Below, piece after piece: positions 1 through 64,000 of a DNA stretch of 64,000 nucleotides. Origin of the DNA: Archaeoglobaceae archaeon. Lineage in GTDB: Archaea > Halobacteriota > Archaeoglobi > Archaeoglobales > Archaeoglobaceae. Positions within the stretch are counted from its first letter, which is position 1; every line of letters starts with the position of its first letter. The stretch is from positions 1 to 64,000 of the forward strand of contig JALVJV010000016.1 of assembly GCA_027028145.1 (NCBI GenBank), read 5' to 3'. The position numbers were made by a program, and so were the translations under genes. Under the pieces are notes generated by a model. That model was not told where the DNA came from. It did not search any database and worked only from the letters and a program-made list of their open reading frames with translations.

Positions 1-93
1 ACGATATGCATTATCGATGTCGTCAGAACGTATTTAAATCAAACACTAATTCAGAAAAGTTTATATCTGTAAATACCCCCTAAATCATACATA
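1..93 (+). promoter_or_regulatory. CRISPR leader (partial)
   Basis: AT-rich, non-coding sequence directly before the first perfect repeat. The opposite end of the array carries the decayed repeat, and the repeats end in the crRNA handle ATTGAAAG when read on this strand, so this side is the leader and the array is read left to right. The leader continues beyond the window. A stretch at about 30-59 (TTTAAATCA followed by a diverged tail ending AAAAG) resembles a repeat and lies 34 bases before repeat 1. Confidence 0.7.
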
Positions 94-1003
94 GTTTAAA
101 TCAGACTAAAATAGGATTGAAAGTTCATAAGGTATCATTAATTATCAAAAGAGTTAAAGTCGTTTAAATCAGACTAAAATAGGATTGAAAGCCCGAAGTG
201 GTTGAAAGGTTGAAAGCAATATTGAAAAGTTTAAATCAGACTAAAATAGGATTGAAAGATCTACCAAGCTCGTTACTTGAATCGATGTATTTTTTGGTTT
301 AAATCAGACTAAAATAGGATTGAAAGTCTTTTATCGATTTTAGCTTATCCTCAAAGAAATTTCCGTTTAAATCAGACTAAAATAGGATTGAAAGGAACTG
401 AATGAATTCGTATCAAGGAAAGACGCGATCGAGTTTAAATCAGACTAAAATAGGATTGAAAGTTTTAAATGGCAGATCTTCATGTAGCTAATGTTGATGA
501 GTTTAAATCAGACTAAAATAGGATTGAAAGTCTTTCTTTGTTCTTCTCGATTTGGATCTCAGTCTCAGTTTAAATCAGACTAAAATAGGATTGAAAGAAA
601 TATAAAAATAGTTAGATAATATCCGGTCGATCTAAGTTTAAATCAGACTAAAATAGGATTGAAAGAAAGAGTATGCTGAACAATTAGGTGGTGAATCATT
701 AATTGTTTAAATCAGACTAAAATAGGATTGAAAGACGTTCGATGAACAGCTTGAAGCGGGGACATATGCTCGTTTAAATCAGACTAAAATAGGATTGAAA
801 GAAGCGTTCGTTCGAAAGAGCAAAAACACCGAAGCCGGGTTTAAATCAGACTAAAATAGGATTGAAAGTGCATGATACGGACAATAATCGCCCTCTCCAA
901 CAAACGTTTAAATCAGACTAAAATAGGATTGAAAGGACTTCGTCGAAGATGTTGCCTCTGTAGATCCACCACCGATTAAATCAGGCTAATCAAAACATAG
1001 TAA
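94..1003 (+). CRISPR. CRISPR array, 13 perfect repeats plus one degenerate terminal repeat
   Basis: Thirteen identical 30-base repeats (beginning GTTTAAATCAGAC, ending GGATTGAAAG) start at 94, 162, 229, 297, 365, 433, 501, 568, 636, 705, 772, 839 and 906. A decayed copy at 974-1003 matches at 14 of the first 16 bases and then diverges. Spacers are 37-39 bases and all different. The final ATTGAAAG matches the 8-base 5' handle of crRNAs in Pyrococcus-type systems, which sets transcription on the plus strand. No cas gene lies in the window, so the type (I-A, I-B or III are the usual partners of this repeat family) cannot be assigned. By eye I found no spacer matching the rest of this window. Confidence 0.98.
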
Positions 1004-1034
1004 CTTATTTTTAGCCTTTGGATGATTAGAAATC

Positions 1035-1178
1035 ATGCTCTACCAATGCAAGATTTGCGGATACATATACGACGAGAGTGAAGGGTGTCCTTGGCACGGA
1101 ATACCCCCAACACCGTTTGAGAAGTTAAAAGATTTCAGATGTCCGATCTGCGGAAATAAAGAGTTCGTTCGGTTATAA
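1035..1178 (+). CDS. rubredoxin-like iron protein, 47 residues
   Basis: Probable small electron carrier binding one iron through four cysteines. The translation begins [14 protein letters not shown] and ends [14 protein letters not shown]. The two rubredoxin knuckles CxxCG (Cys5, Cys8) and CPxCG (Cys36, Cys39) are intact, as is the aromatic core around Tyr10/Tyr12 and Phe28. It is a little shorter than the usual 52-54 residues. Where most rubredoxins have a Gly-Asp-Pro loop it has Cys-Pro-Trp-His (Cys18 to His21), a fifth cysteine not needed for the standard site. It lies alone between the CRISPR array and rpiA and overlaps the end of rpiA, which converges on it, by 6 bases. No clear Shine-Dalgarno motif is seen. 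The family is secure; the redox partner is unknown. Confidence 0.88.
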
Positions 1179-1850
1179 TTTCTCCAAAATCCTAACACCG
1201 TCTTCGGTTCCCACAATTACCCTATCCACCATGCTACTGCAAAAGATTCCGTTTTCCACAACGCCCGGAATTAAATTCAGCTTAACTTCAAGCTCCTTCG
1301 GATTTTCGACTATTCCAAAGTCGCAATCAACTATGAAGTTTCCGTTGTCTGAAACAACCGGCCCGACCTTCCCGCTACCGATTCTCAGGTTGCAACTCCC
1401 GCCGATTTTCTCTATCTCCTTAGCCACGAAACCGTATGCAAACGCCATCACCTCCACTGGAACGGGCATGCTGAGTTTTTCTACAAGCTTGGATTCATCG
1501 GCTATGATTACGAATCTCTTCGACGCCGAAGCCACTATCTTCTCCCTTGTCAATGCGCCTCCTCCACCCTTTATGCAGTTCAGCGATGAGTCGATCTGAT
1601 CCGCACCGTCTATGCAGAGGTCAAGTTCCGGAAACTGAATTAGATCGACGACCTTTATCCCGTTCTCCACTGCAACGATGTGCGATTGGTAGGATGACGG
1701 AACTCCGTAGATCTCAAGCTCTTCGCTCCTGATCCTCTTGCCGAGCTCCTTCAAGAAAAGCTCTACCGTGCTTCCGCTTCCGATTCCGAGAACCATGCCG
1801 TCCTCTACAAGCTTTACAGCCTCTTTCGCGCAGTTTAACTTAGCCTTCAT
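1173..1850 (-). CDS. rpiA: ribose-5-phosphate isomerase A
   Basis: Interconverts ribulose 5-phosphate and ribose 5-phosphate in the cytoplasm, feeding nucleotide and histidine synthesis. The 225-residue length is normal. Signature segments are present: [11 protein letters not shown] near residue 22 (phosphate loop), DGADQID near 80 (catalytic aspartates) and [12 protein letters not shown] near 95 (catalytic lysine). Its start overlaps the end of surE by 11 bases, so the two are probably co-transcribed and translationally coupled; both act on sugar or nucleotide phosphates. Confidence 0.96.
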
Positions 1851-2619
1851 ACAACCACCTTCTCAAGGCTTCGAAGTCGACGCTTGCAGTTAAATCTATC
1901 GTAATCGGAGTTATCGAAACCTTGCCACTCCTTATAGCATGTATATCGGTTCCCTCCTCCGCATCCTCAACCTCATCACCAGTGATCCAATAATACTTCC
2001 TCCCCCTCGGATCGAGCCTCTCTTCTATTCTCGTTCTATACAGCCTCCTCGCAAGCCTCGTAATCTCGATTTCCCCGCTGAACTTCGATGGAATGTTAAC
2101 GTTCAAGACGTCCACACCTTCTGGCATGCCTTTCTTCAGCACGAGCTTCGCGAGCATTCTGAGTATCTTTTTGGCGAGTGAGAAGTCGTAAGGCTTAAAC
2201 GTGAACTCGAACTTATCCGAATCGTCCATCTCCTGAGATATCGCAATGGCTGGACTTCCTTGGCTCGCCGCTTCTAACGCCGCGCCAACAGTTCCGGATG
2301 TCGTAACGGCTTCGGTCGAAAGATTCTCGCCCAAGTTTATGCCGGAAACCACCAAGTCCGGAACATCGCCGATGATTTCGAAGATTCCGATTATCACGGC
2401 ATCCGTCGGAGTTCCATCGACCGCGTAAACTTTCATGTCGTTTATCGTAACTTCCGAAACTCTTATAGGCTCCATCACTGACATGCTCCTTCCCACGGCG
2501 CTTCTCTGAACTAAAGGAGCTACCACGTAAACTTCTCCCAAATCCTTCAAAGCTTCGTAACTCGCCTTCAATCCGGCCGAATAGAAGCCGTCGTCGTTGG
2601 TTACGAGTATCTTGGGCAT
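1840..2619 (-). CDS. surE: 5'/3'-nucleotidase SurE
   Basis: Metal-dependent phosphatase that removes phosphate from nucleoside monophosphates. The protein has 259 residues, normal for the family. The N-terminal metal site TNDDGFYSAGL (residues 7-17, with the Asp-Asp pair) and the SGINLGENL segment near residue 92 are typical. A TATA-like AGCTTTTAAATC (about 2640-2652, minus strand) lies some 25 bases before the ATG, so the transcript is probably leaderless. It is the first gene of the surE-rpiA pair. Confidence 0.96.
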   Translation of the reverse strand: MPKILVTNDDGFYSAGLKASYEALKDLGEVYVVAPLVQRSAVGRSMSVMEPIRVSEVTINDMKVYAVDGTPTDAVIIGIFEIIGDVPDLVVSGINLGENLSTEAVTTSGTVGAALEAASQGSPAIAISQEMDDSDKFEFTFKPYDFSLAKKILRMLAKLVLKKGMPEGVDVLNVNIPSKFSGEIEITRLARRLYRTRIEERLDPRGRKYYWITGDEVEDAEEGTDIHAIRSGKVSITPITIDLTASVDFEALRRWLYEG

Positions 2620-2668
2620 TTTGATTAGGTGGCAAAATTAGATTTAAAAGCTTAATCTGTGACTATTT

Positions 2669-2863
2669 TTAGCTCACATCTATCTTCTTGATCTCCTTCT
2701 TCTTCTCTTTAGCCTCCAACTCTTCGATCTTCTTCAAGCTCTCGTCAATCAAGCTTCTCATCGCAAGCAGAAATTCCTTGTAAGCGTTCAGCATGTGACT
2801 CTTAAACTCCTCGGGCACAACTTCATTCGGAGTCGGTATTCTGATCTTTACCTCCTTCGGCAT
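2669..2863 (-). CDS. small charged protein downstream of the ArsA-like ATPase
   Basis: I do not recognise this family. It has 64 residues, beginning MPKEVKIRIPTPNE and ending in a lysine/glutamate-rich tail (residues about 40-60) likely to form a helix or short coiled coil. There is no membrane segment. A Met codon 15 bases further upstream overlaps the ATPase stop codon, but a strong GAGGTG motif seven bases before the codon at 2863 favours this start. It is immediately downstream of, and surely co-transcribed with, the ATPase gene, so a partner role is possible but unproven. Confidence 0.7.
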   Translation of the reverse strand: MPKEVKIRIPTPNEVVPEEFKSHMLNAYKEFLLAMRSLIDESLKKIEELEAKEKKKEIKKIDVS

Positions 2864-2874
2864 GAACGGACACC

Positions 2875-4023
2875 TCATCTGAAGTATATTCTGAGCTCCC
2901 CCTTATTAAACTTTGCCTCGACCGGCTCCTTCAGAGCTAAGGACTGGGGAAGGAATACTATCCTCTTCCACTGCCCGGCAATTATTATAAGCTCTTCTCC
3001 TCTCTTCAGTAACTTCAAATCTTCCTTAGATACGAAAGGTGCCTTTATCACTAAAACGAACGACTCTCCTTCTTTTTCAATCTTTATCGGTTTCTCGGAG
3101 TAGAAGACTTTCGTCGGATCTTCTCTTCCGTAAAGTTCGTCCGCAAGCTCGTAGAGTTTTTCTCCAACAACTTCAGTCGATTTAAACGGAATCTTGAAAA
3201 TCGGAATCGGAAACCTTTCCTTGATCTCTTCCAAATACTTCTCCTGCAACTCGAACCACTTTGCGAAGTAATCTCCCGCCTCTCTCGGAAATATCTTGTT
3301 CACGATTATGCAATCAACTCGGTAGCCGAAGAGGTTGAGATACGTGAAAGCCCTTTCAGATTCCCTTATGACCATCTTTTCCGGGTTCATGACTATTCTA
3401 ACGCTCGTTATTTCACTCTCCAAGATTTCCTTCAACTTGCTCATCTTAACGTATAACTCCTGAATCTTGTTCAGAACCTCTTCTGAAGGCAGTGGAACGT
3501 TTATGAGGGGCTCAGCGATCGGCTTAACCAACTTGAGAACCTTCTTCTCTATTCCGAAGAACCTGTTCATATACCACTTGGCCACTTCCGGCACGCTGAG
3601 AAGACTAAGCGTCTCGCCCGTAGGAGCACAATCCAAAATTATCACGTCGAACAACTCTCTCTCGTAATAGCTGAGCAGATGAAGAAGGCTCGCGAGCTCG
3701 TCGAAGCCGGGAAAGATCGCAAGCTCCTCGGCAACTACATCGTCTATGCCTTGGGACTTAAAGAAGATCGTGAGGTATTCCTTTATCGTATTCCAATGTC
3801 TCTCAAGCTCGTATTCGACGTTTACCTCCATAGCGTAGAGATTTTCCGTCACCTTGGTCGGATACGGCTTGAGTTCTTTCTGGAACGAATCCGATAAGCT
3901 GTGGGCCGGATCGGTTGAAATTATCAAGGTCTTGTAGCCCAATTGAGACGATCTAATGCCCGTAGCCGCGGCAACCGTCGTTTTTCCGACTCCTCCTTTT
4001 CCGGTGAACAGAACTATCCGCAT
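2875..4023 (-). CDS. ArsA/GET3-family ATPase with C-terminal HSP20-like domain
   Basis: A soluble P-loop ATPase of the ArsA/GET3 (SIMIBI) class, 382 residues from the chosen start. The deviant Walker A FTGKGGVGKTT occupies residues 6-16, a switch I STDPAHSLSDSF follows near 37-48, and the switch II DCAPTGET near 130. The last 75 residues (from SEKPIKIEKEGE) resemble the alpha-crystallin-like domain appended to many archaeal ArsA proteins. The family includes arsenite pump ATPases and tail-anchored protein targeting factors; without an ArsB nearby, a chaperone or targeting role is at least as likely. The start at 4023 is preferred over one 24 codons upstream because a TATA-like AAGCTTTTATTT lies at about 4046-4057. 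A hyphenated palindrome GAACG-TTT-CGTTC sits at 4065-4077. Confidence 0.9.
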   Translation of the reverse strand: MRIVLFTGKGGVGKTTVAAATGIRSSQLGYKTLIISTDPAHSLSDSFQKELKPYPTKVTENLYAMEVNVEYELERHWNTIKEYLTIFFKSQGIDDVVAEELAIFPGFDELASLLHLLSYYERELFDVIILDCAPTGETLSLLSVPEVAKWYMNRFFGIEKKVLKLVKPIAEPLINVPLPSEEVLNKIQELYVKMSKLKEILESEITSVRIVMNPEKMVIRESERAFTYLNLFGYRVDCIIVNKIFPREAGDYFAKWFELQEKYLEEIKERFPIPIFKIPFKSTEVVGEKLYELADELYGREDPTKVFYSEKPIKIEKEGESFVLVIKAPFVSKEDLKLLKRGEELIIIAGQWKRIVFLPQSLALKEPVEAKFNKGELRIYFR

Positions 4024-4133
4024 TGAATGGAGTTGGATGGGAAGAAATAAAAGCTTAGCCCATCGAACGTTTCGTTCATATCCTCCATTCGGCATTGAAA
4101 ATAATAATGAAGCTATAAAAAAGAGGCAAATAA

Positions 4134-4349
4134 TTAAACACCGAAGACCTCTTCAAGTAGCTCGGCTATGTTCTCGGCTTCGCTCTTCTCCACCTTCTGA
4201 ATGGCGAAGCCTACATGAACCAAAACGTAGTCTCCTTCCCTTACGTCCTCAATCAGGTCTATCCTTACCTTCCTCTTCGTTCCCTTGAAGTCCACTATCG
4301 CGTATGGATACTCCACCTTCTCTACTCTCCCCGGGATCGCAATGCACAT
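4134..4349 (-). CDS. hypC: hydrogenase maturation chaperone HypC
   Basis: Small chaperone that carries the Fe(CN)2CO unit with HypD and docks to the nickel-iron hydrogenase large subunit. The sequence begins MCIAIPGRVEKVE; after Met removal the essential Cys2 is the ligand. Because that cysteine must be second, the start is at 4349, inside the end of hypB, rather than six codons upstream. Length is 71 residues, usual for the family. Its overlap with hypB and the order hypA-hypB-hypC indicate one operon. HypD, HypE and HypF are not in this window. Confidence 0.96.
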   Translation of the reverse strand: MCIAIPGRVEKVEYPYAIVDFKGTKRKVRIDLIEDVREGDYVLVHVGFAIQKVEKSEAENIAELLEEVFGV

Positions 4350-4984
4350 CTCAACCACTCCAGCCACTCTTCAAAACCTATATTCTTTTTCAGATCCATC
4401 TTAATAATCTTAGCTTTCGGATTCAAACTCTTTGCATCGTTAACCATCTTGTCCACATTCGCTTCGACAGCTTCGGCTAAGGCAATCTTGTTTATTATTA
4501 TTACATCCGCAAGCCTGAATATCTCGGGATGCTTCTTAACGACATCATCTCCTTCGGTAACGCTCACCATAACAACCCTGTAGTTCTCCCCCAAATCGAA
4601 ATCTACGGGGCAGATTAAATTTCCCACGTTCTCTATGAACAGAACATCGACATCTCCAAACTTCTCGATAACGTGGTGAACGAGGTGTGCATCCAAATGA
4701 CACTCCTTTCCAGTATTCAACGGCTCAGCCTTCACCCCATGCCTCGCAACCCTTTCGTAGTCGTCCTTCGCTATTACATCACCCAAGATCGCACCTATCT
4801 TAACCTCATCCTTCAAAGCTTCGATAGTCTTCTCGATTAGCAGAGTTTTGCCGGAACCGATCGCACCCATAACGTTTATCGCAATCACTCCATGCTTACT
4901 CAAAAACTCACGGTTCTCCTTAGCCAATCTCTTATTGAGAGAGAGGACGTCATACTCCGCATCGACCTCAATCCTGTGCATCAT
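4322..4984 (-). CDS. hypB: hydrogenase nickel incorporation GTPase HypB
   Basis: GTPase that drives nickel insertion into hydrogenase. The protein has 220 residues. P-loop GAIGSGKT lies near residues 40-47, the metal-binding Cys-His segment KECHLDAHLVHH near 93-104, and the ENVGNLICP G3 region near 118-126. It lacks the histidine-rich or CXXCGC N-terminal nickel stores seen in some bacteria. It overlaps the end of hypA by 4 bases and the start of hypC by 28. Confidence 0.96.
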   Translation of the reverse strand: MMHRIEVDAEYDVLSLNKRLAKENREFLSKHGVIAINVMGAIGSGKTLLIEKTIEALKDEVKIGAILGDVIAKDDYERVARHGVKAEPLNTGKECHLDAHLVHHVIEKFGDVDVLFIENVGNLICPVDFDLGENYRVVMVSVTEGDDVVKKHPEIFRLADVIIINKIALAEAVEANVDKMVNDAKSLNPKAKIIKMDLKKNIGFEEWLEWLRCALRSRGE

Positions 4985-5316
4985 TCCACCTCCATTTCAA
5001 TTTTCTTAAGCAAAAAATCCTTCCCACCTTCAATCGAAACAATCCCTCCGCAATCGCAAATTCCGATGACTTCATCGAACTCCCTTCCGCATTCTGTGCA
5101 AATAATCTTCGGCTTAATAAATTCTATTACGAGTTCGGCATCCTCAGCTATCGTTCCTTTACTTATTGCTGAGAAGCAGAATTTGAGCTGTTCTGGATTG
5201 ATCAACAGCAGTTCTCCGATTTTGAGATGTATCCTAATAATCTTCTTTGCATCGTTCTCCTCGGCGAGTCTCAGAACTTCGTCCAGCAGTGCTTGGGCAT
5301 AGCTCAGTTCGTGCAC
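4981..5316 (-). CDS. hypA: hydrogenase nickel metallochaperone HypA
   Basis: Delivers nickel to the hydrogenase large subunit with HypB. The protein has 111 residues and begins (M)HELSYAQALLDEV with the conserved His2 nickel ligand. The zinc ribbon has Cys73-x2-Cys76 and then Cys87-x-Cys89, so the second knuckle is CDC rather than the usual CxxC. The start codon is GTG. There is no Shine-Dalgarno motif; a TATA-like element at about 5342-5355 suggests a leaderless mRNA and heads the hypABC operon. Confidence 0.94.
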   Translation of the reverse strand: MHELSYAQALLDEVLRLAEENDAKKIIRIHLKIGELLLINPEQLKFCFSAISKGTIAEDAELVIEFIKPKIICTECGREFDEVIGICDCGGIVSIEGGKDFLLKKIEMEVE

Positions 5317-5377
5317 TAAACGACTTCAGTCCGAAGCAAGATAAAGTTTTTCAAGCCAAGTGGTTTAGCTCATAGGG

Positions 5378-7597
5378 ATGCAAGATTCCATAAAGGTCAG
5401 TCTGAGCAGGGACTTGGGTCTGATCGACATAACTCTTTTGGGAATCGCCGCAATGATCGGTGCTGGAATCTTCGCGTTGATAGGAATAGCATCCGGCATC
5501 GCTGGACCGGCAATTCTACTGGCATTTCTGTTGAACGGCATCATAGCCACTTTGACGGGATTATCCTATGCAGAACTCGGTTCAGCTGTTCCGGAAGCGG
5601 GCGGTAGCTACGTCTGGGTTAAGGAGGCTTTGGGAGACTTCGCCGGATTTTTGGCTGGTTGGTGTAGTTGGTCCGCAAACAGCATAGCATGTGCGCTTTA
5701 CGCCGTAACCTTTGGGGCTTTTCTATCGGAAGCTATCGTCAGAATGATGGGCGTTCCCCTTCCCCAAAGCTTGGTTGCAAAGGTCTCTTCGGTTGCCATA
5801 GTTACGTTTCTCACCTACGTGAACTACATCGGTGTTAAGGAGAGTGGAAGGGTCGGAGGAATAGTTACCGCTTTGAAGGTTGCGATACTGCTCGCTTTCT
5901 CGGCATTCGGAATATACAAAACGCTGATAAGACCGAACTGGGTTCAGGCTTTCACGCCTTTTATGCCGAACGGTTTTGCCGGAGTTTTGGCCGCGATGGG
6001 TTTGACGTATATAGCCTTCGAGGGTTACGAGATTATCGTTCAGAGCGGTGAAGAGGTAAAGAATCCGGAGAAGAACATACCGAAAGCTATAATCCTATCG
6101 CTGTGGATCGTCGTAACGATCTACCTGCTCGTCGCTTTCGCCTCGCTCGGAGCAATTCAGACCAACGTTCCGAGTTGGAAGTATCTCGGCAAGCTTGCTG
6201 AATTCGGACTCATCAGAATAGCCAATCAGATAATGCCGTTCGGCTCGATCCTAATTCTAATAGGCGGTCTGGTTTCAACGGTCAGCGCCATGAACGCCAC
6301 GATATACTCCTCATCCCGTATGGCTTTTGCGATGGGGAGGGATGCCTTCCTCCCAAGAATATTTTCGAGAATCCATAGAAAGAACAGAACCCCCTACTAC
6401 GCCATCTTCTTTAGCTATATAATTGTCGTTTTTCTTTCTGTTGCACCGATAGAGGTCGTCGCTACCGCGGCAGACATAATGTATCTGACGATTTTCATGC
6501 TCGTAAACTTCGTCGTGATCGTTTTGAGATACAGGAGACCCGATTTAAAGAGGGCATTCAAGGCTCCGCTCATACCCTACCTCCCGCTTACAGCCATATC
6601 CATGCAGATACTTATAGGATACTTCCTCATCAGGGAAATCAAGCAGGGTTCGATAGTCTTCGGTGCCGCGTTTCTCTGGATATTAGTCGGATGCATCGTT
6701 TACTTCGCATACTCCGAGAAGAAGAAGGTCGAGAAGCTTGAGGAGATAGCGAAGACAGTTTACGAAGAGATGCCGATTAGAGAGGTCAAATTTAGAATTC
6801 TCGTTCCGATAGCCAACCCGGGATACGCGGACAAGCTCATAAGACTCGCAAGCTTGATAGCAAAAGAAAGAAACGGTGGAATCATTCTGCTTAACGTCGT
6901 AACGATTCCGGATCAGACTCCACCTTCTGGAGCGATGAGATACGTTGAAAACGCCAAAGACTTTCTGAGCAAGCTTATAAAAAGTATGGAAGTTCCTGCG
7001 GGCGGAGTTATTAAGATAGGACACAGCACTTCCGAAGCCATCCTCAACACCGTTGAAGAGATGAAACCCAGCCTGATCATAATGGGGTGGAGGGGAAGGA
7101 CATTCAGAAAGGATTTCGTCTTGGGAAGCACGATAGATCCGGTTCTCCTTAGAGCTAAGTGCGATGTTGCAGTTGTAAGATTCGAACCGACATGGAGTGA
7201 GATAAAAAAGATCCTTATCTCCACGGCCGGAGGACCTCATGCAGTTTTGGCGGCGGAGCTTGCGAGGGATTTGGCAAAGCAGACCAACGCGAGCGTAACT
7301 TTGCTCTACGTCGGAAAGAGAGAGGAAGAGAGAAAAAGAGCTGAAAAGGCGTTTAAGGAGACTTTAGAGCCACTTGAGGGGATCAAAGTCGAAACTAAGT
7401 TCTTAATCGATCGAAACGTCGTTGATAGAATTGCAGAAGAATCTGAGAATTACGATATCGTTCTGATAGGTGCAACGAATCAGCCGTTCCTTAAGAACTT
7501 CTTGCTCGGAGTGTTCCCAGAGAAGGTGGTTAGCAGAACGAGGAAAACGGTGGTAATGACGAGGAGATGGGTTAAGCTCATAAGAACGTTTAAATAG
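5378..7597 (+). CDS. APC-family amino acid permease with two C-terminal universal stress protein domains
   Basis: Membrane transporter of the amino acid/polyamine/organocation superfamily. Residues 1 to about 450 form the roughly 12-helix permease; the first helix carries the substrate loop IGAGIFALIGIASG. From about residue 466 to the end are two tandem UspA-like nucleotide-binding domains (VRFRILVPIANPG onwards, and IKKILISTAGGPHAV onwards), the first with GWRGRTFRKDFVLGS and the second with GATNQPFLKNFLLG. Total length is 739 residues. The substrate is not evident. It diverges from hypA across a 61-base gap with a shared AT-rich TATA-like element. Confidence 0.93.
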   Translation: MQDSIKVSLSRDLGLIDITLLGIAAMIGAGIFALIGIASGIAGPAILLAFLLNGIIATLTGLSYAELGSAVPEAGGSYVWVKEALGDFAGFLAGWCSWSANSIACALYAVTFGAFLSEAIVRMMGVPLPQSLVAKVSSVAIVTFLTYVNYIGVKESGRVGGIVTALKVAILLAFSAFGIYKTLIRPNWVQAFTPFMPNGFAGVLAAMGLTYIAFEGYEIIVQSGEEVKNPEKNIPKAIILSLWIVVTIYLLVAFASLGAIQTNVPSWKYLGKLAEFGLIRIANQIMPFGSILILIGGLVSTVSAMNATIYSSSRMAFAMGRDAFLPRIFSRIHRKNRTPYYAIFFSYIIVVFLSVAPIEVVATAADIMYLTIFMLVNFVVIVLRYRRPDLKRAFKAPLIPYLPLTAISMQILIGYFLIREIKQGSIVFGAAFLWILVGCIVYFAYSEKKKVEKLEEIAKTVYEEMPIREVKFRILVPIANPGYADKLIRLASLIAKERNGGIILLNVVTIPDQTPPSGAMRYVENAKDFLSKLIKSMEVPAGGVIKIGHSTSEAILNTVEEMKPSLIIMGWRGRTFRKDFVLGSTIDPVLLRAKCDVAVVRFEPTWSEIKKILISTAGGPHAVLAAELARDLAKQTNASVTLLYVGKREEERKRAEKAFKETLEPLEGIKVETKFLIDRNVVDRIAEESENYDIVLIGATNQPFLKNFLLGVFPEKVVSRTRKTVVMTRRWVKLIRTFK

Positions 7598-7620
7598 TTG
7601 TGTGAGTTGGTGAGATTGAG

Positions 7621-9402
7621 ATGAAATACGTCGTAGATACGAGCGTTCTGATCGACGGAAGGGTCTCGCAGATGCTTGAAAGCGGCGAGTTAGCCGGGAC
7701 TATCATAATTCCCGAACCGGCTTTGGCTGAATTGGAAGCTCAAGCCAACGCTGGAAAGATGACGGGCTTGCAGGGGCTTGAGGAGGTTAGCAGAATAAGG
7801 GAGGTTGCAGAGAAGAAGGGTTTCGACGTTCTCTTTTTGGGCGAAAGACCTACGTTGGAGCAAATAAGACTCGCGAGGAGCGGAGAGATCGACAACATGA
7901 TCAGAAGGATTGCGGAAGAGGAGGATGCCGTTTTAATTACGAGCGATAGGGTTCAATATTACGTTGCGGTTGCCAAGGGTATCAAAGCTATGTTCCTAAC
8001 GCAGGAAAGGATAAAGCCCGAAGATACGAAAATTATGCAGTTCTTCACTCCAGATACCGCAAGCGTTCATCTAAGAGAGGGTGTCCCGCCTTTTGCGAAG
8101 CGGGGTAAGATAGGACAGCTAAAGCTCGTGAAGATAAGGGATGAACCGATGACCCTTGAAGAATTACAGCAGATAGCTCACGAGATATTGGAAGCCGCAA
8201 GACAGGATGAGGACAGTAGCATCGAGATCGAAAGGACTGGCGTAACCGTAGTTCAGCTGAGGAATCTCAGGATAGCGATCGCGGAAAGACCCTTCGCAGA
8301 CAGAATGGAAATCACAGCCGTTAGACCCATAGCTAAGGTAACTTTGGACGAATACGGAATAAGTGAAGAGTTGAAGAGGAGGTTTATAGAGAAGCAGAGG
8401 GGTATTCTAATAGCTGGCCCGCCGGGAGCCGGAAAATCAACGTTTGCGGCGAGCGTTGCGAACTATCTGATGGAAAACGGATATATAGTGAAGACGATGG
8501 AAAGCCCGAGAGATCTGATGGTCAGAGACGAGATAACCCAGTATGCTCCTCTGGAAGGTGACATGAGCTTAACAGCTGACGTTCTCTTGCTCGTAAGACC
8601 TGATTATACGATCTACGACGAGTTGAGGAGGACATCGGATTTCCAAGTTTTCGCCGACATGCGTTTAGCCGGAGTCGGGATGATCGGAGTCACCCATGCT
8701 ACGAGGCCGATAGATGCAATTCAGAGGATGATTGGAAGGGTGGAGTTGGGAGTTATTCCGCAGGTCGTTGATACCATAATATTCATCGACGCAGGAAAGA
8801 TAAAGAAGGTTTACGAGCTGAATTTCACCGTAAAGGTTCCATACGGTATGATGGAGGAAGACCTTGCGAGACCGGTCATAGAGGTGATCGACTTCGAGAC
8901 GAAGAGGGTCGAGTATGAGATCTACACCTACGGAGAACAAGTAGTAGTGATGCCGATAGAACAGGAGGAGTTGGATGCTGTAAAGAAGATGATAGAGGAG
9001 ATAATCAGCAGATACGTCACCGAATACGAGGTCGAGGTTCTGAGCAACAAGAGAGCGATAGTGAGGGTGCCTGAAGAGGAGATTCCGCATTTATTGGGTA
9101 AGAGGGGTAGGAGGATTAAGAGGATCGAGAACGAGCTTAAGGTGAAGTTGGACGTTCAACCCCTCAGGCTTGCTGGAGAGCTTAGGGAGGTTCAGGTTGA
9201 GGAGTCCGGCAAGCACTACATAATCCACGCGGAAGGCTTGGAAGGGCAAACTGTGGATGTTTTCGCTGGAGACGAGTATCTGTTTACGGCGGCGGTCAGC
9301 AAGAAGGGAATAATCAAGGTTAGGAAGGACAAGGAAGCCGGAAAATCCCTGAGATTGGCTTTGATGAAGGGCGAAAAGATATACATCAGATACAGACCAT
9401 GA
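7621..9402 (+). CDS. PIN domain / PilT-type ATPase / KH domain protein
   Basis: A 593-residue archaeal multidomain protein. Residues 1-125 are a PIN nuclease domain (MKYVVDTSVLIDGR with the first metal aspartate, later ITSDRVQ). The middle is a secretion/PilT-like ATPase with Walker A AGPPGAGKST near residues 264-273. About residues 480-525 form a KH RNA-binding domain with the loop LLGKRGRRIKRIE. The family's exact function is not established; RNA processing or ribosome-linked work is usually suspected. The stop codon overlaps the ATG of the next gene by four bases, so the two are translationally coupled. Confidence 0.93.
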   Translation: MKYVVDTSVLIDGRVSQMLESGELAGTIIIPEPALAELEAQANAGKMTGLQGLEEVSRIREVAEKKGFDVLFLGERPTLEQIRLARSGEIDNMIRRIAEEEDAVLITSDRVQYYVAVAKGIKAMFLTQERIKPEDTKIMQFFTPDTASVHLREGVPPFAKRGKIGQLKLVKIRDEPMTLEELQQIAHEILEAARQDEDSSIEIERTGVTVVQLRNLRIAIAERPFADRMEITAVRPIAKVTLDEYGISEELKRRFIEKQRGILIAGPPGAGKSTFAASVANYLMENGYIVKTMESPRDLMVRDEITQYAPLEGDMSLTADVLLLVRPDYTIYDELRRTSDFQVFADMRLAGVGMIGVTHATRPIDAIQRMIGRVELGVIPQVVDTIIFIDAGKIKKVYELNFTVKVPYGMMEEDLARPVIEVIDFETKRVEYEIYTYGEQVVVMPIEQEELDAVKKMIEEIISRYVTEYEVEVLSNKRAIVRVPEEEIPHLLGKRGRRIKRIENELKVKLDVQPLRLAGELREVQVEESGKHYIIHAEGLEGQTVDVFAGDEYLFTAAVSKKGIIKVRKDKEAGKSLRLALMKGEKIYIRYRP

Positions 9403-10190
9403 GAAGATGGGCTTTTATTCTGCTCTACGCGATTACTGCACTCTTAGCTGTTTCATGTATTCCGAAGTATGAAGAAAGCGGAATGCGGGTTTTCCAAAAT
9501 CCATCGGACGTTTCGAATTCTCTGTTGTATTTCGGCTTGATATTAGTATTTACGGCTTTCATTCTGGTAATGGCTAAGAAGAGCGAAAAATTCCTAAGAT
9601 TTTTCATGTATTTTCTGGTCTTTATTTCGGTATATTACGTTCTGATTCCGTTCTTGGGAGTCCTATCCTTAGTAATCGCTGTGATCGTGATAGCTTTACT
9701 GATCAAAAAGCCGAATTGGATGGTTATAAACGCTTCCGCTTTGCTATTAGCGGCCGGAATTACCTCGATGTTCGGGATTAGCCTTGAGCCTCTGCCCGTG
9801 ATAATCCTGTTGGCTATACTTGCTATCTACGACGCTCTGTCAGTTTATAGGACGGGACACATGATAGACCTCGCCGATTCGGTGATCAAGATGGGTTTGC
9901 CCATGCTCTTCGTAATCCCCTCAAAAAAGGACAAGCCAATGCTTTTGGGCGTCGGAGATGTCGTAATTCCGGACATACTGGTAGTTTCAGCCCAAACGTT
10001 CGTAAAAGCTCCGACTATCGGATTTTTAAAGATCCCGGCTTTAACAGCATTGCTGGGTGGAATCTTAGGCATGGTCGCTTTGGTTACAGTTGCGGAGAGG
10101 TTCAACCGACCCCACGCCGGATTACCATTTTTGAATACCGGTGCGATCTTGGGTTTCGTGATCGGTTTGATGATTGCCCGATGTGTATGA
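9399..10190 (+). CDS. presenilin-like intramembrane aspartyl protease (PSH, family A22)
   Basis: Integral membrane protease of 263 residues with about nine hydrophobic helices. The two catalytic aspartates sit in the YD motif (Tyr144-Asp145) and the GxGD motif (GVGD, Asp187), and the C-terminal GLPFLNTGAILG corresponds to the archaeal form of the PAL motif. The family cleaves transmembrane helices within the bilayer. It is coupled by a 4-base overlap to the PIN/PilT ATPase gene; a functional tie is an inference from this arrangement. Confidence 0.93.
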   Translation: MRRWAFILLYAITALLAVSCIPKYEESGMRVFQNPSDVSNSLLYFGLILVFTAFILVMAKKSEKFLRFFMYFLVFISVYYVLIPFLGVLSLVIAVIVIALLIKKPNWMVINASALLLAAGITSMFGISLEPLPVIILLAILAIYDALSVYRTGHMIDLADSVIKMGLPMLFVIPSKKDKPMLLGVGDVVIPDILVVSAQTFVKAPTIGFLKIPALTALLGGILGMVALVTVAERFNRPHAGLPFLNTGAILGFVIGLMIARCV

Positions 10191-10202
10191 AAAAAATAAA
10201 AA

Positions 10203-11627
10203 TCAATCAGGGATATCCGGCAATCCTATCGTCTTTCTGTATCTCATTCCGGGGAAGCTTATCTTCGATATAGCCGAATAAGCTCTTTCTCTTGCTTCTT
10301 CGAGCGTCTTTCCTCTGCCAACTACCGTAAGCACTCTTCCGCCAGTTGTTACGTAACCGTTCGGCTTTGCGATTCCGTTCGCGTATATTATAGCTTCCTT
10401 CATAGCCTCCTCAATACCATCTATCGGCTGGCTCGTGTAGTGATCTGAAGGATATCCCGGCTTTAACCCTTCCCTTCCTTTCAAAGCTCCGCTTACCGCG
10501 CAAACTGCAACGCAGTAATCTGGGCTGAATCTGATATCGATGCCGTCGAGCTCTCCGTTTATAACAGCCCAAGCTATTTCAGCCATATCGGTTTCGAGGC
10601 GGGGAAGCTTGGCTTCAGCCCCGGGATCGCAGTCTCTAACATTTATTTCGAGCACCTTCGGAATTACCTCTCCTTCTTCCTCGACGAGCATTATGACCGG
10701 ATACAGCACTCCCTTGAAAGTCTTACCTTCGATCTCCTTGAACTTCTTTATTACCGGCTCTACAACCATCTCCATTATCTTAGCTTCGATCTCCTCGCTC
10801 ACCTTCGGATGCGGACTCACGGCACCCATTCCGCCGGTGTTCGGATTGATGAGCTTCCCCTCTTTGAACAGTCTCTCGGCTTCGGCTTTCGTTATGAACT
10901 TCTTCGTGAATCCGATGTAGAACTCCCTCATTCCGTCGATATCATCGGGATCGAAAGCCCTCTTGTAGTCTTTAGCATGCCCGAAGGGCTTTACTGTTTT
11001 CCCGTCGCTTATTGCTGTGAATGCCACTTCAACACCATACAACCTCTCTTCAATTACGATCCTATCTCCCGCTTTTCCGAACCTCTTCCTAATCATTATC
11101 TCGTCTATGGCGAATATTGCTTCATCCAAGCTGTCGCAGACGAAGACTCCTTTTCCGGCCGCCAATCCGTCCGCTTTAACGACAACGTTACCCCTTCCGC
11201 TTTCATACCATTCCCTGACGAACTCCTTCGCCTCCTCAGGATCGTCGAAGTTCCTGTATTCCGGAATCGGAACCCCTATTTTCTTCAGAAAATCCTTGCA
11301 CCAGCACTTGCTCGACTCAAGGATCGTTGCTTCTTGCTTCGGCCCCACTGCCGGAATCCCTTCCTCTTCAAGCCTATCCACAAGCCCCAAGCTCAAAGGC
11401 TCCTCAGGGCCGATGTAAACCAGATCGACGTCTTTCTGCTTCGCAAACTTGACGATTTCATCTATAGCCCTTATCGACGGAACTTCGGCAACATGCTCGC
11501 ATTTCGGAAAGAACTCGCTTCCAGCATTGCCCGGTGCTACGTAAACCTTCTTAATCTTCTCGCTTCTCGAAAAAGCGTGAGCTATGGCGTTACCCCTTCC
11601 GCCGGCATCGACAACGAGAACCTTCAT
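10203..11627 (-). CDS. purD: phosphoribosylamine-glycine ligase
   Basis: Joins glycine to phosphoribosylamine with ATP in the second step of purine synthesis. It has 474 residues with ATP-grasp architecture: KADGLAAGKGVFV near residues 152-164, TGGMGAVSPHP near 265, and EINVRDCDPGAEA near 320. It stands alone; other pur genes are not in the window. A TATA-like stretch at about 11645-11656 lies directly upstream, suggesting a leaderless mRNA. Confidence 0.97.
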   Translation of the reverse strand: MKVLVVDAGGRGNAIAHAFSRSEKIKKVYVAPGNAGSEFFPKCEHVAEVPSIRAIDEIVKFAKQKDVDLVYIGPEEPLSLGLVDRLEEEGIPAVGPKQEATILESSKCWCKDFLKKIGVPIPEYRNFDDPEEAKEFVREWYESGRGNVVVKADGLAAGKGVFVCDSLDEAIFAIDEIMIRKRFGKAGDRIVIEERLYGVEVAFTAISDGKTVKPFGHAKDYKRAFDPDDIDGMREFYIGFTKKFITKAEAERLFKEGKLINPNTGGMGAVSPHPKVSEEIEAKIMEMVVEPVIKKFKEIEGKTFKGVLYPVIMLVEEEGEVIPKVLEINVRDCDPGAEAKLPRLETDMAEIAWAVINGELDGIDIRFSPDYCVAVCAVSGALKGREGLKPGYPSDHYTSQPIDGIEEAMKEAIIYANGIAKPNGYVTTGGRVLTVVGRGKTLEEARERAYSAISKISFPGMRYRKTIGLPDIPD

Positions 11628-11659
11628 AATAGCCTTAACACGCCGATAAAATAAAAAAT

Positions 11660-12451
11660 TTAACCTTGCTCGACCTTTTCGGCTTCAGCCTTTGATTCTA
11701 CCTCTTCACCCCGTTCCGCTTTTTCGGTTTGCTCAGTTTCTTCTTCAGCTTTCTTCTCTTCCTCTTTCACGACATCATCGAACCTCGGAATCTCTTCCTT
11801 CTTGTGCCTCTCAACGATCTCAACCTCGTCTATGTCCAGATACTTGAATATCCTGTTCAAAGCCGAAACTTTCGCAAGCGGAGCGTATGGCATGAAGTGG
11901 AAGTCTCTCGGAACTTCCACGATGGCTTTCTTTCCCTCTACTTTCACATCGACCTCTCTGCCGGTGTAGATCATGAATATTGCCCTGATCTTACCAGCGG
12001 TATCTTCAACCTTCTCCTTGATCTCGTATTCGAATATCAGCGTTTTTCCGGCGAGAGGATGGTTGAAGTCCACAACAGCCCTTCTTCCGATGATCCTCTT
12101 GACAACTCCTATCCTATCCCCAACCTTCACCCTGTCTCCAACCCTCGGCTTCTCCTTAAGCCTCGCTATGCTGATCGTGTCCATCTTTTCTGGATCGTAT
12201 TCCCCGAAGCCCTTCTCCGGCGGAACTACGACTTCTCCCTTGTATCCCACTTCTTTACCCTCTAAATCTTCATCGAAACCCTTTACGACGTTCCCTTCCC
12301 CAACTATAACGTAAACGTCTCCGTAGCGGTAGTCCTCGTTGTATATCCCGAACTCCTTCGCGATTTTTTCATCGGTAGTGTCGATTACCGTTCCGTCTTC
12401 GAGCTTAGCGGTATAGCTGATCCTTATGATGTCACCCTTAGCAATGGACAT
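11660..12451 (-). CDS. FKBP-type peptidyl-prolyl isomerase, long archaeal form
   Basis: Prolyl isomerase and chaperone of 263 residues. The FKBP core (KGDIIRISYTAKLEDGTVIDTT at the N-terminus, GKEVGYKGEVVVPPEKGFGEY in the flap region) holds the SlyD-like insert around residues 85-135. A further archaeal C-terminal domain (about 145-215) and a glutamate-rich tail of about 40 residues follow. This matches the long FKBP26-type proteins of methanogens and Archaeoglobi rather than the short form. TTTTTATAACC at about 12469-12480 serves as TATA box. Confidence 0.95.
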   Translation of the reverse strand: MSIAKGDIIRISYTAKLEDGTVIDTTDEKIAKEFGIYNEDYRYGDVYVIVGEGNVVKGFDEDLEGKEVGYKGEVVVPPEKGFGEYDPEKMDTISIARLKEKPRVGDRVKVGDRIGVVKRIIGRRAVVDFNHPLAGKTLIFEYEIKEKVEDTAGKIRAIFMIYTGREVDVKVEGKKAIVEVPRDFHFMPYAPLAKVSALNRIFKYLDIDEVEIVERHKKEEIPRFDDVVKEEEKKAEEETEQTEKAERGEEVESKAEAEKVEQG

Positions 12452-12483
12452 AGAGCAATGGACTTGGAGGGGTTATAAAAAGC

Positions 12484-12897
12484 TTAGCCTTCGAAAACCT
12501 CTCCGGTTAGGCTGTCCATTATCATCGTTTTTTCACCTTGCCTGAAAATCCAGAATATCTTGTAGGCTTCTTCTTCCCTAATAACATCGGCTTTCGGTAG
12601 CCACCAAGATATAACCCTGAAATTTCCCCAAATTATAGCGCTCTCAATCGCCTTGCTCTTAGCTTCATCGTAGTCTATGAGATATTCCATTACCCGCCTT
12701 TCATCTGCCTCAATCTCGATTACGTCTATGAAGCCGTCACCCCTCTCAACGCAACATCTGTAGCAGTCAACGTAGGCGAAGTAGTCCATGATCCTGTCCT
12801 TACCGACGATTCTCCTGAATCTCAACCTTATGTGGAATATGCGGTATGGATACAGAACGAACGTGCTCGGATTCTCGGGCTTAAATATCGGCTTCAT
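12484..12897 (-). CDS. hypothetical protein, 137 residues
   Basis: Not recognised. The chosen Met gives MKPIFKPENPSTFVLYPYR; the longer frame would start upstream of the shared TATA box at 12936-12944 and is unlikely. It is soluble, with Cys-Tyr-Arg-Cys-Cys near residue 45 and a final segment IFRQGEKTMIMDSLTGEVFEG reminiscent of small beta-rich domains that end in a conserved DSLTGEV-like strand. It is divergent from the symporter operon and possibly shares its promoter region. Confidence 0.72.
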   Translation of the reverse strand: MKPIFKPENPSTFVLYPYRIFHIRLRFRRIVGKDRIMDYFAYVDCYRCCVERGDGFIDVIEIEADERRVMEYLIDYDEAKSKAIESAIIWGNFRVISWWLPKADVIREEEAYKIFWIFRQGEKTMIMDSLTGEVFEG

Positions 12898-12935
12898 TGC
12901 ACGAACCTTAACCACAACCGATCGATTTTGACAAG

Positions 12936-12956
12936 AAATATATACCAAGCGCTTGG
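12936..12956 (+). promoter_or_regulatory. symporter promoter with perfect palindrome
   Basis: AAATATATA at 12936-12944 is a good archaeal TATA box, with the ATG at 12967 about 25 bases on, so the mRNA is probably leaderless. Directly after the TATA box lies CCAAGCGCTTGG (12945-12956), a perfect 12-base palindrome, positioned where a repressor would block transcription start. Confidence 0.6.
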
Positions 12957-12966
12957 CTTCAGCAAC

Positions 12967-13131
12967 ATGCTAAGCGCAGAAGCTTGGGCTACTTTGATAG
13001 TTCCGACGATACTTGCGGTAGTGGTGATGTTCGTCTACGGCTTTTGGGACAAGATAACCGGAAAGGAGTATTTGGTTGACGACGAAATTTTGGGCTACGA
13101 TGAAGAACTTCTGAAGGAGGAGAGAGCATGA
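12967..13131 (+). CDS. small membrane partner of the sodium-solute symporter
   Basis: A 54-residue protein with one membrane helix (about residues 8-27: ATLIVPTILAVVVMFVYGFW) and an acidic cytoplasmic tail. A longer frame begins 45 codons upstream but crosses the TATA box, so this ATG is chosen. Its last bases overlap the symporter start (ATGA), implying translational coupling and a 1:1 partner. Comparable short proteins occur beside several SSS-family symporters. I infer a stabilising or regulatory subunit. Confidence 0.82.
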   Translation: MLSAEAWATLIVPTILAVVVMFVYGFWDKITGKEYLVDDEILGYDEELLKEERA

Positions 13132-14720
13132 ACGAAGTGGTGTTAGGTTTTGTAGTCTACTTGGTGATTCTGGCATACATAGGATACTGGGCGAACAGGT
13201 TTACGGGGACGGAAGACCAATACTTCGTTGGCGGAAGAAAGGTCAAGGTATTAGCCGCGGCGCTCAGCGATAAGGCGAGTGACTTCAGCGGATGGCTGAT
13301 GCTCGGATATCCCGGGCAAGCTTTCACACATGGCTTGGGTGCATTTTGGGCGGCTATAGGATGTCTTTTCGGAACCTTAGCGGATTACGTTTTTATCGGA
13401 CCGAGGCTAAGGATATACACGGGAAAGTTCAGGGCTATAACGGTTCCGGATTACTTGGAGGCAAGGTTGAAAGACGACACGAAGCTTATCAGAATCTTGG
13501 GAGCGATAATAATACTCGTATTCATGACAGCCTACGTTTCTGCTCAATTTAAAGCCGGAGGAAAGGCTCTGTCGCAGGCTTTCGGCTTGGACGTGAATAC
13601 CGCAATTCTTCTGACCGCAATAATCGTAACCGCTTACGTTCTGACCGGAGGGTTCTTCGCAGTGGTTTGGACGGACGTCGTTCAGGCTCTCTTCATGGTT
13701 ACGACGCTCATCATAGTTCCTATCGTAGCGGTTTCGGCCATCGGCGGATTCGATAGGGCTATAGAGATAATGGCTCGCGTCGATCCCAAGCACCTCAGCC
13801 CGTTCGGAGGAGCCACGGGATTAGCCGCGCTGATCTTTGCGATAGGTTACGCATCTTGGATCGTCGGATACTTCGGGCAACCGCACATAGTGACGAGATA
13901 CATGAGTGTAGAAGATCCGAGAAAGCTGAGAAGACCGGGAATATTCATAAGCGGATTCTGGACGATACTCGTCCTCTGGGGCGCGTTCTTCGCCGGATTC
14001 ATAGGCTTCGCACTCGCAAAGGCAGGAATGGTTCAAGTTACGGATGCTGAGAAGATAATTCCAGCAATGGCTATGGCTCTGATGCCGTCTTGGCTTGCCG
14101 GATTCATAATCGCCGGAATCCTTGCCGCTATAATGTCCACCGCCGACTCCCAGCTCCTCGTAGCCTCCTCAGCGATTTCGAGGGATTTAATCCACAAGGT
14201 TTTGGGCAAGGAGCTCGGCAAGAAGCAGATGGTGAACATCGGAAGGATCGTAGTTATAATCCTGTCGATCGTTGCGATATACTACGCCATAAACGGTAAC
14301 AAACTCGTATACGGAATGGTCGCCACAGCTTGGGGCGGCTTAGCAGTGGGGTTCGGGCCGATCCTACTGCTGAGCCTCTGGTGGAAGAGGGTAACGAAGG
14401 AAGCTGGAATAATCGGAATGACCTACGGACTTGTTTCCGAGGTTATATTGGAATCAACAATCTACGGCTGGGAGTTCAATCCAAGTGCACCGGGAATCTT
14501 CGGAGTAATCGGAGCAGTTCTAAAAGGAGTGCCCGTGTTCTTCGTCAACTTCTTCGTGACAATGGCGGTGATAATTCTGGTCAGCCTGATTACAAAGCCG
14601 CCGGAGGAGATAGTGAGAACCCACCAAACGATCTTCAAAAAGGTTCCCATCGAGGTTGCGAGGAGTAGGAGCCAAGCGGAGAACGTTTCTGAATTCGCGA
14701 AGGCTAACGGCCTGATCTAA
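13128..14720 (+). CDS. sodium:solute symporter, PutP-like (SSS family)
   Basis: Membrane cotransporter of 530 residues with about 13 helices. Family hallmarks are YFVGGRKVKVLAAALSDKASDFSGW (residues 32-56, with the conserved Ser pair), GGFFAVVWTDVVQALFM near 175 and ADSQLLVASSAISRDL near 343. It resembles the proline/sodium symporter group, but substrate cannot be read from sequence. It is translated together with the upstream 54-residue protein. A T-rich tract follows the stop codon and probably ends transcription. Confidence 0.94.
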   Translation: MNEVVLGFVVYLVILAYIGYWANRFTGTEDQYFVGGRKVKVLAAALSDKASDFSGWLMLGYPGQAFTHGLGAFWAAIGCLFGTLADYVFIGPRLRIYTGKFRAITVPDYLEARLKDDTKLIRILGAIIILVFMTAYVSAQFKAGGKALSQAFGLDVNTAILLTAIIVTAYVLTGGFFAVVWTDVVQALFMVTTLIIVPIVAVSAIGGFDRAIEIMARVDPKHLSPFGGATGLAALIFAIGYASWIVGYFGQPHIVTRYMSVEDPRKLRRPGIFISGFWTILVLWGAFFAGFIGFALAKAGMVQVTDAEKIIPAMAMALMPSWLAGFIIAGILAAIMSTADSQLLVASSAISRDLIHKVLGKELGKKQMVNIGRIVVIILSIVAIYYAINGNKLVYGMVATAWGGLAVGFGPILLLSLWWKRVTKEAGIIGMTYGLVSEVILESTIYGWEFNPSAPGIFGVIGAVLKGVPVFFVNFFVTMAVIILVSLITKPPEEIVRTHQTIFKKVPIEVARSRSQAENVSEFAKANGLI

Positions 14721-14779
14721 TTTTTTAAATTTTTATTATGGCATAAAGTTTTTATTTAATTTAAAACAATATAAACGTA

Positions 14780-15582
14780 ATGAAGCTTGCAGTGATTGCG
14801 ATAGTGCTTCTTATTTTTCCAGCATCCGCTTTAACGCTGAAAGGACACATCGATACCGTTAAGACTGTCGACGTATTTTTGGGATACAAGAGCGGATTCA
14901 TAAGCTACATCTACACCTGACGAACGAAAACTATACGATCTGCATATCGAATGGAAAGCAATACTGTATTAAACCAGATGAAAGCGGAAACTTCTCCATA
15001 GATCTACCAAAGGGCATCTACAAAATTTGGGTTAATATAAGATTGCCGGATAAAAACACCTCCGTAATTGCGGATGTTCCTTATCTATACTTCTATCCGA
15101 TGAAGTCCAAGCCTATAATCGTAAATTTAACGAAAGATACCTTCGTAACGATTAAGCCCGAAAAGGCGAGGTGGTATCCGCCGGAACCGATCATGCCGAA
15201 CACGAGGCTTAGAATCGTCGGACACGTTTACGATCCCGAGAATGCCAATCTAACGGCGGTGCTCTTCATAACCTCAAAACCCTTCTACCGCTTAAAAACC
15301 CGTGTTAGAAACGGAACGTTCGAATTCAAAAACGTGATTCCAGCAGAAAACTACACGATACTGATCGTTCCGAAGGAGATAACACTCAGAAACGGGAGCA
15401 AGGTAATCTACAAGAAGACCTACGTAAACTTCAAGCCTTACGCAACGCCGAAGCGAACGATCATAAAAATCTCCGTTGAAATACCGCATGAGACGATCGA
15501 ATCCAAAAGCGTTCCGTCCTTCGGAATCGCCACGGCTTTGCTTGCGATCTTTATAGCCCTCCGTAGAACCAGTTTAAGATAA
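14780..15582 (+). pseudogene. secreted surface protein with C-terminal PGF-CTERM-like tail, frameshifted
   Basis: The ATG at 14780 opens a signal peptide (MKLAVIAIVLLIFPASALT) and runs about 46 codons to a stop at about 14918. The downstream frame, open from before that stop to 15582, continues with LTNENYTICISNGKQYC. A single missing base near 14915-14922 (for example CC for CCC in ctacacctgacg) would restore one protein of about 267 residues. It has many N-glycosylation sequons and beta-rich sequence. It ends [20 protein letters not shown], a Pro-x-Phe-Gly, hydrophobic helix and Arg-Arg tail like archaeosortase substrates. TTTTTATTTAATTT at about 14747-14760 supports a leaderless start at 14780. 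Whether this is a real mutation or a sequencing error cannot be told here. It converges on mobB and overlaps its end by 32 bases. Confidence 0.75.
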
Positions 15583-16021
15583 CTTCGGCTATCTCTTCGA
15601 TCTGATCAAGCCTGAGCGTTCGGAAACCCTCTACATCTTCATCGCAAACGACCGCGAGAATCCTACCGCACTTAAACCGCTCGATCTCTTCTGGATTTTT
15701 AAGCACGACAATCCTGTCCTTGCAAGCGCTGTTGAAACCTTCCGTAATTATGAGATCGTAGAAGTTGAATATCGAGCAGATTCTATCGAGATCGTCCCCG
15801 ATTCTCGATACGAACGCAAGCTTGCTCTTCGAAGCTATCGCAACGTCAACTCCGGCGTTAAATATCCTCCAAGAATCCTTCCCCTCTCTATCGATTTCGA
15901 AATCCAAAGCATGTTTAACTACGAGAACGCTCAAACCTCTGTTCTTTAAAATCGGAACGAGTCTCTCTATCAGCGAAGTTTTTCCAGCCTTTGAATGTCC
16001 GACGATGCTCAATATCTTCAT
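15551..16021 (-). CDS. mobB: molybdopterin-guanine dinucleotide biosynthesis protein MobB
   Basis: P-loop GTP-binding adapter that aids attachment of the nucleotide to molybdenum or tungsten cofactor. It has 156 residues with Walker [15 protein letters not shown] at 8-21 and ITEGFNSA near 96. The start overlaps the fttA stop by four bases (ATGA), placing it last in a psmB-fttA-mobB operon. A molybdenum-cofactor role agrees with the MoeA gene elsewhere in the window. Confidence 0.94.
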
Positions 16022-17919
16022 ATGAACCTAATTGTTTCCAAATTCATCGGAGCCCTCGTTTCGATTCTGTAGGTCTTGTATATGCTCGAAGCCAAGTCTA
16101 TGCACTTGTTTTCATCTCCGTGGACGGTTATTATCTTTTCAGGTTTGGGGTTCAGATACCTCACGTAGTTCATAAGCTGTCTTCTGTCCGAATGACCGGA
16201 AAATCCGTCGACGGTTTCGACCCTCATGTTCACCTTCACTACCTCCCTCCTTCCGTCAGTCGGGAAGGGAACTTCCCTCCAACCCTTCTGAATTCTCCTA
16301 CCCAGAGTTCCCTCAGCCTGATAGCCTACGAATATTATCGTGTTCTTTTCATCCGGTGCAAGCGCTTTGAAGTATTCCATTACTGGTCCGCCGTTAAGCA
16401 TACCGGATGTAGCTAAGATTATCGAAGGAGAGGACTCATCTATGACCTCCTGCCTCTTGGATGGCGAATCCACCCTGACGAAGTTCTCGCTTATGAACGG
16501 GTTTATCCCGTGGTGGAATATCAGATCCCTCAAGTTCGCGTTCAGATACTCCGGATAGGCTGTATGAATTGCCGTAGCCTCGTATATCATGCCGTCCAAA
16601 TAAACGGGAACTTCTTCAAGCTTCTTATTCCTTATAGCCTCCTCAAGAACCAGCATAACCTCTTGGCTTCTACCCACTGCGAACGTAGGAATGAGAACCT
16701 TTCCTCCCTTCTTTATCGTCTCGTTCACTATCGCTATCAGCCTCTCCTCAGCCTCCTTCCTCGTAGGCTGGAAATCCTGACTTCCGCCGTATGTTGCCTC
16801 CATTATGAGAGCTTCGAGCCTCGGAAAGTGCGTTTCGGCTTTATCGAACAACCTCGTCCTCTCGAACTTGAAATCTCCGGTGAATGCCACGTTGTATAAT
16901 CCTTCGCCTATATGGAAGTGGGCTATTGCTGAACCGAGTATGTGACCGGCGTTGTAGAACGTTAGCCTTACATCCGGACTTATGTCCGTAACGACTCCGT
17001 AATCGAGCGTAATCGTATGCTTCAGAGCTTCTCTGATGTATTGGGAACTGTAGGGAACGACCGTTCCTTCCCTTTCCGCAACCTCGATGAAATCGATCTG
17101 AAGGAGAACCATCAGATCCCTCGTCGGCGGTGTTAGGTATATCGGTCCCTTGTATCCGTATTTGTAGAGCAGAGGAACGAGTCCGCAGTGATCTAGATGG
17201 GCGTGGGTAATCACCACCGCATCTATGCTGTCTAAGGGCTGGACTTCGGGAACGTATAAATACGGCGTCTGCTGGATGTTGCTGACATTCACACCGCATT
17301 CGATTAGGATCTTGCTTTCCGGAGTCTGAAGTAGGTAGCAACTCCTGCCGACTTCTCTCGAACCACCCAAGAACGTAACCCTGACCCACTTATCTTCGTG
17401 CAGAACAGTTCTGTGAATCCTTTCGCCTATCTTCTTCAGGATCTCCTTTCTCTCATCCCTGACGCTCATCAAATAGTTCCTTATGTTTTCGATCGTCTTC
17501 GATTTGATCGGTGGAGTTCTTACGACTCTGGGACTCCAGCCTACAGCCTTCATTATCTCTCTGAAAGTCGATCCGCCCTTTCCGATGACGACACCGGGCT
17601 TCTCTGCTTCTATAATCACCTCCCCGTTTTCCTCGTCGAAGTAGAAGTTCGTTATGTGCGCATCTTCCGGAACGATCTTCTTTATAATCTCTTTAGCCTC
17701 CTCCGGCGGCTTTAGACTCTTCGGATCCGGTCTAATGATTATTCGTTTTCTCAAGTCCTTAGCCAGCTTCTTTATAATGTCTATCTCAGCCAATTCCTGC
17801 GGATTCTTGACGTAAATAACTAAAAAAGGACCTTCAAATTCGACGTTCTTAATCTTTATGTTCGGCGGAAGAGATTTTACAACCTTCTCCTTGATCTCCT
17901 TCAGCTTATCTCCCGTCAT
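16018..17919 (-). CDS. fttA: transcription termination factor aCPSF1/FttA (beta-CASP ribonuclease)
   Basis: Archaeal homologue of eukaryotic CPSF73; known work shows it cuts nascent RNA at U-rich 3' ends and terminates transcription. It has 633 residues, normal. The N-terminal third holds KH-type RNA-binding domains ([13 protein letters not shown] near 110-122). The metallo-beta-lactamase core has [10 protein letters not shown] near 239 and an inserted beta-CASP domain, and a C-terminal SGHSDRRQL lies near 585. It overlaps psmB by four bases at its start and mobB by four at its end. Confidence 0.97.
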
Positions 17920-18554
17920 CTTTTGCTGAACCTCTTGATTATCTCCTCTATCTCCTCCGGCTTCAGTTCTACATACTCATCTTCGGTTATCTTAACAACA
18001 TCCATACCGTCACCGGAAGCGGAATCCCTCTTCATCGCTGAGTAGATTGCCCTTACAGCAAGCTCTACCGCTTCATCCGTCGTGATCTTCGGAGTGTATC
18101 TGTCTTCGAGAACTCCGTAAGCTGTTAGGCTCCCAGAGCCAGTGGCTACGATGTCCTTCTCCTCTATCGCTCCACCTATCGGATCGATGGAGTATATGCT
18201 CGGCCCCCTTACATCTATTCCGCCGACGAGCAACTGGACGAGATACGGGAAGAATCTGTATGAGTTCAGTATGTTCGAAAGCAAAGTTGCTAAAGCCTTT
18301 ATAGTCGGCTTTTCCTCCTTTCGGATTTCGTAGAGCTTAGCCTCCACCGATATCAGCCTCGCCAAGAACTGAGCATCTCCCACCGCTCCGGCTGTGGTCA
18401 TGGCAACTCTGTCCGCTATTCGGTAGATCTTCTTAGCCCTTTTACTCGCTATGAAATTCCCCATCGTAGCCCTCTTTTCCGTTGCGAGGACCACTCCGTC
18501 CTTGCAAACTAAACCCACTGTCGTCGTTCCCTTATACACCATATCCTGCATCAT
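17916..18554 (-). CDS. psmB: proteasome beta subunit
   Basis: Catalytic subunit of the archaeal 20S proteasome. From the chosen start it has 212 residues with a nine-residue propeptide MMQDMVYKG; self-cleavage exposes the threonine nucleophile at [13 protein letters not shown]. Lys33-equivalent ATEKRATMG and the GSGSLTAYG region are present. A longer frame reaches 18665 but a GGTGA motif five bases before the codon at 18554 and a TATA-like element at 18608-18619 rule out the extension. A further in-frame Met at 18566 is possible. The gene heads the psmB-fttA-mobB operon. Confidence 0.96.
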
Positions 18555-18605
18555 AGCGTTCACCATAAAAAAAGCCGTTATTGGCTTTAAAGCCATAGAC
18601 AGAAC

Positions 18606-18622
18606 AACTTTTAAAGATTTCG
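18606..18622 (-). promoter_or_regulatory. psmB-fttA-mobB promoter
   Basis: Read on the minus strand, CGAAATCTTTAAAAG gives a BRE (CGAAA) followed by a TATA box, about 50 bases before the chosen psmB start. It lies inside the longest open frame and so argues for the shorter protein. Confidence 0.6.
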
Positions 18623-18761
18623 ATTCACCCCGTTGAATTTTTAAATATCGCGAATAAACATACATATAAATTACATTTAGGAAATTGATATCTTTAAGCT
18701 TGCCCGCTCAACTTCAAATATAAAATAAAACGGGTTCTCTGTATGCCTTTAGCGGTTTCCG

Positions 18762-19946
18762 TTAGCCCTCAGCAAGCTCGGCGAACCACTTCTTGAGAAT
18801 CTCGAACTGCTGGTGGGTGTTTACGATGTTCGTTTCCATCGGGCTCTTGAAGAAGAACCCCATCTCCTTGACGACGCCGCTGATCCCCTTCTTCTTTGCG
18901 AAGAGTAGGAACCTCGCAATATCCAGTATCAGCGGAGCGGCAACTATGGCATCGATTCCGTCCCAGATGAAGTAGAACTTCATCTTCGTGCCCAAGAATC
19001 CCTCGAAGTGTATGAAGTCGAACGCCGTCTTGTTGTCGACTAAGCTCGGGAAGAACTGGATTTCCGTTATGCTGTATGGTGCGTATCCGAGCATCTTTTC
19101 GAGCACTCTATCCTTGCTTATAACCTTGCTCTCCTTGTTTTCTCTGTGGCTCAAAACCTTTCCGTCCAAATCTCCGAGGATATTGTAGCTCATCCAGCCC
19201 AATATTTTCAGGTTTCTGTATGCGAACATCGGAGCCAAAGTAGTCTTAACCAAAGTCTCTCCGGTCTTACCGTCGTTTCCGGCATGAGGCACCCCTTTCT
19301 TCTCGGCAAGCTCCTTCAACGCCGGAATGCTTGAACCCGGGCTTGGCGTGAAGTTTCCGTAAGGCAGTCCCAATTTAAGAGCTACGTATGCATAAAGCAT
19401 GCTCGCGCTCGCATATTCTTTCTTATCTTCATCGATCATAGTTTCAAATCCCTCCAAACTTCCGTGATACTCCTCGTTGTAGTTCGGCAGAGGCTCAGTT
19501 GATGCAACGTTTATTACGACAGTCTCATCGTCCGCGAAAGCTTTCATATCCTTCTCTATCCTCTCAACGATTTCCCTCAGCGTCAGTCCTTCATCCTCAA
19601 GCGTTTCCAGCTTGCCGAGCTCCTTTATTCCCTCTCCACAGTTCAAAGCTGTTCCCTTACAGGCTTTGATCTTCTTTAAATCATCGGCAACCGCGTCGAG
19701 TATCGGTCTGTCGAAATGGCGGTTCATCTCCCAATGCTCCAAAGCGGCATCGTAAGCCGTTGGTAGTGGCCTAATGTCGTGTCCGCCGAATTCAAACTTC
19801 AGAGGAACGTATTCCGAAAGCTTGCTGAAGCAAGGTAACTCTGAAACCAAGCCGGTCTTATCGATCAGCCCCTTCTCCAAGGCTTTCGCTCCGACCATCG
19901 CCGTCGTGGATACAATTCCATAAGCACCTATCAGCCATACCTTCAT
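18762..19946 (-). CDS. myo-inositol-1-phosphate synthase
   Basis: NAD-dependent isomerase converting glucose 6-phosphate to inositol 1-phosphate, precursor of archaeal inositol lipids and of the thermoprotectant di-myo-inositol phosphate. The 394-residue length matches the Archaeoglobus enzyme. The Rossmann loop is IGAYGIVSTTAMVGAKAL (residues 5-22), and the SPGSSIPALKEL and GNDGKTGETLVKTTL segments near residues 200 and 224 are family signatures. A perfect GGAGGTGA Shine-Dalgarno motif precedes the ATG. Confidence 0.96.
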   Translation of the reverse strand: MKVWLIGAYGIVSTTAMVGAKALEKGLIDKTGLVSELPCFSKLSEYVPLKFEFGGHDIRPLPTAYDAALEHWEMNRHFDRPILDAVADDLKKIKACKGTALNCGEGIKELGKLETLEDEGLTLREIVERIEKDMKAFADDETVVINVASTEPLPNYNEEYHGSLEGFETMIDEDKKEYASASMLYAYVALKLGLPYGNFTPSPGSSIPALKELAEKKGVPHAGNDGKTGETLVKTTLAPMFAYRNLKILGWMSYNILGDLDGKVLSHRENKESKVISKDRVLEKMLGYAPYSITEIQFFPSLVDNKTAFDFIHFEGFLGTKMKFYFIWDGIDAIVAAPLILDIARFLLFAKKKGISGVVKEMGFFFKSPMETNIVNTHQQFEILKKWFAELAEG

Positions 19947-20036
19947 TCAGAATCACCTCCCCGAATTTTTAATGGTGTAAAATTAGTAACAATGGAGTGG
20001 TAATTAGGAACACACTATCTTATGGGTATTTACGTA

Positions 20037-20054
20037 AAAGATTTAAAAATCTTT
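20037..20054 (-). terminator. inverted repeat after cysS
   Basis: AAAGATTT-AA-AAATCTTT is a perfect 8+8 inverted repeat 12 bases beyond the cysS stop codon. It is AT-rich and could be a weak 3' hairpin; archaeal termination depends more on U-tracts, so the call is tentative. Confidence 0.35.
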
Positions 20055-20065
20055 CTCAGAAAGCG

Positions 20066-21481
20066 TCATCTAACCGGCTTCCATCTCGTTCCTTTCGGCG
20101 TATCTATGAGCAGATAACCCATATCTCTGAATTTGTTCCTTATGGCATCCGCTTTTTCGAAATTTCTCTCCTTTCTCGCGATTTCTCTTTCTCTTATCAG
20201 TTCGGCTAACTCTCTCGATAGCGTAGGTATTCTACGATAGTTCTCGAATAAGCCGACGATCCAGCAGAGTTGCTTGAATCTATCGAAGCAGTATTCGAGT
20301 TCTTCCAAGCTCATGGTGCTGACGTTCTTGTTTATAAAACTTGAAAATTCGTGCAGAACCGCCAAAGCCTTCGGTGTATTCATGTCCTTCTCCATCGCAT
20401 CGATGAAGCTCTTGAAGAAGCTATCGACCGTAGCGCTACAATTGACGGATTCCCTATTTTCTTCGAAGGTTTTTAGATAAGCTATCTCCATATCCAGCAA
20501 CTCCAAAGAATTCCTGAGCGAGTTGTATGACTTCTTAGCCCTCTCCAAGGCTTTCTCGCTGTAATCGAGCGGACTTCTGTAGTGGGCTGAAATTAGGAAG
20601 TATCTCAAGACCTCTCCGTCGAATTTCCGTAGGACATCTCTGATTCTAACTATATTGCCCAAGCTCTTGCTCATCTTCTCCCCTCTAATCGTCACGAAGT
20701 CGTTGTGAATCCAGTAACGAACCGGTTCGACTCCGAATAAAGCGTAACTCTGCGCCCTCTCGTTTTCGTGATGCGGGAATATCAGATCCTTACCTCCGCC
20801 GTGGATGTCAAAGGGGACGCCCAAATACTTGGCTGACATCACCGAACATTCTATATGCCACCCCGGTCTGCCCAAGCCCCAAGGGGAATCGAAGACTGCT
20901 TTAGCCCTTATATCCTCCTCCTTCGCCGACTTCCAGAGTGCGAAATCCTTTACATCCTTTTTCCTCGGATCTGGCTCTATCCTGTGCCTGTTAAGCTCTT
21001 CCAAGCTGAATCCCGAAAGTTTTCCGTATGAGGGAAAAGAGGGAACGTGGAAGTAAACGTCCTTCCCGTTTTCCCCCTCAACCTCGTAGGCGTATCCCAT
21101 CTCTATCAGCTTTCGAACAGCATCTATTATGTCTTGTATGTGATCCGTGACTTTCGGATGGTAATCCGCTTTTCTTACGTTCAAAGCAGACATATCTTTG
21201 AAGTATTCATCGATGAACTTCTCGGCAATCTCCCTCTGCGTTTTTCCCTCCTCCACAGCTCTGCGGACTATCTTATCATCGACATCCGTGAAGTTCTGGA
21301 CGAAAACGACTTTATGTCCTTTAAACTCCAAGAACCTTCGAAGGGTATCGAAGAACACAGCCGTCCTTGCGTGTCCTATGTGGGAGTAGTCGTAAGCAGT
21401 AATCCCGCAGACGTAGATCTTAACCGTTTTATCGAGCTTCAGCTCTTCCTCCTTTTTCGTGAATGTATTGAACATTCTCAT
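20066..21481 (-). CDS. cysS: cysteinyl-tRNA synthetase
   Basis: Class I synthetase charging tRNA-Cys. It has 471 residues. YVCGITAYDYSHIGHART (residues 24-41) carries the zinc cysteine and the HIGH motif, WHIECSVMSAKYLG and HHENERAQSYALFG supply other zinc ligands, and GEKMSKSLGN is the KMSKS loop. Some related archaea use the SepRS/SepCysS route instead; this window shows the direct route is present. Confidence 0.97.
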   Translation of the reverse strand: MRMFNTFTKKEEELKLDKTVKIYVCGITAYDYSHIGHARTAVFFDTLRRFLEFKGHKVVFVQNFTDVDDKIVRRAVEEGKTQREIAEKFIDEYFKDMSALNVRKADYHPKVTDHIQDIIDAVRKLIEMGYAYEVEGENGKDVYFHVPSFPSYGKLSGFSLEELNRHRIEPDPRKKDVKDFALWKSAKEEDIRAKAVFDSPWGLGRPGWHIECSVMSAKYLGVPFDIHGGGKDLIFPHHENERAQSYALFGVEPVRYWIHNDFVTIRGEKMSKSLGNIVRIRDVLRKFDGEVLRYFLISAHYRSPLDYSEKALERAKKSYNSLRNSLELLDMEIAYLKTFEENRESVNCSATVDSFFKSFIDAMEKDMNTPKALAVLHEFSSFINKNVSTMSLEELEYCFDRFKQLCWIVGLFENYRRIPTLSRELAELIREREIARKERNFEKADAIRNKFRDMGYLLIDTPKGTRWKPVR

Positions 21482-21553
21482 CGTTGCGAGTTCGAACTCA
21501 GGTTAAACAACATTTTCGATAGATTAAAATAGCTTTAAACTTGCCTAAGTGCT

Positions 21554-22189
21554 ATGAAAAAGCTGGCTGGAGTCTTGATGATCGTAGCGACGATCCTTTT
21601 CATCGTCGGAATACACATTGCGATGAAACTTCCGCCATCTCCCGAGCCGACGCTCAGGAACAATTACAGAATAATATTCTTCCACCTTCCATCGGCGATA
21701 ACATCCTTCACGGCCTTCACGGTAACCATGATATCTTCGATAGTGTTTTTGAAGAAAAGGGACGTTAAATGGGACATAATAGCCTCATCTTCGGCAAAAG
21801 TGGGATTCTTCATGATCACCGCCGCTTTGATAAGCGGTTCGATTTGGGCTAAAGTCGCTTGGGGGTCATACTGGAACTGGGATCCGAGGGAAACGACGGT
21901 TCTAATTCTCTGGTTCGCATACGCCGCCTACTTCGCTTTGAGGGCTTCGATAGAGGATGTAGAAGAGAAGGCAAAGTTTTCGAGCATATTCGCAATATTC
22001 GCATACGTAACCGTTCCGCTGAGCTACATATCCACGAGGATATTCTTCTCCCTGCATCCTTCAACCGCCCAAATCGGACTTAAGATCGGAGTCCCGCTTT
22101 CGATGGTGATAGTTTCGTTTCTTCTGATGTATATCGCCTTCATGGTAGTAGATACAGCAATATCTAAGCTCGAACTGAAGATTCGCTGA
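21554..22189 (+). CDS. ccmC: cytochrome c maturation protein CcmC (heme-handling)
   Basis: Membrane protein that binds heme and passes it to CcmE. It has 211 residues with about six helices, the tryptophan-rich loop WGSYWNWDPRET (about residues 96-107), and flanking heme histidines in FFHLPSA (near 38) and FSLHPSTAQI (near 165). It is divergent from cysS and separated from ccmF and ccmE, which are on the other strand. Confidence 0.94.
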   Translation: MKKLAGVLMIVATILFIVGIHIAMKLPPSPEPTLRNNYRIIFFHLPSAITSFTAFTVTMISSIVFLKKRDVKWDIIASSSAKVGFFMITAALISGSIWAKVAWGSYWNWDPRETTVLILWFAYAAYFALRASIEDVEEKAKFSSIFAIFAYVTVPLSYISTRIFFSLHPSTAQIGLKIGVPLSMVIVSFLLMYIAFMVVDTAISKLELKIR

Positions 22190-22228
22190 TTTCGAAAATT
22201 TTTAAAATATCATTTCAGATCAAATTTT

Positions 22229-22592
22229 ATGTCTAAATTTAAGTTGGTTTTTGTTACTCTAATCATCGTAGTCCTATCAGGCTGTGTTACGTTTGATAGC
22301 TAAGATAAACAGCAGAGCGAATTGTTACGACGTATCGGTTGAATCGTCTAAGGTTGGATTTGCAAATGTTAGCGTTTGCGTTTTTTCTGGCGTTTCAGCC
22401 GTTCGGTGTTCTTCGGCGAGCTCGAGAAGAGCACCGATGTCAATAGATTTTTCATTTACGATCAAATCAAACGGAACTGTTTTGATCTATGCTACATGCA
22501 ACGATTTTAAGCCCGAAGATAGGGATTGGATTATGACGTTCAAAGTAAGATGGGAAAACGTTCTTCAAAACTACCTTCTAACGATCGCGTAA
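22229..22592 (+). pseudogene. small lipoprotein gene, frameshifted
   Basis: An ATG at 22229 encodes a lipoprotein signal MSKFKLVFVTLIIVVLSGC with lipobox LSGC, but the frame stops after 24 codons (TAA at about 22301). An overlapping plus-one frame continues as AKINSRANCYDVSVESSK and stays open to 22592. Dropping one base in gatagctaag would join them into about 120 residues. The BRE/TATA-like CGAAAATTTTTAAAAT at 22193-22208 fits a leaderless start at 22229, so the gene start is real. The function is unknown. The end overlaps the converging ccmF by 22 bases. Confidence 0.62.
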
Positions 22593-24337
22593 ACGCCACC
22601 GACTGTTAGCAGTATCATGCTTATCCAAACGAAGGCTATGAGGGGAACTATGTGAATTTCGAAGTAGAATCCGTGCATAAAGCTCGGCATTGCAACGTAG
22701 ATGTCTTTAAAGGGTGTTGAGACTATGTCCACAACGGAGACTATTTTGTCCGGACGCATTATCTTATACACGTAATCCATAGGATACAGGATGTATTCCC
22801 TACCACCATACTTCAGCCAGAGCTTTGCTACGATAACGAACTTGTCCGGCTCTTCTTTCATTCCGACGTCCAACAACTTGACTTCCAGCGAATTCAGCTT
22901 AGCCTGCTGTCCAATATCGAGCGTAACATGATAGTTCTCGCCGTAAACCCAAGCACCTATGGCACCTATAAGCAGACACATGACTCCGATGTGAGCAACG
23001 TAGCCGCCGAGCCTTCTCCCGCTGAGGTTTATATCAAAAACGTGTCCAACTATTGCAAAAGCGCATATACCAACGACGATGCTCAGGATTACAGCTTTGC
23101 TCAAAGCGAAAACGATCAACCCGGCGAGAAATCCCGAGACAAAGCTTACTTTCAGCCTATTCAACAGCTTTTCCTTACTTGCCATCCAACCCATCGACGC
23201 ACATACGCCGGAAAGAGCTATTATCACGGCCATCAACGGAAGTTCGATCGATTCGTAGTAACTCCTACTCACGGACACCGAGATTTGGGCTAAAGTTCCG
23301 AGCAAGACCGTGAAAGTCGAGATGAGCAGAAGTAGAATATTCAGAAACATCATATACTCCCTGCTGAAAGTCGGAATCTGATTTGAGATTAGGAAATCCC
23401 TCCTTTTCATCCATATTCCAAAAGCCAGCAAGGTCGAGGAGATTATCAGCAGAAGATATGCCTCTCCAACGGGATTCTCGGCGAAGGCGTGAACGGAGTT
23501 TATGATTCCGCTCCTCGTGATGAAAGTTGCGAGAATGACGAGGTCGAAGGATAACACGGTTAGCCAGAAGTTCATGTTTTTTAAGGACTTACGCCTTTCT
23601 TCCACGACTATTCCGTGTAAAAGGGCGGTTACGGTTAGCCAAGGCATGAGTGAAGCATTTTCAACCGGATCCCAGCCCCAGAATCCACCCCAACCCAAAA
23701 CCTTGTAAGACCACCACATTCCCAAGAAGATACCCAAAGTCAGAAATATCCAAGTCAATAGGAGCCATCTCCTCGCATCCCTTATCCAACTTTCCTTTCT
23801 GTAAACTCCGGAAAGGGCAATTGAGAACGGAATCGTCATGCTGGAATACGCTAAAAATACCACCGGCGGATGCAGAACCATCTCGATCGTTCTCAGCAAA
23901 GGATTGAGTCCGTAGCCGTTTGGGGGTGTGAAGTTCAATCGGACGAACGGATTCGAAATCGTCGCCAGAACGCAGACCAAGAACAAGAAAACCCAAGACG
24001 AAATAGCAAGGGCGAGGTTATCTCTTTTTGTGTAGTAAAATACCAGATTCATAACAGCCAAGAACGAAACCCAAAGCAAAAGCGATCCTTCCTTGCCAGC
24101 CCAAACGGCACTTATCAGGTATATCAAAGGCAGAGTGGTATCGGAATACTCGTAAACGTAGAGAACGTTAAAATCGTGAACGAGGAAGTAATAGATGAGA
24201 AGAAACAACGCAAGCAGGATCGTGAATGTATAGCCTACCAAAGCGTAGAAACCGATTTTCGATCTTTTAAGAAAACCGTAGATACTCAAAGCCGAAAGCA
24301 GAGCGGATATTATCAGCAGGATGTTGCCGATCTCCAT
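22571..24337 (-). CDS. ccmF: cytochrome c heme lyase CcmF
   Basis: Large polytopic membrane protein that attaches heme to apocytochromes. It has 588 residues from the chosen start and some 14 or more hydrophobic helices. The WWD domain WGGFWGWDPVENASLMPWL lies near residue 217, with flanking histidines in LHPPVVFLAY and in later loops. The start at 24337 is chosen because GGTGG lies five bases upstream; the frame opens seven codons earlier. It is downstream of the cytochrome b and c genes on the same strand. No CcmH or CcmG is visible. Confidence 0.94.
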   Translation of the reverse strand: MEIGNILLIISALLSALSIYGFLKRSKIGFYALVGYTFTILLALFLLIYYFLVHDFNVLYVYEYSDTTLPLIYLISAVWAGKEGSLLLWVSFLAVMNLVFYYTKRDNLALAISSWVFLFLVCVLATISNPFVRLNFTPPNGYGLNPLLRTIEMVLHPPVVFLAYSSMTIPFSIALSGVYRKESWIRDARRWLLLTWIFLTLGIFLGMWWSYKVLGWGGFWGWDPVENASLMPWLTVTALLHGIVVEERRKSLKNMNFWLTVLSFDLVILATFITRSGIINSVHAFAENPVGEAYLLLIISSTLLAFGIWMKRRDFLISNQIPTFSREYMMFLNILLLLISTFTVLLGTLAQISVSVSRSYYESIELPLMAVIIALSGVCASMGWMASKEKLLNRLKVSFVSGFLAGLIVFALSKAVILSIVVGICAFAIVGHVFDINLSGRRLGGYVAHIGVMCLLIGAIGAWVYGENYHVTLDIGQQAKLNSLEVKLLDVGMKEEPDKFVIVAKLWLKYGGREYILYPMDYVYKIMRPDKIVSVVDIVSTPFKDIYVAMPSFMHGFYFEIHIVPLIAFVWISMILLTVGGVYAIVRR

Positions 24338-24409
24338 GATTCCACCGTAAACAGCCATGTATATTTAATTAACCATTCGAATTTCGAAAAATATAAAAAA
24401 TAAGTTTAA

Positions 24410-25084
24410 TTACTTGCAGATCCTTTCCTTCCTCTTTCCGGTGATCATCGACGTTACCACTCCGAACACGAAACATGCGTAGGCGTGTATCAGCATTATC
24501 ATCAGGTAGATGAACATAACCAATCTGTGCACGGTTCTCAGTAGTTCCACTCCACTGCTCAATCCGAAGATCGGTGCATACTTGTCGGCTATCGCTATTA
24601 TCGGGTGGAAATACTGTGGCCAGTATAGGGGCAGTCCAGTCAGACCCATTATAAGCGTTAAGGCTATGTATGCCCACGGAACGGTAACTTCCGTCGGAAT
24701 TATCTTCTCCCTGTAATCACCGATCCTCGGATCGTAGCACCTCGGATCCTCGACGTGAGGCCCTATTCCGAGCCAAGCCTTAGTTTCGGCTATGAGGAAC
24801 TTTATGGAGTATGGAAATCTGTGGAAACCGAACCACTTCCATTCGTGTGTTATGAGCTGGAGGAACATGAGAACCCAAAAGAATGCAAAGACGAGTGCCG
24901 TGTATACGTGAATCTTCAGAGCGAGTTCGTAGTCACTCGGGAAGTTTATCCCCCATATTCCCCCCAACCTGAGCCCGGTGATACCGACTATCCATCCGGT
25001 TATAACTATGCCCCAGTGCGTTATTCTGTAAAGGAGATGCTGTCTGTGAACTTCTATATACTCTCCATTACCGTGCCCACTCAT
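24410..25084 (-). CDS. cytochrome b561-type membrane subunit
   Basis: A 224-residue protein with four or five membrane helices and paired histidines for two b hemes: HRQHLLYRITHWG near residues 13-25, KIHVYTALVF near 57, and TVHRLVMFIYLMIMLIHAYA near 190-209. It resembles the b-type subunits of formate dehydrogenase, hydrogenase and cytochrome c-type quinol dehydrogenases. It directly follows the 9-heme cytochrome gene, with only two bases between stop and start, so the two probably form one quinol-linked membrane complex. Confidence 0.88.
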   Translation of the reverse strand: MSGHGNGEYIEVHRQHLLYRITHWGIVITGWIVGITGLRLGGIWGINFPSDYELALKIHVYTALVFAFFWVLMFLQLITHEWKWFGFHRFPYSIKFLIAETKAWLGIGPHVEDPRCYDPRIGDYREKIIPTEVTVPWAYIALTLIMGLTGLPLYWPQYFHPIIAIADKYAPIFGLSSGVELLRTVHRLVMFIYLMIMLIHAYACFVFGVVTSMITGKRKERICK

Positions 25085-25086
25085 AA

Positions 25087-26112
25087 CTACTCACCTCCCA
25101 TCGTAATTCTTCTCTTAAGGTAATGCAGACATATACCGGCAAGAGTTGCTCCGATTATCAATGTTCCAAGCATGCCCGAGTCTATCCATATGTTCAGAAT
25201 CGGAACCTTGAATACAAGCTTCGAAGGCGGTTCCGCGAATTCAGTGCCTTTCGGTCCGACTATCCTACCGTTGAATCCTTCAAGGAAAACCTTGCTGGCG
25301 TTTGAAGAATGACAGTCGCTACAGTCTCTCGCCTTCGGAGATATTGTGTGAGGCATGACGATTCCCACTACCTTGGATACCTTTCCGTTGTAAACCACGC
25401 TCATGATATCGGCAGGATAAAGCTCACCGTTCGGAGCTCTCAGCACGTGGAATTCGCTTATGGACACCTTGTCTATCTTACCGCTCGGAATATGGCAGTT
25501 GTAGCATGTCTGATACCAAACCGCATGACAGGCGTAGCAGGAGACGATTCCCCTGTGCAATCTGTGCGGAAGTAGGTTGGGATCATACTGCTTCGGCTTT
25601 ATTCCGTTTATCACAACACTGCTGTTACCGTGGCAGTCCAGACATCTGACCTTCACGGCATAGTAAGCCATGGTGTAGTTGTGACCGTCACCGTGAATTT
25701 CGGTGCTGTTGTGACAATCCATGCATGTCATGTTATACGTGTAGTGCACATCCGGACTCGGTCCCTTTTTTATCTTATCAACGAGATATCCGATGTAGTT
25801 AACTCCTATGTTGTGCTTGTGACAATCGACGCATGTTGTCATGTTCGGTATCTCTCTGTGAATTGGATGGCACGTAGAACAGTTTTCGATGTGGCACTTA
25901 AGACACATCTTCGGAACTGGCATGTTGAAGTCCTTTCCAGCGCCTTGATTCCACCCTATTATTATTCCTTCGTTGGTATAGTGAAGAGATTTCGTGAAGT
26001 TTTGAGCTATTTTAGAGTGACATAGAGCACATCTTTGTATATCGCTGGCATTTGCTGGAATCAAAGCTATTATCAGTATAATCAGTGGAAACAAAATTTT
26101 TAGCTTGTTCAT
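25087..26112 (-). CDS. nine-heme membrane-anchored cytochrome c
   Basis: A 341-residue cytochrome with a signal peptide at the N-terminus and a C-terminal anchor helix (IDSGMLGTLIIGATLAGICL, about residues 307-326). Nine CxxCH sites are seen: CALCH, CLKCH, CSTCH, CVDCH, CMDCH, CLDCH, CYACH, CYNCH and CSDCH. Several extra histidines can serve as distal ligands. It is followed at once by the b-type cytochrome gene; together they suggest electron exchange between the quinone pool and an extracellular heme chain. It has its own TATA box (26131-26143). Confidence 0.93.
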   Translation of the reverse strand: MNKLKILFPLIILIIALIPANASDIQRCALCHSKIAQNFTKSLHYTNEGIIIGWNQGAGKDFNMPVPKMCLKCHIENCSTCHPIHREIPNMTTCVDCHKHNIGVNYIGYLVDKIKKGPSPDVHYTYNMTCMDCHNSTEIHGDGHNYTMAYYAVKVRCLDCHGNSSVVINGIKPKQYDPNLLPHRLHRGIVSCYACHAVWYQTCYNCHIPSGKIDKVSISEFHVLRAPNGELYPADIMSVVYNGKVSKVVGIVMPHTISPKARDCSDCHSSNASKVFLEGFNGRIVGPKGTEFAEPPSKLVFKVPILNIWIDSGMLGTLIIGATLAGICLHYLKRRITMGGE

Positions 26113-26130
26113 GGACTTCGCTATGTGAAT

Positions 26131-26143
26131 CCTATATATAGCT
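26131..26143 (-). promoter_or_regulatory. promoter of the cytochrome c/b-ccmF operon
   Basis: AGCTATATATAGG on the minus strand is a strong TATA box about 25 bases before the ATG at 26112, giving a nearly leaderless mRNA. It means the operon need not be read from ccmE. Confidence 0.6.
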
Positions 26144-26160
26144 TTTTTGAAATTTTAAAA

Positions 26161-26517
26161 TTAGCCGGACAAGGTGTATTTACTCGCACACTTGAAGAGC
26201 ACTTGAGTGGCGTGCAGTGTTCCGTTGTAATAATCGCCAACAACGACCACCTGAACACCCTCTCTGTAGTTCGCCGGCAGATGCTTGCAGAACACTTTAA
26301 CAGTAGCTTTGCCATCCGTAAGCTTGAAGTATACCCCGTTATCAGTAATAATGGTCGAATTCGGAACGATCTTTCCGACAACCTGAACGCCGTAAGCTTC
26401 TTTCTTTTTAACGAGATCAGAAACCGAAATGTATGGTGAGATGCTCATGCTGAAGGCTACTACTATTAAAACGACCGCAACGCCTAATGCCAAGCCTAAC
26501 AAAACCTTCTGATTCAT
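26161..26517 (-). CDS. ccmE: heme chaperone CcmE, archaeal CxxxY variant
   Basis: Carries heme from CcmC to CcmF. It has 118 residues with an N-terminal anchor helix and an OB-fold body. The heme-binding motif is Cys-Ala-Ser-Lys-Tyr near the C-terminus (LFKCASKYTLSG), so cysteine replaces the bacterial HxxxY histidine. This variant is known from archaea and Desulfovibrio and goes with systems lacking CcmH. The start six codons inside the longest frame is favoured by AAAGGA six bases upstream, but the longer start is possible. Confidence 0.9.
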   Translation of the reverse strand: MNQKVLLGLALGVAVVLIVVAFSMSISPYISVSDLVKKKEAYGVQVVGKIVPNSTIITDNGVYFKLTDGKATVKVFCKHLPANYREGVQVVVVGDYYNGTLHATQVLFKCASKYTLSG

Positions 26518-26636
26518 GACCAATCCTTTGGCCATTGCAATATTTTAAGTTTGTTTTGTTGCCGTCATTACATCATCATTATAACAATAAGGATTATATA
26601 AGATGCTGGACTAACCTACCTTAGAGGTGAAGGGTA

Positions 26637-28793
26637 ATGATGAAATGGATCGCTGTAACGATCCTCCTGATCATGCTAACCGTTCCGGCAGTAGCCGCGG
26701 ATGTGACGGTTACCGCAGAAAAGGGAATAGTCGGAAAGCCTACAAACTTCACTATTACTATAAACGCAAAGAAATACACCGAAACTACGCCGATCGATGC
26801 CGTCTTGGTAATAGACTGCTCCGGTTCTATGCTGAGATGGGGAAACATAATTACGGATGTCAGCTACGTGACTATTACCAGAAGCTACACGAAGGTAGGG
26901 GAATTTAAACTCGACAAACCCTCCGATGTAGAAGTCATGCTTCAGAAACCTCTCGATATTTACACACCCTATGACGAGTTCGAAGCATACATAGTTAACA
27001 AGGATACGGGTCAAACGTTTCCGATTAAAGAGGGATTCTCCGTTGTTAGATGGAACAACGTTCCTCCCGGAAAGTATGAAGTCTACGCGAGATTGATGCA
27101 CTGTTGTTGCTGTAAAGAAGATCTGAGAATATTCTGCGTTGAACTACCGCCCGAAAGGCTTACCCTCGTAAAATCCGCGGCTAAGAGTTTTGTGGATCTG
27201 CTCAAAGACGACGATAGGGTCGCGGTGGTAGAATTCACATCATACGGTTTAGATTACTGGGACTACACTAAAGTGATCGAACATCTCACTAACGACAAGA
27301 ACGATGTTAAATCAGCGATAGATAGCCTAAGCGCTTTGGATGGAACACCGATGGGATACGGACTTCAGTTGGCGATAGATGAACTGAACTACAACGGAAG
27401 AACTGACGCGAACAAGGTTATAATTCTGCTATCCGACGGATGGTGGAACACAGGACCAGACCCGATGGTTGTCGTAAACGATGCGATTGCGCACGGATAC
27501 AAGATATACACAATCGGATACGGCGGAGCGGATGAGAACACACTAAAGGCTATTGCGGAGAAGACCGGAGGAAAGTATTACTACGCGGCAAACGAAAGCG
27601 ATCTGAAGGAGATATACTCAGAAATAGCGAAGGAGATAAAGTGCGTAGGTAAGAACGCGGTTTTAAAGCTTAAGCTGACGAACGTTACGTTCGTTAAGTC
27701 AGATCCAGATTGCACGAGGAACGGAAACGTTTTGACGTGGAACGTGGGCGATCTAAAGCCCGGAACTCTGAACTTCACGGTCACCGTTGAAGCTACGAAG
27801 GAAGGAACGTTTAAAGTAGCCGACGGCTGGCTGAACTATACGGCACCCAACGGAACGGAGGTTTCTAAGAAGTTCGAGGTATACATGACATTCGTAAACC
27901 ATCCGCCTAAAATAGAGGTGTTCGGAAATACGGACATATACGAACTGGAGTGGCTCGATCTCACAATCAGAGTCACGGATCCCGACGGACATGCTGTTAG
28001 CTTGAGTTACGTAGCGCCGATTTCCGGAATTTTCGTTCGAAAGAACGCCACCACTTGGGAGCTCAAATGGATGCCGAGTAGCAATTTCGTCGAGAGCGGA
28101 ACGAGAACTTTCACGATTACGTTCATAGCCAAAGACGAATACAACAAGACGGCAGAAAAGAACGTAACTATCACGGTTCACGACAGGCAGAAGTGGTTGG
28201 TGATGTGGACCGACAAGGAGAATGCAACGGTTTACGAAGGAAACACGACATGCATAGGAGTTCACGTAAACAGCAGTTCAGATTACACCCTAACGTTCGA
28301 CGTCGAAAATGCCAGCAATAGCACATACGTAGCAAGTTTGCAGAACTTGGGTAACGTATGGATGTTCTACTTCACTCCGCAGTATGATTTCACGAACAGC
28401 GTAAAGAACGTTACAGTCGTATTTAAGGCTGAAAATAAGGAAGGACTTACAGCAAGCGCATCAGTTAATATAACGGTCAAAAACGTTAACGTCACAACGT
28501 GGGCCAAGGTGTTACCGAAAGGAGAGCTTGAAATACCCACAAAAGGTAAAATATACATCGGCGAGCCGATATACCTCAAGATAACTTTCATCAACGCCAC
28601 AGCCGGCAACGTAACCGTAAACGGCGTGGAAATCTGGAGAGACAAACTAACACCACCGGTCGATGAAAGAATAGTTATATTTGTGCCGAACGCCGCCGGA
28701 GAATACAGAATCGTCGTATGGGCTATAAACGGTAGCATCGCAACGCCTACGAACTTCGTTCCGATAGACGTATCGATAAAACCGATCTCGTAA
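26637..28793 (+). CDS. secreted von Willebrand factor A surface protein with an inserted domain
   Basis: A 718-residue secreted protein with signal peptide (residues 1-21). The VWA domain starts at about residue 53; its MIDAS motif DCSGSM is at 60-65, with Thr in GTPMG near 237 and SDG at 266-268. About 105 residues (66-172) are inserted between the MIDAS loop and the first helix, ending in MHCCCCKEDL (four adjacent cysteines at 156-159). After residue 335 come several Ig/cadherin-like beta-sandwich repeats. About 20 N-x-S/T sequons are visible. There is no C-terminal anchor. GAGGTGAAGGG precedes the start and a TATA box lies at about 26592-26602. It faces away from ccmE and converges on the second cytochrome cluster. 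Confidence 0.88.
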   Translation: MMKWIAVTILLIMLTVPAVAADVTVTAEKGIVGKPTNFTITINAKKYTETTPIDAVLVIDCSGSMLRWGNIITDVSYVTITRSYTKVGEFKLDKPSDVEVMLQKPLDIYTPYDEFEAYIVNKDTGQTFPIKEGFSVVRWNNVPPGKYEVYARLMHCCCCKEDLRIFCVELPPERLTLVKSAAKSFVDLLKDDDRVAVVEFTSYGLDYWDYTKVIEHLTNDKNDVKSAIDSLSALDGTPMGYGLQLAIDELNYNGRTDANKVIILLSDGWWNTGPDPMVVVNDAIAHGYKIYTIGYGGADENTLKAIAEKTGGKYYYAANESDLKEIYSEIAKEIKCVGKNAVLKLKLTNVTFVKSDPDCTRNGNVLTWNVGDLKPGTLNFTVTVEATKEGTFKVADGWLNYTAPNGTEVSKKFEVYMTFVNHPPKIEVFGNTDIYELEWLDLTIRVTDPDGHAVSLSYVAPISGIFVRKNATTWELKWMPSSNFVESGTRTFTITFIAKDEYNKTAEKNVTITVHDRQKWLVMWTDKENATVYEGNTTCIGVHVNSSSDYTLTFDVENASNSTYVASLQNLGNVWMFYFTPQYDFTNSVKNVTVVFKAENKEGLTASASVNITVKNVNVTTWAKVLPKGELEIPTKGKIYIGEPIYLKITFINATAGNVTVNGVEIWRDKLTPPVDERIVIFVPNAAGEYRIVVWAINGSIATPTNFVPIDVSIKPIS

Positions 28794-28817
28794 ATTTTAA
28801 AAATTGAATTATTGAAT

Positions 28818-28840
28818 TTATTATTTTTTATTTTTATTTT
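28818..28840 (+). terminator. T-rich terminator after the VWA gene
   Basis: Runs of T (TTATTATTTTTTATTTTTATTTT) begin about 25 bases after the stop codon, the usual archaeal U-tract signal and the kind of site recognised by FttA. Confidence 0.6.
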
Positions 28841-28853
28841 AAATGCATCGTAT

Positions 28854-30128
28854 TTAGGGTTCGGTATACTGCGTAACCGCTTGGTTTCCTGCGTGGCACG
28901 CCGACTTACATGATCCAGAGTGATAAGCCGCTTCATGGCAAGCCATGCATATGTCACCGTGAACGAACCTCGGATAGTTAGCGGCTGTGTCGTTTATCAG
29001 GTTCTCGTGATAGGGAGCATCAAGTGGAGATGACTGCGTAGCGTTTAGGAATGCGTAATACGGATCGAGCCACCAGTATGTCGTATTTCTGTGGTGACAG
29101 GTGTAGCAGGAAACCTTCTCGGCGCAGTGAACCAAACCCTTTGCTGCTGCCGTAAACGGATTCCTCTTCTGTATTACAACACCCGTAGGCGTTGTAAGAT
29201 TTATTGTAACAGAATAATGGCATTCATCGCAGTATGTGTTGTTTACCCACGATGTATTTAGAGTAGATAAGGCTAATGAATGATACCTGTTGAAGCCCCA
29301 TCCGTTCTGATACCCCGGAGCAGTGAGGTTGTAGTCCCATCTCCAATCGTAATATATGGGAGCGTGCTTTCCGTTTATAAGTCCGAGATATATGTTTTCG
29401 TGACACTTTGAGCAGTTTATATCCTTCAACGGCAGAAATACGTGCTTACCGCTGAATATCGAGTTTTTGACGTAAGATACGTTGTATACCTTATATGTCG
29501 AGCTTATCTGAGTCAAAGTCGTGAACGTCCAGTTGAAAATATCAACGTAAATGTAATCAGGATAAGAAAAGCTTATGTTAATGGAGTAATTCGTGTGACA
29601 GGATAAGCATGCGAGATTTTCGTCTCCTATCTTCTCGCAGTAAGCGACGAACTGCTTATGCGCGGTTGCGTTGGGAATCGAGCTTATTACCGTTACGTTT
29701 CTGTAATTTACGGTGGTGGTTACGTTAAAAGCCCTCGCCGGAGGAGCGTGAACCAACACACCGCTGGCATTAACAACCCAAGCACCCTTTCCTCCGTGAC
29801 AATCCAAACAGCTCGGCACGTAAGCGGCATGAGCCTGCTTACCCGGGAAAGTTCCGCTCGAATTTGCGGTGGCAAAGGATATTCCGGTTCCGTTGTATCT
29901 GTGACAGTCTTCACATGTTAGATCCCAGTGCGGGCCGTGTAAAGCTCTCGTTATCGCCATCTCTTCGGCAACATGCTTGTGACATGCGGAACAGTTAACA
30001 TCGTTTCCGTTTCCGGAGATGTCCTTAACGTAATGACTACCTTTAATTAAGCTGACTACCTTTATGTTCGATATGAACAATCCAGCGACGGCTATAACCA
30101 AGATGAGCGCCACAGCCCATGACCTCAT
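28854..30128 (-). CDS. extracellular multiheme cytochrome c, eight CxxCH plus one CX3CH
   Basis: A 424-residue cytochrome with an N-terminal anchor or signal helix (residues 4-25). CxxCH sites are CSACH, CEDCH, CLDCH, CLSCH, CSKCH, CDECH, CYTCH and CMACH; a ninth possible site, CKSACH at 407-412, has three residues between the cysteines. At least 15 N-x-S/T sequons imply heavy glycosylation outside the cell. The N-terminal part (HY...GNGNDVNCSACH, then LTCEDCHR and PGKQAHAA) is clearly paralogous to the next gene. Its ATG overlaps that gene's stop by four bases. Transcription comes from upstream of 30829. Confidence 0.92.
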   Translation of the reverse strand: MRSWAVALILVIAVAGLFISNIKVVSLIKGSHYVKDISGNGNDVNCSACHKHVAEEMAITRALHGPHWDLTCEDCHRYNGTGISFATANSSGTFPGKQAHAAYVPSCLDCHGGKGAWVVNASGVLVHAPPARAFNVTTTVNYRNVTVISSIPNATAHKQFVAYCEKIGDENLACLSCHTNYSINISFSYPDYIYVDIFNWTFTTLTQISSTYKVYNVSYVKNSIFSGKHVFLPLKDINCSKCHENIYLGLINGKHAPIYYDWRWDYNLTAPGYQNGWGFNRYHSLALSTLNTSWVNNTYCDECHYSVTINLTTPTGVVIQKRNPFTAAAKGLVHCAEKVSCYTCHHRNTTYWWLDPYYAFLNATQSSPLDAPYHENLINDTAANYPRFVHGDICMACHEAAYHSGSCKSACHAGNQAVTQYTEP

Positions 30129-30829
30129 GACGGCTTAACCTCCGTAACGTTCTTAAAATCGGTAATATACAAACCCGTTATCTCCACTTCCGATTCGTTA
30201 ATTCCTGTTGTTGCGTTGTAACCCAAAACGACATCCTTAGCATAAACATTCATACCAGTGCTAACGTTGAAGTTCATCTTCACCTCTATGTCCGCGTGAC
30301 AACTCAAGCATGCTTCGGTCGAATCCAAGAGGAGCGAACTGTTGTTGGCTTTTGCAATCGCATGAGCTACCAACGAATTGTGAGCTTCGCAAATACCGTT
30401 GTATGTTGAGTTCGAGTAGTTGTAGGGAGATGTGACTCCAAACAACGTGACGTTAAAACCTCCAGCGTAAGGACCGGGAACTCTGGATGCTTGAGAGGCG
30501 TTTATCTGGTGGCACAGCATACATGCAACGCAGGATGCGGCATGCGCCTCCTTTCCGGGCGTTACGTTGGTATAGCTCCCGCTCACACTCGCATAGGTTA
30601 TGCTCTTGTTAGCTCTGTGGCAGTCCTCGCACCTGAGATTCCTATGAGCGCTCAACTTAAGTTCCTCGTAAACGTCCGCATGACATTTAACGCACGGAAC
30701 GTTATTTCCCGTTCCGCTTAAATTATACCAGTAGTGCTCTCCGGCAAAGAGTGAGACCGTATTGGGTAATACGATAACGCCCAAAGCGAATACGATGATC
30801 GTGATGAGAACGGCTTTACCGTAATCCAT
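30125..30829 (-). CDS. extracellular four-heme cytochrome c
   Basis: A 234-residue protein with an N-terminal membrane helix (about residues 6-28) and CxxCH sites CVKCH, CEDCH, CMLCH and CLSCH. The third sits in CVACMLCH, giving an extra upstream cysteine pair. About 12 sequons are present. The first 110 residues parallel the start of the following 424-residue cytochrome, so the pair arose by duplication. It is the first gene of the pair, and translation is coupled through the ATGA overlap. Confidence 0.9.
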   Translation of the reverse strand: MDYGKAVLITIIVFALGVIVLPNTVSLFAGEHYWYNLSGTGNNVPCVKCHADVYEELKLSAHRNLRCEDCHRANKSITYASVSGSYTNVTPGKEAHAASCVACMLCHQINASQASRVPGPYAGGFNVTLFGVTSPYNYSNSTYNGICEAHNSLVAHAIAKANNSSLLLDSTEACLSCHADIEVKMNFNVSTGMNVYAKDVVLGYNATTGINESEVEITGLYITDFKNVTEVKPS

Positions 30830-30875
30830 CAGTGAAAGTATATAAGTTAGGAATACTTAAAAGTTTCTTAAAAAA

Positions 30876-32354
30876 TTAAATTAGCATGTTCAAACCTTCG
30901 ATGAAGGCTTCGACGGATGCCATGATTATGTCCGTCCTAGCTCCTCTCGCCGTTACTATCTTGTCCCCCCTCTTAAGCTGGATTATAACGTCTACAAGTG
31001 CGTCAGTTCCGCCCGTTATCGCATCGACATGATAGCTTACGAGTTCTATGTCCGCGAACTCCGATACCACCTCTTTAATCGCGTTTATCGCCGCATCTAC
31101 TGGGCCGAGTCCAACGCCCGCACCTACGAACTCCTTCCCATCGATTTCGAGGATTATGCTCGCGGTCGGAATTATGTCTTTTCCACAGACAACGTTAAGA
31201 CCCTTCAGCTTGACCTTCTTCTCCCTCTTGATCTGCAGAACAGTCTCGATTATTGTTCTGACATCCGCATCCGTAACCCTCTTCCCCTTATCACCCATCT
31301 CCTTTATCCTCGCCAGAATCTCTTTCATCTGCTCCGGCGTCGCTTTGTAACCGAGCTCCTTCATTATCGCTTCCACGCTTGCCCTTCCGGCGTGCTTGCC
31401 CAGAACTATCGTTCTCTTTCTCCCTACCATCTCTGGAGATATGGGTTCGTAAGTCGCGGAATTCCTAAGGATTGCAGACGTATGAATCCCGCTTTCGTGA
31501 GTGAAGGCGTTCTCACCGACTATCGGTTTGTTCGGCGGAATTACAACCCTCGTAAGCTTCTCAACGAGCTTCGATGTGTCGTATATCCTCTTCATGTTTA
31601 TCTTCGTTTTTATACCGTAGAGAACCTCCAAAGCCACGACAACCTCCTCAAGCGCGGCGTTTCCGGCTCTTTCTCCCAATCCGTTCACGGTTACGTGGAT
31701 CTCCTTCGCTCCTCCCTTCACGGCGTAAATCGTGTTTGCTGTAGCCAAGCCGAAATCGTCATGCCCGTGGAACGCGATCGGAACGTTGAACTCGGATGAG
31801 AGTTCCCTCATTATAGCCTCGCACCTTTCTGGAGTGAGAACTCCGACGGTGTCGGCAAAAGTCAATCTGTCTGCTCCCGCATCTACGGCATGTCTGAAAA
31901 GCTCTTTTACAAATTCCAAATCAGCTCTTGAAGCATCTTCAGCACCGAACTCAACTATCAAGCCTCGCTCCTTGGCGTATTCTATAGCCTTAACCGACAT
32001 CTCGATTACGTCTTCCCTCGTTTTATCCCTAAACTTGCTCTTGATGTGGATGTCCGATGACGGAGCAACCATGAAAACCGAATCGGCATCGGCATCGGCA
32101 GCCGCATCGATATCTATCTCCTTAATTCTCGCAAAAGAGCAGATTTCAGCATCAAGTCCGGCATTTGCGATCTCCTTAATTGCCCTGAAATCACCTTCCG
32201 AAGCTATGGCCGTTCCGGCTTCTATTATGTCGACTCCTAAAGAATCCAACGCCCTCGCTATAAGCAACTTCTGCTCCACAGTAAGCGAGACTCCCGGCGT
32301 CTGCTCTCCATCTCTCAGCGTCGTATCTAAGATCTTCAGCTCCACAGACCGCAT
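30876..32354 (-). CDS. 2-isopropylmalate synthase / citramalate synthase family
   Basis: Condenses acetyl-CoA with a 2-oxoacid in leucine or isoleucine synthesis. It has 492 residues: TIM barrel with LRDGEQTPGVSLT (residues 13-25), metal ligands in HGHDDFGLATANT near 198, and NGLGERAGNAALEE near 225. A C-terminal allosteric domain begins near residue 375. Length and sequence fit both archaeal LeuA and CimA, and I cannot separate them by eye. It stands alone upstream of tRNA-Ile, on the opposite strand. Confidence 0.92.
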   Translation of the reverse strand: MRSVELKILDTTLRDGEQTPGVSLTVEQKLLIARALDSLGVDIIEAGTAIASEGDFRAIKEIANAGLDAEICSFARIKEIDIDAAADADADSVFMVAPSSDIHIKSKFRDKTREDVIEMSVKAIEYAKERGLIVEFGAEDASRADLEFVKELFRHAVDAGADRLTFADTVGVLTPERCEAIMRELSSEFNVPIAFHGHDDFGLATANTIYAVKGGAKEIHVTVNGLGERAGNAALEEVVVALEVLYGIKTKINMKRIYDTSKLVEKLTRVVIPPNKPIVGENAFTHESGIHTSAILRNSATYEPISPEMVGRKRTIVLGKHAGRASVEAIMKELGYKATPEQMKEILARIKEMGDKGKRVTDADVRTIIETVLQIKREKKVKLKGLNVVCGKDIIPTASIILEIDGKEFVGAGVGLGPVDAAINAIKEVVSEFADIELVSYHVDAITGGTDALVDVIIQLKRGDKIVTARGARTDIIMASVEAFIEGLNMLI

Positions 32355-32560
32355 TGGACAACCGGTTAAAAATACTTTTGGTATTTGATAGCATCAATCA
32401 CATTTATTACTTAAATGTGAGTTCTTATATAATGAATCTTCAAAGGTTGACAAGCGAGATCGAATTTATTTCTGAAATTGTATAATTGTATTTTAAATAA
32501 CCTTAGACCGAACGGTAACAAAAGATTTAAGTATCGGAATTTAGCAACTACCATTGCTGA

Positions 32561-32635
32561 GGGCCCGTGGCTCAGCCTGGTTAGAGCGTGCGCCTGATAA
32601 GCGCAAGGTCCGGGGTTCAAATCCCCGCGGGCCCA
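32561..32635 (+). tRNA. tRNA-Ile (anticodon GAT)
   Basis: Complete cloverleaf: acceptor GGGCCCG pairs with CGGGCCC, anticodon loop CTGATAA gives GAT, T-arm CGGGG-TTCAAAT-CCCCG. There is no intron and no encoded CCA. A TATA-like TTTAAGTA lies about 30 bases upstream. Confidence 0.97.
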
Positions 32636-32734
32636 CTTTTAACTCCGGCTTCCGCAAGAAGATAGATCTGTTCTGTAAGCTGAGTCGGTGTGGCATTCTT
32701 TAAGGATAGATATTTTTAACGAAGCTTGGAGAAT

Positions 32735-33373
32735 CTAAACATTAAAGCAACATCCAGCATAGCATTCTCGCGCATTCTCGAACTTCAGTATCTCCCGTTT
32801 GTGCATCGTGCAGTGGCACGGAACTACGAGTTCGTATTTTCTCAAAATATCGATTTCGCTGAATCCGTGAAATCCACCCATGACCCCCCTCACATCCCCC
32901 AAAATTTCCGCAGTTTCAAGTATAACGTCCAATCCGGGATGAGAGCAACCGGTTACGACGAAAAATCCTTCATCAAGCTCGACGATCAGAGACTGTTCTT
33001 TGATGTAACTTCCGAGCTCCCCTGTGGTGTATATCCCATCGTCAATTTTCCACATCTCCGCAACTTCGATAAGCTCGGCTTTTCTGCTTATCTCTTTTTT
33101 AAGATTCTTTGAGAACGATTGAGGAACTACGACGCAGGAGGTTCTGTCGATTACGTGATTCAATCCTCCGATGTGATCCCAGTGCTGGTGGGAAAGAAAT
33201 ACGTAGTCGAAATCATCGATTCCCGCCAGTTCCAAGTTGTGCAGAAGTATGTTTCCGTCCCAGCCGGTATCGAACAAAACCCTCACCTTTGATTCGACGT
33301 AGCATGAGAATCCCCAGCCTTCGACAAATCCGTTCTTGGCTTCGTTGTCGTAAACCACGAAGAACTCCACCAC
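32735..33373 (-). CDS. metallo-beta-lactamase-fold hydrolase (RFA-P synthase-like)
   Basis: A 212-residue MBL-fold protein with the metal motif SHQHWDHIGGL near residue 61 and further ligands in GCSHPG and GGFHG. This HQHWDH form and C-terminal VPCHCTMHK segment are typical of the archaeal group that includes dihydropterin-aminobenzene 5'-phosphate synthase-like enzymes of methanopterin synthesis. The precise substrate is not shown. Cysteines cluster at the C-terminus (ECYAGCC). It diverges from rpl40e. Confidence 0.84.
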   Translation of the reverse strand: MVEFFVVYDNEAKNGFVEGWGFSCYVESKVRVLFDTGWDGNILLHNLELAGIDDFDYVFLSHQHWDHIGGLNHVIDRTSCVVVPQSFSKNLKKEISRKAELIEVAEMWKIDDGIYTTGELGSYIKEQSLIVELDEGFFVVTGCSHPGLDVILETAEILGDVRGVMGGFHGFSEIDILRKYELVVPCHCTMHKREILKFENARECYAGCCFNV

Positions 33374-33449
33374 ATCGATTTTTCGAACCTAAAGGTTAAA
33401 ACGCTTACTCCCCGCAAAGGTTAAATAGCGAATCGGAATCTGGCAGAAT

Positions 33450-33602
33450 ATGGCGAGATTTCCAGAGGCGGAGGCGAGGCTCTTCAACGTCAAGATCTGC
33501 ATGAGGTGTAACGCGAGAAATCCGATCAGAGCTACGAGATGCAGGAAGTGCGGATACAAGGGATTGAGACCGAAGTCCAAGGAGAGGAAAGGTAAGAAGT
33601 AA
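33450..33602 (+). CDS. rpl40e: 50S ribosomal protein L40e
   Basis: A 50-residue basic zinc-ribbon ribosomal protein: [20 protein letters not shown], then [14 protein letters not shown], with four cysteines in two CxxC pairs (CMRC, CRKC). It ends in the usual lysine-rich tail. It is a single gene, away from other ribosomal genes, with a TATA-like TTAAATAG 20-30 bases before the ATG. Confidence 0.96.
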
Positions 33603-33608
33603 CCTTTT

Positions 33609-34007
33609 TCACAGGGATTCTTCATCGTAACCCAGCATGACTACCCACCACCACCTTGCCATATCTACAAGATCCCTGCTGAAAACTCCCGAGAGGTGAT
33701 ACTCCCCGTTCTTGATCGCAATCATTCCAGCGGATATCAGTTTGTTCCTCATCGCATAGAAGGACGACTTCGCCATATCGAGTTCTTCAATAGTCTTTTC
33801 CCATTCCTCCACCCGCAACGGCTTACCCATCTTCTGCCTTTCCTCAACCATCGTGACAAACTTAGCGGCTTTTAATGCTATCTCCTCCTTCCTGAACAGT
33901 CTCCTCATTAGCTCAAGGAGTGGATTCTTGGACTGAGAAATTCGGGCATTCGATGCCGAACGAACGATTATGGATGTAGATGTCTTCGGAGCGTCTTTTA
34001 TCTTCAT
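33609..34007 (-). CDS. hypothetical protein with winged-helix-like C-terminal half
   Basis: Not recognised as a named family. From the first ATG it has 132 residues; a longer frame would need a TTG start 16 codons upstream. Residues about 75-120 ([20 protein letters not shown] then [19 protein letters not shown]) look like a helix-turn-helix with a following wing, as in small archaeal regulators. It converges on rpl40e and is divergent from the glutamate synthase operon, which would be the natural target if it regulates anything; that is only an inference. Confidence 0.65.
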
Positions 34008-34098
34008 GGTTCGAAGTGCGATCGCTCGAACATTAAACTTGTCCAATAAGAGCAACCTTTTTATTCATGTGATGAGTCGGAAAAAAGGGTGAATGTCG

Positions 34099-35208
34099 AT
34101 GATAAAGCCGAGAGACGATAAGGACTTCCAAGCTTGCGGTCTTTTCGGAGTTATGGACAGAAGCGGCGAGAGGTTCAACGGGAAGATGGTCGTCGAAGCT
34201 ATGAAAAATATGCATGTTAGAGGAAACGGGCTTGGTGGCGGTTTCGCAGTTTACGGGCTTTATCCCGAATACAAAGATTACTACTGCCTCCACGTTATGA
34301 TCCAAGACTGGAACGAAGATGCAAAGAGGGAAGTTGACAAGTTCTTGGATGCGAACTTCGACATAGTTCACGATGAAGAGATTCCGACGAATGAAGATGC
34401 GAACGTTGTTAATCCTCCTCTGTTTTGGAGATATTTCGTATATCCTCAAAAGAAGGGAGACGATAAGAGGCTTTCAGATGACGATTACGTAATTAAAAAG
34501 GTTATGTATATTAATACCAAAATTAAAGATGCTTATGTTATCTCATCCGGTAAGAACATGGGTGTTTTTAAGGGAGTTGGCTTTCCGGAAGATATAGCGG
34601 AGTTCTTCATGGTTGAGAAGTATAAGGGATACATTTGGACAGCCCACAGCAGATTTCCAACTAACACACCCGGCTGGTGGGGTGGAGCACATCCGTTCTG
34701 CATTTTGGATTGGACCGTCGTTCACAACGGTGAGATCTCATCTTACGGCACCAACAAGCGTTACTTGGAGATGTTCGGCTACTACTGCACACTTCAAACC
34801 GATACTGAAGTCATGGCTTACGCCTTCGATCTCCTCATGAGAAGGCAGAAACTGCCGATTGAGATAGTCGCGAAGATCTTGGCTCCGCCGATGTGGGACA
34901 TAATCGACCACATGGATGAAAAGAGGAAGAAGCTTTACACGACTCTGAGGATGGTTTACGCCCCACTTCTCATAAACGGTCCTTGGACTGTGATAGTAGC
35001 TCATCACGGTGAGATGTTCGGATTAACGGATAGAATAAGGCTCAGACCCATAACCGCTGGAGAGAAGGGCGATCTCCTCTTCCTATCATCCGAGGAATCA
35101 GCTATAAGAGCCGTTTGTCCGAATTTGGATAGGGTTTGGACTCCTCACGGCGGCGAACCGGTGATCGGCAGGCTTAATGAAAAAGCTCTGAAGAAGGTGG
35201 TAGAATGA
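34099..35208 (+). CDS. glutamate synthase, glutamine amidotransferase subunit
   Basis: Class II glutaminase domain of an archaeal glutamate synthase split into three genes; releases ammonia from glutamine. It has 369 residues. After a 12-residue propeptide the nucleophile is Cys13 in the CGLFG motif; HSRFPTNTPGWWGGAHPF near 200 and HNGEISSYGTN near 225 are further signatures. The second of two close ATGs is chosen, six bases after GGGTGA. Its stop overlaps the start of the next gene by four bases. Confidence 0.92.
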   Translation: MIKPRDDKDFQACGLFGVMDRSGERFNGKMVVEAMKNMHVRGNGLGGGFAVYGLYPEYKDYYCLHVMIQDWNEDAKREVDKFLDANFDIVHDEEIPTNEDANVVNPPLFWRYFVYPQKKGDDKRLSDDDYVIKKVMYINTKIKDAYVISSGKNMGVFKGVGFPEDIAEFFMVEKYKGYIWTAHSRFPTNTPGWWGGAHPFCILDWTVVHNGEISSYGTNKRYLEMFGYYCTLQTDTEVMAYAFDLLMRRQKLPIEIVAKILAPPMWDIIDHMDEKRKKLYTTLRMVYAPLLINGPWTVIVAHHGEMFGLTDRIRLRPITAGEKGDLLFLSSEESAIRAVCPNLDRVWTPHGGEPVIGRLNEKALKKVVE

Positions 35209-36719
35209 AGTCCCATCTGCTACCGGATTTTATCGTCGAAAGGCTTGAGGATAGATGCAACAGGTGCGGGGTTTGTGTTAAGCAGTGCCCTTGGGGTGTT
35301 TACAGCTGGAACGATGACAAGACGGATATTTTGATCGATTACACCAAATGCGTCGGCTGTCAGAGGTGCGTCGTATATTGCCCGAACAACGCGCTCATAG
35401 TTAAGCCTTATTACGGAAGCTACCGCCCGAATGCCTATTGGACGAAGGAGGTAATTTCGGATATCAAAAAGCAGGCTGAGCAGGGTGGTGTTTTATTAGT
35501 TGGAACGGGTAGCGATCGTCCTTATAAGGTTTACTTCGATCACATCCTTCTGAACGCGTCTCAGGTTACAAATCCTTCGATCGATCCTCTGAGAGAGCCG
35601 ATGGAGTTGAGGACGTTTTTGGGCAGGAAGCCGGATCAGTTGGAGATCGAGATTAGGGATGACGACATCGAGATCAAAACCGAGTTGTATCCGAACTTGG
35701 TCGTGGAAACGCCCATACTCTTCGCGGGAATGAGCTACGGGGCTATAAGCAAGAACGCATTTTTAGCGCTTGCTATGGCTTCGAAGGAGTTCGGAACGCT
35801 GTTCTGCACTGGAGAAGGGGGATTGCCAAAAGACATGAGGGAAGAATACGGGCCGGTTGCGATAGTTCAGTGTGCAAGCGGTAGATTTGGAGTTGATCCC
35901 GAGTATTTGAACTGCGCGGCGGCGATAGAGATAAAGATCGGACAGGGAGCGAAGCCCGGAATCGGCGGACATCTGCCGGGAGAGAAGGTTACGGCTGAGA
36001 TATCGGCTACGAGGATGATCCCCGAAGGAACTGATGCCCTTTCGCCCGCACCTCATCACGACATCTACTCCATAGAAGACCTTTCGATGTTGATCTACGC
36101 TTTGAAGGAAGCTACGAATTACGAGAAGCCGGTTTTCGTTAAGATCGCCGCTGTTCACAACGTAGCCGCGATAGCGAGCGGAATCGTTAGGGCTGGAGCG
36201 GATGTTATCGTAATAGATGGTTTCAGAGGTGGAACTGGTGCTTCGCCTAAGGTTATGAGAGATCACGTCGGAATTCCGATCGAGATGGCAATAGCTGCAG
36301 TCGATCAAAGGCTAAGGGAAGAGGGAATCAGACACAAGTGCTCGATAATCGCGAGCGGCGGAATCAGGTGCTCAGCCGACGTTGTTAAGGCTATTGCTTT
36401 GGGTGCGGATGCTGTCTACATAGGAACGGCAGCACTGATTGCATTAGGCTGTACAATGTGTCAGAAGTGCTACACGGGCAAATGTGCATGGGGAATATGC
36501 ACTCAGGATCCGAACTTAGCCAAGAGGTTGAATCCGAAGGAAGGGGCGAAGAGGTTGGTAAATCTCCTCAGAGCTTGGAGTTTAGAGATCAAGGACATGC
36601 TCGGCGGTATGGGTATAAACGCTATAGAAAGCCTTAGAGGAAACAGGGAGCATTTGAGAGGAATCGGCTTGGAAGATTGGGAGCTTAGAGTTTTGGGCAT
36701 TAAGGGGGCGGGAGAATGA
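35205..36719 (+). CDS. glutamate synthase, ferredoxin-fused FMN synthase subunit
   Basis: Central catalytic subunit making glutamate from 2-oxoglutarate and ammonia. It has 504 residues. The N-terminus carries two 4Fe-4S ferredoxin motifs (CNRCGVCVKQCP near 18-29 and CVGCQRCVVYCP near 47-58), then the FMN barrel with GGTGASP near 345. The 3Fe-4S loop GCTMCQKCYTGKCAWGIC is near 410. The fused ferredoxin suggests electrons arrive from ferredoxin rather than NADPH. It is coupled to its neighbours on both sides by 4-base overlaps. Confidence 0.95.
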   Translation: MKSHLLPDFIVERLEDRCNRCGVCVKQCPWGVYSWNDDKTDILIDYTKCVGCQRCVVYCPNNALIVKPYYGSYRPNAYWTKEVISDIKKQAEQGGVLLVGTGSDRPYKVYFDHILLNASQVTNPSIDPLREPMELRTFLGRKPDQLEIEIRDDDIEIKTELYPNLVVETPILFAGMSYGAISKNAFLALAMASKEFGTLFCTGEGGLPKDMREEYGPVAIVQCASGRFGVDPEYLNCAAAIEIKIGQGAKPGIGGHLPGEKVTAEISATRMIPEGTDALSPAPHHDIYSIEDLSMLIYALKEATNYEKPVFVKIAAVHNVAAIASGIVRAGADVIVIDGFRGGTGASPKVMRDHVGIPIEMAIAAVDQRLREEGIRHKCSIIASGGIRCSADVVKAIALGADAVYIGTAALIALGCTMCQKCYTGKCAWGICTQDPNLAKRLNPKEGAKRLVNLLRAWSLEIKDMLGGMGINAIESLRGNREHLRGIGLEDWELRVLGIKGAGE

Positions 36720-37552
36720 GGTTCGTCGATTCATACCTTGAAGGAGTTCGCAAGATCGACGAGATCATAAAATACGCGAAGATTGAAGGAGAAGTTGCCG
36801 AGATAGACGCCAGAGATCTCAAACATAAAGAGCTGAATGATCTGATGAGGGAATGTGTGCTCAGAGGGGCAAGGAAGCTAATACTGAAGAACGTTTGCGG
36901 GCAGAGATACATAGGCACAAGATTGTTCTTTAATCCCGGAGTTAACGTTGAGATTATAATTTACGGGACTCCCGGCAACGACTTGGGAGCATTCTTAAGC
37001 GGGCATCGCATAGTTGTTTACGGAAACGCGCAGGATGGGGTTGGCAACACTATGGACAGCGGGGAGATAATAGTGCACGGAAGAGCTGGAGATGTAGTTG
37101 CAATGGCTATGAGAGGTGGAAAGATCTTCATAAGGGACAGCGTAGGGTATAGGACGGCAATTCACATGAAGGAGTATAAAGAGCGAATCCCCCTGCTTGT
37201 GATAGGAGGAACCGCTCAGGATTTCTTGGGAGAATACATGGCCGGAGGCAGAGTCGTTCTCTTGGGTTTGAACCTCAAAAACGGGAAGCACAGAAGCCAT
37301 TACATCGGAACCGGAATGCACGGCGGGATAATATATCTCAGAGGCAAAGTGGAAGATTATCAGCTTGGAAAAGAAGTTGGAGTAGTAGACATGGAGCAAG
37401 AAGATTGGAAATTCTTGGAAAAAGTCGTTGAGGAATTCTGTGGGCATTTTGGCAATGAAATAAAGGTTGATAAAGACGAAATATTAGGTGGAAAATTCAT
37501 GAAGCTTATTCCGGTTACTAAGAGACCATACGGAAAGATATACGCGTATTGA
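36716..37552 (+). CDS. glutamate synthase, GXGXG-domain subunit
   Basis: Structural alpha-subunit C-terminal domain found as a separate 278-residue protein in archaea. Repeated glycine-containing turns (YGTPGNDLGAFLSG, GNAQDGVGNTMDSG, HGRAGDVVAMAMRGG) form the right-handed beta-helix. It completes the three-gene operon and starts at the overlapping ATGA. A T-rich tract after the stop (37551-37569) probably terminates the operon. Confidence 0.93.
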   Translation: MRFVDSYLEGVRKIDEIIKYAKIEGEVAEIDARDLKHKELNDLMRECVLRGARKLILKNVCGQRYIGTRLFFNPGVNVEIIIYGTPGNDLGAFLSGHRIVVYGNAQDGVGNTMDSGEIIVHGRAGDVVAMAMRGGKIFIRDSVGYRTAIHMKEYKERIPLLVIGGTAQDFLGEYMAGGRVVLLGLNLKNGKHRSHYIGTGMHGGIIYLRGKVEDYQLGKEVGVVDMEQEDWKFLEKVVEEFCGHFGNEIKVDKDEILGGKFMKLIPVTKRPYGKIYAY

Positions 37553-37623
37553 TTTTTATATTCTTTTTCATGCTGAGAAAAATTAAAAAACTGCGTTGCC
37601 GTTCGTGAGCGAGCGTTGATTGA

Positions 37624-38508
37624 TCAGTAGCCGATCTCCTTGAGCCTTTCTCTCAAAATTTCGGCGGATCTCCTCAGAGCTTGAAGCTCCTCTTCAGTGA
37701 AATCGTATTCTACGATCTTTTCGACTCCGTTTCTACCCAAAATAACCGGAACGCCGACGGCTACATCTCTTATGCCGAACTCACCCTGCAAAACGACGCT
37801 CGTCGGAATCTCCTCCTTCGTATCCTCCAATACCGCTTTCACCATCTTGTATATGCATACAGCCGGCCCGTAAATCGTCGCCCCCTTCCTTTTAATAACC
37901 TCCGCGGCTATGAACCTCGCCTCCTCCACGGCCTTGTCCAAATCCACATCGCCCTCGACTTCGGCGATGCTCTTCGGCAGAAACATCGAATCGCCGTGTT
38001 CTCCCATCATGAAAACCTTCCTCGGCTTCCCGCCCATGGCAACTATCCTCTCCCTGAGCCTCGCGGTATCAAGCAGGTTACCCATACCGAACACCTCATT
38101 CCTCGGCTTTCCTGTTTCCTTCCACATTACGTATGTCATCACATCCATCGGATTCGTAACCACGAGGATCTTGCTCTCCGGAGCGTTTTGCATGATCTTC
38201 TTCGCAACATCCCTAATTATCTCCGCATTCTTCGTAGCCAGATCGAGTCTGCTCATCCCCGGCTTTCTGGCCAATCCGGCAGTGACGACGATTATATCGC
38301 TATCTTTAAGCAATCCGAAATCCGTTCCACCCACGATCTTCGGATATCTATCCAAAGCGGATGCCGCATGGGACAGATCCATGGCTTCTCCGATCGCCAA
38401 ATCCTCGACGATATCCACGAGCGCGATCTCGTCTACATCCATGTGCTGAATGCACGTGAACGCAGAAGCCGAACCTACCCTTCCGGCTCCGACGAATCCT
38501 ATCTTCAT
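37624..38508 (-). CDS. mdh: malate dehydrogenase (LDH-like)
   Basis: NAD(P)-dependent oxidation of malate to oxaloacetate. It has 294 residues: Rossmann loop GAGRVGSASAF (7-17), substrate arginine region GLARKPGMSRLDL near 77-89, VTNPMDVMTYV near 116, and catalytic histidine in MGEHGDSMF near 169. It matches the short Archaeoglobus enzyme. CATATTTATATC at about 38529-38540 on the minus strand is the TATA box for a leaderless transcript. Confidence 0.95.
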   Translation of the reverse strand: MKIGFVGAGRVGSASAFTCIQHMDVDEIALVDIVEDLAIGEAMDLSHAASALDRYPKIVGGTDFGLLKDSDIIVVTAGLARKPGMSRLDLATKNAEIIRDVAKKIMQNAPESKILVVTNPMDVMTYVMWKETGKPRNEVFGMGNLLDTARLRERIVAMGGKPRKVFMMGEHGDSMFLPKSIAEVEGDVDLDKAVEEARFIAAEVIKRKGATIYGPAVCIYKMVKAVLEDTKEEIPTSVVLQGEFGIRDVAVGVPVILGRNGVEKIVEYDFTEEELQALRRSAEILRERLKEIGY

Positions 38509-38574
38509 AAAATTCGGCTAAACGGCTGGAGATATAAATATGCTGTCCCAAGGGTGATTCCGTTGTCGATGACT

Positions 38575-38639
38575 TTTAAAATTTAATTAAATTTTTAAAT
38601 ATTTTAAATTTATTTTTATTTTTTAAATTCATAAAGAAT
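38575..38639. other. A+T-only intergenic tract
   Basis: About 65 bases of nearly pure A and T between the 3' end of the flavoprotein gene and the 5' side of mdh, both on the minus strand. It probably holds the terminator of the upstream gene. No coding potential. Confidence 0.5.
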
Positions 38640-40313
38640 TTACCAGAACCAGAAAGCCATACCGCCTTCCATAACCTTTACATCCTTGAATCCGTAACCT
38701 TCGAGTATCCTCTGCGCATCGTATGCTCTGCTACCGATCTGGCAAATGATGACTATCTCCTTATCTCTCGGAATCTTGTCGATGTTTTCTCTGAGCTCTT
38801 CAAGCGGGATTCTCAGCAACCTCGGATCTTCGATCTTCTTGAACTTCCTGAACTCCTCATCGCTCCTTATGTCGAGCAGAACGATATCTTCACCTCTCTC
38901 AAGCTTTTCCTTGACTTCGAAGCTTGAAATCGTCTTGTATAGTCCGTCTCTCTTGTTTCTCGCAACGTTCGCGGCATGGATTAATGTATCGATGGCAGTT
39001 GAGTATGGCGGAGCGTAAGCCAAGTCGAAGTTGGCTAAGTCATCTATCGTAGCACCCATCTGAATTGCCGTGGCTACGATATCGATCCTCTTATCAACAA
39101 CACCCCAGCCGACCATCTGTGCTCCCAAAAGCTTGCCGGTCTTCGCATCTGCAATGAGCTTGATTCTTATCGGCTTCTGTCCGGGCATAAAGTGAGCCCT
39201 ATCCGGACCGGGGCACAGAGCGGTGATGACATCGTATCCCAATTCCTTAGCCTGCTTCTCCGTTAGTCCAGTCCTCGCAACGTTCAAATCGAACACCTTG
39301 AAGATCGTAGTCCCTACGACTCCGGGGAACGTCGATTTTCCTCCCGTTACGTTGTCTCCTATCACCCTTCCGTGCTTGTTGGCTGTAGAGCCGAGAGGAA
39401 TGAAAACCGGCTTGCCGGTAATGAGATGAATGTTCTCAACGCAATCTCCACCAGCATATATGTTCTCATCGGAAGTCTGAAGATAACTGTTCACCTTTAT
39501 AGCTCCGGTTTCTCCGATTTCAAGTCCGCAGGCTTTGGCTAAATCCACGTTCGGTCTAACTCCGACCGCCATCAGAACCAAATTGGCTTCTATCTCCTTC
39601 GTTCCGTCAACCTTAACTCCGGCAACTCTTCCATCCTTCGCAATTATCTCGGTAACCCTGCTTCCGGTCAAAATCTTGACACCCTTATCCGCTAAGTAGC
39701 TCTGAACGAGCATAGCCATTTCCTTGTCAAGCAAAGCCGGCAATACGTGATCTAAAAGCTCAACGATGGTAACCTCAACGTCCAAGTTCGATAGAGCTTC
39801 GGCTGTCTCCATTCCTATTAAACCACCGCCTATTATGACGGCCTTCTCCAAAATCCCTTCATCCCACATATCGAGGATCTTCTCGGCATCTTCCGGATCG
39901 AAGAGAGTAACCACTCCTTCGGCGTCAGCATTGGGTAAATTCAGTCTGATAGGCTTTGCTCCGGTTGCGAGGACAAGATAATCGTATGGAATCTCATCTT
40001 CGCCACCGTCTTTCTTAGTGATCTTAACGACCTTCTTCTCTCTATCAATTTCGGTGGCTTTTGTTTCAGTAAGAATGTCGATGTTCTTGATCTTTTTGAA
40101 GTATTGAGCATCCCTAACAACTCCAGCCAAAGTCTTCCTCAGATCATCGAGTTCGTTGACAATTCCGCCAACGTAATATGGCAAACCACACCTGCCCAAG
40201 GATGGATATCTGCCGGCATCTATAACGGTAATTTCAGCTTCCGGATCTCTTCTCCTCGCTCTGCAAGCGGCTTTAAGCCCGCAAGCACCGCCACCAATGA
40301 CTACGATTTTCAT
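38640..40313 (-). CDS. CoA-disulfide reductase / NADH oxidase-like flavoprotein with rhodanese domain
   Basis: FAD-dependent pyridine nucleotide-disulfide oxidoreductase, 557 residues from the first Met that fits the FAD motif (MKIVVIGGGACGLKA). The redox cysteine lies in SLGRCGLPYYVGG near 42. NAD site IIGGGLIGMETAEAL is near 160. The last 90 residues are a rhodanese domain with active cysteine in CQIGSRAYDA. Such fusions reduce CoA disulfide, persulfides or polysulfide. The frame opens 18 codons upstream but that extension would precede the conserved start. Confidence 0.92.
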   Translation of the reverse strand: MKIVVIGGGACGLKAACRARRRDPEAEITVIDAGRYPSLGRCGLPYYVGGIVNELDDLRKTLAGVVRDAQYFKKIKNIDILTETKATEIDREKKVVKITKKDGGEDEIPYDYLVLATGAKPIRLNLPNADAEGVVTLFDPEDAEKILDMWDEGILEKAVIIGGGLIGMETAEALSNLDVEVTIVELLDHVLPALLDKEMAMLVQSYLADKGVKILTGSRVTEIIAKDGRVAGVKVDGTKEIEANLVLMAVGVRPNVDLAKACGLEIGETGAIKVNSYLQTSDENIYAGGDCVENIHLITGKPVFIPLGSTANKHGRVIGDNVTGGKSTFPGVVGTTIFKVFDLNVARTGLTEKQAKELGYDVITALCPGPDRAHFMPGQKPIRIKLIADAKTGKLLGAQMVGWGVVDKRIDIVATAIQMGATIDDLANFDLAYAPPYSTAIDTLIHAANVARNKRDGLYKTISSFEVKEKLERGEDIVLLDIRSDEEFRKFKKIEDPRLLRIPLEELRENIDKIPRDKEIVIICQIGSRAYDAQRILEGYGFKDVKVMEGGMAFWFW

Positions 40314-40401
40314 GGGCTTGCGTTTGAGTTCAGTTAAATAAAATTTTATCTTCAAGACAGATTTCAAAAAGCTTTAACTGAACGTATGTGAACATCAGGC
40401 T

Positions 40402-41379
40402 GTGAACGTAGTTACGTTCTCAAGAAACGTGTTCATCCCTCTCACGAACGCCTGCAGGAACAGGTGCGCCTACTGCGGTTTTAGATCGGATGAGCGTAGG
40501 TTGATGACGCCGAATGAAGTCCGTTCGCTGTTGGCTAAAGCCAAGAATGCCAGCGAAGCTTTGTTCACGTTCGGCGAAAAGCCGGATGTTTACGACGATA
40601 TAATGAAAAAGCTCAAAGCGATGGGATACTCAAGCTTCTTGGAATACGTAAGGGATATGAACGAGCTAGCCGTTGGAATGGGTCTTCTCCCGCACACGAA
40701 CGCCGGAGTTTTAAGCTACAACGAATTAAAGATGCTCAAGCCTTGGAATGCGAGCATGGGTCTTATGCTTGAACAAGCGGTTGAGTTGGAATGTCACGCT
40801 TTGAGCCCGGGAAAAAAGCCGGAAGTTAGGATAAAGACGATAAAGAACGCCGGAAAATTGCGGATCCCTTTTACCACCGGCATATTGGTTGGGATCGGCG
40901 AAACCCACTACGATCGTATCTACTCTCTCGAAGTTATCGCAGATATACACGAGAACTACGGGCACATTCAGGAGGTTATAATCCAAGGTTTCAGCCCTAA
41001 GAAAGGGACGCCGATGGAAAACTGGAAACCGCCATCCGATGAAGAACTGCTGAGAGTTGTTAAGGATGCGAGGAGAATTCTGCCAAAAGATGTCCCTATC
41101 CAGATACCACCGAATTTGGTAAGAGATGTGTATCCGTTTATTAAAGCCGGGGCAAGAGATTTGGGCGGAATTTCTGAAGTCACTCCGGATTACATAAATC
41201 CTGAACATCCTTGGCCATCTATAGAGGAGCTTAAGGCGAGTTTAAGGGGCGAGTTTTCTCTGAGGGAAAGGTTGCCGATCTATCCGAAGTTCGTCAGGCT
41301 GGGATGGTTTAGCGATGAGATTTCGAGCCTGATTGGTAAGCTTGCGGATGAAGAGGGATTCAGATGCTCGAATATTTAG
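40402..41379 (+). CDS. cofG: deazaflavin (F420/FO) synthase subunit CofG
   Basis: Radical SAM enzyme that, with CofH, makes the FO chromophore of coenzyme F420. It has 325 residues with the cluster motif [10 protein letters not shown] (residues 18-27). The start is GTG, with CAGG upstream. It overlaps cofH by 16 bases. F420 is the hydride carrier of methanogens and Archaeoglobi. Confidence 0.96.
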
Positions 41380-42371
41380 AACTTCTCAAAGATCCGTTCG
41401 AAACTTTTAAGATTGCAGACGAACTTAGGGAGAAAGCAGTTGGAGATGTCGTGACGTTCGTAGTCAACAGAAACGTAAACTTCACAGATATATGCGTAAA
41501 CAGATGCAAATTCTGTGCTTTTAGCAATCGAAAAAAGTTCCTACTTACGCTCGATGAGATAAAGAGTAAGGTTAGAGAAGCGGTCGAATACGGTTGCACC
41601 GAAGTTTGCATTCAAGGAGGACTGCTTCCGAATGCCAAATTGGACTTCTACATTTCGATACTCGAAGCCGTTAGAGATGTGAGTGAAGACATACACGTTC
41701 ACGCATTTTCACCCATGGAAGTTTATCACATGGCTAAGAACAGCGGTTTGAGCATTAAAGAAACTTTGAATGAGCTAAAAAAAGCGGGATTGGATTCGAT
41801 GCCCGGCACAGCCGCCGAGATCTTAGATGATAGCATAAGAAAGCAGATATGCCCGGATAAGATCACGACATCCCAATGGATCGAAATAATAACGACAGCG
41901 CACAAACTCGGGATTCCGACGACTGCGACAATGATGTTCGGACATATAGAAAGCTGGGAGCACAGGATCAAGCATCTGCTGATCGTAAAGGAGATTCAAA
42001 GAAAGACTGGCGGCTTTACCGAATTCATCCCGCTTCCGTTCATGACGAAGAACAACGAACTCGGAAAAATCGTTAAGGGAAGCTCGGGCTTCGAAGATCT
42101 GTTAGTAATCGCCATTTCGAGAATAATTTTATATCCAGAAATTAAGAACATCCAAGCTTCGTGGGTTAAGTTAGGCGTAAAGCTTGCTCAGGTGGCTTTA
42201 CATGTTGGAGCGAACGATCTGGGCGGAACCTTGATGGAGGAGAACATTTCGAAAGCGGCTGGAGCTACGAGCGGGGAGTTTTTGCCGAAGGAGGAGATGA
42301 TCAGAATAATCGAATCTGCCGGCAGGATTCCAAAGCAGAGGGATACCCTATACAACATCCTAAGCCCTTAA
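41364..42371 (+). CDS. cofH: deazaflavin (F420/FO) synthase subunit CofH
   Basis: Radical SAM partner of CofG, acting on tyrosine to supply the hydroxyphenyl part of FO. It has 335 residues with [12 protein letters not shown] (cluster motif near residues 49-60) and [16 protein letters not shown] near 288, both typical. It is the second gene of the cofGH operon and converges on a cyclophilin-like gene, overlapping its end by 12 bases. Confidence 0.96.
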
Positions 42372-42746
42372 AATCTCGATTTCATCTCCATCTTCAGCTT
42401 TCTTAAACTCTTCCAAATCTCCCAAAACTTTACCAATCACGTTTACCGCACTTGCCGGGCGGATAGCATCGTCGCTGATCGGAGTTTTGCCGAAGAATAT
42501 GCATATAGCTCTGCCGGGAATCCAGTATGCCAAATCTCCCAACTCGACGATTTCTTTCGAGTTCTCTTCGATATCGATTTCAATGTCGGTTTCAAAATAG
42601 ATCTCGTCACCCCACCTGTTAACGATACCTCTTATTGGTAGAGCATCGACTATCGCCTTAACAGTCTTCGGAGCCAGATTATCGTATAATTCGGCTTTCC
42701 TCTCAATTACGCTATCCTTAGTTTTAATTCTTATCAGAACTTCCAT
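42360..42746 (-). CDS. cyclophilin-like fold protein
   Basis: A 128-residue small beta-barrel protein of the archaeal/bacterial cyclophilin-like group (DUF369-type): [21 protein letters not shown] near residues 21-41, WGDEIYFE near 45, [20 protein letters not shown] near 71-90. The region where true cyclophilins keep their catalytic arginine differs, so isomerase activity is doubtful. It stands between cofH and tRNA-Leu. Confidence 0.82.
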
Positions 42747-42795
42747 GTTTGGGATTTCGCATTTAAGACCTTTAACATTTCTGAAGATTGAAAAG

Positions 42796-42880
42796 TGCGG
42801 GGGGAGGGATTTGAACCCTCGAACCCCTACGGGACGGGACCCTGAATCCCGCGCCTTTGTCCTGACTCGGCAACCCCCGC
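42796..42880 (-). tRNA. tRNA-Leu (anticodon CAG)
   Basis: On the minus strand, acceptor GCGGGGG pairs with CCCCCGC, anticodon stem CGGGA/TCCCG holds TTCAGGG with CAG, a long variable arm follows, and the T-arm is GAGGG-TTCAAAT-CCCTC. It is 85 bases with no intron. Confidence 0.96.
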
Positions 42881-42883
42881 TTA

Positions 42884-42927
42884 TGCAACGTTACACCTTT
42901 AGATATTTGACGTTTTTGCAAAGTTAC
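42884..42927. promoter_or_regulatory. paired TGCAA(C/A)GTTAC elements between tRNA-Leu and thiC
   Basis: TGCAACGTTAC (42884-42894) and TGCAAAGTTAC (42917-42927) are direct repeats with starts 33 bases apart, about three helix turns. The first extends to a near palindrome TGCAACGTTACA. They may be operator sites for thiC, whose probable TATA box is near 42981-42989, or may belong to the tRNA-Leu promoter on the other strand. Confidence 0.35.
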
Positions 42928-43012
42928 GCAAACCAAAAATTATCATGAAAAATACTGTTAATTAGGGCTAAGATCGGCAAACTATTTATTGAATTTTGGC
43001 AAAATCCCTTCG

Positions 43013-44302
43013 ATGGAAACTCTAATGGAGATGGCTAAGAAGGGTAAAGCTCCGGAGTGGCTTAAGGATGTTGCGGAATACGAAGGAGTCGAGTTGAATT
43101 TACTCATCAAGCTAATCGCCAAGGGAGAGGTTGTAGTTCCGAGAAATGTTAGGAAAGAGGATGGATTTAAGCCGAGAGCTATAGGTAGATTGATGAAAAC
43201 TAAAGTTAATGCCAACGTTGGAACTTCGATCGATTACGTTAACGTCGATGAGGAGGTTGAAAAGGCTATAGTCGCACAGAAGTATGGAGCAGATGCGATC
43301 ATGGATCTATCCACAGCCGGAGATTTGGATTACATAAGGAGGAGAATTATGGATGCCGTAGATGTTCCCTTCGGAACCGTTCCCATTTATCAGTCCGCGA
43401 GAATGGCGAAGGTCGTTGTGGATATGGATGAGGATCACTTCTTCAAATCCGTCGAAAAGCATGCTAAGGATGGAGTCGATTTCATGACCATACATGCCGG
43501 AGTGAATTGGACGACCGTGGAGAGGCTTAAGAAGAGCAGGCGATTGCTCGGAGTTGTCAGTAGGGGTGGTGCAATAATAATCGGCTGGATGTTGCACAAC
43601 GAGAAGGAGAATCCGTATTACGCAAACTTCGATTATCTGCTTGAAATTTTGAAGGAATACGACGTTACTATAAGCTTGGGAGATGCATTCAGACCGGGTT
43701 GCCTGCACGATGCGAGCGATAGGGCGAAATTTATGGAATTTATAATGCTTGGAGAGTTGGTTGAGAAGTGCAGAGAAGCCGGAGTTCAAGCTATCGTCGA
43801 AGGCCCGGGCCACGTGCCTTTGGATGAGATTGAGACATCGGTTAAAGCGATGAAGTTCGTAACGAAGAACGCCCCGCTGTATCTGCTCGGACCCCTCGTT
43901 ACGGACATAGCCGCCGGCTACGATCACATCGCCGGAGCCATTGGAGCGGCAGTTGCCGGAATGGCCGGAGCGGACTTCATATGCTACGTCACACCTTCCG
44001 AACACCTCGCCTTGCCGACAGTTGAAGATGTAAAGGAAGGTGTCGTAGCGGCGAAGATCGCCGCACATGCCGTTGATCTGATCAAGGAAGGGCAGAGGGA
44101 GAGGGCGAGGCAGATAGACTACATGATGTCTTTGGCGAGGAAGAAGTTCGACTGGGAAACACAGTTCAAGCTTGCGATAGATCCGGAGAAGGCGAGAAGT
44201 ATATGGGAAAGAAGGAAGTCGAAGAGCGGAGCATGTAGCATGTGCGGAGATCTATGTGCGATAAAATTGGTTCAGAGAGCTTTCGAAGGAAAGGATGATT
44301 AA
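43013..44302 (+). CDS. thiC: phosphomethylpyrimidine synthase ThiC
   Basis: Radical SAM enzyme rearranging aminoimidazole ribotide to the thiamin pyrimidine. From the ATG it has 429 residues; a TTG eight codons upstream is less likely. The metal and substrate site [11 protein letters not shown] near residue 263 and [19 protein letters not shown] near 290 are intact. The C-terminal cluster motif is CSMCGDLC, C-x2-C-x3-C, one residue shorter than the usual bacterial C-x2-C-x4-C. No thiamin riboswitch is recognisable in the short upstream region. Confidence 0.95.
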
Positions 44303-46263
44303 ATTTCGATTATTTCGCCTGTTCTCTCCGTCACCCTAATTCCCGGTAACCTTTTCTCTAATTCTCTCCTAAATTCTTCAGATTTGAGAACTTCCAAAAA
44401 CAGCTTGACTGATTCCTTTTCCAGTCTTTCCTTCCTTATTGCGAAGTCGTATTCTTCCGGCCTTACCGGAATGAAGTCCAAACCGTATCTTTCGGCTACG
44501 GTTCTTATCCCAAGCCCAACATCAGCCTTGCCCGTTAAAACGGCAACTGCCACTGCTGTATGGGATTTCGCCTCGACGTCGTAACCTTTAATCTTACGCT
44601 TCAGCTCATCAAAGCTTATTCCCTTCTCTTCGGCAATCTTCCTAAGATTCATATCGAGAAGAATCCTCGTTCCAGAACCGGGATTCCTGTTTATAAAAGT
44701 AACGTCATCTTTGAGCAGGTCTTCAAAACCCTCTATACCCTTCGGATTACCTTTTGCGACTATGAATCCCTGCTCCCTTATGTAGCCTTTAACCAAGACC
44801 GCCTCACCGCTCAACCCATACCTTACAAGATAAGGAACGTTGTATTCTCCCGTTTCCTCATCCAACAGATGAGTTCCGGCTATATCCGCTTCGCCCCTCT
44901 TAACGGCTAATATTCCGCCCGTAGAACCGACGTTGATGACCTTAGCCTGCACCTGCTTTCTCCTCTGCATAATTTCAAGAAGAACGTCAATTCCGACGCA
45001 GTGGCTACCTATGATCATCAAATCCGCCGGCTTGATATCTCCGAACAGCTTAACCTCAACTGTCTCGCCTTCCTCCAAAAAAACCTTATTCTCCGGAATC
45101 TCTATGAATCCGTCCGCTTCCGCTAAAGTTGAAATCGCCCCAGAGTATTCGGTGAACGGATACGCTATCAATCCCTCTTTTCCTTCGACCAAATTAACAG
45201 GCAGGAATTCCCTTCTCCCCATTGCCGAAAAGACTTTCATGGGAACCTTAGCCTTAACGACCCTTCTGCCCTCTTCGGGAATTCCGGACATTCTCCTTAT
45301 CAACGGAGCGACCAATATTTCGAAGATCATCAAAGCCGACGTGGGATAGCCCGGAAGTCCGAATATGGGCTTTCCATCCGCTACGGCTATAACGGTAGGT
45401 TTTCCCGGCTTTACGGCAATTCCGTGAACTATAACATCACCGAACTCCTCCAAGATCTTGTAAATCATATCGCCTATGCCAGCAGATGTTCCGCCGGATA
45501 TTATAACCATATCCGCAATCTTAAGTCCTTCGGCGATCTTGTTCCGGATTTCTTCAGCGTTATCCCTTGCGATTCCCAAGAAAATCGGAATTCCCCCGTT
45601 TTCGATTATTCCCGAGCTTATGGTGTATGCGTTGACGTCGTAAATCTTGCCGAAGTCAAGCTTCTCTCCCGGACTAATTAATTCATTACCGGTTGATATC
45701 ACAGCCACTACCGGCTTCTTTATCACCTTAACGCTTTTAAAGCCGGCTGAAGCCAAAACGCCTATTTCTCTTGCCGTAAGCATCGTTCCCTTCCTAACCA
45801 GAAGTTCTCCAGTCATTATATCGGAGCCGGCAGACATTACGTTCGCTCCAGGAGGGACGGGCTTGTAGATATAAACGACATCGTTCTCTCTGCTCGTGTA
45901 TTCTACCATAACAACCGCATTCGCCCCCTTCGGAATGACCGCACCGGTGGAAATCTCAACTGCAGTTCCTCGCCTAACCTCAACGCTCGGAACTTCCCCA
46001 GCCTCAACCTTACCGACGACCTTTAAGGCAACGGGATTGTCCTCATCAGCACCGAATGTATCTTCAGCTTTAACAGCATATCCGTCCATCGTGGCTCTAT
46101 CGAAGGGGGGAACATCCACGCTTGAATAACAATCTTCAGCCAAAATCCTACCGTAAGCATCGATCAGCGGAACTTCCTCAACCTTCCTTTCCACTTTGAC
46201 CCTGCCGAATATTCTCTTCTTAGCCTCCTCAACAGATACGAGCTCCCTAAATATCTTTCTCAT
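44299..46263 (-). CDS. moeA: molybdopterin molybdotransferase MoeA fused to a periplasmic-binding-like domain
   Basis: Inserts molybdate or tungstate into molybdopterin. It has 654 residues from the Met in [14 protein letters not shown]. Residues 1 to about 400 are Moe[14 protein letters not shown] near 55, [17 protein letters not shown] near 100, [12 protein letters not shown] near 250, and [12 protein letters not shown] near 300. From about 420 ([17 protein letters not shown]) to the end is a substrate-binding-protein-like domain with [12 protein letters not shown] and [14 protein letters not shown], as in ModE- or LysR-linked sensors. Such fusions are known in archaea and may sense the oxyanion. 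It overlaps the end of the converging thiC by four bases. Confidence 0.93.
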
Positions 46264-46354
46264 ATCCGTAAAATTTCGACCAGATTTAAAAGTTTGGATG
46301 ATGTTAGGATCAGCCAAAAAACAATTAAAATAAACCCTACGTAAATCGCTTGTC

Positions 46355-47536
46355 ATGGATCCTTCTTTAGCCTTATTAGTCTCGATCCTTTTAATTCTAA
46401 TTCTAATCAGGTTGAGGGTAAACGTGAGTGTCGCGATATTCGTAGGAGCGTTCGTTTTGGGAATCCTTACCATAGGATCCGAAACCTTCGATAGGTTGTT
46501 TTTGGTTGTAACGAAATATCAAACAATTAGGTTGCTCGTAATCGTAATCTCCGCCTTTACTTTGGGATTTTCGATGCAGGAGTTGGGCTTGCTCAGAAGG
46601 TTGAGCACGGCGATTTCCGACATCGTCGGAAAGCTGAGCTTGGCGATATTGCCGGCGATAGTCGGATTTTTGCCGATGCCCGGAGGAGCTCTGGTTTCCG
46701 CAATAATGCTTACCGATCTCGTAAAAAGGTATAAGGTGGAATCCGAGGAAGCAACGTTCGTGAATTACTGGTTCAGACACCTTTGGGTTCCAGTATGGCC
46801 CCTCTACCCAAGCTTTATAATCGGTGCGATGGTCGTGGAGGTCAGCTACCTCAAGATCATCGAAGCTTGCTATCCGGTTACGATCGGAATGATACTGGCC
46901 GGAATCATATTCTTGCGGAATTATACCCTCAAGTTGGGCGAATTCAGGCTTGAAACCCTTAAAGACTTAACTTCAGCCCTCTACCCTTTGATATTGGTAG
47001 TCATACTCGCGATAATTCTGAGAGTAGATTTGGCGATTACTCTGCCCATCGCCGTTCTTCTTCTATACATCCATAAAAGACCGAGCATGGCAAAGGTTAA
47101 GAAGATACTGAGAAGGACTTTGGATCCGAAGATAGTCGTTTTGATCTTCGCCGTGATGTTCTACAAGGATCTCATAGCATATACGCATTCGGCTCAGATA
47201 TTCTTCAACCATCTTAAGGAATTGAACTTTCCAACCCCAATAGCATCGTTCCTACTCGCCTTCGTCGTAGGCTTCGCCGTTGGCATCGAAATAAGCTATT
47301 CGGCGATAGCCCTTCCCTTACTTACAGCCTTTACCGGATTGGGGAGTAGTCTCATTCCAAAAAACCTCATGCTCGTCTTCGGAGCGGGGCTTCTTGGAGT
47401 TATGATGTCCCCGCTCCACCTCTGCCTAATTCTAACGTCCGAATACTATTCGGCTGATTTGGGGAGGGTCTACAGATACCTCATTCCAGCCGGGATAGTT
47501 CTTATGTCCGTCGTATGGATAGCTTACCTAATTTGA
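46355..47536 (+). CDS. DUF401 family membrane permease
   Basis: A 393-residue polytopic membrane protein with about 10-11 helices. It belongs to the DUF401 group related to anion/citrate permeases: [16 protein letters not shown] near residues 107-122 and a second half-repeat [17 protein letters not shown] near 307. The substrate is unknown. Its end lies just before hemL, which could be co-transcribed. Confidence 0.85.
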
Positions 47537-47574
47537 TCAAAAACGTTAATTTGCGGAAGCTTGAATCAAGACCC

Positions 47575-48846
47575 ATGAAGCTCGACAAATCAAAGCGGTT
47601 ATATGAGGAAGCGGTCAAGCTGATGCCCGGCGGTGTTAGCTCTCCGGTAAGAGCCGTAAAGCCTTTTCCGTTCTACACAGCCTACGCTAAGGGATCGAAG
47701 ATCGTGGATGTCGACGGAAACGAATACATCGACTACTGTTTAGCCTACGGGCCTCTCATTCTGGGTCATGCCAATCCCATAGTGAAGCAAGCGATTGCCG
47801 AGCAACTTGAAAAGGGTTGGCTCTACGGAACTCCGATAGAGCTTGAAATCGAATACGCAAAGCTGATTACGAAGTTATACAAGAGCATGGAGATGGTGAG
47901 ATTCGTCAATACCGGCAGTGAGGCTACGATGTCCGCTTTGAGACTTGCGAGGGGATTTACCGGCAGAAACAAGATCGTGAAGATAGAAGGAAGCTTTCAC
48001 GGTGCGCATGATGCCGTGCTCGTTAAAGCCGGAAGCGGTGCAACTACTCACGGCATTCCGAATTCAGCCGGAGTTCCGCCCGATTTCGTGAAAAATACTC
48101 TTCAGGTTCCGTTTAACGATTTGGAGGCGTTGGCGGATGTGGTTGAAAAGAATAGGAACGACTTAGCCTGCGTAATCATGGAGCCGGTTATGGGCAACTC
48201 CAGCCTTATTCTGCCCGAAGAAGGATATCTGAAGGAGGTTAGAAAGATCACGGAGGAGAACGACGTTCTTCTGATATTCGACGAAGTAATTACGGGCTTC
48301 AGATTGGCGTTGGGAGGGGCACAGGAATACTACGGAGTTGAAGCGGATATAACGACTCTTGGAAAGATCGCTGGAGGGGGATTGCCGATCGGAATATTCG
48401 GCGGGAGAAGAGAGATCATGGAGCACGTTGCCCCTTCTGGAGCGGTGTATCAGGCTGGAACTTTCAGCGGAAATCCGCTAAGCTTAACAGCCGGATATAC
48501 GACGGTAAAATTCATAATCGAAAATAAAGTGCTCGAAAAGGTGAACAAGACGACGGAAGCTATTGCCAAGGGAATTGCGGATCAGATAGAAGATTCGAAC
48601 CTGAATTACTCAATCGGGCATATAGCGTCGATGTTCTGCGTATACTTCGGTAAAACTCCGAAGAACTACGCAGATGCGTTAAAGCTGGATAAGGAGAAGT
48701 TCGTTCGGTTCTTCTGGGAACTGCTTAAGGAAGGAGTTTTCTTCCCGCCATCCCAATACGAATGTTGCTTCGTGAGCTATGCACATAGCGATGAGGATGT
48801 CGAAAAGACGATCGAAGCCGTGGGAGTATGTCTGAGAAGGTTGTAG
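47575..48846 (+). CDS. hemL: glutamate-1-semialdehyde 2,1-aminomutase
   Basis: PLP enzyme forming 5-aminolevulinate in the C5 heme pathway. It has 423 residues from [25 protein letters not shown] near residue 15, [14 protein letters not shown] near 235, the PLP lysine in [14 protein letters not shown] near 261, and TFSGNPLS near 297 are diagnostic. It begins a hemL-hemC-cobA cluster; its end overlaps hemC by 19 bases. The longest frame starts 20 codons upstream inside the permease gene and is not used. Confidence 0.97.
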
Positions 48847-49727
48847 TCGGAACGAGAGGTAGCAAGTTAGCCTTGGCTCAAACGGAAAAAGTCGTAAGAA
48901 AATTAAAGGAAGCCGGATACGAGGTAGAGATCAGAATAATCAAGAGTGCCGGAGATATAATGAAAGATAAGCCGCTATATGAGTTCAAGGGAACAGGAGC
49001 CTTCGTCAGAACTCTTGAACTCGCATTGATTGACGGTGAGATCGATATTGCCGTTCATAGCTACAAGGACGTTCCAAGCGTAAGAGTTGAAGGAACGTCG
49101 ATAGCCGCGGTGCTTAAAAGAGATAGTCCGTGCGACGTTTTCATTGCGAGGAATGGTTCCACGCTCGAAGATATAAAAGAAGGAGCGTTAATCGGAACTT
49201 CAAGCTTGAGGAGAAGGGCGCAGTTGAAATGGTATAGACCCGACTTGAGATTCGAGAATCTGAGGGGAAACGTAGATACGAGGCTAAGAAAGCTCAACGA
49301 AGGCTTATATGATGCTATAGTTTTGGCTGAAGCCGGATTAATAAGGCTCGGATTGGCTGAGAAGATAAGATACCAAAGGCTAAATCCGGAAATCTTCGTT
49401 CCTCCTGCGAATCAGGGCATAATTGCCGTGGAAACGAGAAAAGGGGAGGAAGATATCGTATCTTTCATGAACGACGAGAAGACCGCTTTGGAAGCAGAGG
49501 TCGAAAGGGCCGTTATAAGGGAGTTAGGCATAGGGTGTGCAGTTCCGGCTGGAATTTACGCAAGGTATGAAGGGAAGGTTCGGCTGATCTGCCAAATTTT
49601 GTCCGTTGACGGAGCCGAAGAGGTTAAGATCGATGAGGAACTTAATCCCAATACTGCCGTTGAAGAGGCAAGGGAGATCGCGAGAAATTTGAAGGAGAAG
49701 ATAAAGCATCTCATTCCGAGGTTTTAA
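48828..49727 (+). CDS. hemC: porphobilinogen deaminase
   Basis: Polymerises four porphobilinogens to hydroxymethylbilane. It has 299 residues. [16 protein letters not shown] (8-23), HSYKDVPS near 77, and [10 protein letters not shown] with [11 protein letters not shown] near 125-148 are typical; the dipyrromethane cofactor cysteine sits in GIGCAVPAG near 233. It supplies the path to heme for the many cytochromes here, and to siroheme and cobamides. Confidence 0.97.
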
Positions 49728-49758
49728 CGAGTAAAGCTAAAAACTCGGAGCTGGGAAT

Positions 49759-50502
49759 GTGACGGGGAAGGTTTACATAGTCGGAGCGGGACCGGGCGGA
49801 TTGGACTTAATTACGAAGAAGGCTGAAAGGGTTCTGAAGGAAGCCGATGTGATCTTATACGACGAGCTTATCGGGGAAGATCTGAAGGAATTCTTGAAGA
49901 AAACGAAAGCAGAGCTCGTGGATGTCGGAAAAAGGGCTGGAAGGCATAAGAAGAGGCAGGAGGAGATAAACAGACTGCTCGTGGAATATGCCAAGCAGGG
50001 TAAAAAGGTTGTAAGGCTTAAGGGCGGCGATCCGTTCGTTTTTGGGAGAGGCGGTGAAGAAGCCGAGTTTTTAGCCGAGCATGGAATTCCGTTCGAAGTC
50101 ATCCCCGGCATAACTTCGGCAATAGCGGTTCCAGCTTACGCCGGAATTCCGATTACCCACAGATCCTTCGACCCGGCGGTCGTTTTCATCACCGGAAGGG
50201 AAGCGAGGGAAAGGCTGAATTGGGAGGCTTTGGCAAAGCTGAACGCCACGATAGTAATTCTGATGGGAGTCTCGAATTTGCGGAGGAACGTAGATAAATT
50301 GCTGAAGCACGGGAAGGATCCGAATACGCCGGTAGCGATAATCGAAAAGGGTTGCACTGAAGAGCAGAGGGTAACGGTTGCACCGCTTAAGGATATAGCG
50401 GACGTTGCCGAAAAGGTTGGAGTTAAGGCTCCGGCTGTGATCGTTATCGGAGATGTCGTAAAATTGAGGGAGAAGCTCGCAAAGTTTTTGAGATTCGATT
50501 AG
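49759..50502 (+). CDS. cobA: uroporphyrinogen-III C-methyltransferase
   Basis: SAM-dependent methylation of uroporphyrinogen III at C2 and C7, giving precorrin-2 for siroheme, cobamides, F430-like cofactors and the alternative heme route. It has 247 residues with VGAGPGGLDLIT (8-19), VRLKGGDPFVFGRGGEE near 94 and GVSNLRR near 173. The start is GTG after CTGGGA. It is the third gene of the tetrapyrrole cluster; HemD (uroporphyrinogen-III synthase) is not seen between hemC and this gene. Confidence 0.96.
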   Translation: MTGKVYIVGAGPGGLDLITKKAERVLKEADVILYDELIGEDLKEFLKKTKAELVDVGKRAGRHKKRQEEINRLLVEYAKQGKKVVRLKGGDPFVFGRGGEEAEFLAEHGIPFEVIPGITSAIAVPAYAGIPITHRSFDPAVVFITGREARERLNWEALAKLNATIVILMGVSNLRRNVDKLLKHGKDPNTPVAIIEKGCTEEQRVTVAPLKDIADVAEKVGVKAPAVIVIGDVVKLREKLAKFLRFD

Positions 50503-50514
50503 GGGTTGTCTGAG

Positions 50515-51078
50515 ATGCTGACGGCTATAGCCGATATGATAAGGATAGGTAAGAAACTCGGACAGCTAAGGCTTATAGACGGTGCGAGCGGTAATATGAG
50601 TTGCAGAATCGACGATTACATCGTAATAACGAAAACGGGATCGATTTTGGATGAACTTACGCCTCAGGACTTCGTAACGCTTAAGCTCGGCGAAGAATCG
50701 AAGGAAGCTTCGAGCGATCTGATCGTTCACAATGCGATATACAGAAAAACCGATTACAAAGCGGTTCTCCACTGCCACGGAATATACAACGTCGTGCTTT
50801 CGTTTATCTACGACGAAATAGTTCCCATGGATTTGGAGGGAAATATGTTTCTGGGGAATGTTAGGGTTGTGGAAGGTGAGTTCGGGAGTAAGGAACTTGC
50901 GGATGAGATTGCAAAAGAGGTTGCAAAAAACGGAGTGGTCGTCGTCAAGGGGCACGGAATTTACTCAGCCGGCACGAACATCTACGAAGCCTTCAACAGA
51001 GCTTGCTATTTAGAGCACTCCTGCGAAATTATATATAGATATCGCGCAATATCGAATGACGATGCAAAGAAGGCTTAG
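50515..51078 (+). CDS. class II aldolase/adducin-family protein
   Basis: A 187-residue zinc aldolase-like protein. GASGNMSCRIDDYIVITKTG is the substrate loop. Zinc histidines appear in LHCHGIYN near 89 and in KGHGIYSAG near 145. The residue before them that is glutamate in fuculose-phosphate aldolase (SSEW) is aspartate here (SSDLIVHNAIY), so the exact chemistry may differ. The ATG at 50515 is preferred to an upstream TTG because AGGGG lies nine bases before it. It follows cobA by 12 bases and probably joins that transcript. Confidence 0.85.
   Translation: MLTAIADMIRIGKKLGQLRLIDGASGNMSCRIDDYIVITKTGSILDELTPQDFVTLKLGEESKEASSDLIVHNAIYRKTDYKAVLHCHGIYNVVLSFIYDEIVPMDLEGNMFLGNVRVVEGEFGSKELADEIAKEVAKNGVVVVKGHGIYSAGTNIYEAFNRACYLEHSCEIIYRYRAISNDDAKKA
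51028..51038 (+). promoter_or_regulatory. internal promoter for the PspC-domain gene
   Basis: ATTATATATAG inside the end of the aldolase gene is a perfect archaeal TATA box 18-28 bases before the ATG at 51056, suggesting a separate leaderless transcript for the next two genes. Confidence 0.55.
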
Positions 51079-51403
51079 GAAGGGGAAGGACAGGATACTG
51101 TTCGGCGTTTGCAGTGGATTGGCTGAATACTTGGATGTCGATCCGACGATAGTCAGACTTATCTTTTTAATCGCTTTCGTAATAGATCCGAGAATCATCT
51201 TGATTTACCTTATTTTAGCCGTAATTATGCCGGAAAACGGCGAATACAGATACGACGAGAAGAAAATCAAGAAGGTTTTAGCTTACGGTCTGATCGGTTT
51301 CGGATTGCTGATACTGCTGAAGGGTATCCTTCCGATCTTGTTTACGTCCGGTTTGCTGGGTCTGATATTGATAATAGCGGGTTTAATTCTCCTTAGAAGA
51401 TGA
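51056..51403 (+). CDS. PspC-domain membrane protein
   Basis: A 115-residue protein with the PspC domain in its first 62 residues (RLRKGKDRILFGVCSGLAEYLDVDPT then helix VRLIFLIAFVIDPRIILIYLILAVIMP). Two more hydrophobic stretches follow, near 75-115. The family occurs in membrane stress responses. A PspC protein just before a sulfonucleotide-reductase-like gene, with 4-base overlap, is an unexplained pairing. Confidence 0.85.
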   Translation: MTMQRRLRKGKDRILFGVCSGLAEYLDVDPTIVRLIFLIAFVIDPRIILIYLILAVIMPENGEYRYDEKKIKKVLAYGLIGFGLLILLKGILPILFTSGLLGLILIIAGLILLRR

Positions 51404-52599
51404 CGATGCTCGTAGCGGTTGCGAGAGCTAAGAAGGATGCGAAAGCTTTGAGACATGCCGTAAACTGCGACGTCGCGAGTTTAGGGGGAGTTAGAAGGAT
51501 CGAAGATGCCGATTTTTCAAGTTTTGCAAAAAAGATCCCGATATTCTTCTTCGGAAGGGACGAGATCGAGCTGGCTTCGGAAGTCGAAGCCGAAATCCGC
51601 AAGATAACTCCGATATATCAAATAGTAATTCTGAGCAAAAAAGCTGTTAGGAATACGAGGATGGAGGAGATAAGGGAAGCTTTCGAAACGGCTAAAGCCA
51701 AGTTAAGACTGAGCTTTAAATTTGAAGACGTTTTTCTCTTCTCTAACAAAAACGAGCTCGGAGTTGAAATTCATCCCGACTACGACGCATACTTCGTAAT
51801 AGGAGAAGGATTCGTTAAAAACACGAAGAGGGTTTTCGGAGTGGATATCGAGGAGGGCAATCTGATCGTTAGAAAGCTTTTCAACGAAGAGTGGATTTAC
51901 ACTCCCAAGCTCAAAGCAGTGATAAGTAAGAAGATAGGGGAGCCTTTGAACGTAAAGTTACATCGCAAGGACATTCAGCCTAAAAGGATAAACGTATACA
52001 AGATGATAGAAAAAAATCGTAGCTGGCTCGAAAAGCTTGAGGAGATATCGGTAGATTTCATTCGAAGAAACGTGGATGGAGATGCCGGAGTTCCGTTCAG
52101 CGGAGGAAAGGACAGCACGGCAACGCTGATATTGGCTAAGAAAGCGCTTGGTGAAGTAAAGGCACTCTACGTTAAGGTAAGCCATGAGATGCCCTACACG
52201 GAGGAATACGTAGAATACGTGTGCGAAAGATTGGACGTCGAGCTCGCTAAATCCGAAGTGCGTTTCGACGTTGAAAAGTTCGGAATGCCAACTCACGGTA
52301 ATAGATGGTGCACGAAGCTAAAAATGGAAGGACTGCAGAGGATAGCCACCCAAACGCTTATAGTCGGAGACAGGGAAGCGGAAAGCAGAATCAGAAGGGA
52401 AAGGAGTGAGATCGAGTATAGGGTTGCGAAGGAGATTTTTCCGATAAAGTATTGGAGCGGATGCATGGTTCAGCTTTACATCCTCATGAACGGGCTTAAG
52501 TTGCATCCCCTTTACTACGAAGGATTCTACCGTCTCGGTTGCACGATCTGTCCGTCTTTAAGCGATTGGGAAAAGATTATCCTCGAACAGTTTCGATGA
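51400..52599 (+). CDS. PAPS reductase-like PP-loop protein
   Basis: A 399-residue protein whose C-terminal half is a PP-loop ATP-pyrophosphatase/sulfonucleotide-reductase domain: PFSGGKDSTATLILAKKA near residues 231-248, MPTHGNRWCTKLKM near 293-306, and GCTICPSLSDWEKI near the end. The N-terminal 190 residues carry no motif I recognise. Archaeal relatives are annotated as PAPS reductases but many act on other substrates. Cysteines in WCT and GCTIC may bind an iron-sulfur cluster. It overlaps the PspC gene by four bases. Confidence 0.82.
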   Translation: MTMLVAVARAKKDAKALRHAVNCDVASLGGVRRIEDADFSSFAKKIPIFFFGRDEIELASEVEAEIRKITPIYQIVILSKKAVRNTRMEEIREAFETAKAKLRLSFKFEDVFLFSNKNELGVEIHPDYDAYFVIGEGFVKNTKRVFGVDIEEGNLIVRKLFNEEWIYTPKLKAVISKKIGEPLNVKLHRKDIQPKRINVYKMIEKNRSWLEKLEEISVDFIRRNVDGDAGVPFSGGKDSTATLILAKKALGEVKALYVKVSHEMPYTEEYVEYVCERLDVELAKSEVRFDVEKFGMPTHGNRWCTKLKMEGLQRIATQTLIVGDREAESRIRRERSEIEYRVAKEIFPIKYWSGCMVQLYILMNGLKLHPLYYEGFYRLGCTICPSLSDWEKIILEQFR

Positions 52600-52608
52600 C
52601 TACGTCAT

Positions 52609-53838
52609 TTAAGTTCCGTGCCTCCAGTCGCTGAGGTATTTGATCTGCTCCTCTGTGAGCTTGTCTATCTTTACGCCCATGGTCTCAAGCTTCAACCTTG
52701 CTACCTTTCTATCCAACTCTTCTGGCAACCTGTATACCTTCCTTTCGAGCTTCTCGTGATTTTCGGCTATGTATTTAACGGCTAAAGCCTGATCGGAGAA
52801 GCTCATATCCATTACCTCTATCGGATGTCCGTCGCCAACGACCAAATTTACAAGCCTTCCCTCGGCAACGAGATAGAGTTTCTTATCGCCCAAATCGTAT
52901 TCCGTTACGTAATCCCTGATCTGCCTAACTTTCTTGCTGAGTTTTTCCAAGTCCGGAATCGATATCTCAACGTTGAAGTGTCCGGCATTCGCCAAGATAG
53001 CACCATCCTTCATCACTTTGAAATGCTCCTCCCTTATGACGTTTATGTTGCCCGTAGCAGTGATGAATATATCTCCGATCTTCGCCGCCTCCTCCATCGG
53101 CATCACTCTGAATCCGTCCATAACCGCTTCAAGCGCTCTGATCTCATCGACTTCCGTGACTATAACGTTCGCCCCCAATCCCTTGGCTCTCATCGCTATC
53201 CCCCTTCCACACCACCCGTAGCCGGCTACAACGACGTTTTTGCCGGCTATTAATACGTTGGTCGCCCTGAAAATGCCATCCCAAGTGGATTGCCCCGTTC
53301 CGTATCGGTTGTCGAAGAGATACTTGGTGTATGCATCGTTCACCGCTATAACCGGGAACTTCAGCACTCCTTCTCTCTCCATGGCTCTAAGCCTTATTAC
53401 GCCTGTCGTAGTTTCTTCGCTCGCCCCCAAAACCTTCTCAGCCCAGTCGCTCCTTTCACCGTGCAAGAGGAATATCAAATCCGCTCCGTCATCAACGACT
53501 ATATCCGGCTTCGTATCTATGACCTTGTTGAGGGCTTCGTAGTATTCATCTCTGCTCATCCCCCTCCTCGCAAAGCATTTTATTCCCATATCCCTCAGAG
53601 CTTCCGCTACATCGTCTTGAGTGCTCAAAGGGTTGCAACCCGTTATCGCAACATCCGCTCCTCCAGCGATCAGCGTTTTTACGAGAACAGCGGTTTTAGC
53701 TTCCACGTGAAGAGCCATGCCGATTCTGAAACCCTCCAAAGGTTTCTCTTTCTTAAACTCCTCTCTGATCTTTGCGAGAACCTTCATGTGCCTTTCAGCC
53801 CACTCGATCTTTCTGTATCCTCTTTCTATCTCGCTCAT
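52609..53838 (-). CDS. ahcY: S-adenosylhomocysteine hydrolase
   Basis: NAD-dependent, reversible cleavage of adenosylhomocysteine to adenosine and homocysteine; recycles the product of methyltransferases. It has 409 residues, the short archaeal type. [14 protein letters not shown] near 40-53, [11 protein letters not shown] near 117, [21 protein letters not shown] near 205 (NAD loop) and NAGHFNVEI near 287 are signatures. Confidence 0.96.
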
Positions 53839-53875
53839 GTTCTTAGATCTTCGCCGATCTAAAAGAGTTTTCGGC

Positions 53876-54157
53876 TTAAGTTTGCTCTATATTCTTCCTA
53901 TACCAAATGAAAGCCGGTAGTGCTAAGTAGCCGAGAATCCCGTAGCTAAACGAACCGACCGCCAACAAAACGAGGGTCATCAGGATTGCAAATATAACTG
54001 CAATCATTGAAGCTACGAAGCCGTAGGATTTCCTCTTAACCGTGAATCCCTTGAGAAATGTCATCGCAACAACCAAAAGCACGAAAGCGTTCATAAACGA
54101 CTTCTTCGCTTCAAACCAAGCGAGGACTAAAAATAGGATAGCGTATACTAAATCAAT
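53876..54157 (-). CDS. small membrane protein downstream of feoB
   Basis: A protein of about 93 residues with three hydrophobic segments ([51 protein letters not shown]). No ATG lies near the natural beginning. An ATT at 54157, seven bases after GGTGGT and overlapping the feoB stop region, would give the whole first helix; the first in-frame ATG (54094) would remove it. The family is unknown. Position suggests a role with FeoB. Confidence 0.6.
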
Positions 54158-55851
54158 CGTGCTACCACCCCCACCGTTAGGGCAACGGCATAAGCTACGG
54201 CGAAGCTGTATATTACGGCGAAGATCGTCCACTTCCATCCGGTCTCAGCCTTAATAGTTGCGAGCGTAGCCAAGCACGGCATGTAAAGCAGGGAGAAGAC
54301 CATGAACGCCAAGGCTTGCGGCATCGTCATTATCTTTGCTATCGGTGTGTTTAGAATCCCCAAAGTTTCGACAACCACTTCTTTAGCAACGAATCCCATC
54401 AGAATTGCGAGAACGAACTGCCAGTCCCAGCCCATCGGAGCAAACAACGGTTGCAGTAATCTGCCGAGCATTCCCGCATAGCTTTTATCTATGCTCGGAT
54501 TCGGAAAGTTCGTTAGGAACCATATAACGATTGACATTGCTAAAATCACCGTTCCGGCTTTCTGGAGGAAGTGTTTGGTTCTATTCCAAGTCAGAATCCA
54601 AACATCTCTCGGGTTCGGAATTCTGTAAGGCGGGAGTTCGATTATATACTCCGCCTCGCCCCTAAGCAATACCTTTCTAAATATCAGAGCCGAAATCAGC
54701 GCAACGATAACTCCGAAGGCGTAGAGACCCATTATGACGGCGGAACCAAGGGTAGGAAAGAATATTCCGGCAAACAAAACGTATATCGGCAGTCTCGCAC
54801 TGCAGGAGATGAAGGGATTGACGAGTATCGTCGCGATTCTAACCTTATCATCTTCGATAGTTCTCGTAGCCATCACCGCCGGAACGTTGCATCCGAATCC
54901 TATAATGAGCGGAATTACGGATCTACCGGTTAAGCCGAAAGTTGTCATAATTCCGTCCATCAGATAAACCGCACGGGACATGTAACCGCTCAATTCGAGC
55001 AGAGCGAGGGCGATGAACAGAAATGCAATGTTCGGAAGGAAAACTAAGACGCTTCCGACTCCCTTAATTATTCCTTTTCCGATCAAACTGAACAAAATAC
55101 CGTTCATACTCGATATCCTTTCGGACAGAATAGAGAAAACAGATGCGATTAAGTTGGTGAGGGGGGTAGCTACGGTGTATGTGAATGTGAACATCATCCA
55201 CATAAAAGCGATGAAAATCGGAATCCCAAGATGTCTATCCATAAAAACCTCATCGAAGACCTCTGTTAGATCAACCCTCTTCTTCTCAATTTTGACGACT
55301 TCTTTAACTATTTTCTCAGCCGTTTCAAGCTTGGATCTTAGATCTCCGCCGACCTCGATCTTCGGAACGCTACCGCCCTTCAAGATCTCCCTTTTGAGTT
55401 CGTCAATTCCAATTCCCTTTACGGCAACGGTTTTTACAACCGGAACACCCAAAATCTTCGATAGCTTCTCCGCATCGACTTTAATTCCCTTTTTTTCGGC
55501 TTCATCGACCATGTTCAAAACCAAAATCATCGGAATTTTAAAATCGACAAGCTGAAGGGTAAGGTATAAGTTTCTCTCCAAATTAGAAGCGTTTACGACG
55601 TTTAAAATCAAATCGGGCCTTTCGTTGGTTAAAAAATCCTTCGCGACCTTTTCGTCCAAAGAGTATGCTTCCAAGCTGTATATACCGGGTAAATCCACGA
55701 ATATAACATCTTTACCGTCGATTTTTGTTTTCCCTTCCTTCTTCTCCACGGTAGTGCCGGGAAAATTTCCGACCTCGAAGTTACCACCGGTTAGCACGTT
55801 CAATAGGGCTGTTTTTCCCACGTTGGGATTTCCGACCATCGCTATCTTCAT
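54148..55851 (-). CDS. feoB: ferrous iron transport protein B
   Basis: Fe(II) transporter with a cytoplasmic G domain. It has 567 residues, at the short end of the family. G1 GNPNVGKTALLN (7-18), G3 DLPGIYSLEAYS near 53, and G4 NMVD near 112 are present. The membrane part has the gate motifs GFGCNVPAVMATRTI and NPFISCSARLPIY near 320-360. It is third in feoA-dtxR-feoB, with about 100 bases before it that carry TTTAGG/CCTAAA half-sites around a TATA-like element. Confidence 0.96.
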   Translation of the reverse strand: MKIAMVGNPNVGKTALLNVLTGGNFEVGNFPGTTVEKKEGKTKIDGKDVIFVDLPGIYSLEAYSLDEKVAKDFLTNERPDLILNVVNASNLERNLYLTLQLVDFKIPMILVLNMVDEAEKKGIKVDAEKLSKILGVPVVKTVAVKGIGIDELKREILKGGSVPKIEVGGDLRSKLETAEKIVKEVVKIEKKRVDLTEVFDEVFMDRHLGIPIFIAFMWMMFTFTYTVATPLTNLIASVFSILSERISSMNGILFSLIGKGIIKGVGSVLVFLPNIAFLFIALALLELSGYMSRAVYLMDGIMTTFGLTGRSVIPLIIGFGCNVPAVMATRTIEDDKVRIATILVNPFISCSARLPIYVLFAGIFFPTLGSAVIMGLYAFGVIVALISALIFRKVLLRGEAEYIIELPPYRIPNPRDVWILTWNRTKHFLQKAGTVILAMSIVIWFLTNFPNPSIDKSYAGMLGRLLQPLFAPMGWDWQFVLAILMGFVAKEVVVETLGILNTPIAKIMTMPQALAFMVFSLLYMPCLATLATIKAETGWKWTIFAVIYSFAVAYAVALTVGVVARLI

Positions 55852-55894
55852 TTAGCATAGCGAAAACGTCTTAGATTATTAAGCCTTTGCATCC

Positions 55895-55921
55895 TTTAGG
55901 TTTTTAAGAAAACAGCCTAAA
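55895..55921 (-). promoter_or_regulatory. candidate metal-repressor site before feoB
   Basis: TTTAGG (55895-55900) and CCTAAA (55916-55921) form an inverted repeat with a 15-base gap that holds a minus-strand TATA-like TTCTTAAAAA. The half-site matches the one before feoA and resembles DtxR/IdeR boxes. Confidence 0.45.
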
Positions 55922-55950
55922 ATTCTAAATATTTTTTAAGTTTTATAAAA

Positions 55951-56409
55951 CTATTGAATTGAAACTTTGACCCTTTCGCAGGGATGAACACCGGTTTCGC
56001 AGAACTCCTTAAAGTGCTTGAGCCATTTGGGATCTAACGGGCACTCCTCGACGAACCTAACGAAGTTCTTTAGCTGTTTAACGGTTTCGGGATGAAGAAC
56101 GTGCTCTATCGTGCAGGCATCCTCTTCAGCTATCTCCTTCGGAACACCGAGCATGATCAGAAACCTGACCAAGATCTCCCTTCTCTCCCTAACGCTCTTC
56201 GCTACCTCCCTTCCCTTTTCGGTTAAAGCCACGTATAGCCTCTTCTTGTGAACGACGTAACCCTCCTTAGCGAGTCTCTCAAGCATTTCCGAGACGGTAG
56301 CGGGCTTAACTCCAAGCTTCTCGGCAATCTCTTTAACCCTCGTAAATCCCCTCTTGTCGCTCAATTCGTAAATAGCCTCCAAGTAGTCTTCAGTTCTTCT
56401 GCTCAGCAT
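55951..56409 (-). CDS. DtxR/MntR-family metal-dependent repressor
   Basis: A 152-residue iron- or manganese-dependent repressor. The N-terminal winged helix begins LSRRTEDYLEAIYELS, with recognition region EKLGVKPATVSEMLERLAKEGYV (about 27-49). Metal ligands are expected from the DACTIEHVLHPETV segment (about 97-110) and the cysteine/histidine-bearing tail ETGVHPCERV. There is no SH3-like third domain. It overlaps feoA by 20 bases and probably controls this operon by the TTAGG sites. Confidence 0.94.
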   Translation of the reverse strand: MLSRRTEDYLEAIYELSDKRGFTRVKEIAEKLGVKPATVSEMLERLAKEGYVVHKKRLYVALTEKGREVAKSVRERREILVRFLIMLGVPKEIAEEDACTIEHVLHPETVKQLKNFVRFVEECPLDPKWLKHFKEFCETGVHPCERVKVSIQ

Positions 56410-56635
56410 GAACTATCACCTTCATAGCCAAACCTCTTCCGATGACGAACTTTGAACCGTTTATCGATATCAGAATAGCTCCGCCCCTGTTCCCCAAAAC
56501 CTTGACTTTTTTGCCGGGGACGATACCTAAGGCTAAAAGCTTGGATACCGCACCCCTACCGCCGATAATATCGATGACTATCCCTTCATCGCCTTCTTTG
56601 AGCATCGTTAAAGGTATTTTGGAATTTAGGTTCAT
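56390..56635 (-). CDS. feoA: ferrous iron transport protein A
   Basis: Small SH3-like cytoplasmic partner of FeoB, 81 residues: LKEGDEGIVIDIIGGRGAVSKLLALGIVPGKKVKVL, then ISINGSKFVIGRGLAMKVIV. First gene of the feoA-dtxR-feoB operon. An in-frame Met at residue 11 is an alternative start. The operator and TATA box lie immediately upstream. Confidence 0.94.
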   Translation of the reverse strand: MNLNSKIPLTMLKEGDEGIVIDIIGGRGAVSKLLALGIVPGKKVKVLGNRGGAILISINGSKFVIGRGLAMKVIVHAEQKN

Positions 56636-56640
56636 CGAAA

Positions 56641-56683
56641 TTAGGATACCCTAAATATACTTAAGCTTTTCGGTTTACCTAAA
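56641..56683 (-). promoter_or_regulatory. feoA promoter with candidate iron-repressor operator
   Basis: TTAGG-ATAC-CCTAA (56641-56654) is a perfect 5+5 inverted repeat ending six bases before the feoA ATG. A minus-strand TATA-like AAGTATATTTAG (about 56651-56662) overlaps it, and a further half-site, TTTAGGTAAACCG on the minus strand, lies at 56671-56683. The arrangement would let the operon's own DtxR-family protein block transcription. Confidence 0.6.
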
Positions 56684-56707
56684 TGACAAAACAGAAAAAA
56701 TGAAAGA

Positions 56708-57127
56708 TTATTCGACCTTAATTACCTTCTTCTTGGCTTTCTCCGTCTTCGGTAGGACTATTTCGAGGATTCCGTTGTTGTATGTAGCCTTTATCTTGTC
56801 AACGTCGACTTCCACCGGTATCGCAATCTTTCTGTATACTTCTCCGAACCTTCTCTCCCTTCTTATGTAGTTTTCAGCCTTCTCTTCCTTCTCCTCCTTC
56901 CTGACTGCTTTGATTACCAAATCTCCGTCTTCAACCCAAATCTCGATGTCCTCCTTGTTGAATCCCGGCAGATCGGCGACGATCTTTATGCTGTCCCCTT
57001 CATCGATGACGTCTATGGGAAACGTCTCCACAGCTATCGTTCTCGGACCTATCCTTTCGAATTCCTCGAAGAGTCTGTTCAACCTTTCCTGCATTCTCTT
57101 AATCTCCTCAAACGGGTCGAATATCAT
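56708..57127 (-). CDS. small heat shock protein, Hsp20/alpha-crystallin
   Basis: ATP-independent holdase of 139 residues. Alpha-crystallin domain about 38-130 with DLPGFNKEDIEIWVEDGDLVI and the C-terminal strand YNNGILEIVLPK, then the KKVIKVE tail with an I-x-V-like anchor. The ATG at 57127 is chosen for GGAGGTGG five bases upstream; an upstream GTG is not used. The upstream region holds a strong TATA box and a site like the Archaeoglobus heat-shock operator. Confidence 0.96.
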   Translation of the reverse strand: MIFDPFEEIKRMQERLNRLFEEFERIGPRTIAVETFPIDVIDEGDSIKIVADLPGFNKEDIEIWVEDGDLVIKAVRKEEKEEKAENYIRRERRFGEVYRKIAIPVEVDVDKIKATYNNGILEIVLPKTEKAKKKVIKVE

Positions 57128-57168
57128 TCCAACCACCTCCCTAACTTAGTATCCTTCACCAAATCTCC

Positions 57169-57200
57169 TTAACTAAAGGTTAGTATAGCTAATATATAAA
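57169..57200 (-). promoter_or_regulatory. hsp20 promoter with candidate HSR1 operator
   Basis: TTTATATATT on the minus strand (57191-57200) is the TATA box. Just downstream, near the expected transcription start, CTAAC-CTTTA-GTTAA (57169-57183, minus strand) matches nine of ten fixed bases of the CTAAC-N5-GTTAG palindrome I recall as reported for the heat-shock regulator HSR1 of Archaeoglobus fulgidus. Confidence 0.6.
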
Positions 57201-57290
57201 ATTTTTGCAATGTTTTAATTTTATATGTTAATTTTAAGTATCCGAGACTTGCAAAACCTTTAAAAATCATGCAAATAAATATAAATCTGA

Positions 57291-57372
57291 GCCGGGGTTG
57301 CCGAGTGGTAAGGCGACGGCCTGCTAAGCCGTTGGGCGTGTGCCCGCGTGGGTTCGAATCCCACCCCCGGCG
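57291..57372 (+). tRNA. tRNA-Ser (anticodon GCT)
   Basis: Acceptor GCCGGGG pairs with CCCCGGC, anticodon loop CTGCTAA gives GCT, a long variable arm is present, and the T-arm is GTGGG-TTCGAAT-CCCAC. It has 82 bases and no intron. CCTTTAAAAATC lies about 25-35 bases upstream as TATA box. Confidence 0.97.
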
Positions 57373-57443
57373 CTATTTTGCTAAATTTACACACAATCGG
57401 AAGCTATATTTTTCCGAAGTTGACTTGGCTAAAAGGTGGTGTT

Positions 57444-60400
57444 ATGCCAAAGCGCGAGGACATCAAAAAGATCATGGTTATAGGTTCTGGCCCGATAGTC
57501 ATCGGACAGGCCGCGGAGTTCGACTATTCTGGAAGTCAGGCTTGCAAAGCTTTGAAAGAGGAAGGTTACGAGGTCGTTTTGGTAAATTCGAATCCGGCAA
57601 CGATAATGACCGATCCGGAGATGGCCGACAAGATCTACATCGAACCCCTCACGGCTGATATAGTCGCCAAGATCGTCGAGAGAGAAACGCCGGATGCCTT
57701 ACTACCTACTTTGGGCGGTCAGACGGCTTTGAACATCGCCGTTCAGCTTGGAGAGATGGGAGTTTTGGATGAATACGGCGTCGAGTTGATAGGAGCCAAG
57801 CTGGAAGCCATAAAGAAAGCCGAAGACAGAGAACTTTTCAAGAAGACAATGCAGGAGATAGGCTTGGATGTTCCGAGGAGCGATATAGCGAACGATGTGG
57901 AGGAAGCATTAGCAATTGCCGATGAGATAGGATACCCCGTCGTTGTAAGACCGGCTTTCACTTTGGGCGGGACTGGGGGCGGAATAGCCTACAACAGGCA
58001 GGAGTTAAGGAAGATTGCAGAAAAAGGACTTGAGATGTCGATGATCCATCAAGTGCTGATTGAGGAGGGAGTGATAGGGTGGAAGGAGTTCGAGCTCGAA
58101 GTTATGAGGGATTTGGCTGATAACGTCGTGATAATCTGCTCGATAGAGAACTTCGATCCGATGGGCGTTCACACCGGCGATAGCATCACAGTTGCTCCGG
58201 CCCAAACCCTTACGGATTGGGAGTATCAGAGGCTCAGAGATGCGGCTATAAAGATAATTAGAGCCATAGGTGTCGAAACGGGAGGTAGCAACATTCAGTT
58301 TGCCGTTCATCCGGAAAGCGATAGGTTCGTGGCTATAGAGATGAATCCGCGTGTCAGCAGATCTTCCGCTTTGGCATCGAAAGCAACGGGATTCCCCATC
58401 GCTAAGATAGCCGCCAAGCTTGCAGTGGGTTACACTCTCGATGAGATTCCGAACGATATAACGAAGGAAACGCCGGCAAGCTTCGAGCCGACCATAGATT
58501 ACGTGGTGGTTAAGATTCCGAGGTTCGCCTTCGACAAGTTCCCCACAGCCGATCCCACTTTGGGAAGCCAGATGAAGAGCGTCGGAGAGGTCATGGCAAT
58601 CGGCAGAACTTTCGAGGAGGCTTTGCAGAAGGCTTTGAGATCGCTTGAAATCGGTCGATACGGGCTTGGATGCGATGGCAAGGACAAAAACCCGACGAGA
58701 GAGGAGATCATTCAGAAGCTCAGAACGCCCAACGCCGATAGGGTTCTATACATAAGATATGCGTTAAAGGCTGGATTCAGCGTTGACGAGATCTACGAGC
58801 TTACTAAGATCGACAGGTGGTTCATAAGCAAGATAAGGAACATAGTCGAGATGGAAGAGGAACTCAAGGCTTGGGCTAAGAAGACGAACTACGACATCTG
58901 GAAGGTGCCGGATGAGGTTATAAGGAAGGCTAAGCGACTCGGCTTTTCTGATTATCAGCTCGCTTACATATTCAAGACGAAGGAAAGGGAAGTTAGGAAG
59001 AGAAGGAAGAGTGCCGGCATAATAGCCGTTTACAAGATGGTCGACACCTGCGCGGCTGAATTCGAGGCTAAGACTCCATACTACTATTCGACCTACGAAC
59101 AAGAGAACGATGCCAAGCCGACGAAGAGAAAGAAGGTTATGATACTGGGAAGCGGTCCGAACAGAATAGGGCAGGGAATAGAATTCGATTACTGTTGTTG
59201 TCATGCAGTTTTCAGCCTGAAGGAAGAAGGTTACGAAACTATAATGGTAAACTGCAATCCTGAAACGGTTTCGACCGATTACGACACTTCGGACAGGCTG
59301 TATTTCGAACCGATAACGCATGAGGATGTTATGAACATCTACGAGAACGAGAAGCCGGAAGGAGTGATAGTCCAGTTCGGAGGTCAGACACCTCTGAATA
59401 TCGCGAGGGATCTTGAGGAATCTGGAGCTAAGATACTCGGAACGAGCGTCGATTCGATCGACTTTGCGGAGGATAGGGAGAGGTTCTCGAAACTGCTTGA
59501 GGAGTTGGGAATTCCCCAGCCGGAGCACGGTATTGCTTACAGCGTCGAAGAAGCTAAGGAAATTGCGAGGAAAATCGGTTATCCAGTTCTCGTTCGACCG
59601 AGCTACGTTTTGGGCGGTAGGGCTATGGAGATAGTTTACGATGAGGAAACCCTCGTTAAATACATCGAGGAGGCTATAGAGGTTAGCCCAGACAAGCCCA
59701 TTTTAATAGATAAGTTCCTCGAAGATGCCATAGAAGCTGAGGTCGATGCCCTTTGCGATGGGGAGGAGGTGGTTATAGGCGGGATCTTGGAGCACATAGA
59801 AGAGGCTGGGGTTCACAGCGGAGATTCAGCCTGCGTATTGCCGCCGATTTCCTTGCCCAAGGAAATTATAGATACGATAATCGACTATACGAGAAAGATC
59901 GCCTTGGCTTTGAAGGTGGTCGGACTTATAAACATCCAGTTTGCGATAAAGGACGGCGTTGTTTACGTGCTCGAAGCTAATCCGAGGGCGAGTAGAACCG
60001 TCCCATTCATAAGCAAAGCGACGGGCTTGCCTTTGGCTAAGATTGCGGCTAAGCTGATGATGGGCAAGAAGCTCAGAGAGTTGGGAGTTAAGGAGAGATT
60101 GAATTTAAAGCACGTTGCTGTTAAGGAAGCCGTCTTCCCGTTCGTAAAGCTACCCGGCGTCGATCCCGTTCTCGGCCCGGAAATGAAATCAACCGGAGAG
60201 GTTATGGGAATCGATTACGACTTCGGTCTCGCTTATTATAAAGCCGAATTGGCGGCCGGAATGAAACTGCCGACGGAAGGAACGGTTTTCATAAGCGTCA
60301 AGGATAAGGACAAGAACGAAAAGCTTGTGGAGGTTGCCAAAAAGCTGAAGGAGTTGGGATTCAGAATCGTCGCAACCGAGGGAACTGCGAGATTTCTGAG

Positions 60401-60701
60401 AGAGAACGGGATCGATGTTGAAGTTATACCGAAGATAAGCGAAGGTAGACCGAACGTGATAGATGAGATAATAAACAGGAGGATAGATCTGATAATAAAC
60501 ACGCCAAAAGGTAAGAGGGAGAGATCCGAAGGTTACCTGATAAGGAGAACCGCCGTAGACTTCGGAGTTCCGTATATCACGACGATCGCCGGAGCTATTG
60601 CGGCTGTTAGGGGCATAGAAGCTGTCAAGAAGGCCAAGATGACTATAAAGTCGATTCAGGAGTATCATAAGGAAGTTGAGGAGTCATTAAAGACAGAATA
60701 G
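57444..60701 (+). CDS. carB: carbamoyl-phosphate synthase large subunit
   Basis: Makes carbamoyl phosphate from bicarbonate, ammonia and two ATP for pyrimidines and arginine. It has 1085 residues as one chain, with two homologous ATP-grasp halves: [20 protein letters not shown] near 13 and [17 protein letters not shown] near 570. The C-terminal MGS-like regulatory domain begins near 945. GGTGG precedes the ATG at 57444; the frame extends back into tRNA-Ser and is not used. carA is not adjacent, though it commonly lies beside carB. Confidence 0.97.
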
Positions 60702-60729
60702 GCAACACTTAAAAATGCGGGGTTCGAAT

Positions 60730-61422
60730 ATGATAAAGAAGGTCGACGAAATAGCGAGGCTCGACTGCTTTAGGGATTTCCGCTCCGGGAAGCCGGAAGC
60801 TATCTTCGCGCAATCGAAGAGTTCTGAGGATTTGATTAAGATAGTTAAGGCCTATCTTGAATGTCGCGATTCGGTTTTGGTTACAAGGCTGAGCGATGAG
60901 CAGATGGAGGCTTTAAGACGAAATTTCGGCGAAAAACTGCTGATAAACGAGAGGGGAAGGATTGCCGTTGTAGGCGAGAAGGCTCGGCTTTTGAAGGAAG
61001 GAAAAATCGAGACTATTGGCAAGGTTGCAATATTTACCGCCGGAACTTCTGATATAGCCGTTGCGGAGGAAGCATCAATCACTGCCGAGTTTTTGGGACT
61101 TAAGGTTCTGAAGTTCTACGACGTCGGAATCGCGTGTATCTACAGACTCGTAGAACCTTTAAAGAAAGTTATGGAAGAGGGAGTCGATGCGATAATAGCG
61201 ATAGCAGGAATGGAAGGTGCCCTGCCATCCGTTTTAGCCGGGCTTGTAGATGTTCCGATAATAGCCGTTCCCACCTCTGTAGGCTACGGAGTAAATTTAA
61301 ACGGCTTAACGCCCCTCTTCAGCATGCTCCTCAGCTGTCCTTCTGGAGTGGCTGTGGTTAACATAGACAACGGATTCGGAGCCGCAGTTTTCGCCTATTT
61401 AATAGCCAGACGAAAGCTTTGA
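60730..61422 (+). CDS. larB: nickel-pincer cofactor biosynthesis protein LarB
   Basis: AIR-carboxylase-related enzyme that carboxylates and hydrolyses nicotinic acid adenine dinucleotide in the first step of the nickel-pincer nucleotide cofactor. It has 230 residues. VAIFTAGTSDIAVAEEA near 98-114 and AIAGMEGALPSVLAGL near 157-172 are family motifs, as is VPTSVGYGVNLNGL. The second Met is chosen, seven bases after GGGG. LarC and LarE are not in the window. It is only 28 bases after carB, so it is probably co-transcribed. Confidence 0.9.
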   Translation: MIKKVDEIARLDCFRDFRSGKPEAIFAQSKSSEDLIKIVKAYLECRDSVLVTRLSDEQMEALRRNFGEKLLINERGRIAVVGEKARLLKEGKIETIGKVAIFTAGTSDIAVAEEASITAEFLGLKVLKFYDVGIACIYRLVEPLKKVMEEGVDAIIAIAGMEGALPSVLAGLVDVPIIAVPTSVGYGVNLNGLTPLFSMLLSCPSGVAVVNIDNGFGAAVFAYLIARRKL

Positions 61423-61447
61423 AAAATCTTCGTATCCTCTAACGATT

Positions 61448-62707
61448 ATGAAAACTTCGCGCATCAGCGGATTTTACAAGCTTACACCGGAAGAAAGGCT
61501 TAAGAAGGTTGCGGAATTCGCAAATTTGAGCGATGATGAGGTTGAACTCATAAAGAAGACGGCTAAGATCCCTTTGGAAGTCGCAGATGGAATGATCGAA
61601 AACGTCATCGGAACCTTCGAGCTTCCTTTAGGCATAGCCACGAACTTTCTGATCGACGGTAGGGACTACCTAATTCCGATGGTGATCGAAGAGCCGAGTG
61701 TGGTAGCCGCTGCAAGCAACGGAGCGAGAATAGCGAGGGTTAAGGGCGGATTTACAACGCATTACACAGGCTCGATAATGATCGGACAGATACAGGTGAT
61801 AACGGAAAACCCACATTCGGCGAAGTTCGAGGTTTTGAGGCATAAGGACGAGATCATAGCGAAGGCTAACGAGATAGAGTCGAGCATAATAAGATTGGGT
61901 GGGGGATGCAAGGATCTGAACGTTCGGATAGTTGAGGGAAGAAAGCCTATGCTGATAGTAGATCTTCTTATCGATGTGAAGGATGCGATGGGTGCGAACT
62001 TCGTGAATTCCGTCTGCGAGCACGTGGCACCTTTAATAGCTAAGATCACCGGAGGAAGGGTTTTGCTTCGAATTCTGTCAAATCTTTGCATTTACAGACT
62101 CGCAATGGCTAAGGCTATCTTCGATAAGAAAGCCGTTGGGGGGGAGGAGGTCGTTGATGCTATAATCGATGCCTACGAGTTCGCGAAGGCGGATATATTC
62201 AGATGCGCCACGCATAACAAGGGGATTATGAACGGCGTTTGTGCGGTGCTGATAGCTACCGGCAACGACTTCAGGGCTGTTGAAGCTGGAGCCCATGCCT
62301 ATTCGGCGATGAGGGGATACAAACCTCTAACGCATTACGAGATAAACGAAGATGGCGATCTGGTCGGCTACATCGAGCTTCCGGTATCTGTCGGAACGGT
62401 TGGAGGAAGCATCAAGGCGAATCCCCTTGCGAGGATATGCCTGAAGATATTGGGCGTTAAAACTGCTGAAGAGCTCGCGAGAGTGATAGCGGCTGTGGGC
62501 TTGGCTCAGAACTTTGCGGCATTGAGAGCCTTGGCTACCGAAGGCATACAGAGGGGGCATATGGAGTTGCACGCCAGAAGCCTTGCACTGTCCGTTGGAG
62601 CTAAGGGGGATGAGGTGGATAAAGTTGTTGAGATCATGATCAAAGAGGGAAAGATCAGTATGAGTCGAGCTAAGGAGATACTGGAAGAGCTCAGGGCAAA
62701 GACTTAA
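61448..62707 (+). CDS. hydroxymethylglutaryl-CoA reductase, class II
   Basis: Reduces HMG-CoA to mevalonate for archaeal isoprenoid lipids (or works in reverse in bacteria). It has 419 residues. ENVIGTFELPLGIATNFLI near 51-69, the NAD(P) motif DVKDAMGANFVN near 176, and CATHNKGIMNGVCAVLIATGND near 256 are intact and of class II type. Archaeoglobales are known to have replaced the archaeal class I enzyme with this bacterial form by gene transfer; that is strong support for the lineage. Confidence 0.94.
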   Translation: MKTSRISGFYKLTPEERLKKVAEFANLSDDEVELIKKTAKIPLEVADGMIENVIGTFELPLGIATNFLIDGRDYLIPMVIEEPSVVAAASNGARIARVKGGFTTHYTGSIMIGQIQVITENPHSAKFEVLRHKDEIIAKANEIESSIIRLGGGCKDLNVRIVEGRKPMLIVDLLIDVKDAMGANFVNSVCEHVAPLIAKITGGRVLLRILSNLCIYRLAMAKAIFDKKAVGGEEVVDAIIDAYEFAKADIFRCATHNKGIMNGVCAVLIATGNDFRAVEAGAHAYSAMRGYKPLTHYEINEDGDLVGYIELPVSVGTVGGSIKANPLARICLKILGVKTAEELARVIAAVGLAQNFAALRALATEGIQRGHMELHARSLALSVGAKGDEVDKVVEIMIKEGKISMSRAKEILEELRAKT

Positions 62708-62773
62708 ATTTTTGTTTAAGTATTCGATTTAGCAGACTCCGCATCGCGAAACCTCTGTCGGGAGGTGGAAGTT

Positions 62774-63418
62774 ATGAAGCTGAGCTCCGGATACATAATA
62801 GTCGGAGCTTATGCGGATAAGATAAGGAGAACTCTCTTCGCTCAGCTTAGAGATAAGATAAAGAGCAAGGAAATCGATTCGAAGACTGTAGCGAAAGCCG
62901 CGGCGGATCTTAACAAGTTGCTTTACGAGATCCTCGTAAACAAGCTTAAGCTCGATAAGGGTGACGTAGTTAGAATAATGATCGAATACGAAGTTTCCGA
63001 CGGGGAAATACAATGGAATTTGGATAGTTTGAAGATAGAGGTCTTCAAGAGGGTTCCCGAGGAAGATGTCAAACCGATCATCGAAGATGCAATAGGCAGA
63101 ATGGAGGAGCTTGAAGAGGTTGAAGAGGCGAAGTTCGAGGTCGAGAAGGCTGGAGAGACGGATTTGGGCGACATAGTTTACTTCGTTAAGGTCGATGGCG
63201 AATTTGCAGGAGCTTTGGTTGTTACACCGCTAAACGGTGAGGCGATAGTGAGAGGGGCTATAGTCAAGCCCAATCCGGTAGTTATAGAAAAGACGAGAAT
63301 TGAGATCGAGGAAGATCTTGAAGAGACGCTAATCAGGCTCGTTGAGCAGAGAGGGAAGGAGGTTGATGAGGAAACCGCCGAAAGGATAGTGGATGAAATT
63401 AAGGAGATGCTCGAATAA
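62774..63418 (+). CDS. DUF2258 family protein
   Basis: A 214-residue archaeal protein of unknown function. The N-terminal domain (KLSSGYIIVGAYADKIRRTL) contains a basic helix; the middle and C-terminus are strongly acidic (MEELEEVEEAKFEVEKAGE, then EIEEDLEETLIRLVEQRG). It has no membrane segment. GGAGGTGG five bases before the ATG at 62774 fixes the start. It follows the HMG-CoA reductase gene by 66 bases. Confidence 0.8.
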   Translation: MKLSSGYIIVGAYADKIRRTLFAQLRDKIKSKEIDSKTVAKAAADLNKLLYEILVNKLKLDKGDVVRIMIEYEVSDGEIQWNLDSLKIEVFKRVPEEDVKPIIEDAIGRMEELEEVEEAKFEVEKAGETDLGDIVYFVKVDGEFAGALVVTPLNGEAIVRGAIVKPNPVVIEKTRIEIEEDLEETLIRLVEQRGKEVDEETAERIVDEIKEMLE

Positions 63419-63871
63419 CTATTTTTTCAACGGAAAGTAAACGATTTCGATTCCGGCTTCCTTAAGCAACTCCAAGCCCCTCTTGTCCGCATATTCCTTT
63501 CCGTAAACGACCCGCTTTATTCCGGCGTTTATGATCATCTTCGCACAAGTTATGCAGGGGCAGTGGGTAGTATACATCGTAGCCCCTTCTATGCTTATTC
63601 CGAACTTCGCAGCCTGAATTATCGCATTCTGCTCCGCATGCAATCCCCTACAGAGCTCTATCCTTTCACCGCTCGGAACTCCCAACTGCTCCCTTAAGCA
63701 GCCGATGTCCAAGCAGTGATCCATGCCGGCTGGAGCTCCGTTGTAGCCAGTTGCTAAAATTCTCTTGTCCTTCACGATAATCGCTCCGACCTTCTGCCTT
63801 ATGCATGTTGAACGCTTCGCAACTATGTGCGCCAATTCCATAAAGTATTCATCCCAGCTCGGGCGAGACAC
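63419..63871 (-). CDS. dCMP/cytidine deaminase family protein
   Basis: Zinc deaminase of 150 residues, nearest to dCMP deaminase/ComEB. The zinc site is HAEQNAI near residue 78 with the catalytic glutamate, and PCITC near 108. [12 protein letters not shown] near 42-53 is typical of dCMP deaminases. The start codon is GTG. It would feed dUMP to thymidylate synthesis. Its stop abuts the stop of the DUF2258 gene. Confidence 0.92.
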
Positions 63872-63943
63872 GTCTTAGGACTCTGCAACGATTAATAACG
63901 TTACCGCAAATCTTATAATACCTCACCAGCTATACTATAGCGA

Positions 63944-64000
63944 GGGCTCGTGGTCTAGGGGTTATGACGTCGCCCTGACGAGGCGAAGGTCCCCGGTTCG
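63944..64000 (+). tRNA. tRNA-Val (anticodon GAC), cut by window end
   Basis: GGGCTCG acceptor strand, D-arm, and anticodon loop CTGACGA (GAC) within stem TCGCC/GGCGA are present; the sequence ends in the T-loop (GGTTCG). A TATA box CTTATAAT lies about 27-33 bases upstream. Confidence 0.92.

Follow-up and report, generated by a model that had tools for sequence, protein, structure and literature searches.

A gene for a secreted VWA protein stands among cytochrome genes in a member of the family Archaeoglobaceae (genome 1.52 Mb). To our knowledge it has yet to be settled what anchors a cytochrome nanowire and directs it to its acceptor. The window, meaning the whole stretch of DNA that was analysed, is 64,000 nucleotides long.

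Domain organization of the VWA protein

The gene encodes a protein consisting of a Sec-type signal peptide, a VWA head with a nested insert, and a beta-sandwich (Ig-like) stalk, in that order. The N-terminus, MMKWIAVTILLIMLTVPAVAA, resembles an ordinary Sec signal as judged from the sequence, and no C-terminal membrane anchor was seen in the 718 residues. The features, with their basis in brackets, are as follows.

26637..28793, + strand: secreted VWA protein, 718 aa (ATG start; ORF, Pfam, AlphaFold2 model)
26793..26831, + strand: strand beta-1 and first MIDAS motif DCSGSM, residues 53-65 (sequence; strand 53-60 in the model)
26832..27152, + strand: insert, residues 66-172 (~107 aa), predicted beta-sandwich between beta-1 and alpha-1 (model; profile search)
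27102..27113, + strand: CCCC tract, residues 156-159, last hairpin loop of the insert (sequence; model)
27153..27635, + strand: rest of the VWA domain, residues 173-333 (Pfam; residue check)
27345-27347, + strand: MIDAS Thr237 (residue check; invariant in homologues)
27435-27437, + strand: MIDAS Asp267 (residue check; invariant in homologues)
27648..28790, + strand: beta-sandwich stalk, residues 338-718 (Pfam; AlphaFold2 model)

The Pfam VWA domain (PF00092, E=2e-22) covers residues 172-328 only, that is, helix alpha-1 onward. The MIDAS strand and DCSGSM (60-65) lie ~110 residues upstream of the aligned part. The MIDAS is complete (D60, S62, S64, T237 and D267) and its ligands are invariant across 11 homologues in the alignment. 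Pfam, the residues and the model together place the window protein among proteins with a VWA fold and a DxSxS...T...D pattern. An initial annotation had given the ORF coordinates and described a VWA domain split by residues 66-172, and both were borne out by the ORF, Pfam and the model. The AlphaFold2 model of the full protein has a mean pLDDT of 86.1 and a pTM of 0.56, the latter leaving the relative positions of the domains unsure.

The stalk has a Big_9-like domain at 445-513 and 18 N-glycosylation sequons; the head has 1. Measured against its orthologues the gene has a dN/dS of ~0.1 and is under purifying selection.

A domain inserted between the MIDAS motif and helix alpha-1

In the model the insert is all-beta, as had been proposed. 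Its last strand (162-173) continues straight into helix alpha-1 (174-188), which restarts at PERLTLVKSAAKSF; the helix had likewise been expected to resume there. Folded in isolation, in a prediction from 15 sequences, the insert has 8 strands with a pLDDT of 85.4 and a pTM of 0.80. It is thus predicted to be an independently folding 8-strand beta-sandwich common to all family members.

The insert was considered as a known Pfam domain, and this was rejected since the best match among 15 members was a sub-threshold Y_Y_Y, with nothing above the cut-off. A search with the insert alone, one of the checks suggested in the initial annotation, points to no known Pfam family; its profile matches 11/394 genomes of the phylum. 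In Foldseek the insert came closest to the jelly-roll of Thermococcus Tk-SP, to GOLD domains and to the collagen-binding domain of ColG, with E-values of 2e-3 to 1e-2 and TM-scores of ~0.5-0.6. The Tk-SP jelly roll and the PPC-like ColG domain share the overall beta-sandwich fold with the insert, and no sequence-level match of the insert to PPC/collagen-binding jelly rolls was found. By its modeled fold the insert is PPC/collagen-binding-like without being a recognised member of that family.

We compared ~55 other VWA matches of bacterial and archaeal origin, and in almost every one the MIDAS motif is separated from helix 1 by 4-28 residues. The split of the VWA domain is real and unusual. Omega is 0.15-0.16 for the insert vs 0.07-0.09 for the VWA core, so the insert evolves at ~2x the rate of the core. 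It plausibly stands beside or over the MIDAS metal face, where it could cap binding; because the pTM of 0.56 leaves relative domain placement unsure, capping is something we can only infer.

Cysteine tracts in the loops

The four adjacent cysteines of the insert had been taken to close it, as HCCCCKED. The tract is indeed in the insert, and it lies in the loop between the last two strands (145-153 and 162-173) rather than at the end, in a part of the model where confidence is lower (block mean 73). A strand of 12 residues spans ~40 A. Going by strand lengths only, the tract probably occupies the MIDAS-distal end of the insert.

The chance of obtaining CCCC from 9 randomly placed cysteines in 718 residues is ~8e-6. 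Four TGY triplets in a row occur 7 times in the 1.5-Mb genome, and the only such run in frame in a credible gene is that of the VWA protein. Triplet slippage or simple expansion was rejected as the origin of the tract, since its codons are mixed (TGT TGT TGC TGT) and kept in G001, where they are identical to those of the host genome, G000. Among the homologues the tract is identical only in G001. It is CCWC in G003 and absent from G002, G004, G015, the ANME-1 copies and Methanoxibalbensis. The idea that CCCC is a conserved site was rejected because of its loss in sister species, and its loss or alteration there excludes a general function. The alignment indicates that the family does not need CCCC and that the tract is not the function of the insert; the cysteines may have a putative lineage-specific role, in binding metal or mineral or in forming a disulfide. 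That the insert or its CCCC binds heme, as raised in the initial annotation, is unlikely on the same grounds and because CXXCH is absent from the VWA protein. A conserved C61-C167 disulfide was also considered and rejected, as the G015, ANME-1 and Methanoxibalbensis copies keep C61 without C167.

Paralogues within the genus carry cysteine tracts in other loops: CGCCC in the first loop, CGCCCGCKHC-like sequence in mid-insert, and a HKHCGCCGGGCGGCGGCKCK-type tract directly before MIDAS Thr237. Where other paralogues have these tracts, the paralogue of G003 has Trp/Lys/Gly-rich sequence. Four loops contain 57/98 cysteines within 526/7680 residues (6.8%), an enrichment that is descriptive and carries no p-value, as the loops were picked after the tracts were seen and the sequences are related. 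Because the tracts recur in other loops of the paralogues, we regard the loops that bear them as probably fast-changing surface loops, and they look like a changeable binding surface.

Two of the paralogues (L038:1322-4018 and L040:9218-11908) have 22-23 cysteines and His/Cys/Gly-rich loops, which is unusual for secreted proteins of a thermophile.

It is conceivable, at somewhat less than even chances, that the tracts are neutral, the loops tolerating anything and the cysteines being disulfide-paired or free in an anoxic habitat. Rapid turnover and the Trp/Lys/Gly-rich loops of the G003 paralogue agree with this; the repeated clustering of cysteines in four distinct loops does not, nor do the codons, which are the same in G000 and G001. 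That CCCC is a metal or iron-sulfur site responsible for the protein's specific function is improbable, for although it is the sole in-frame CCCC of the genome and paralogues have Cys/His/Gly-rich tracts in other loops, it is missing from five of the sources of homologues named above, its cysteine spacing and position are not fixed, and it falls in the lower-confidence part of the insert.

The gene lies between nanowire and cytochrome-maturation operons

The genes on either side of the VWA gene are the following.

30125..30829, - strand: tetraheme cytochrome, homologue of the A. veneficus nanowire subunit AvECN (PDB 8e5g_A, E=4e-45 over residues 1-219; four CXXCH)
28854..30128, - strand: 8-heme cytochrome, operon partner of the AvECN homologue (8e5g, E=1.8e-14, N-terminal part)
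26161..26535, - strand: CcmE heme chaperone (PF03100, E=1e-13)
25087..26112, - strand: 9-heme secreted cytochrome (Pfam; CXXCH count)
24410..25084, - strand: cytochrome b561-type membrane subunit (PF01292)
22571..24358, - strand: CcmF/NrfE-type heme lyase (Pfam)

The VWA gene is on the strand opposite to both operons, the nanowire operon to its right and the cytochrome-maturation operon to its left; CcmE is divergent from it, with 101 bp between the start codons. A position between two cytochrome clusters had been noted from the start, and it proved correct: one cluster encodes the nanowire homologue, and the VWA gene is flanked by the nanowire and Ccm operons in 5/5 genomes of the genus, with outer flanks that differ, for example in G004. 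The adjoining operon thus encodes a homologue of AvECN (8e5g), while the VWA protein itself is no cytochrome. The tetraheme and 8-heme pair is conserved in several Archaeoglobaceae genera. In the nanowire operons read in other genera of the family there is no such VWA gene, so that it is not part of the AvECN nanowire locus of those genera.

The partner of the tetraheme cytochrome (the pair spans 28854-30829, - strand) is an 8-9-heme protein that shares homology with the nanowire subunit over its N-terminal 220 aa, and it could be a filament cap or base. Two more AvECN homologues are encoded in the same genome (G000:C13:62463-63050 and G000:C23:112721-113344), and one of these two adjoins a [NiFe]-hydrogenase-like pair (L089 6463-9203, named by eye from the sequence). 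Farther along the window, at 32735-33625 (- strand), adjacent ORFs of 212 and 78 aa match a single 294-aa ORF of G001 with a metallo-beta-lactamase fold, possibly a frameshift, a pseudogene or a sequencing error.

Family distribution and pilus loci

Within the genus, all five species carry the insert, with two copies each; G000 has only these two VWA copies of the family. Carriers outside the genus are one other Archaeoglobaceae genus, ANME-1, Methanoxibalbensis, two genomes of one further family, and one weak match in another. A Bathyarchaeota copy came from a separate scan. Orthologues in the genus are 59-96% identical. The family tree has three groups (orthologues, paralogues and the rest) whose branching order is not settled (AU p=0.29 for a genus-specific duplication).

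Outside the genus the VWA gene keeps company with pilus genes. In G015 and two f26 genomes it adjoins five short genes with pilin-like N-termini, and a similar set is found in G093. Three of the pilin-like genes in f26 match DUF7287, DUF7288 and DUF7289 (Pilin_N weakly). The locus in G015 additionally has T2SSE (secretion ATPase) and T2SSF (TadC-type). In the genus, the paralogue precedes T2SSE (PilB3-like), T2SSF and a pilin-like gene. This pilin/PilB/TadC adjacency was seen for the genus paralogue, G015, f26 and G093, not for the window gene; around the ANME-1 and Methanoxibalbensis copies only short stretches could be read, and these contain no pilus gene. G000, G002 and G004 also possess the five-pilin locus of G015, but there it has no VWA gene. 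Because this locus persists without it and G000 holds only two copies, the simplest history suggested by the gene orders is the arrival of a formerly pilus-linked VWA gene in the nanowire neighborhood.

In f26, G015 and ANME-1 the gene immediately upstream of the VWA gene encodes a small secreted protein (L208:10099-10374, L120:127-360 and L035:9290-9840). It has a TSP3-type calcium-binding repeat in f26 and ANME-1, and the window gene has no such neighbor.

Co-occurrence with cytochromes was examined on the 394 genomes of the phylum used for the insert profile search. A homologue of the nanowire cytochrome is present in 61/394, and 55/61 lack the insert family. Outside the genus, 1/6 insert carriers has the nanowire cytochrome, with ~0.9 expected by chance (56/389). 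A general co-occurrence was therefore rejected. Linkage was seen throughout the genus (5/5); outside it the proposed co-occurrence was not seen (1/6), and pilus genes are found instead. The connection of the family to nanowires is specific to the genus.

Comparison with known VWA adhesins

For the full model, SpaC and Mfa5, both adhesins of pilus tips, are among the best Foldseek matches. Streptococcus sanguinis PilB has an extracellular VWA domain with a MIDAS flanked by two arms (PMC8179133). In Pseudomonas aeruginosa PilY1 the VWA domain is Cys-rich, with Cys152 important for sensing surfaces, and the protein was placed at the tip by tomography (PMC8806160). Both resemble the window protein in having an extracellular VWA domain that bears a MIDAS; they differ in that the window protein has an entire domain inserted where beta-1 passes into alpha-1. 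No Pfam match to the PilC/PilY C-terminal domain or to a pilin module was found in the window protein, nor a pilin-type signal or sortase motif for joining a pilus.

RrgA, GBS104, SpaC and Mfa5 share with it a VWA head, extra segments around the MIDAS and a beta-sandwich stalk. In Mfa5, RrgA, GBS104 and S. sanguinis PilB, the extra segments flank or cover the MIDAS (PMC7835359, PMC8179133). In the first three, ARM2 lies between the fourth strand and the fourth helix, and ARM1 within strand C (PMC7835359). The window insert follows the first MIDAS motif, at the beta-1/alpha-1 site, and does not match the RrgA/Mfa5-type arm position; the cell envelope and assembly differ as well.

Modular pilins of Archaeoglobaceae with a VWA domain (L023, L097 and L102) have the same split point, with ~200 residues between DxSGSM and KIDAAKIAAKTFN, and are pilus proteins. 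Unlike the window protein they begin with a hydrophobic segment that, by eye, resembles a class III pilin signal, and they have a PKD domain and a larger insert, and the insert profile does not match them. Together with L011, which likewise combines a VWA domain, a class III pilin-like N-terminus, PKD and ~200 residues inserted between the MIDAS motif and helix 1, they are possibly archaeal counterparts of the S. sanguinis modular pilin PilB.

Proposed function

We favor, with moderate confidence, a pilus-type, metal-dependent secreted adhesin with a domain-sized arm and changeable loops. A MIDAS-dependent adhesin is preferred because of the fold matches to SpaC and Mfa5, the segments that flank the MIDAS of known adhesins, and the sequons, nearly all of which are in the stalk. 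The protein would belong to an archaeal type IV pilus-associated VWA family, and a divalent metal in the MIDAS would let its head attach to a surface or to a partner molecule. The inserted beta-sandwich would stand beside or over the metal face. Its loops and the VWA loop next to Thr237 would form the changeable part of the binding surface, with cysteine tracts as one recurrent filling, and the sequon-rich stalk would hold the head at a distance from the cell. The gene in this genus appears to have left a pilus locus for its present site between the nanowire-cytochrome and cytochrome-maturation operons. From that position we infer that the protein probably serves to attach cells, or the filaments they bear, while electrons are transferred extracellularly.

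Two further possibilities are sub-cases of the adhesin reading, and the confidence given to each does not exclude it. The position may be an accident, the protein still serving the five-pilin type IV pilus in trans and the cytochrome-side location having no meaning. The intact pilus locus that lacks its VWA gene, and relatives that adjoin the same pilins and have the same head architecture, are in line with such an accident. We regard it as somewhat doubtful, since the synteny persists across species with orthologues of 59-96% identity and rearranged outer flanks. The protein may instead be a nanowire component, dedicated to the AvECN-type filament as its tip, its cap or its anchor on the cell surface, with a Cys loop that contacts mineral or partner. 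In all five species the gene is locked between the nanowire and Ccm operons despite the rearranged outer flanks, its neighbor is a strong homologue of the nanowire subunit, and the genus keeps a separate paralogue at a pilus locus. Against this, 55/61 nanowire-cytochrome genomes lack the family and only 1/6 carriers outside the genus has the cytochrome, the VWA gene is on the other strand from both operons, and two species with the same gene order lack CCCC. A role as a dedicated nanowire component is therefore unlikely. We would give still lower odds to a pilus adhesin recruited as a nanowire attachment head, on an AvECN-type filament or its base, with a lineage-specific Cys loop binding sulfide or iron minerals or a partner cell. 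If true, such a recruited adhesin would give nanowires a targeting device.

In the literature we searched, with the first nanowire report (Cell 2023) not among it, neither this family nor its nanowire-side location is described. The secreted adhesin that we favor would represent a third way of dressing a MIDAS, with a whole domain between the first metal motif and helix 1 and with changeable loops. This agrees with earlier proposals that the arms of bacterial pilus adhesins evolved independently. With one of its copies fixed in a nanowire cluster, this family of pilus-type adhesins is a concrete and testable candidate for the part that may anchor or aim nanowires in archaea.
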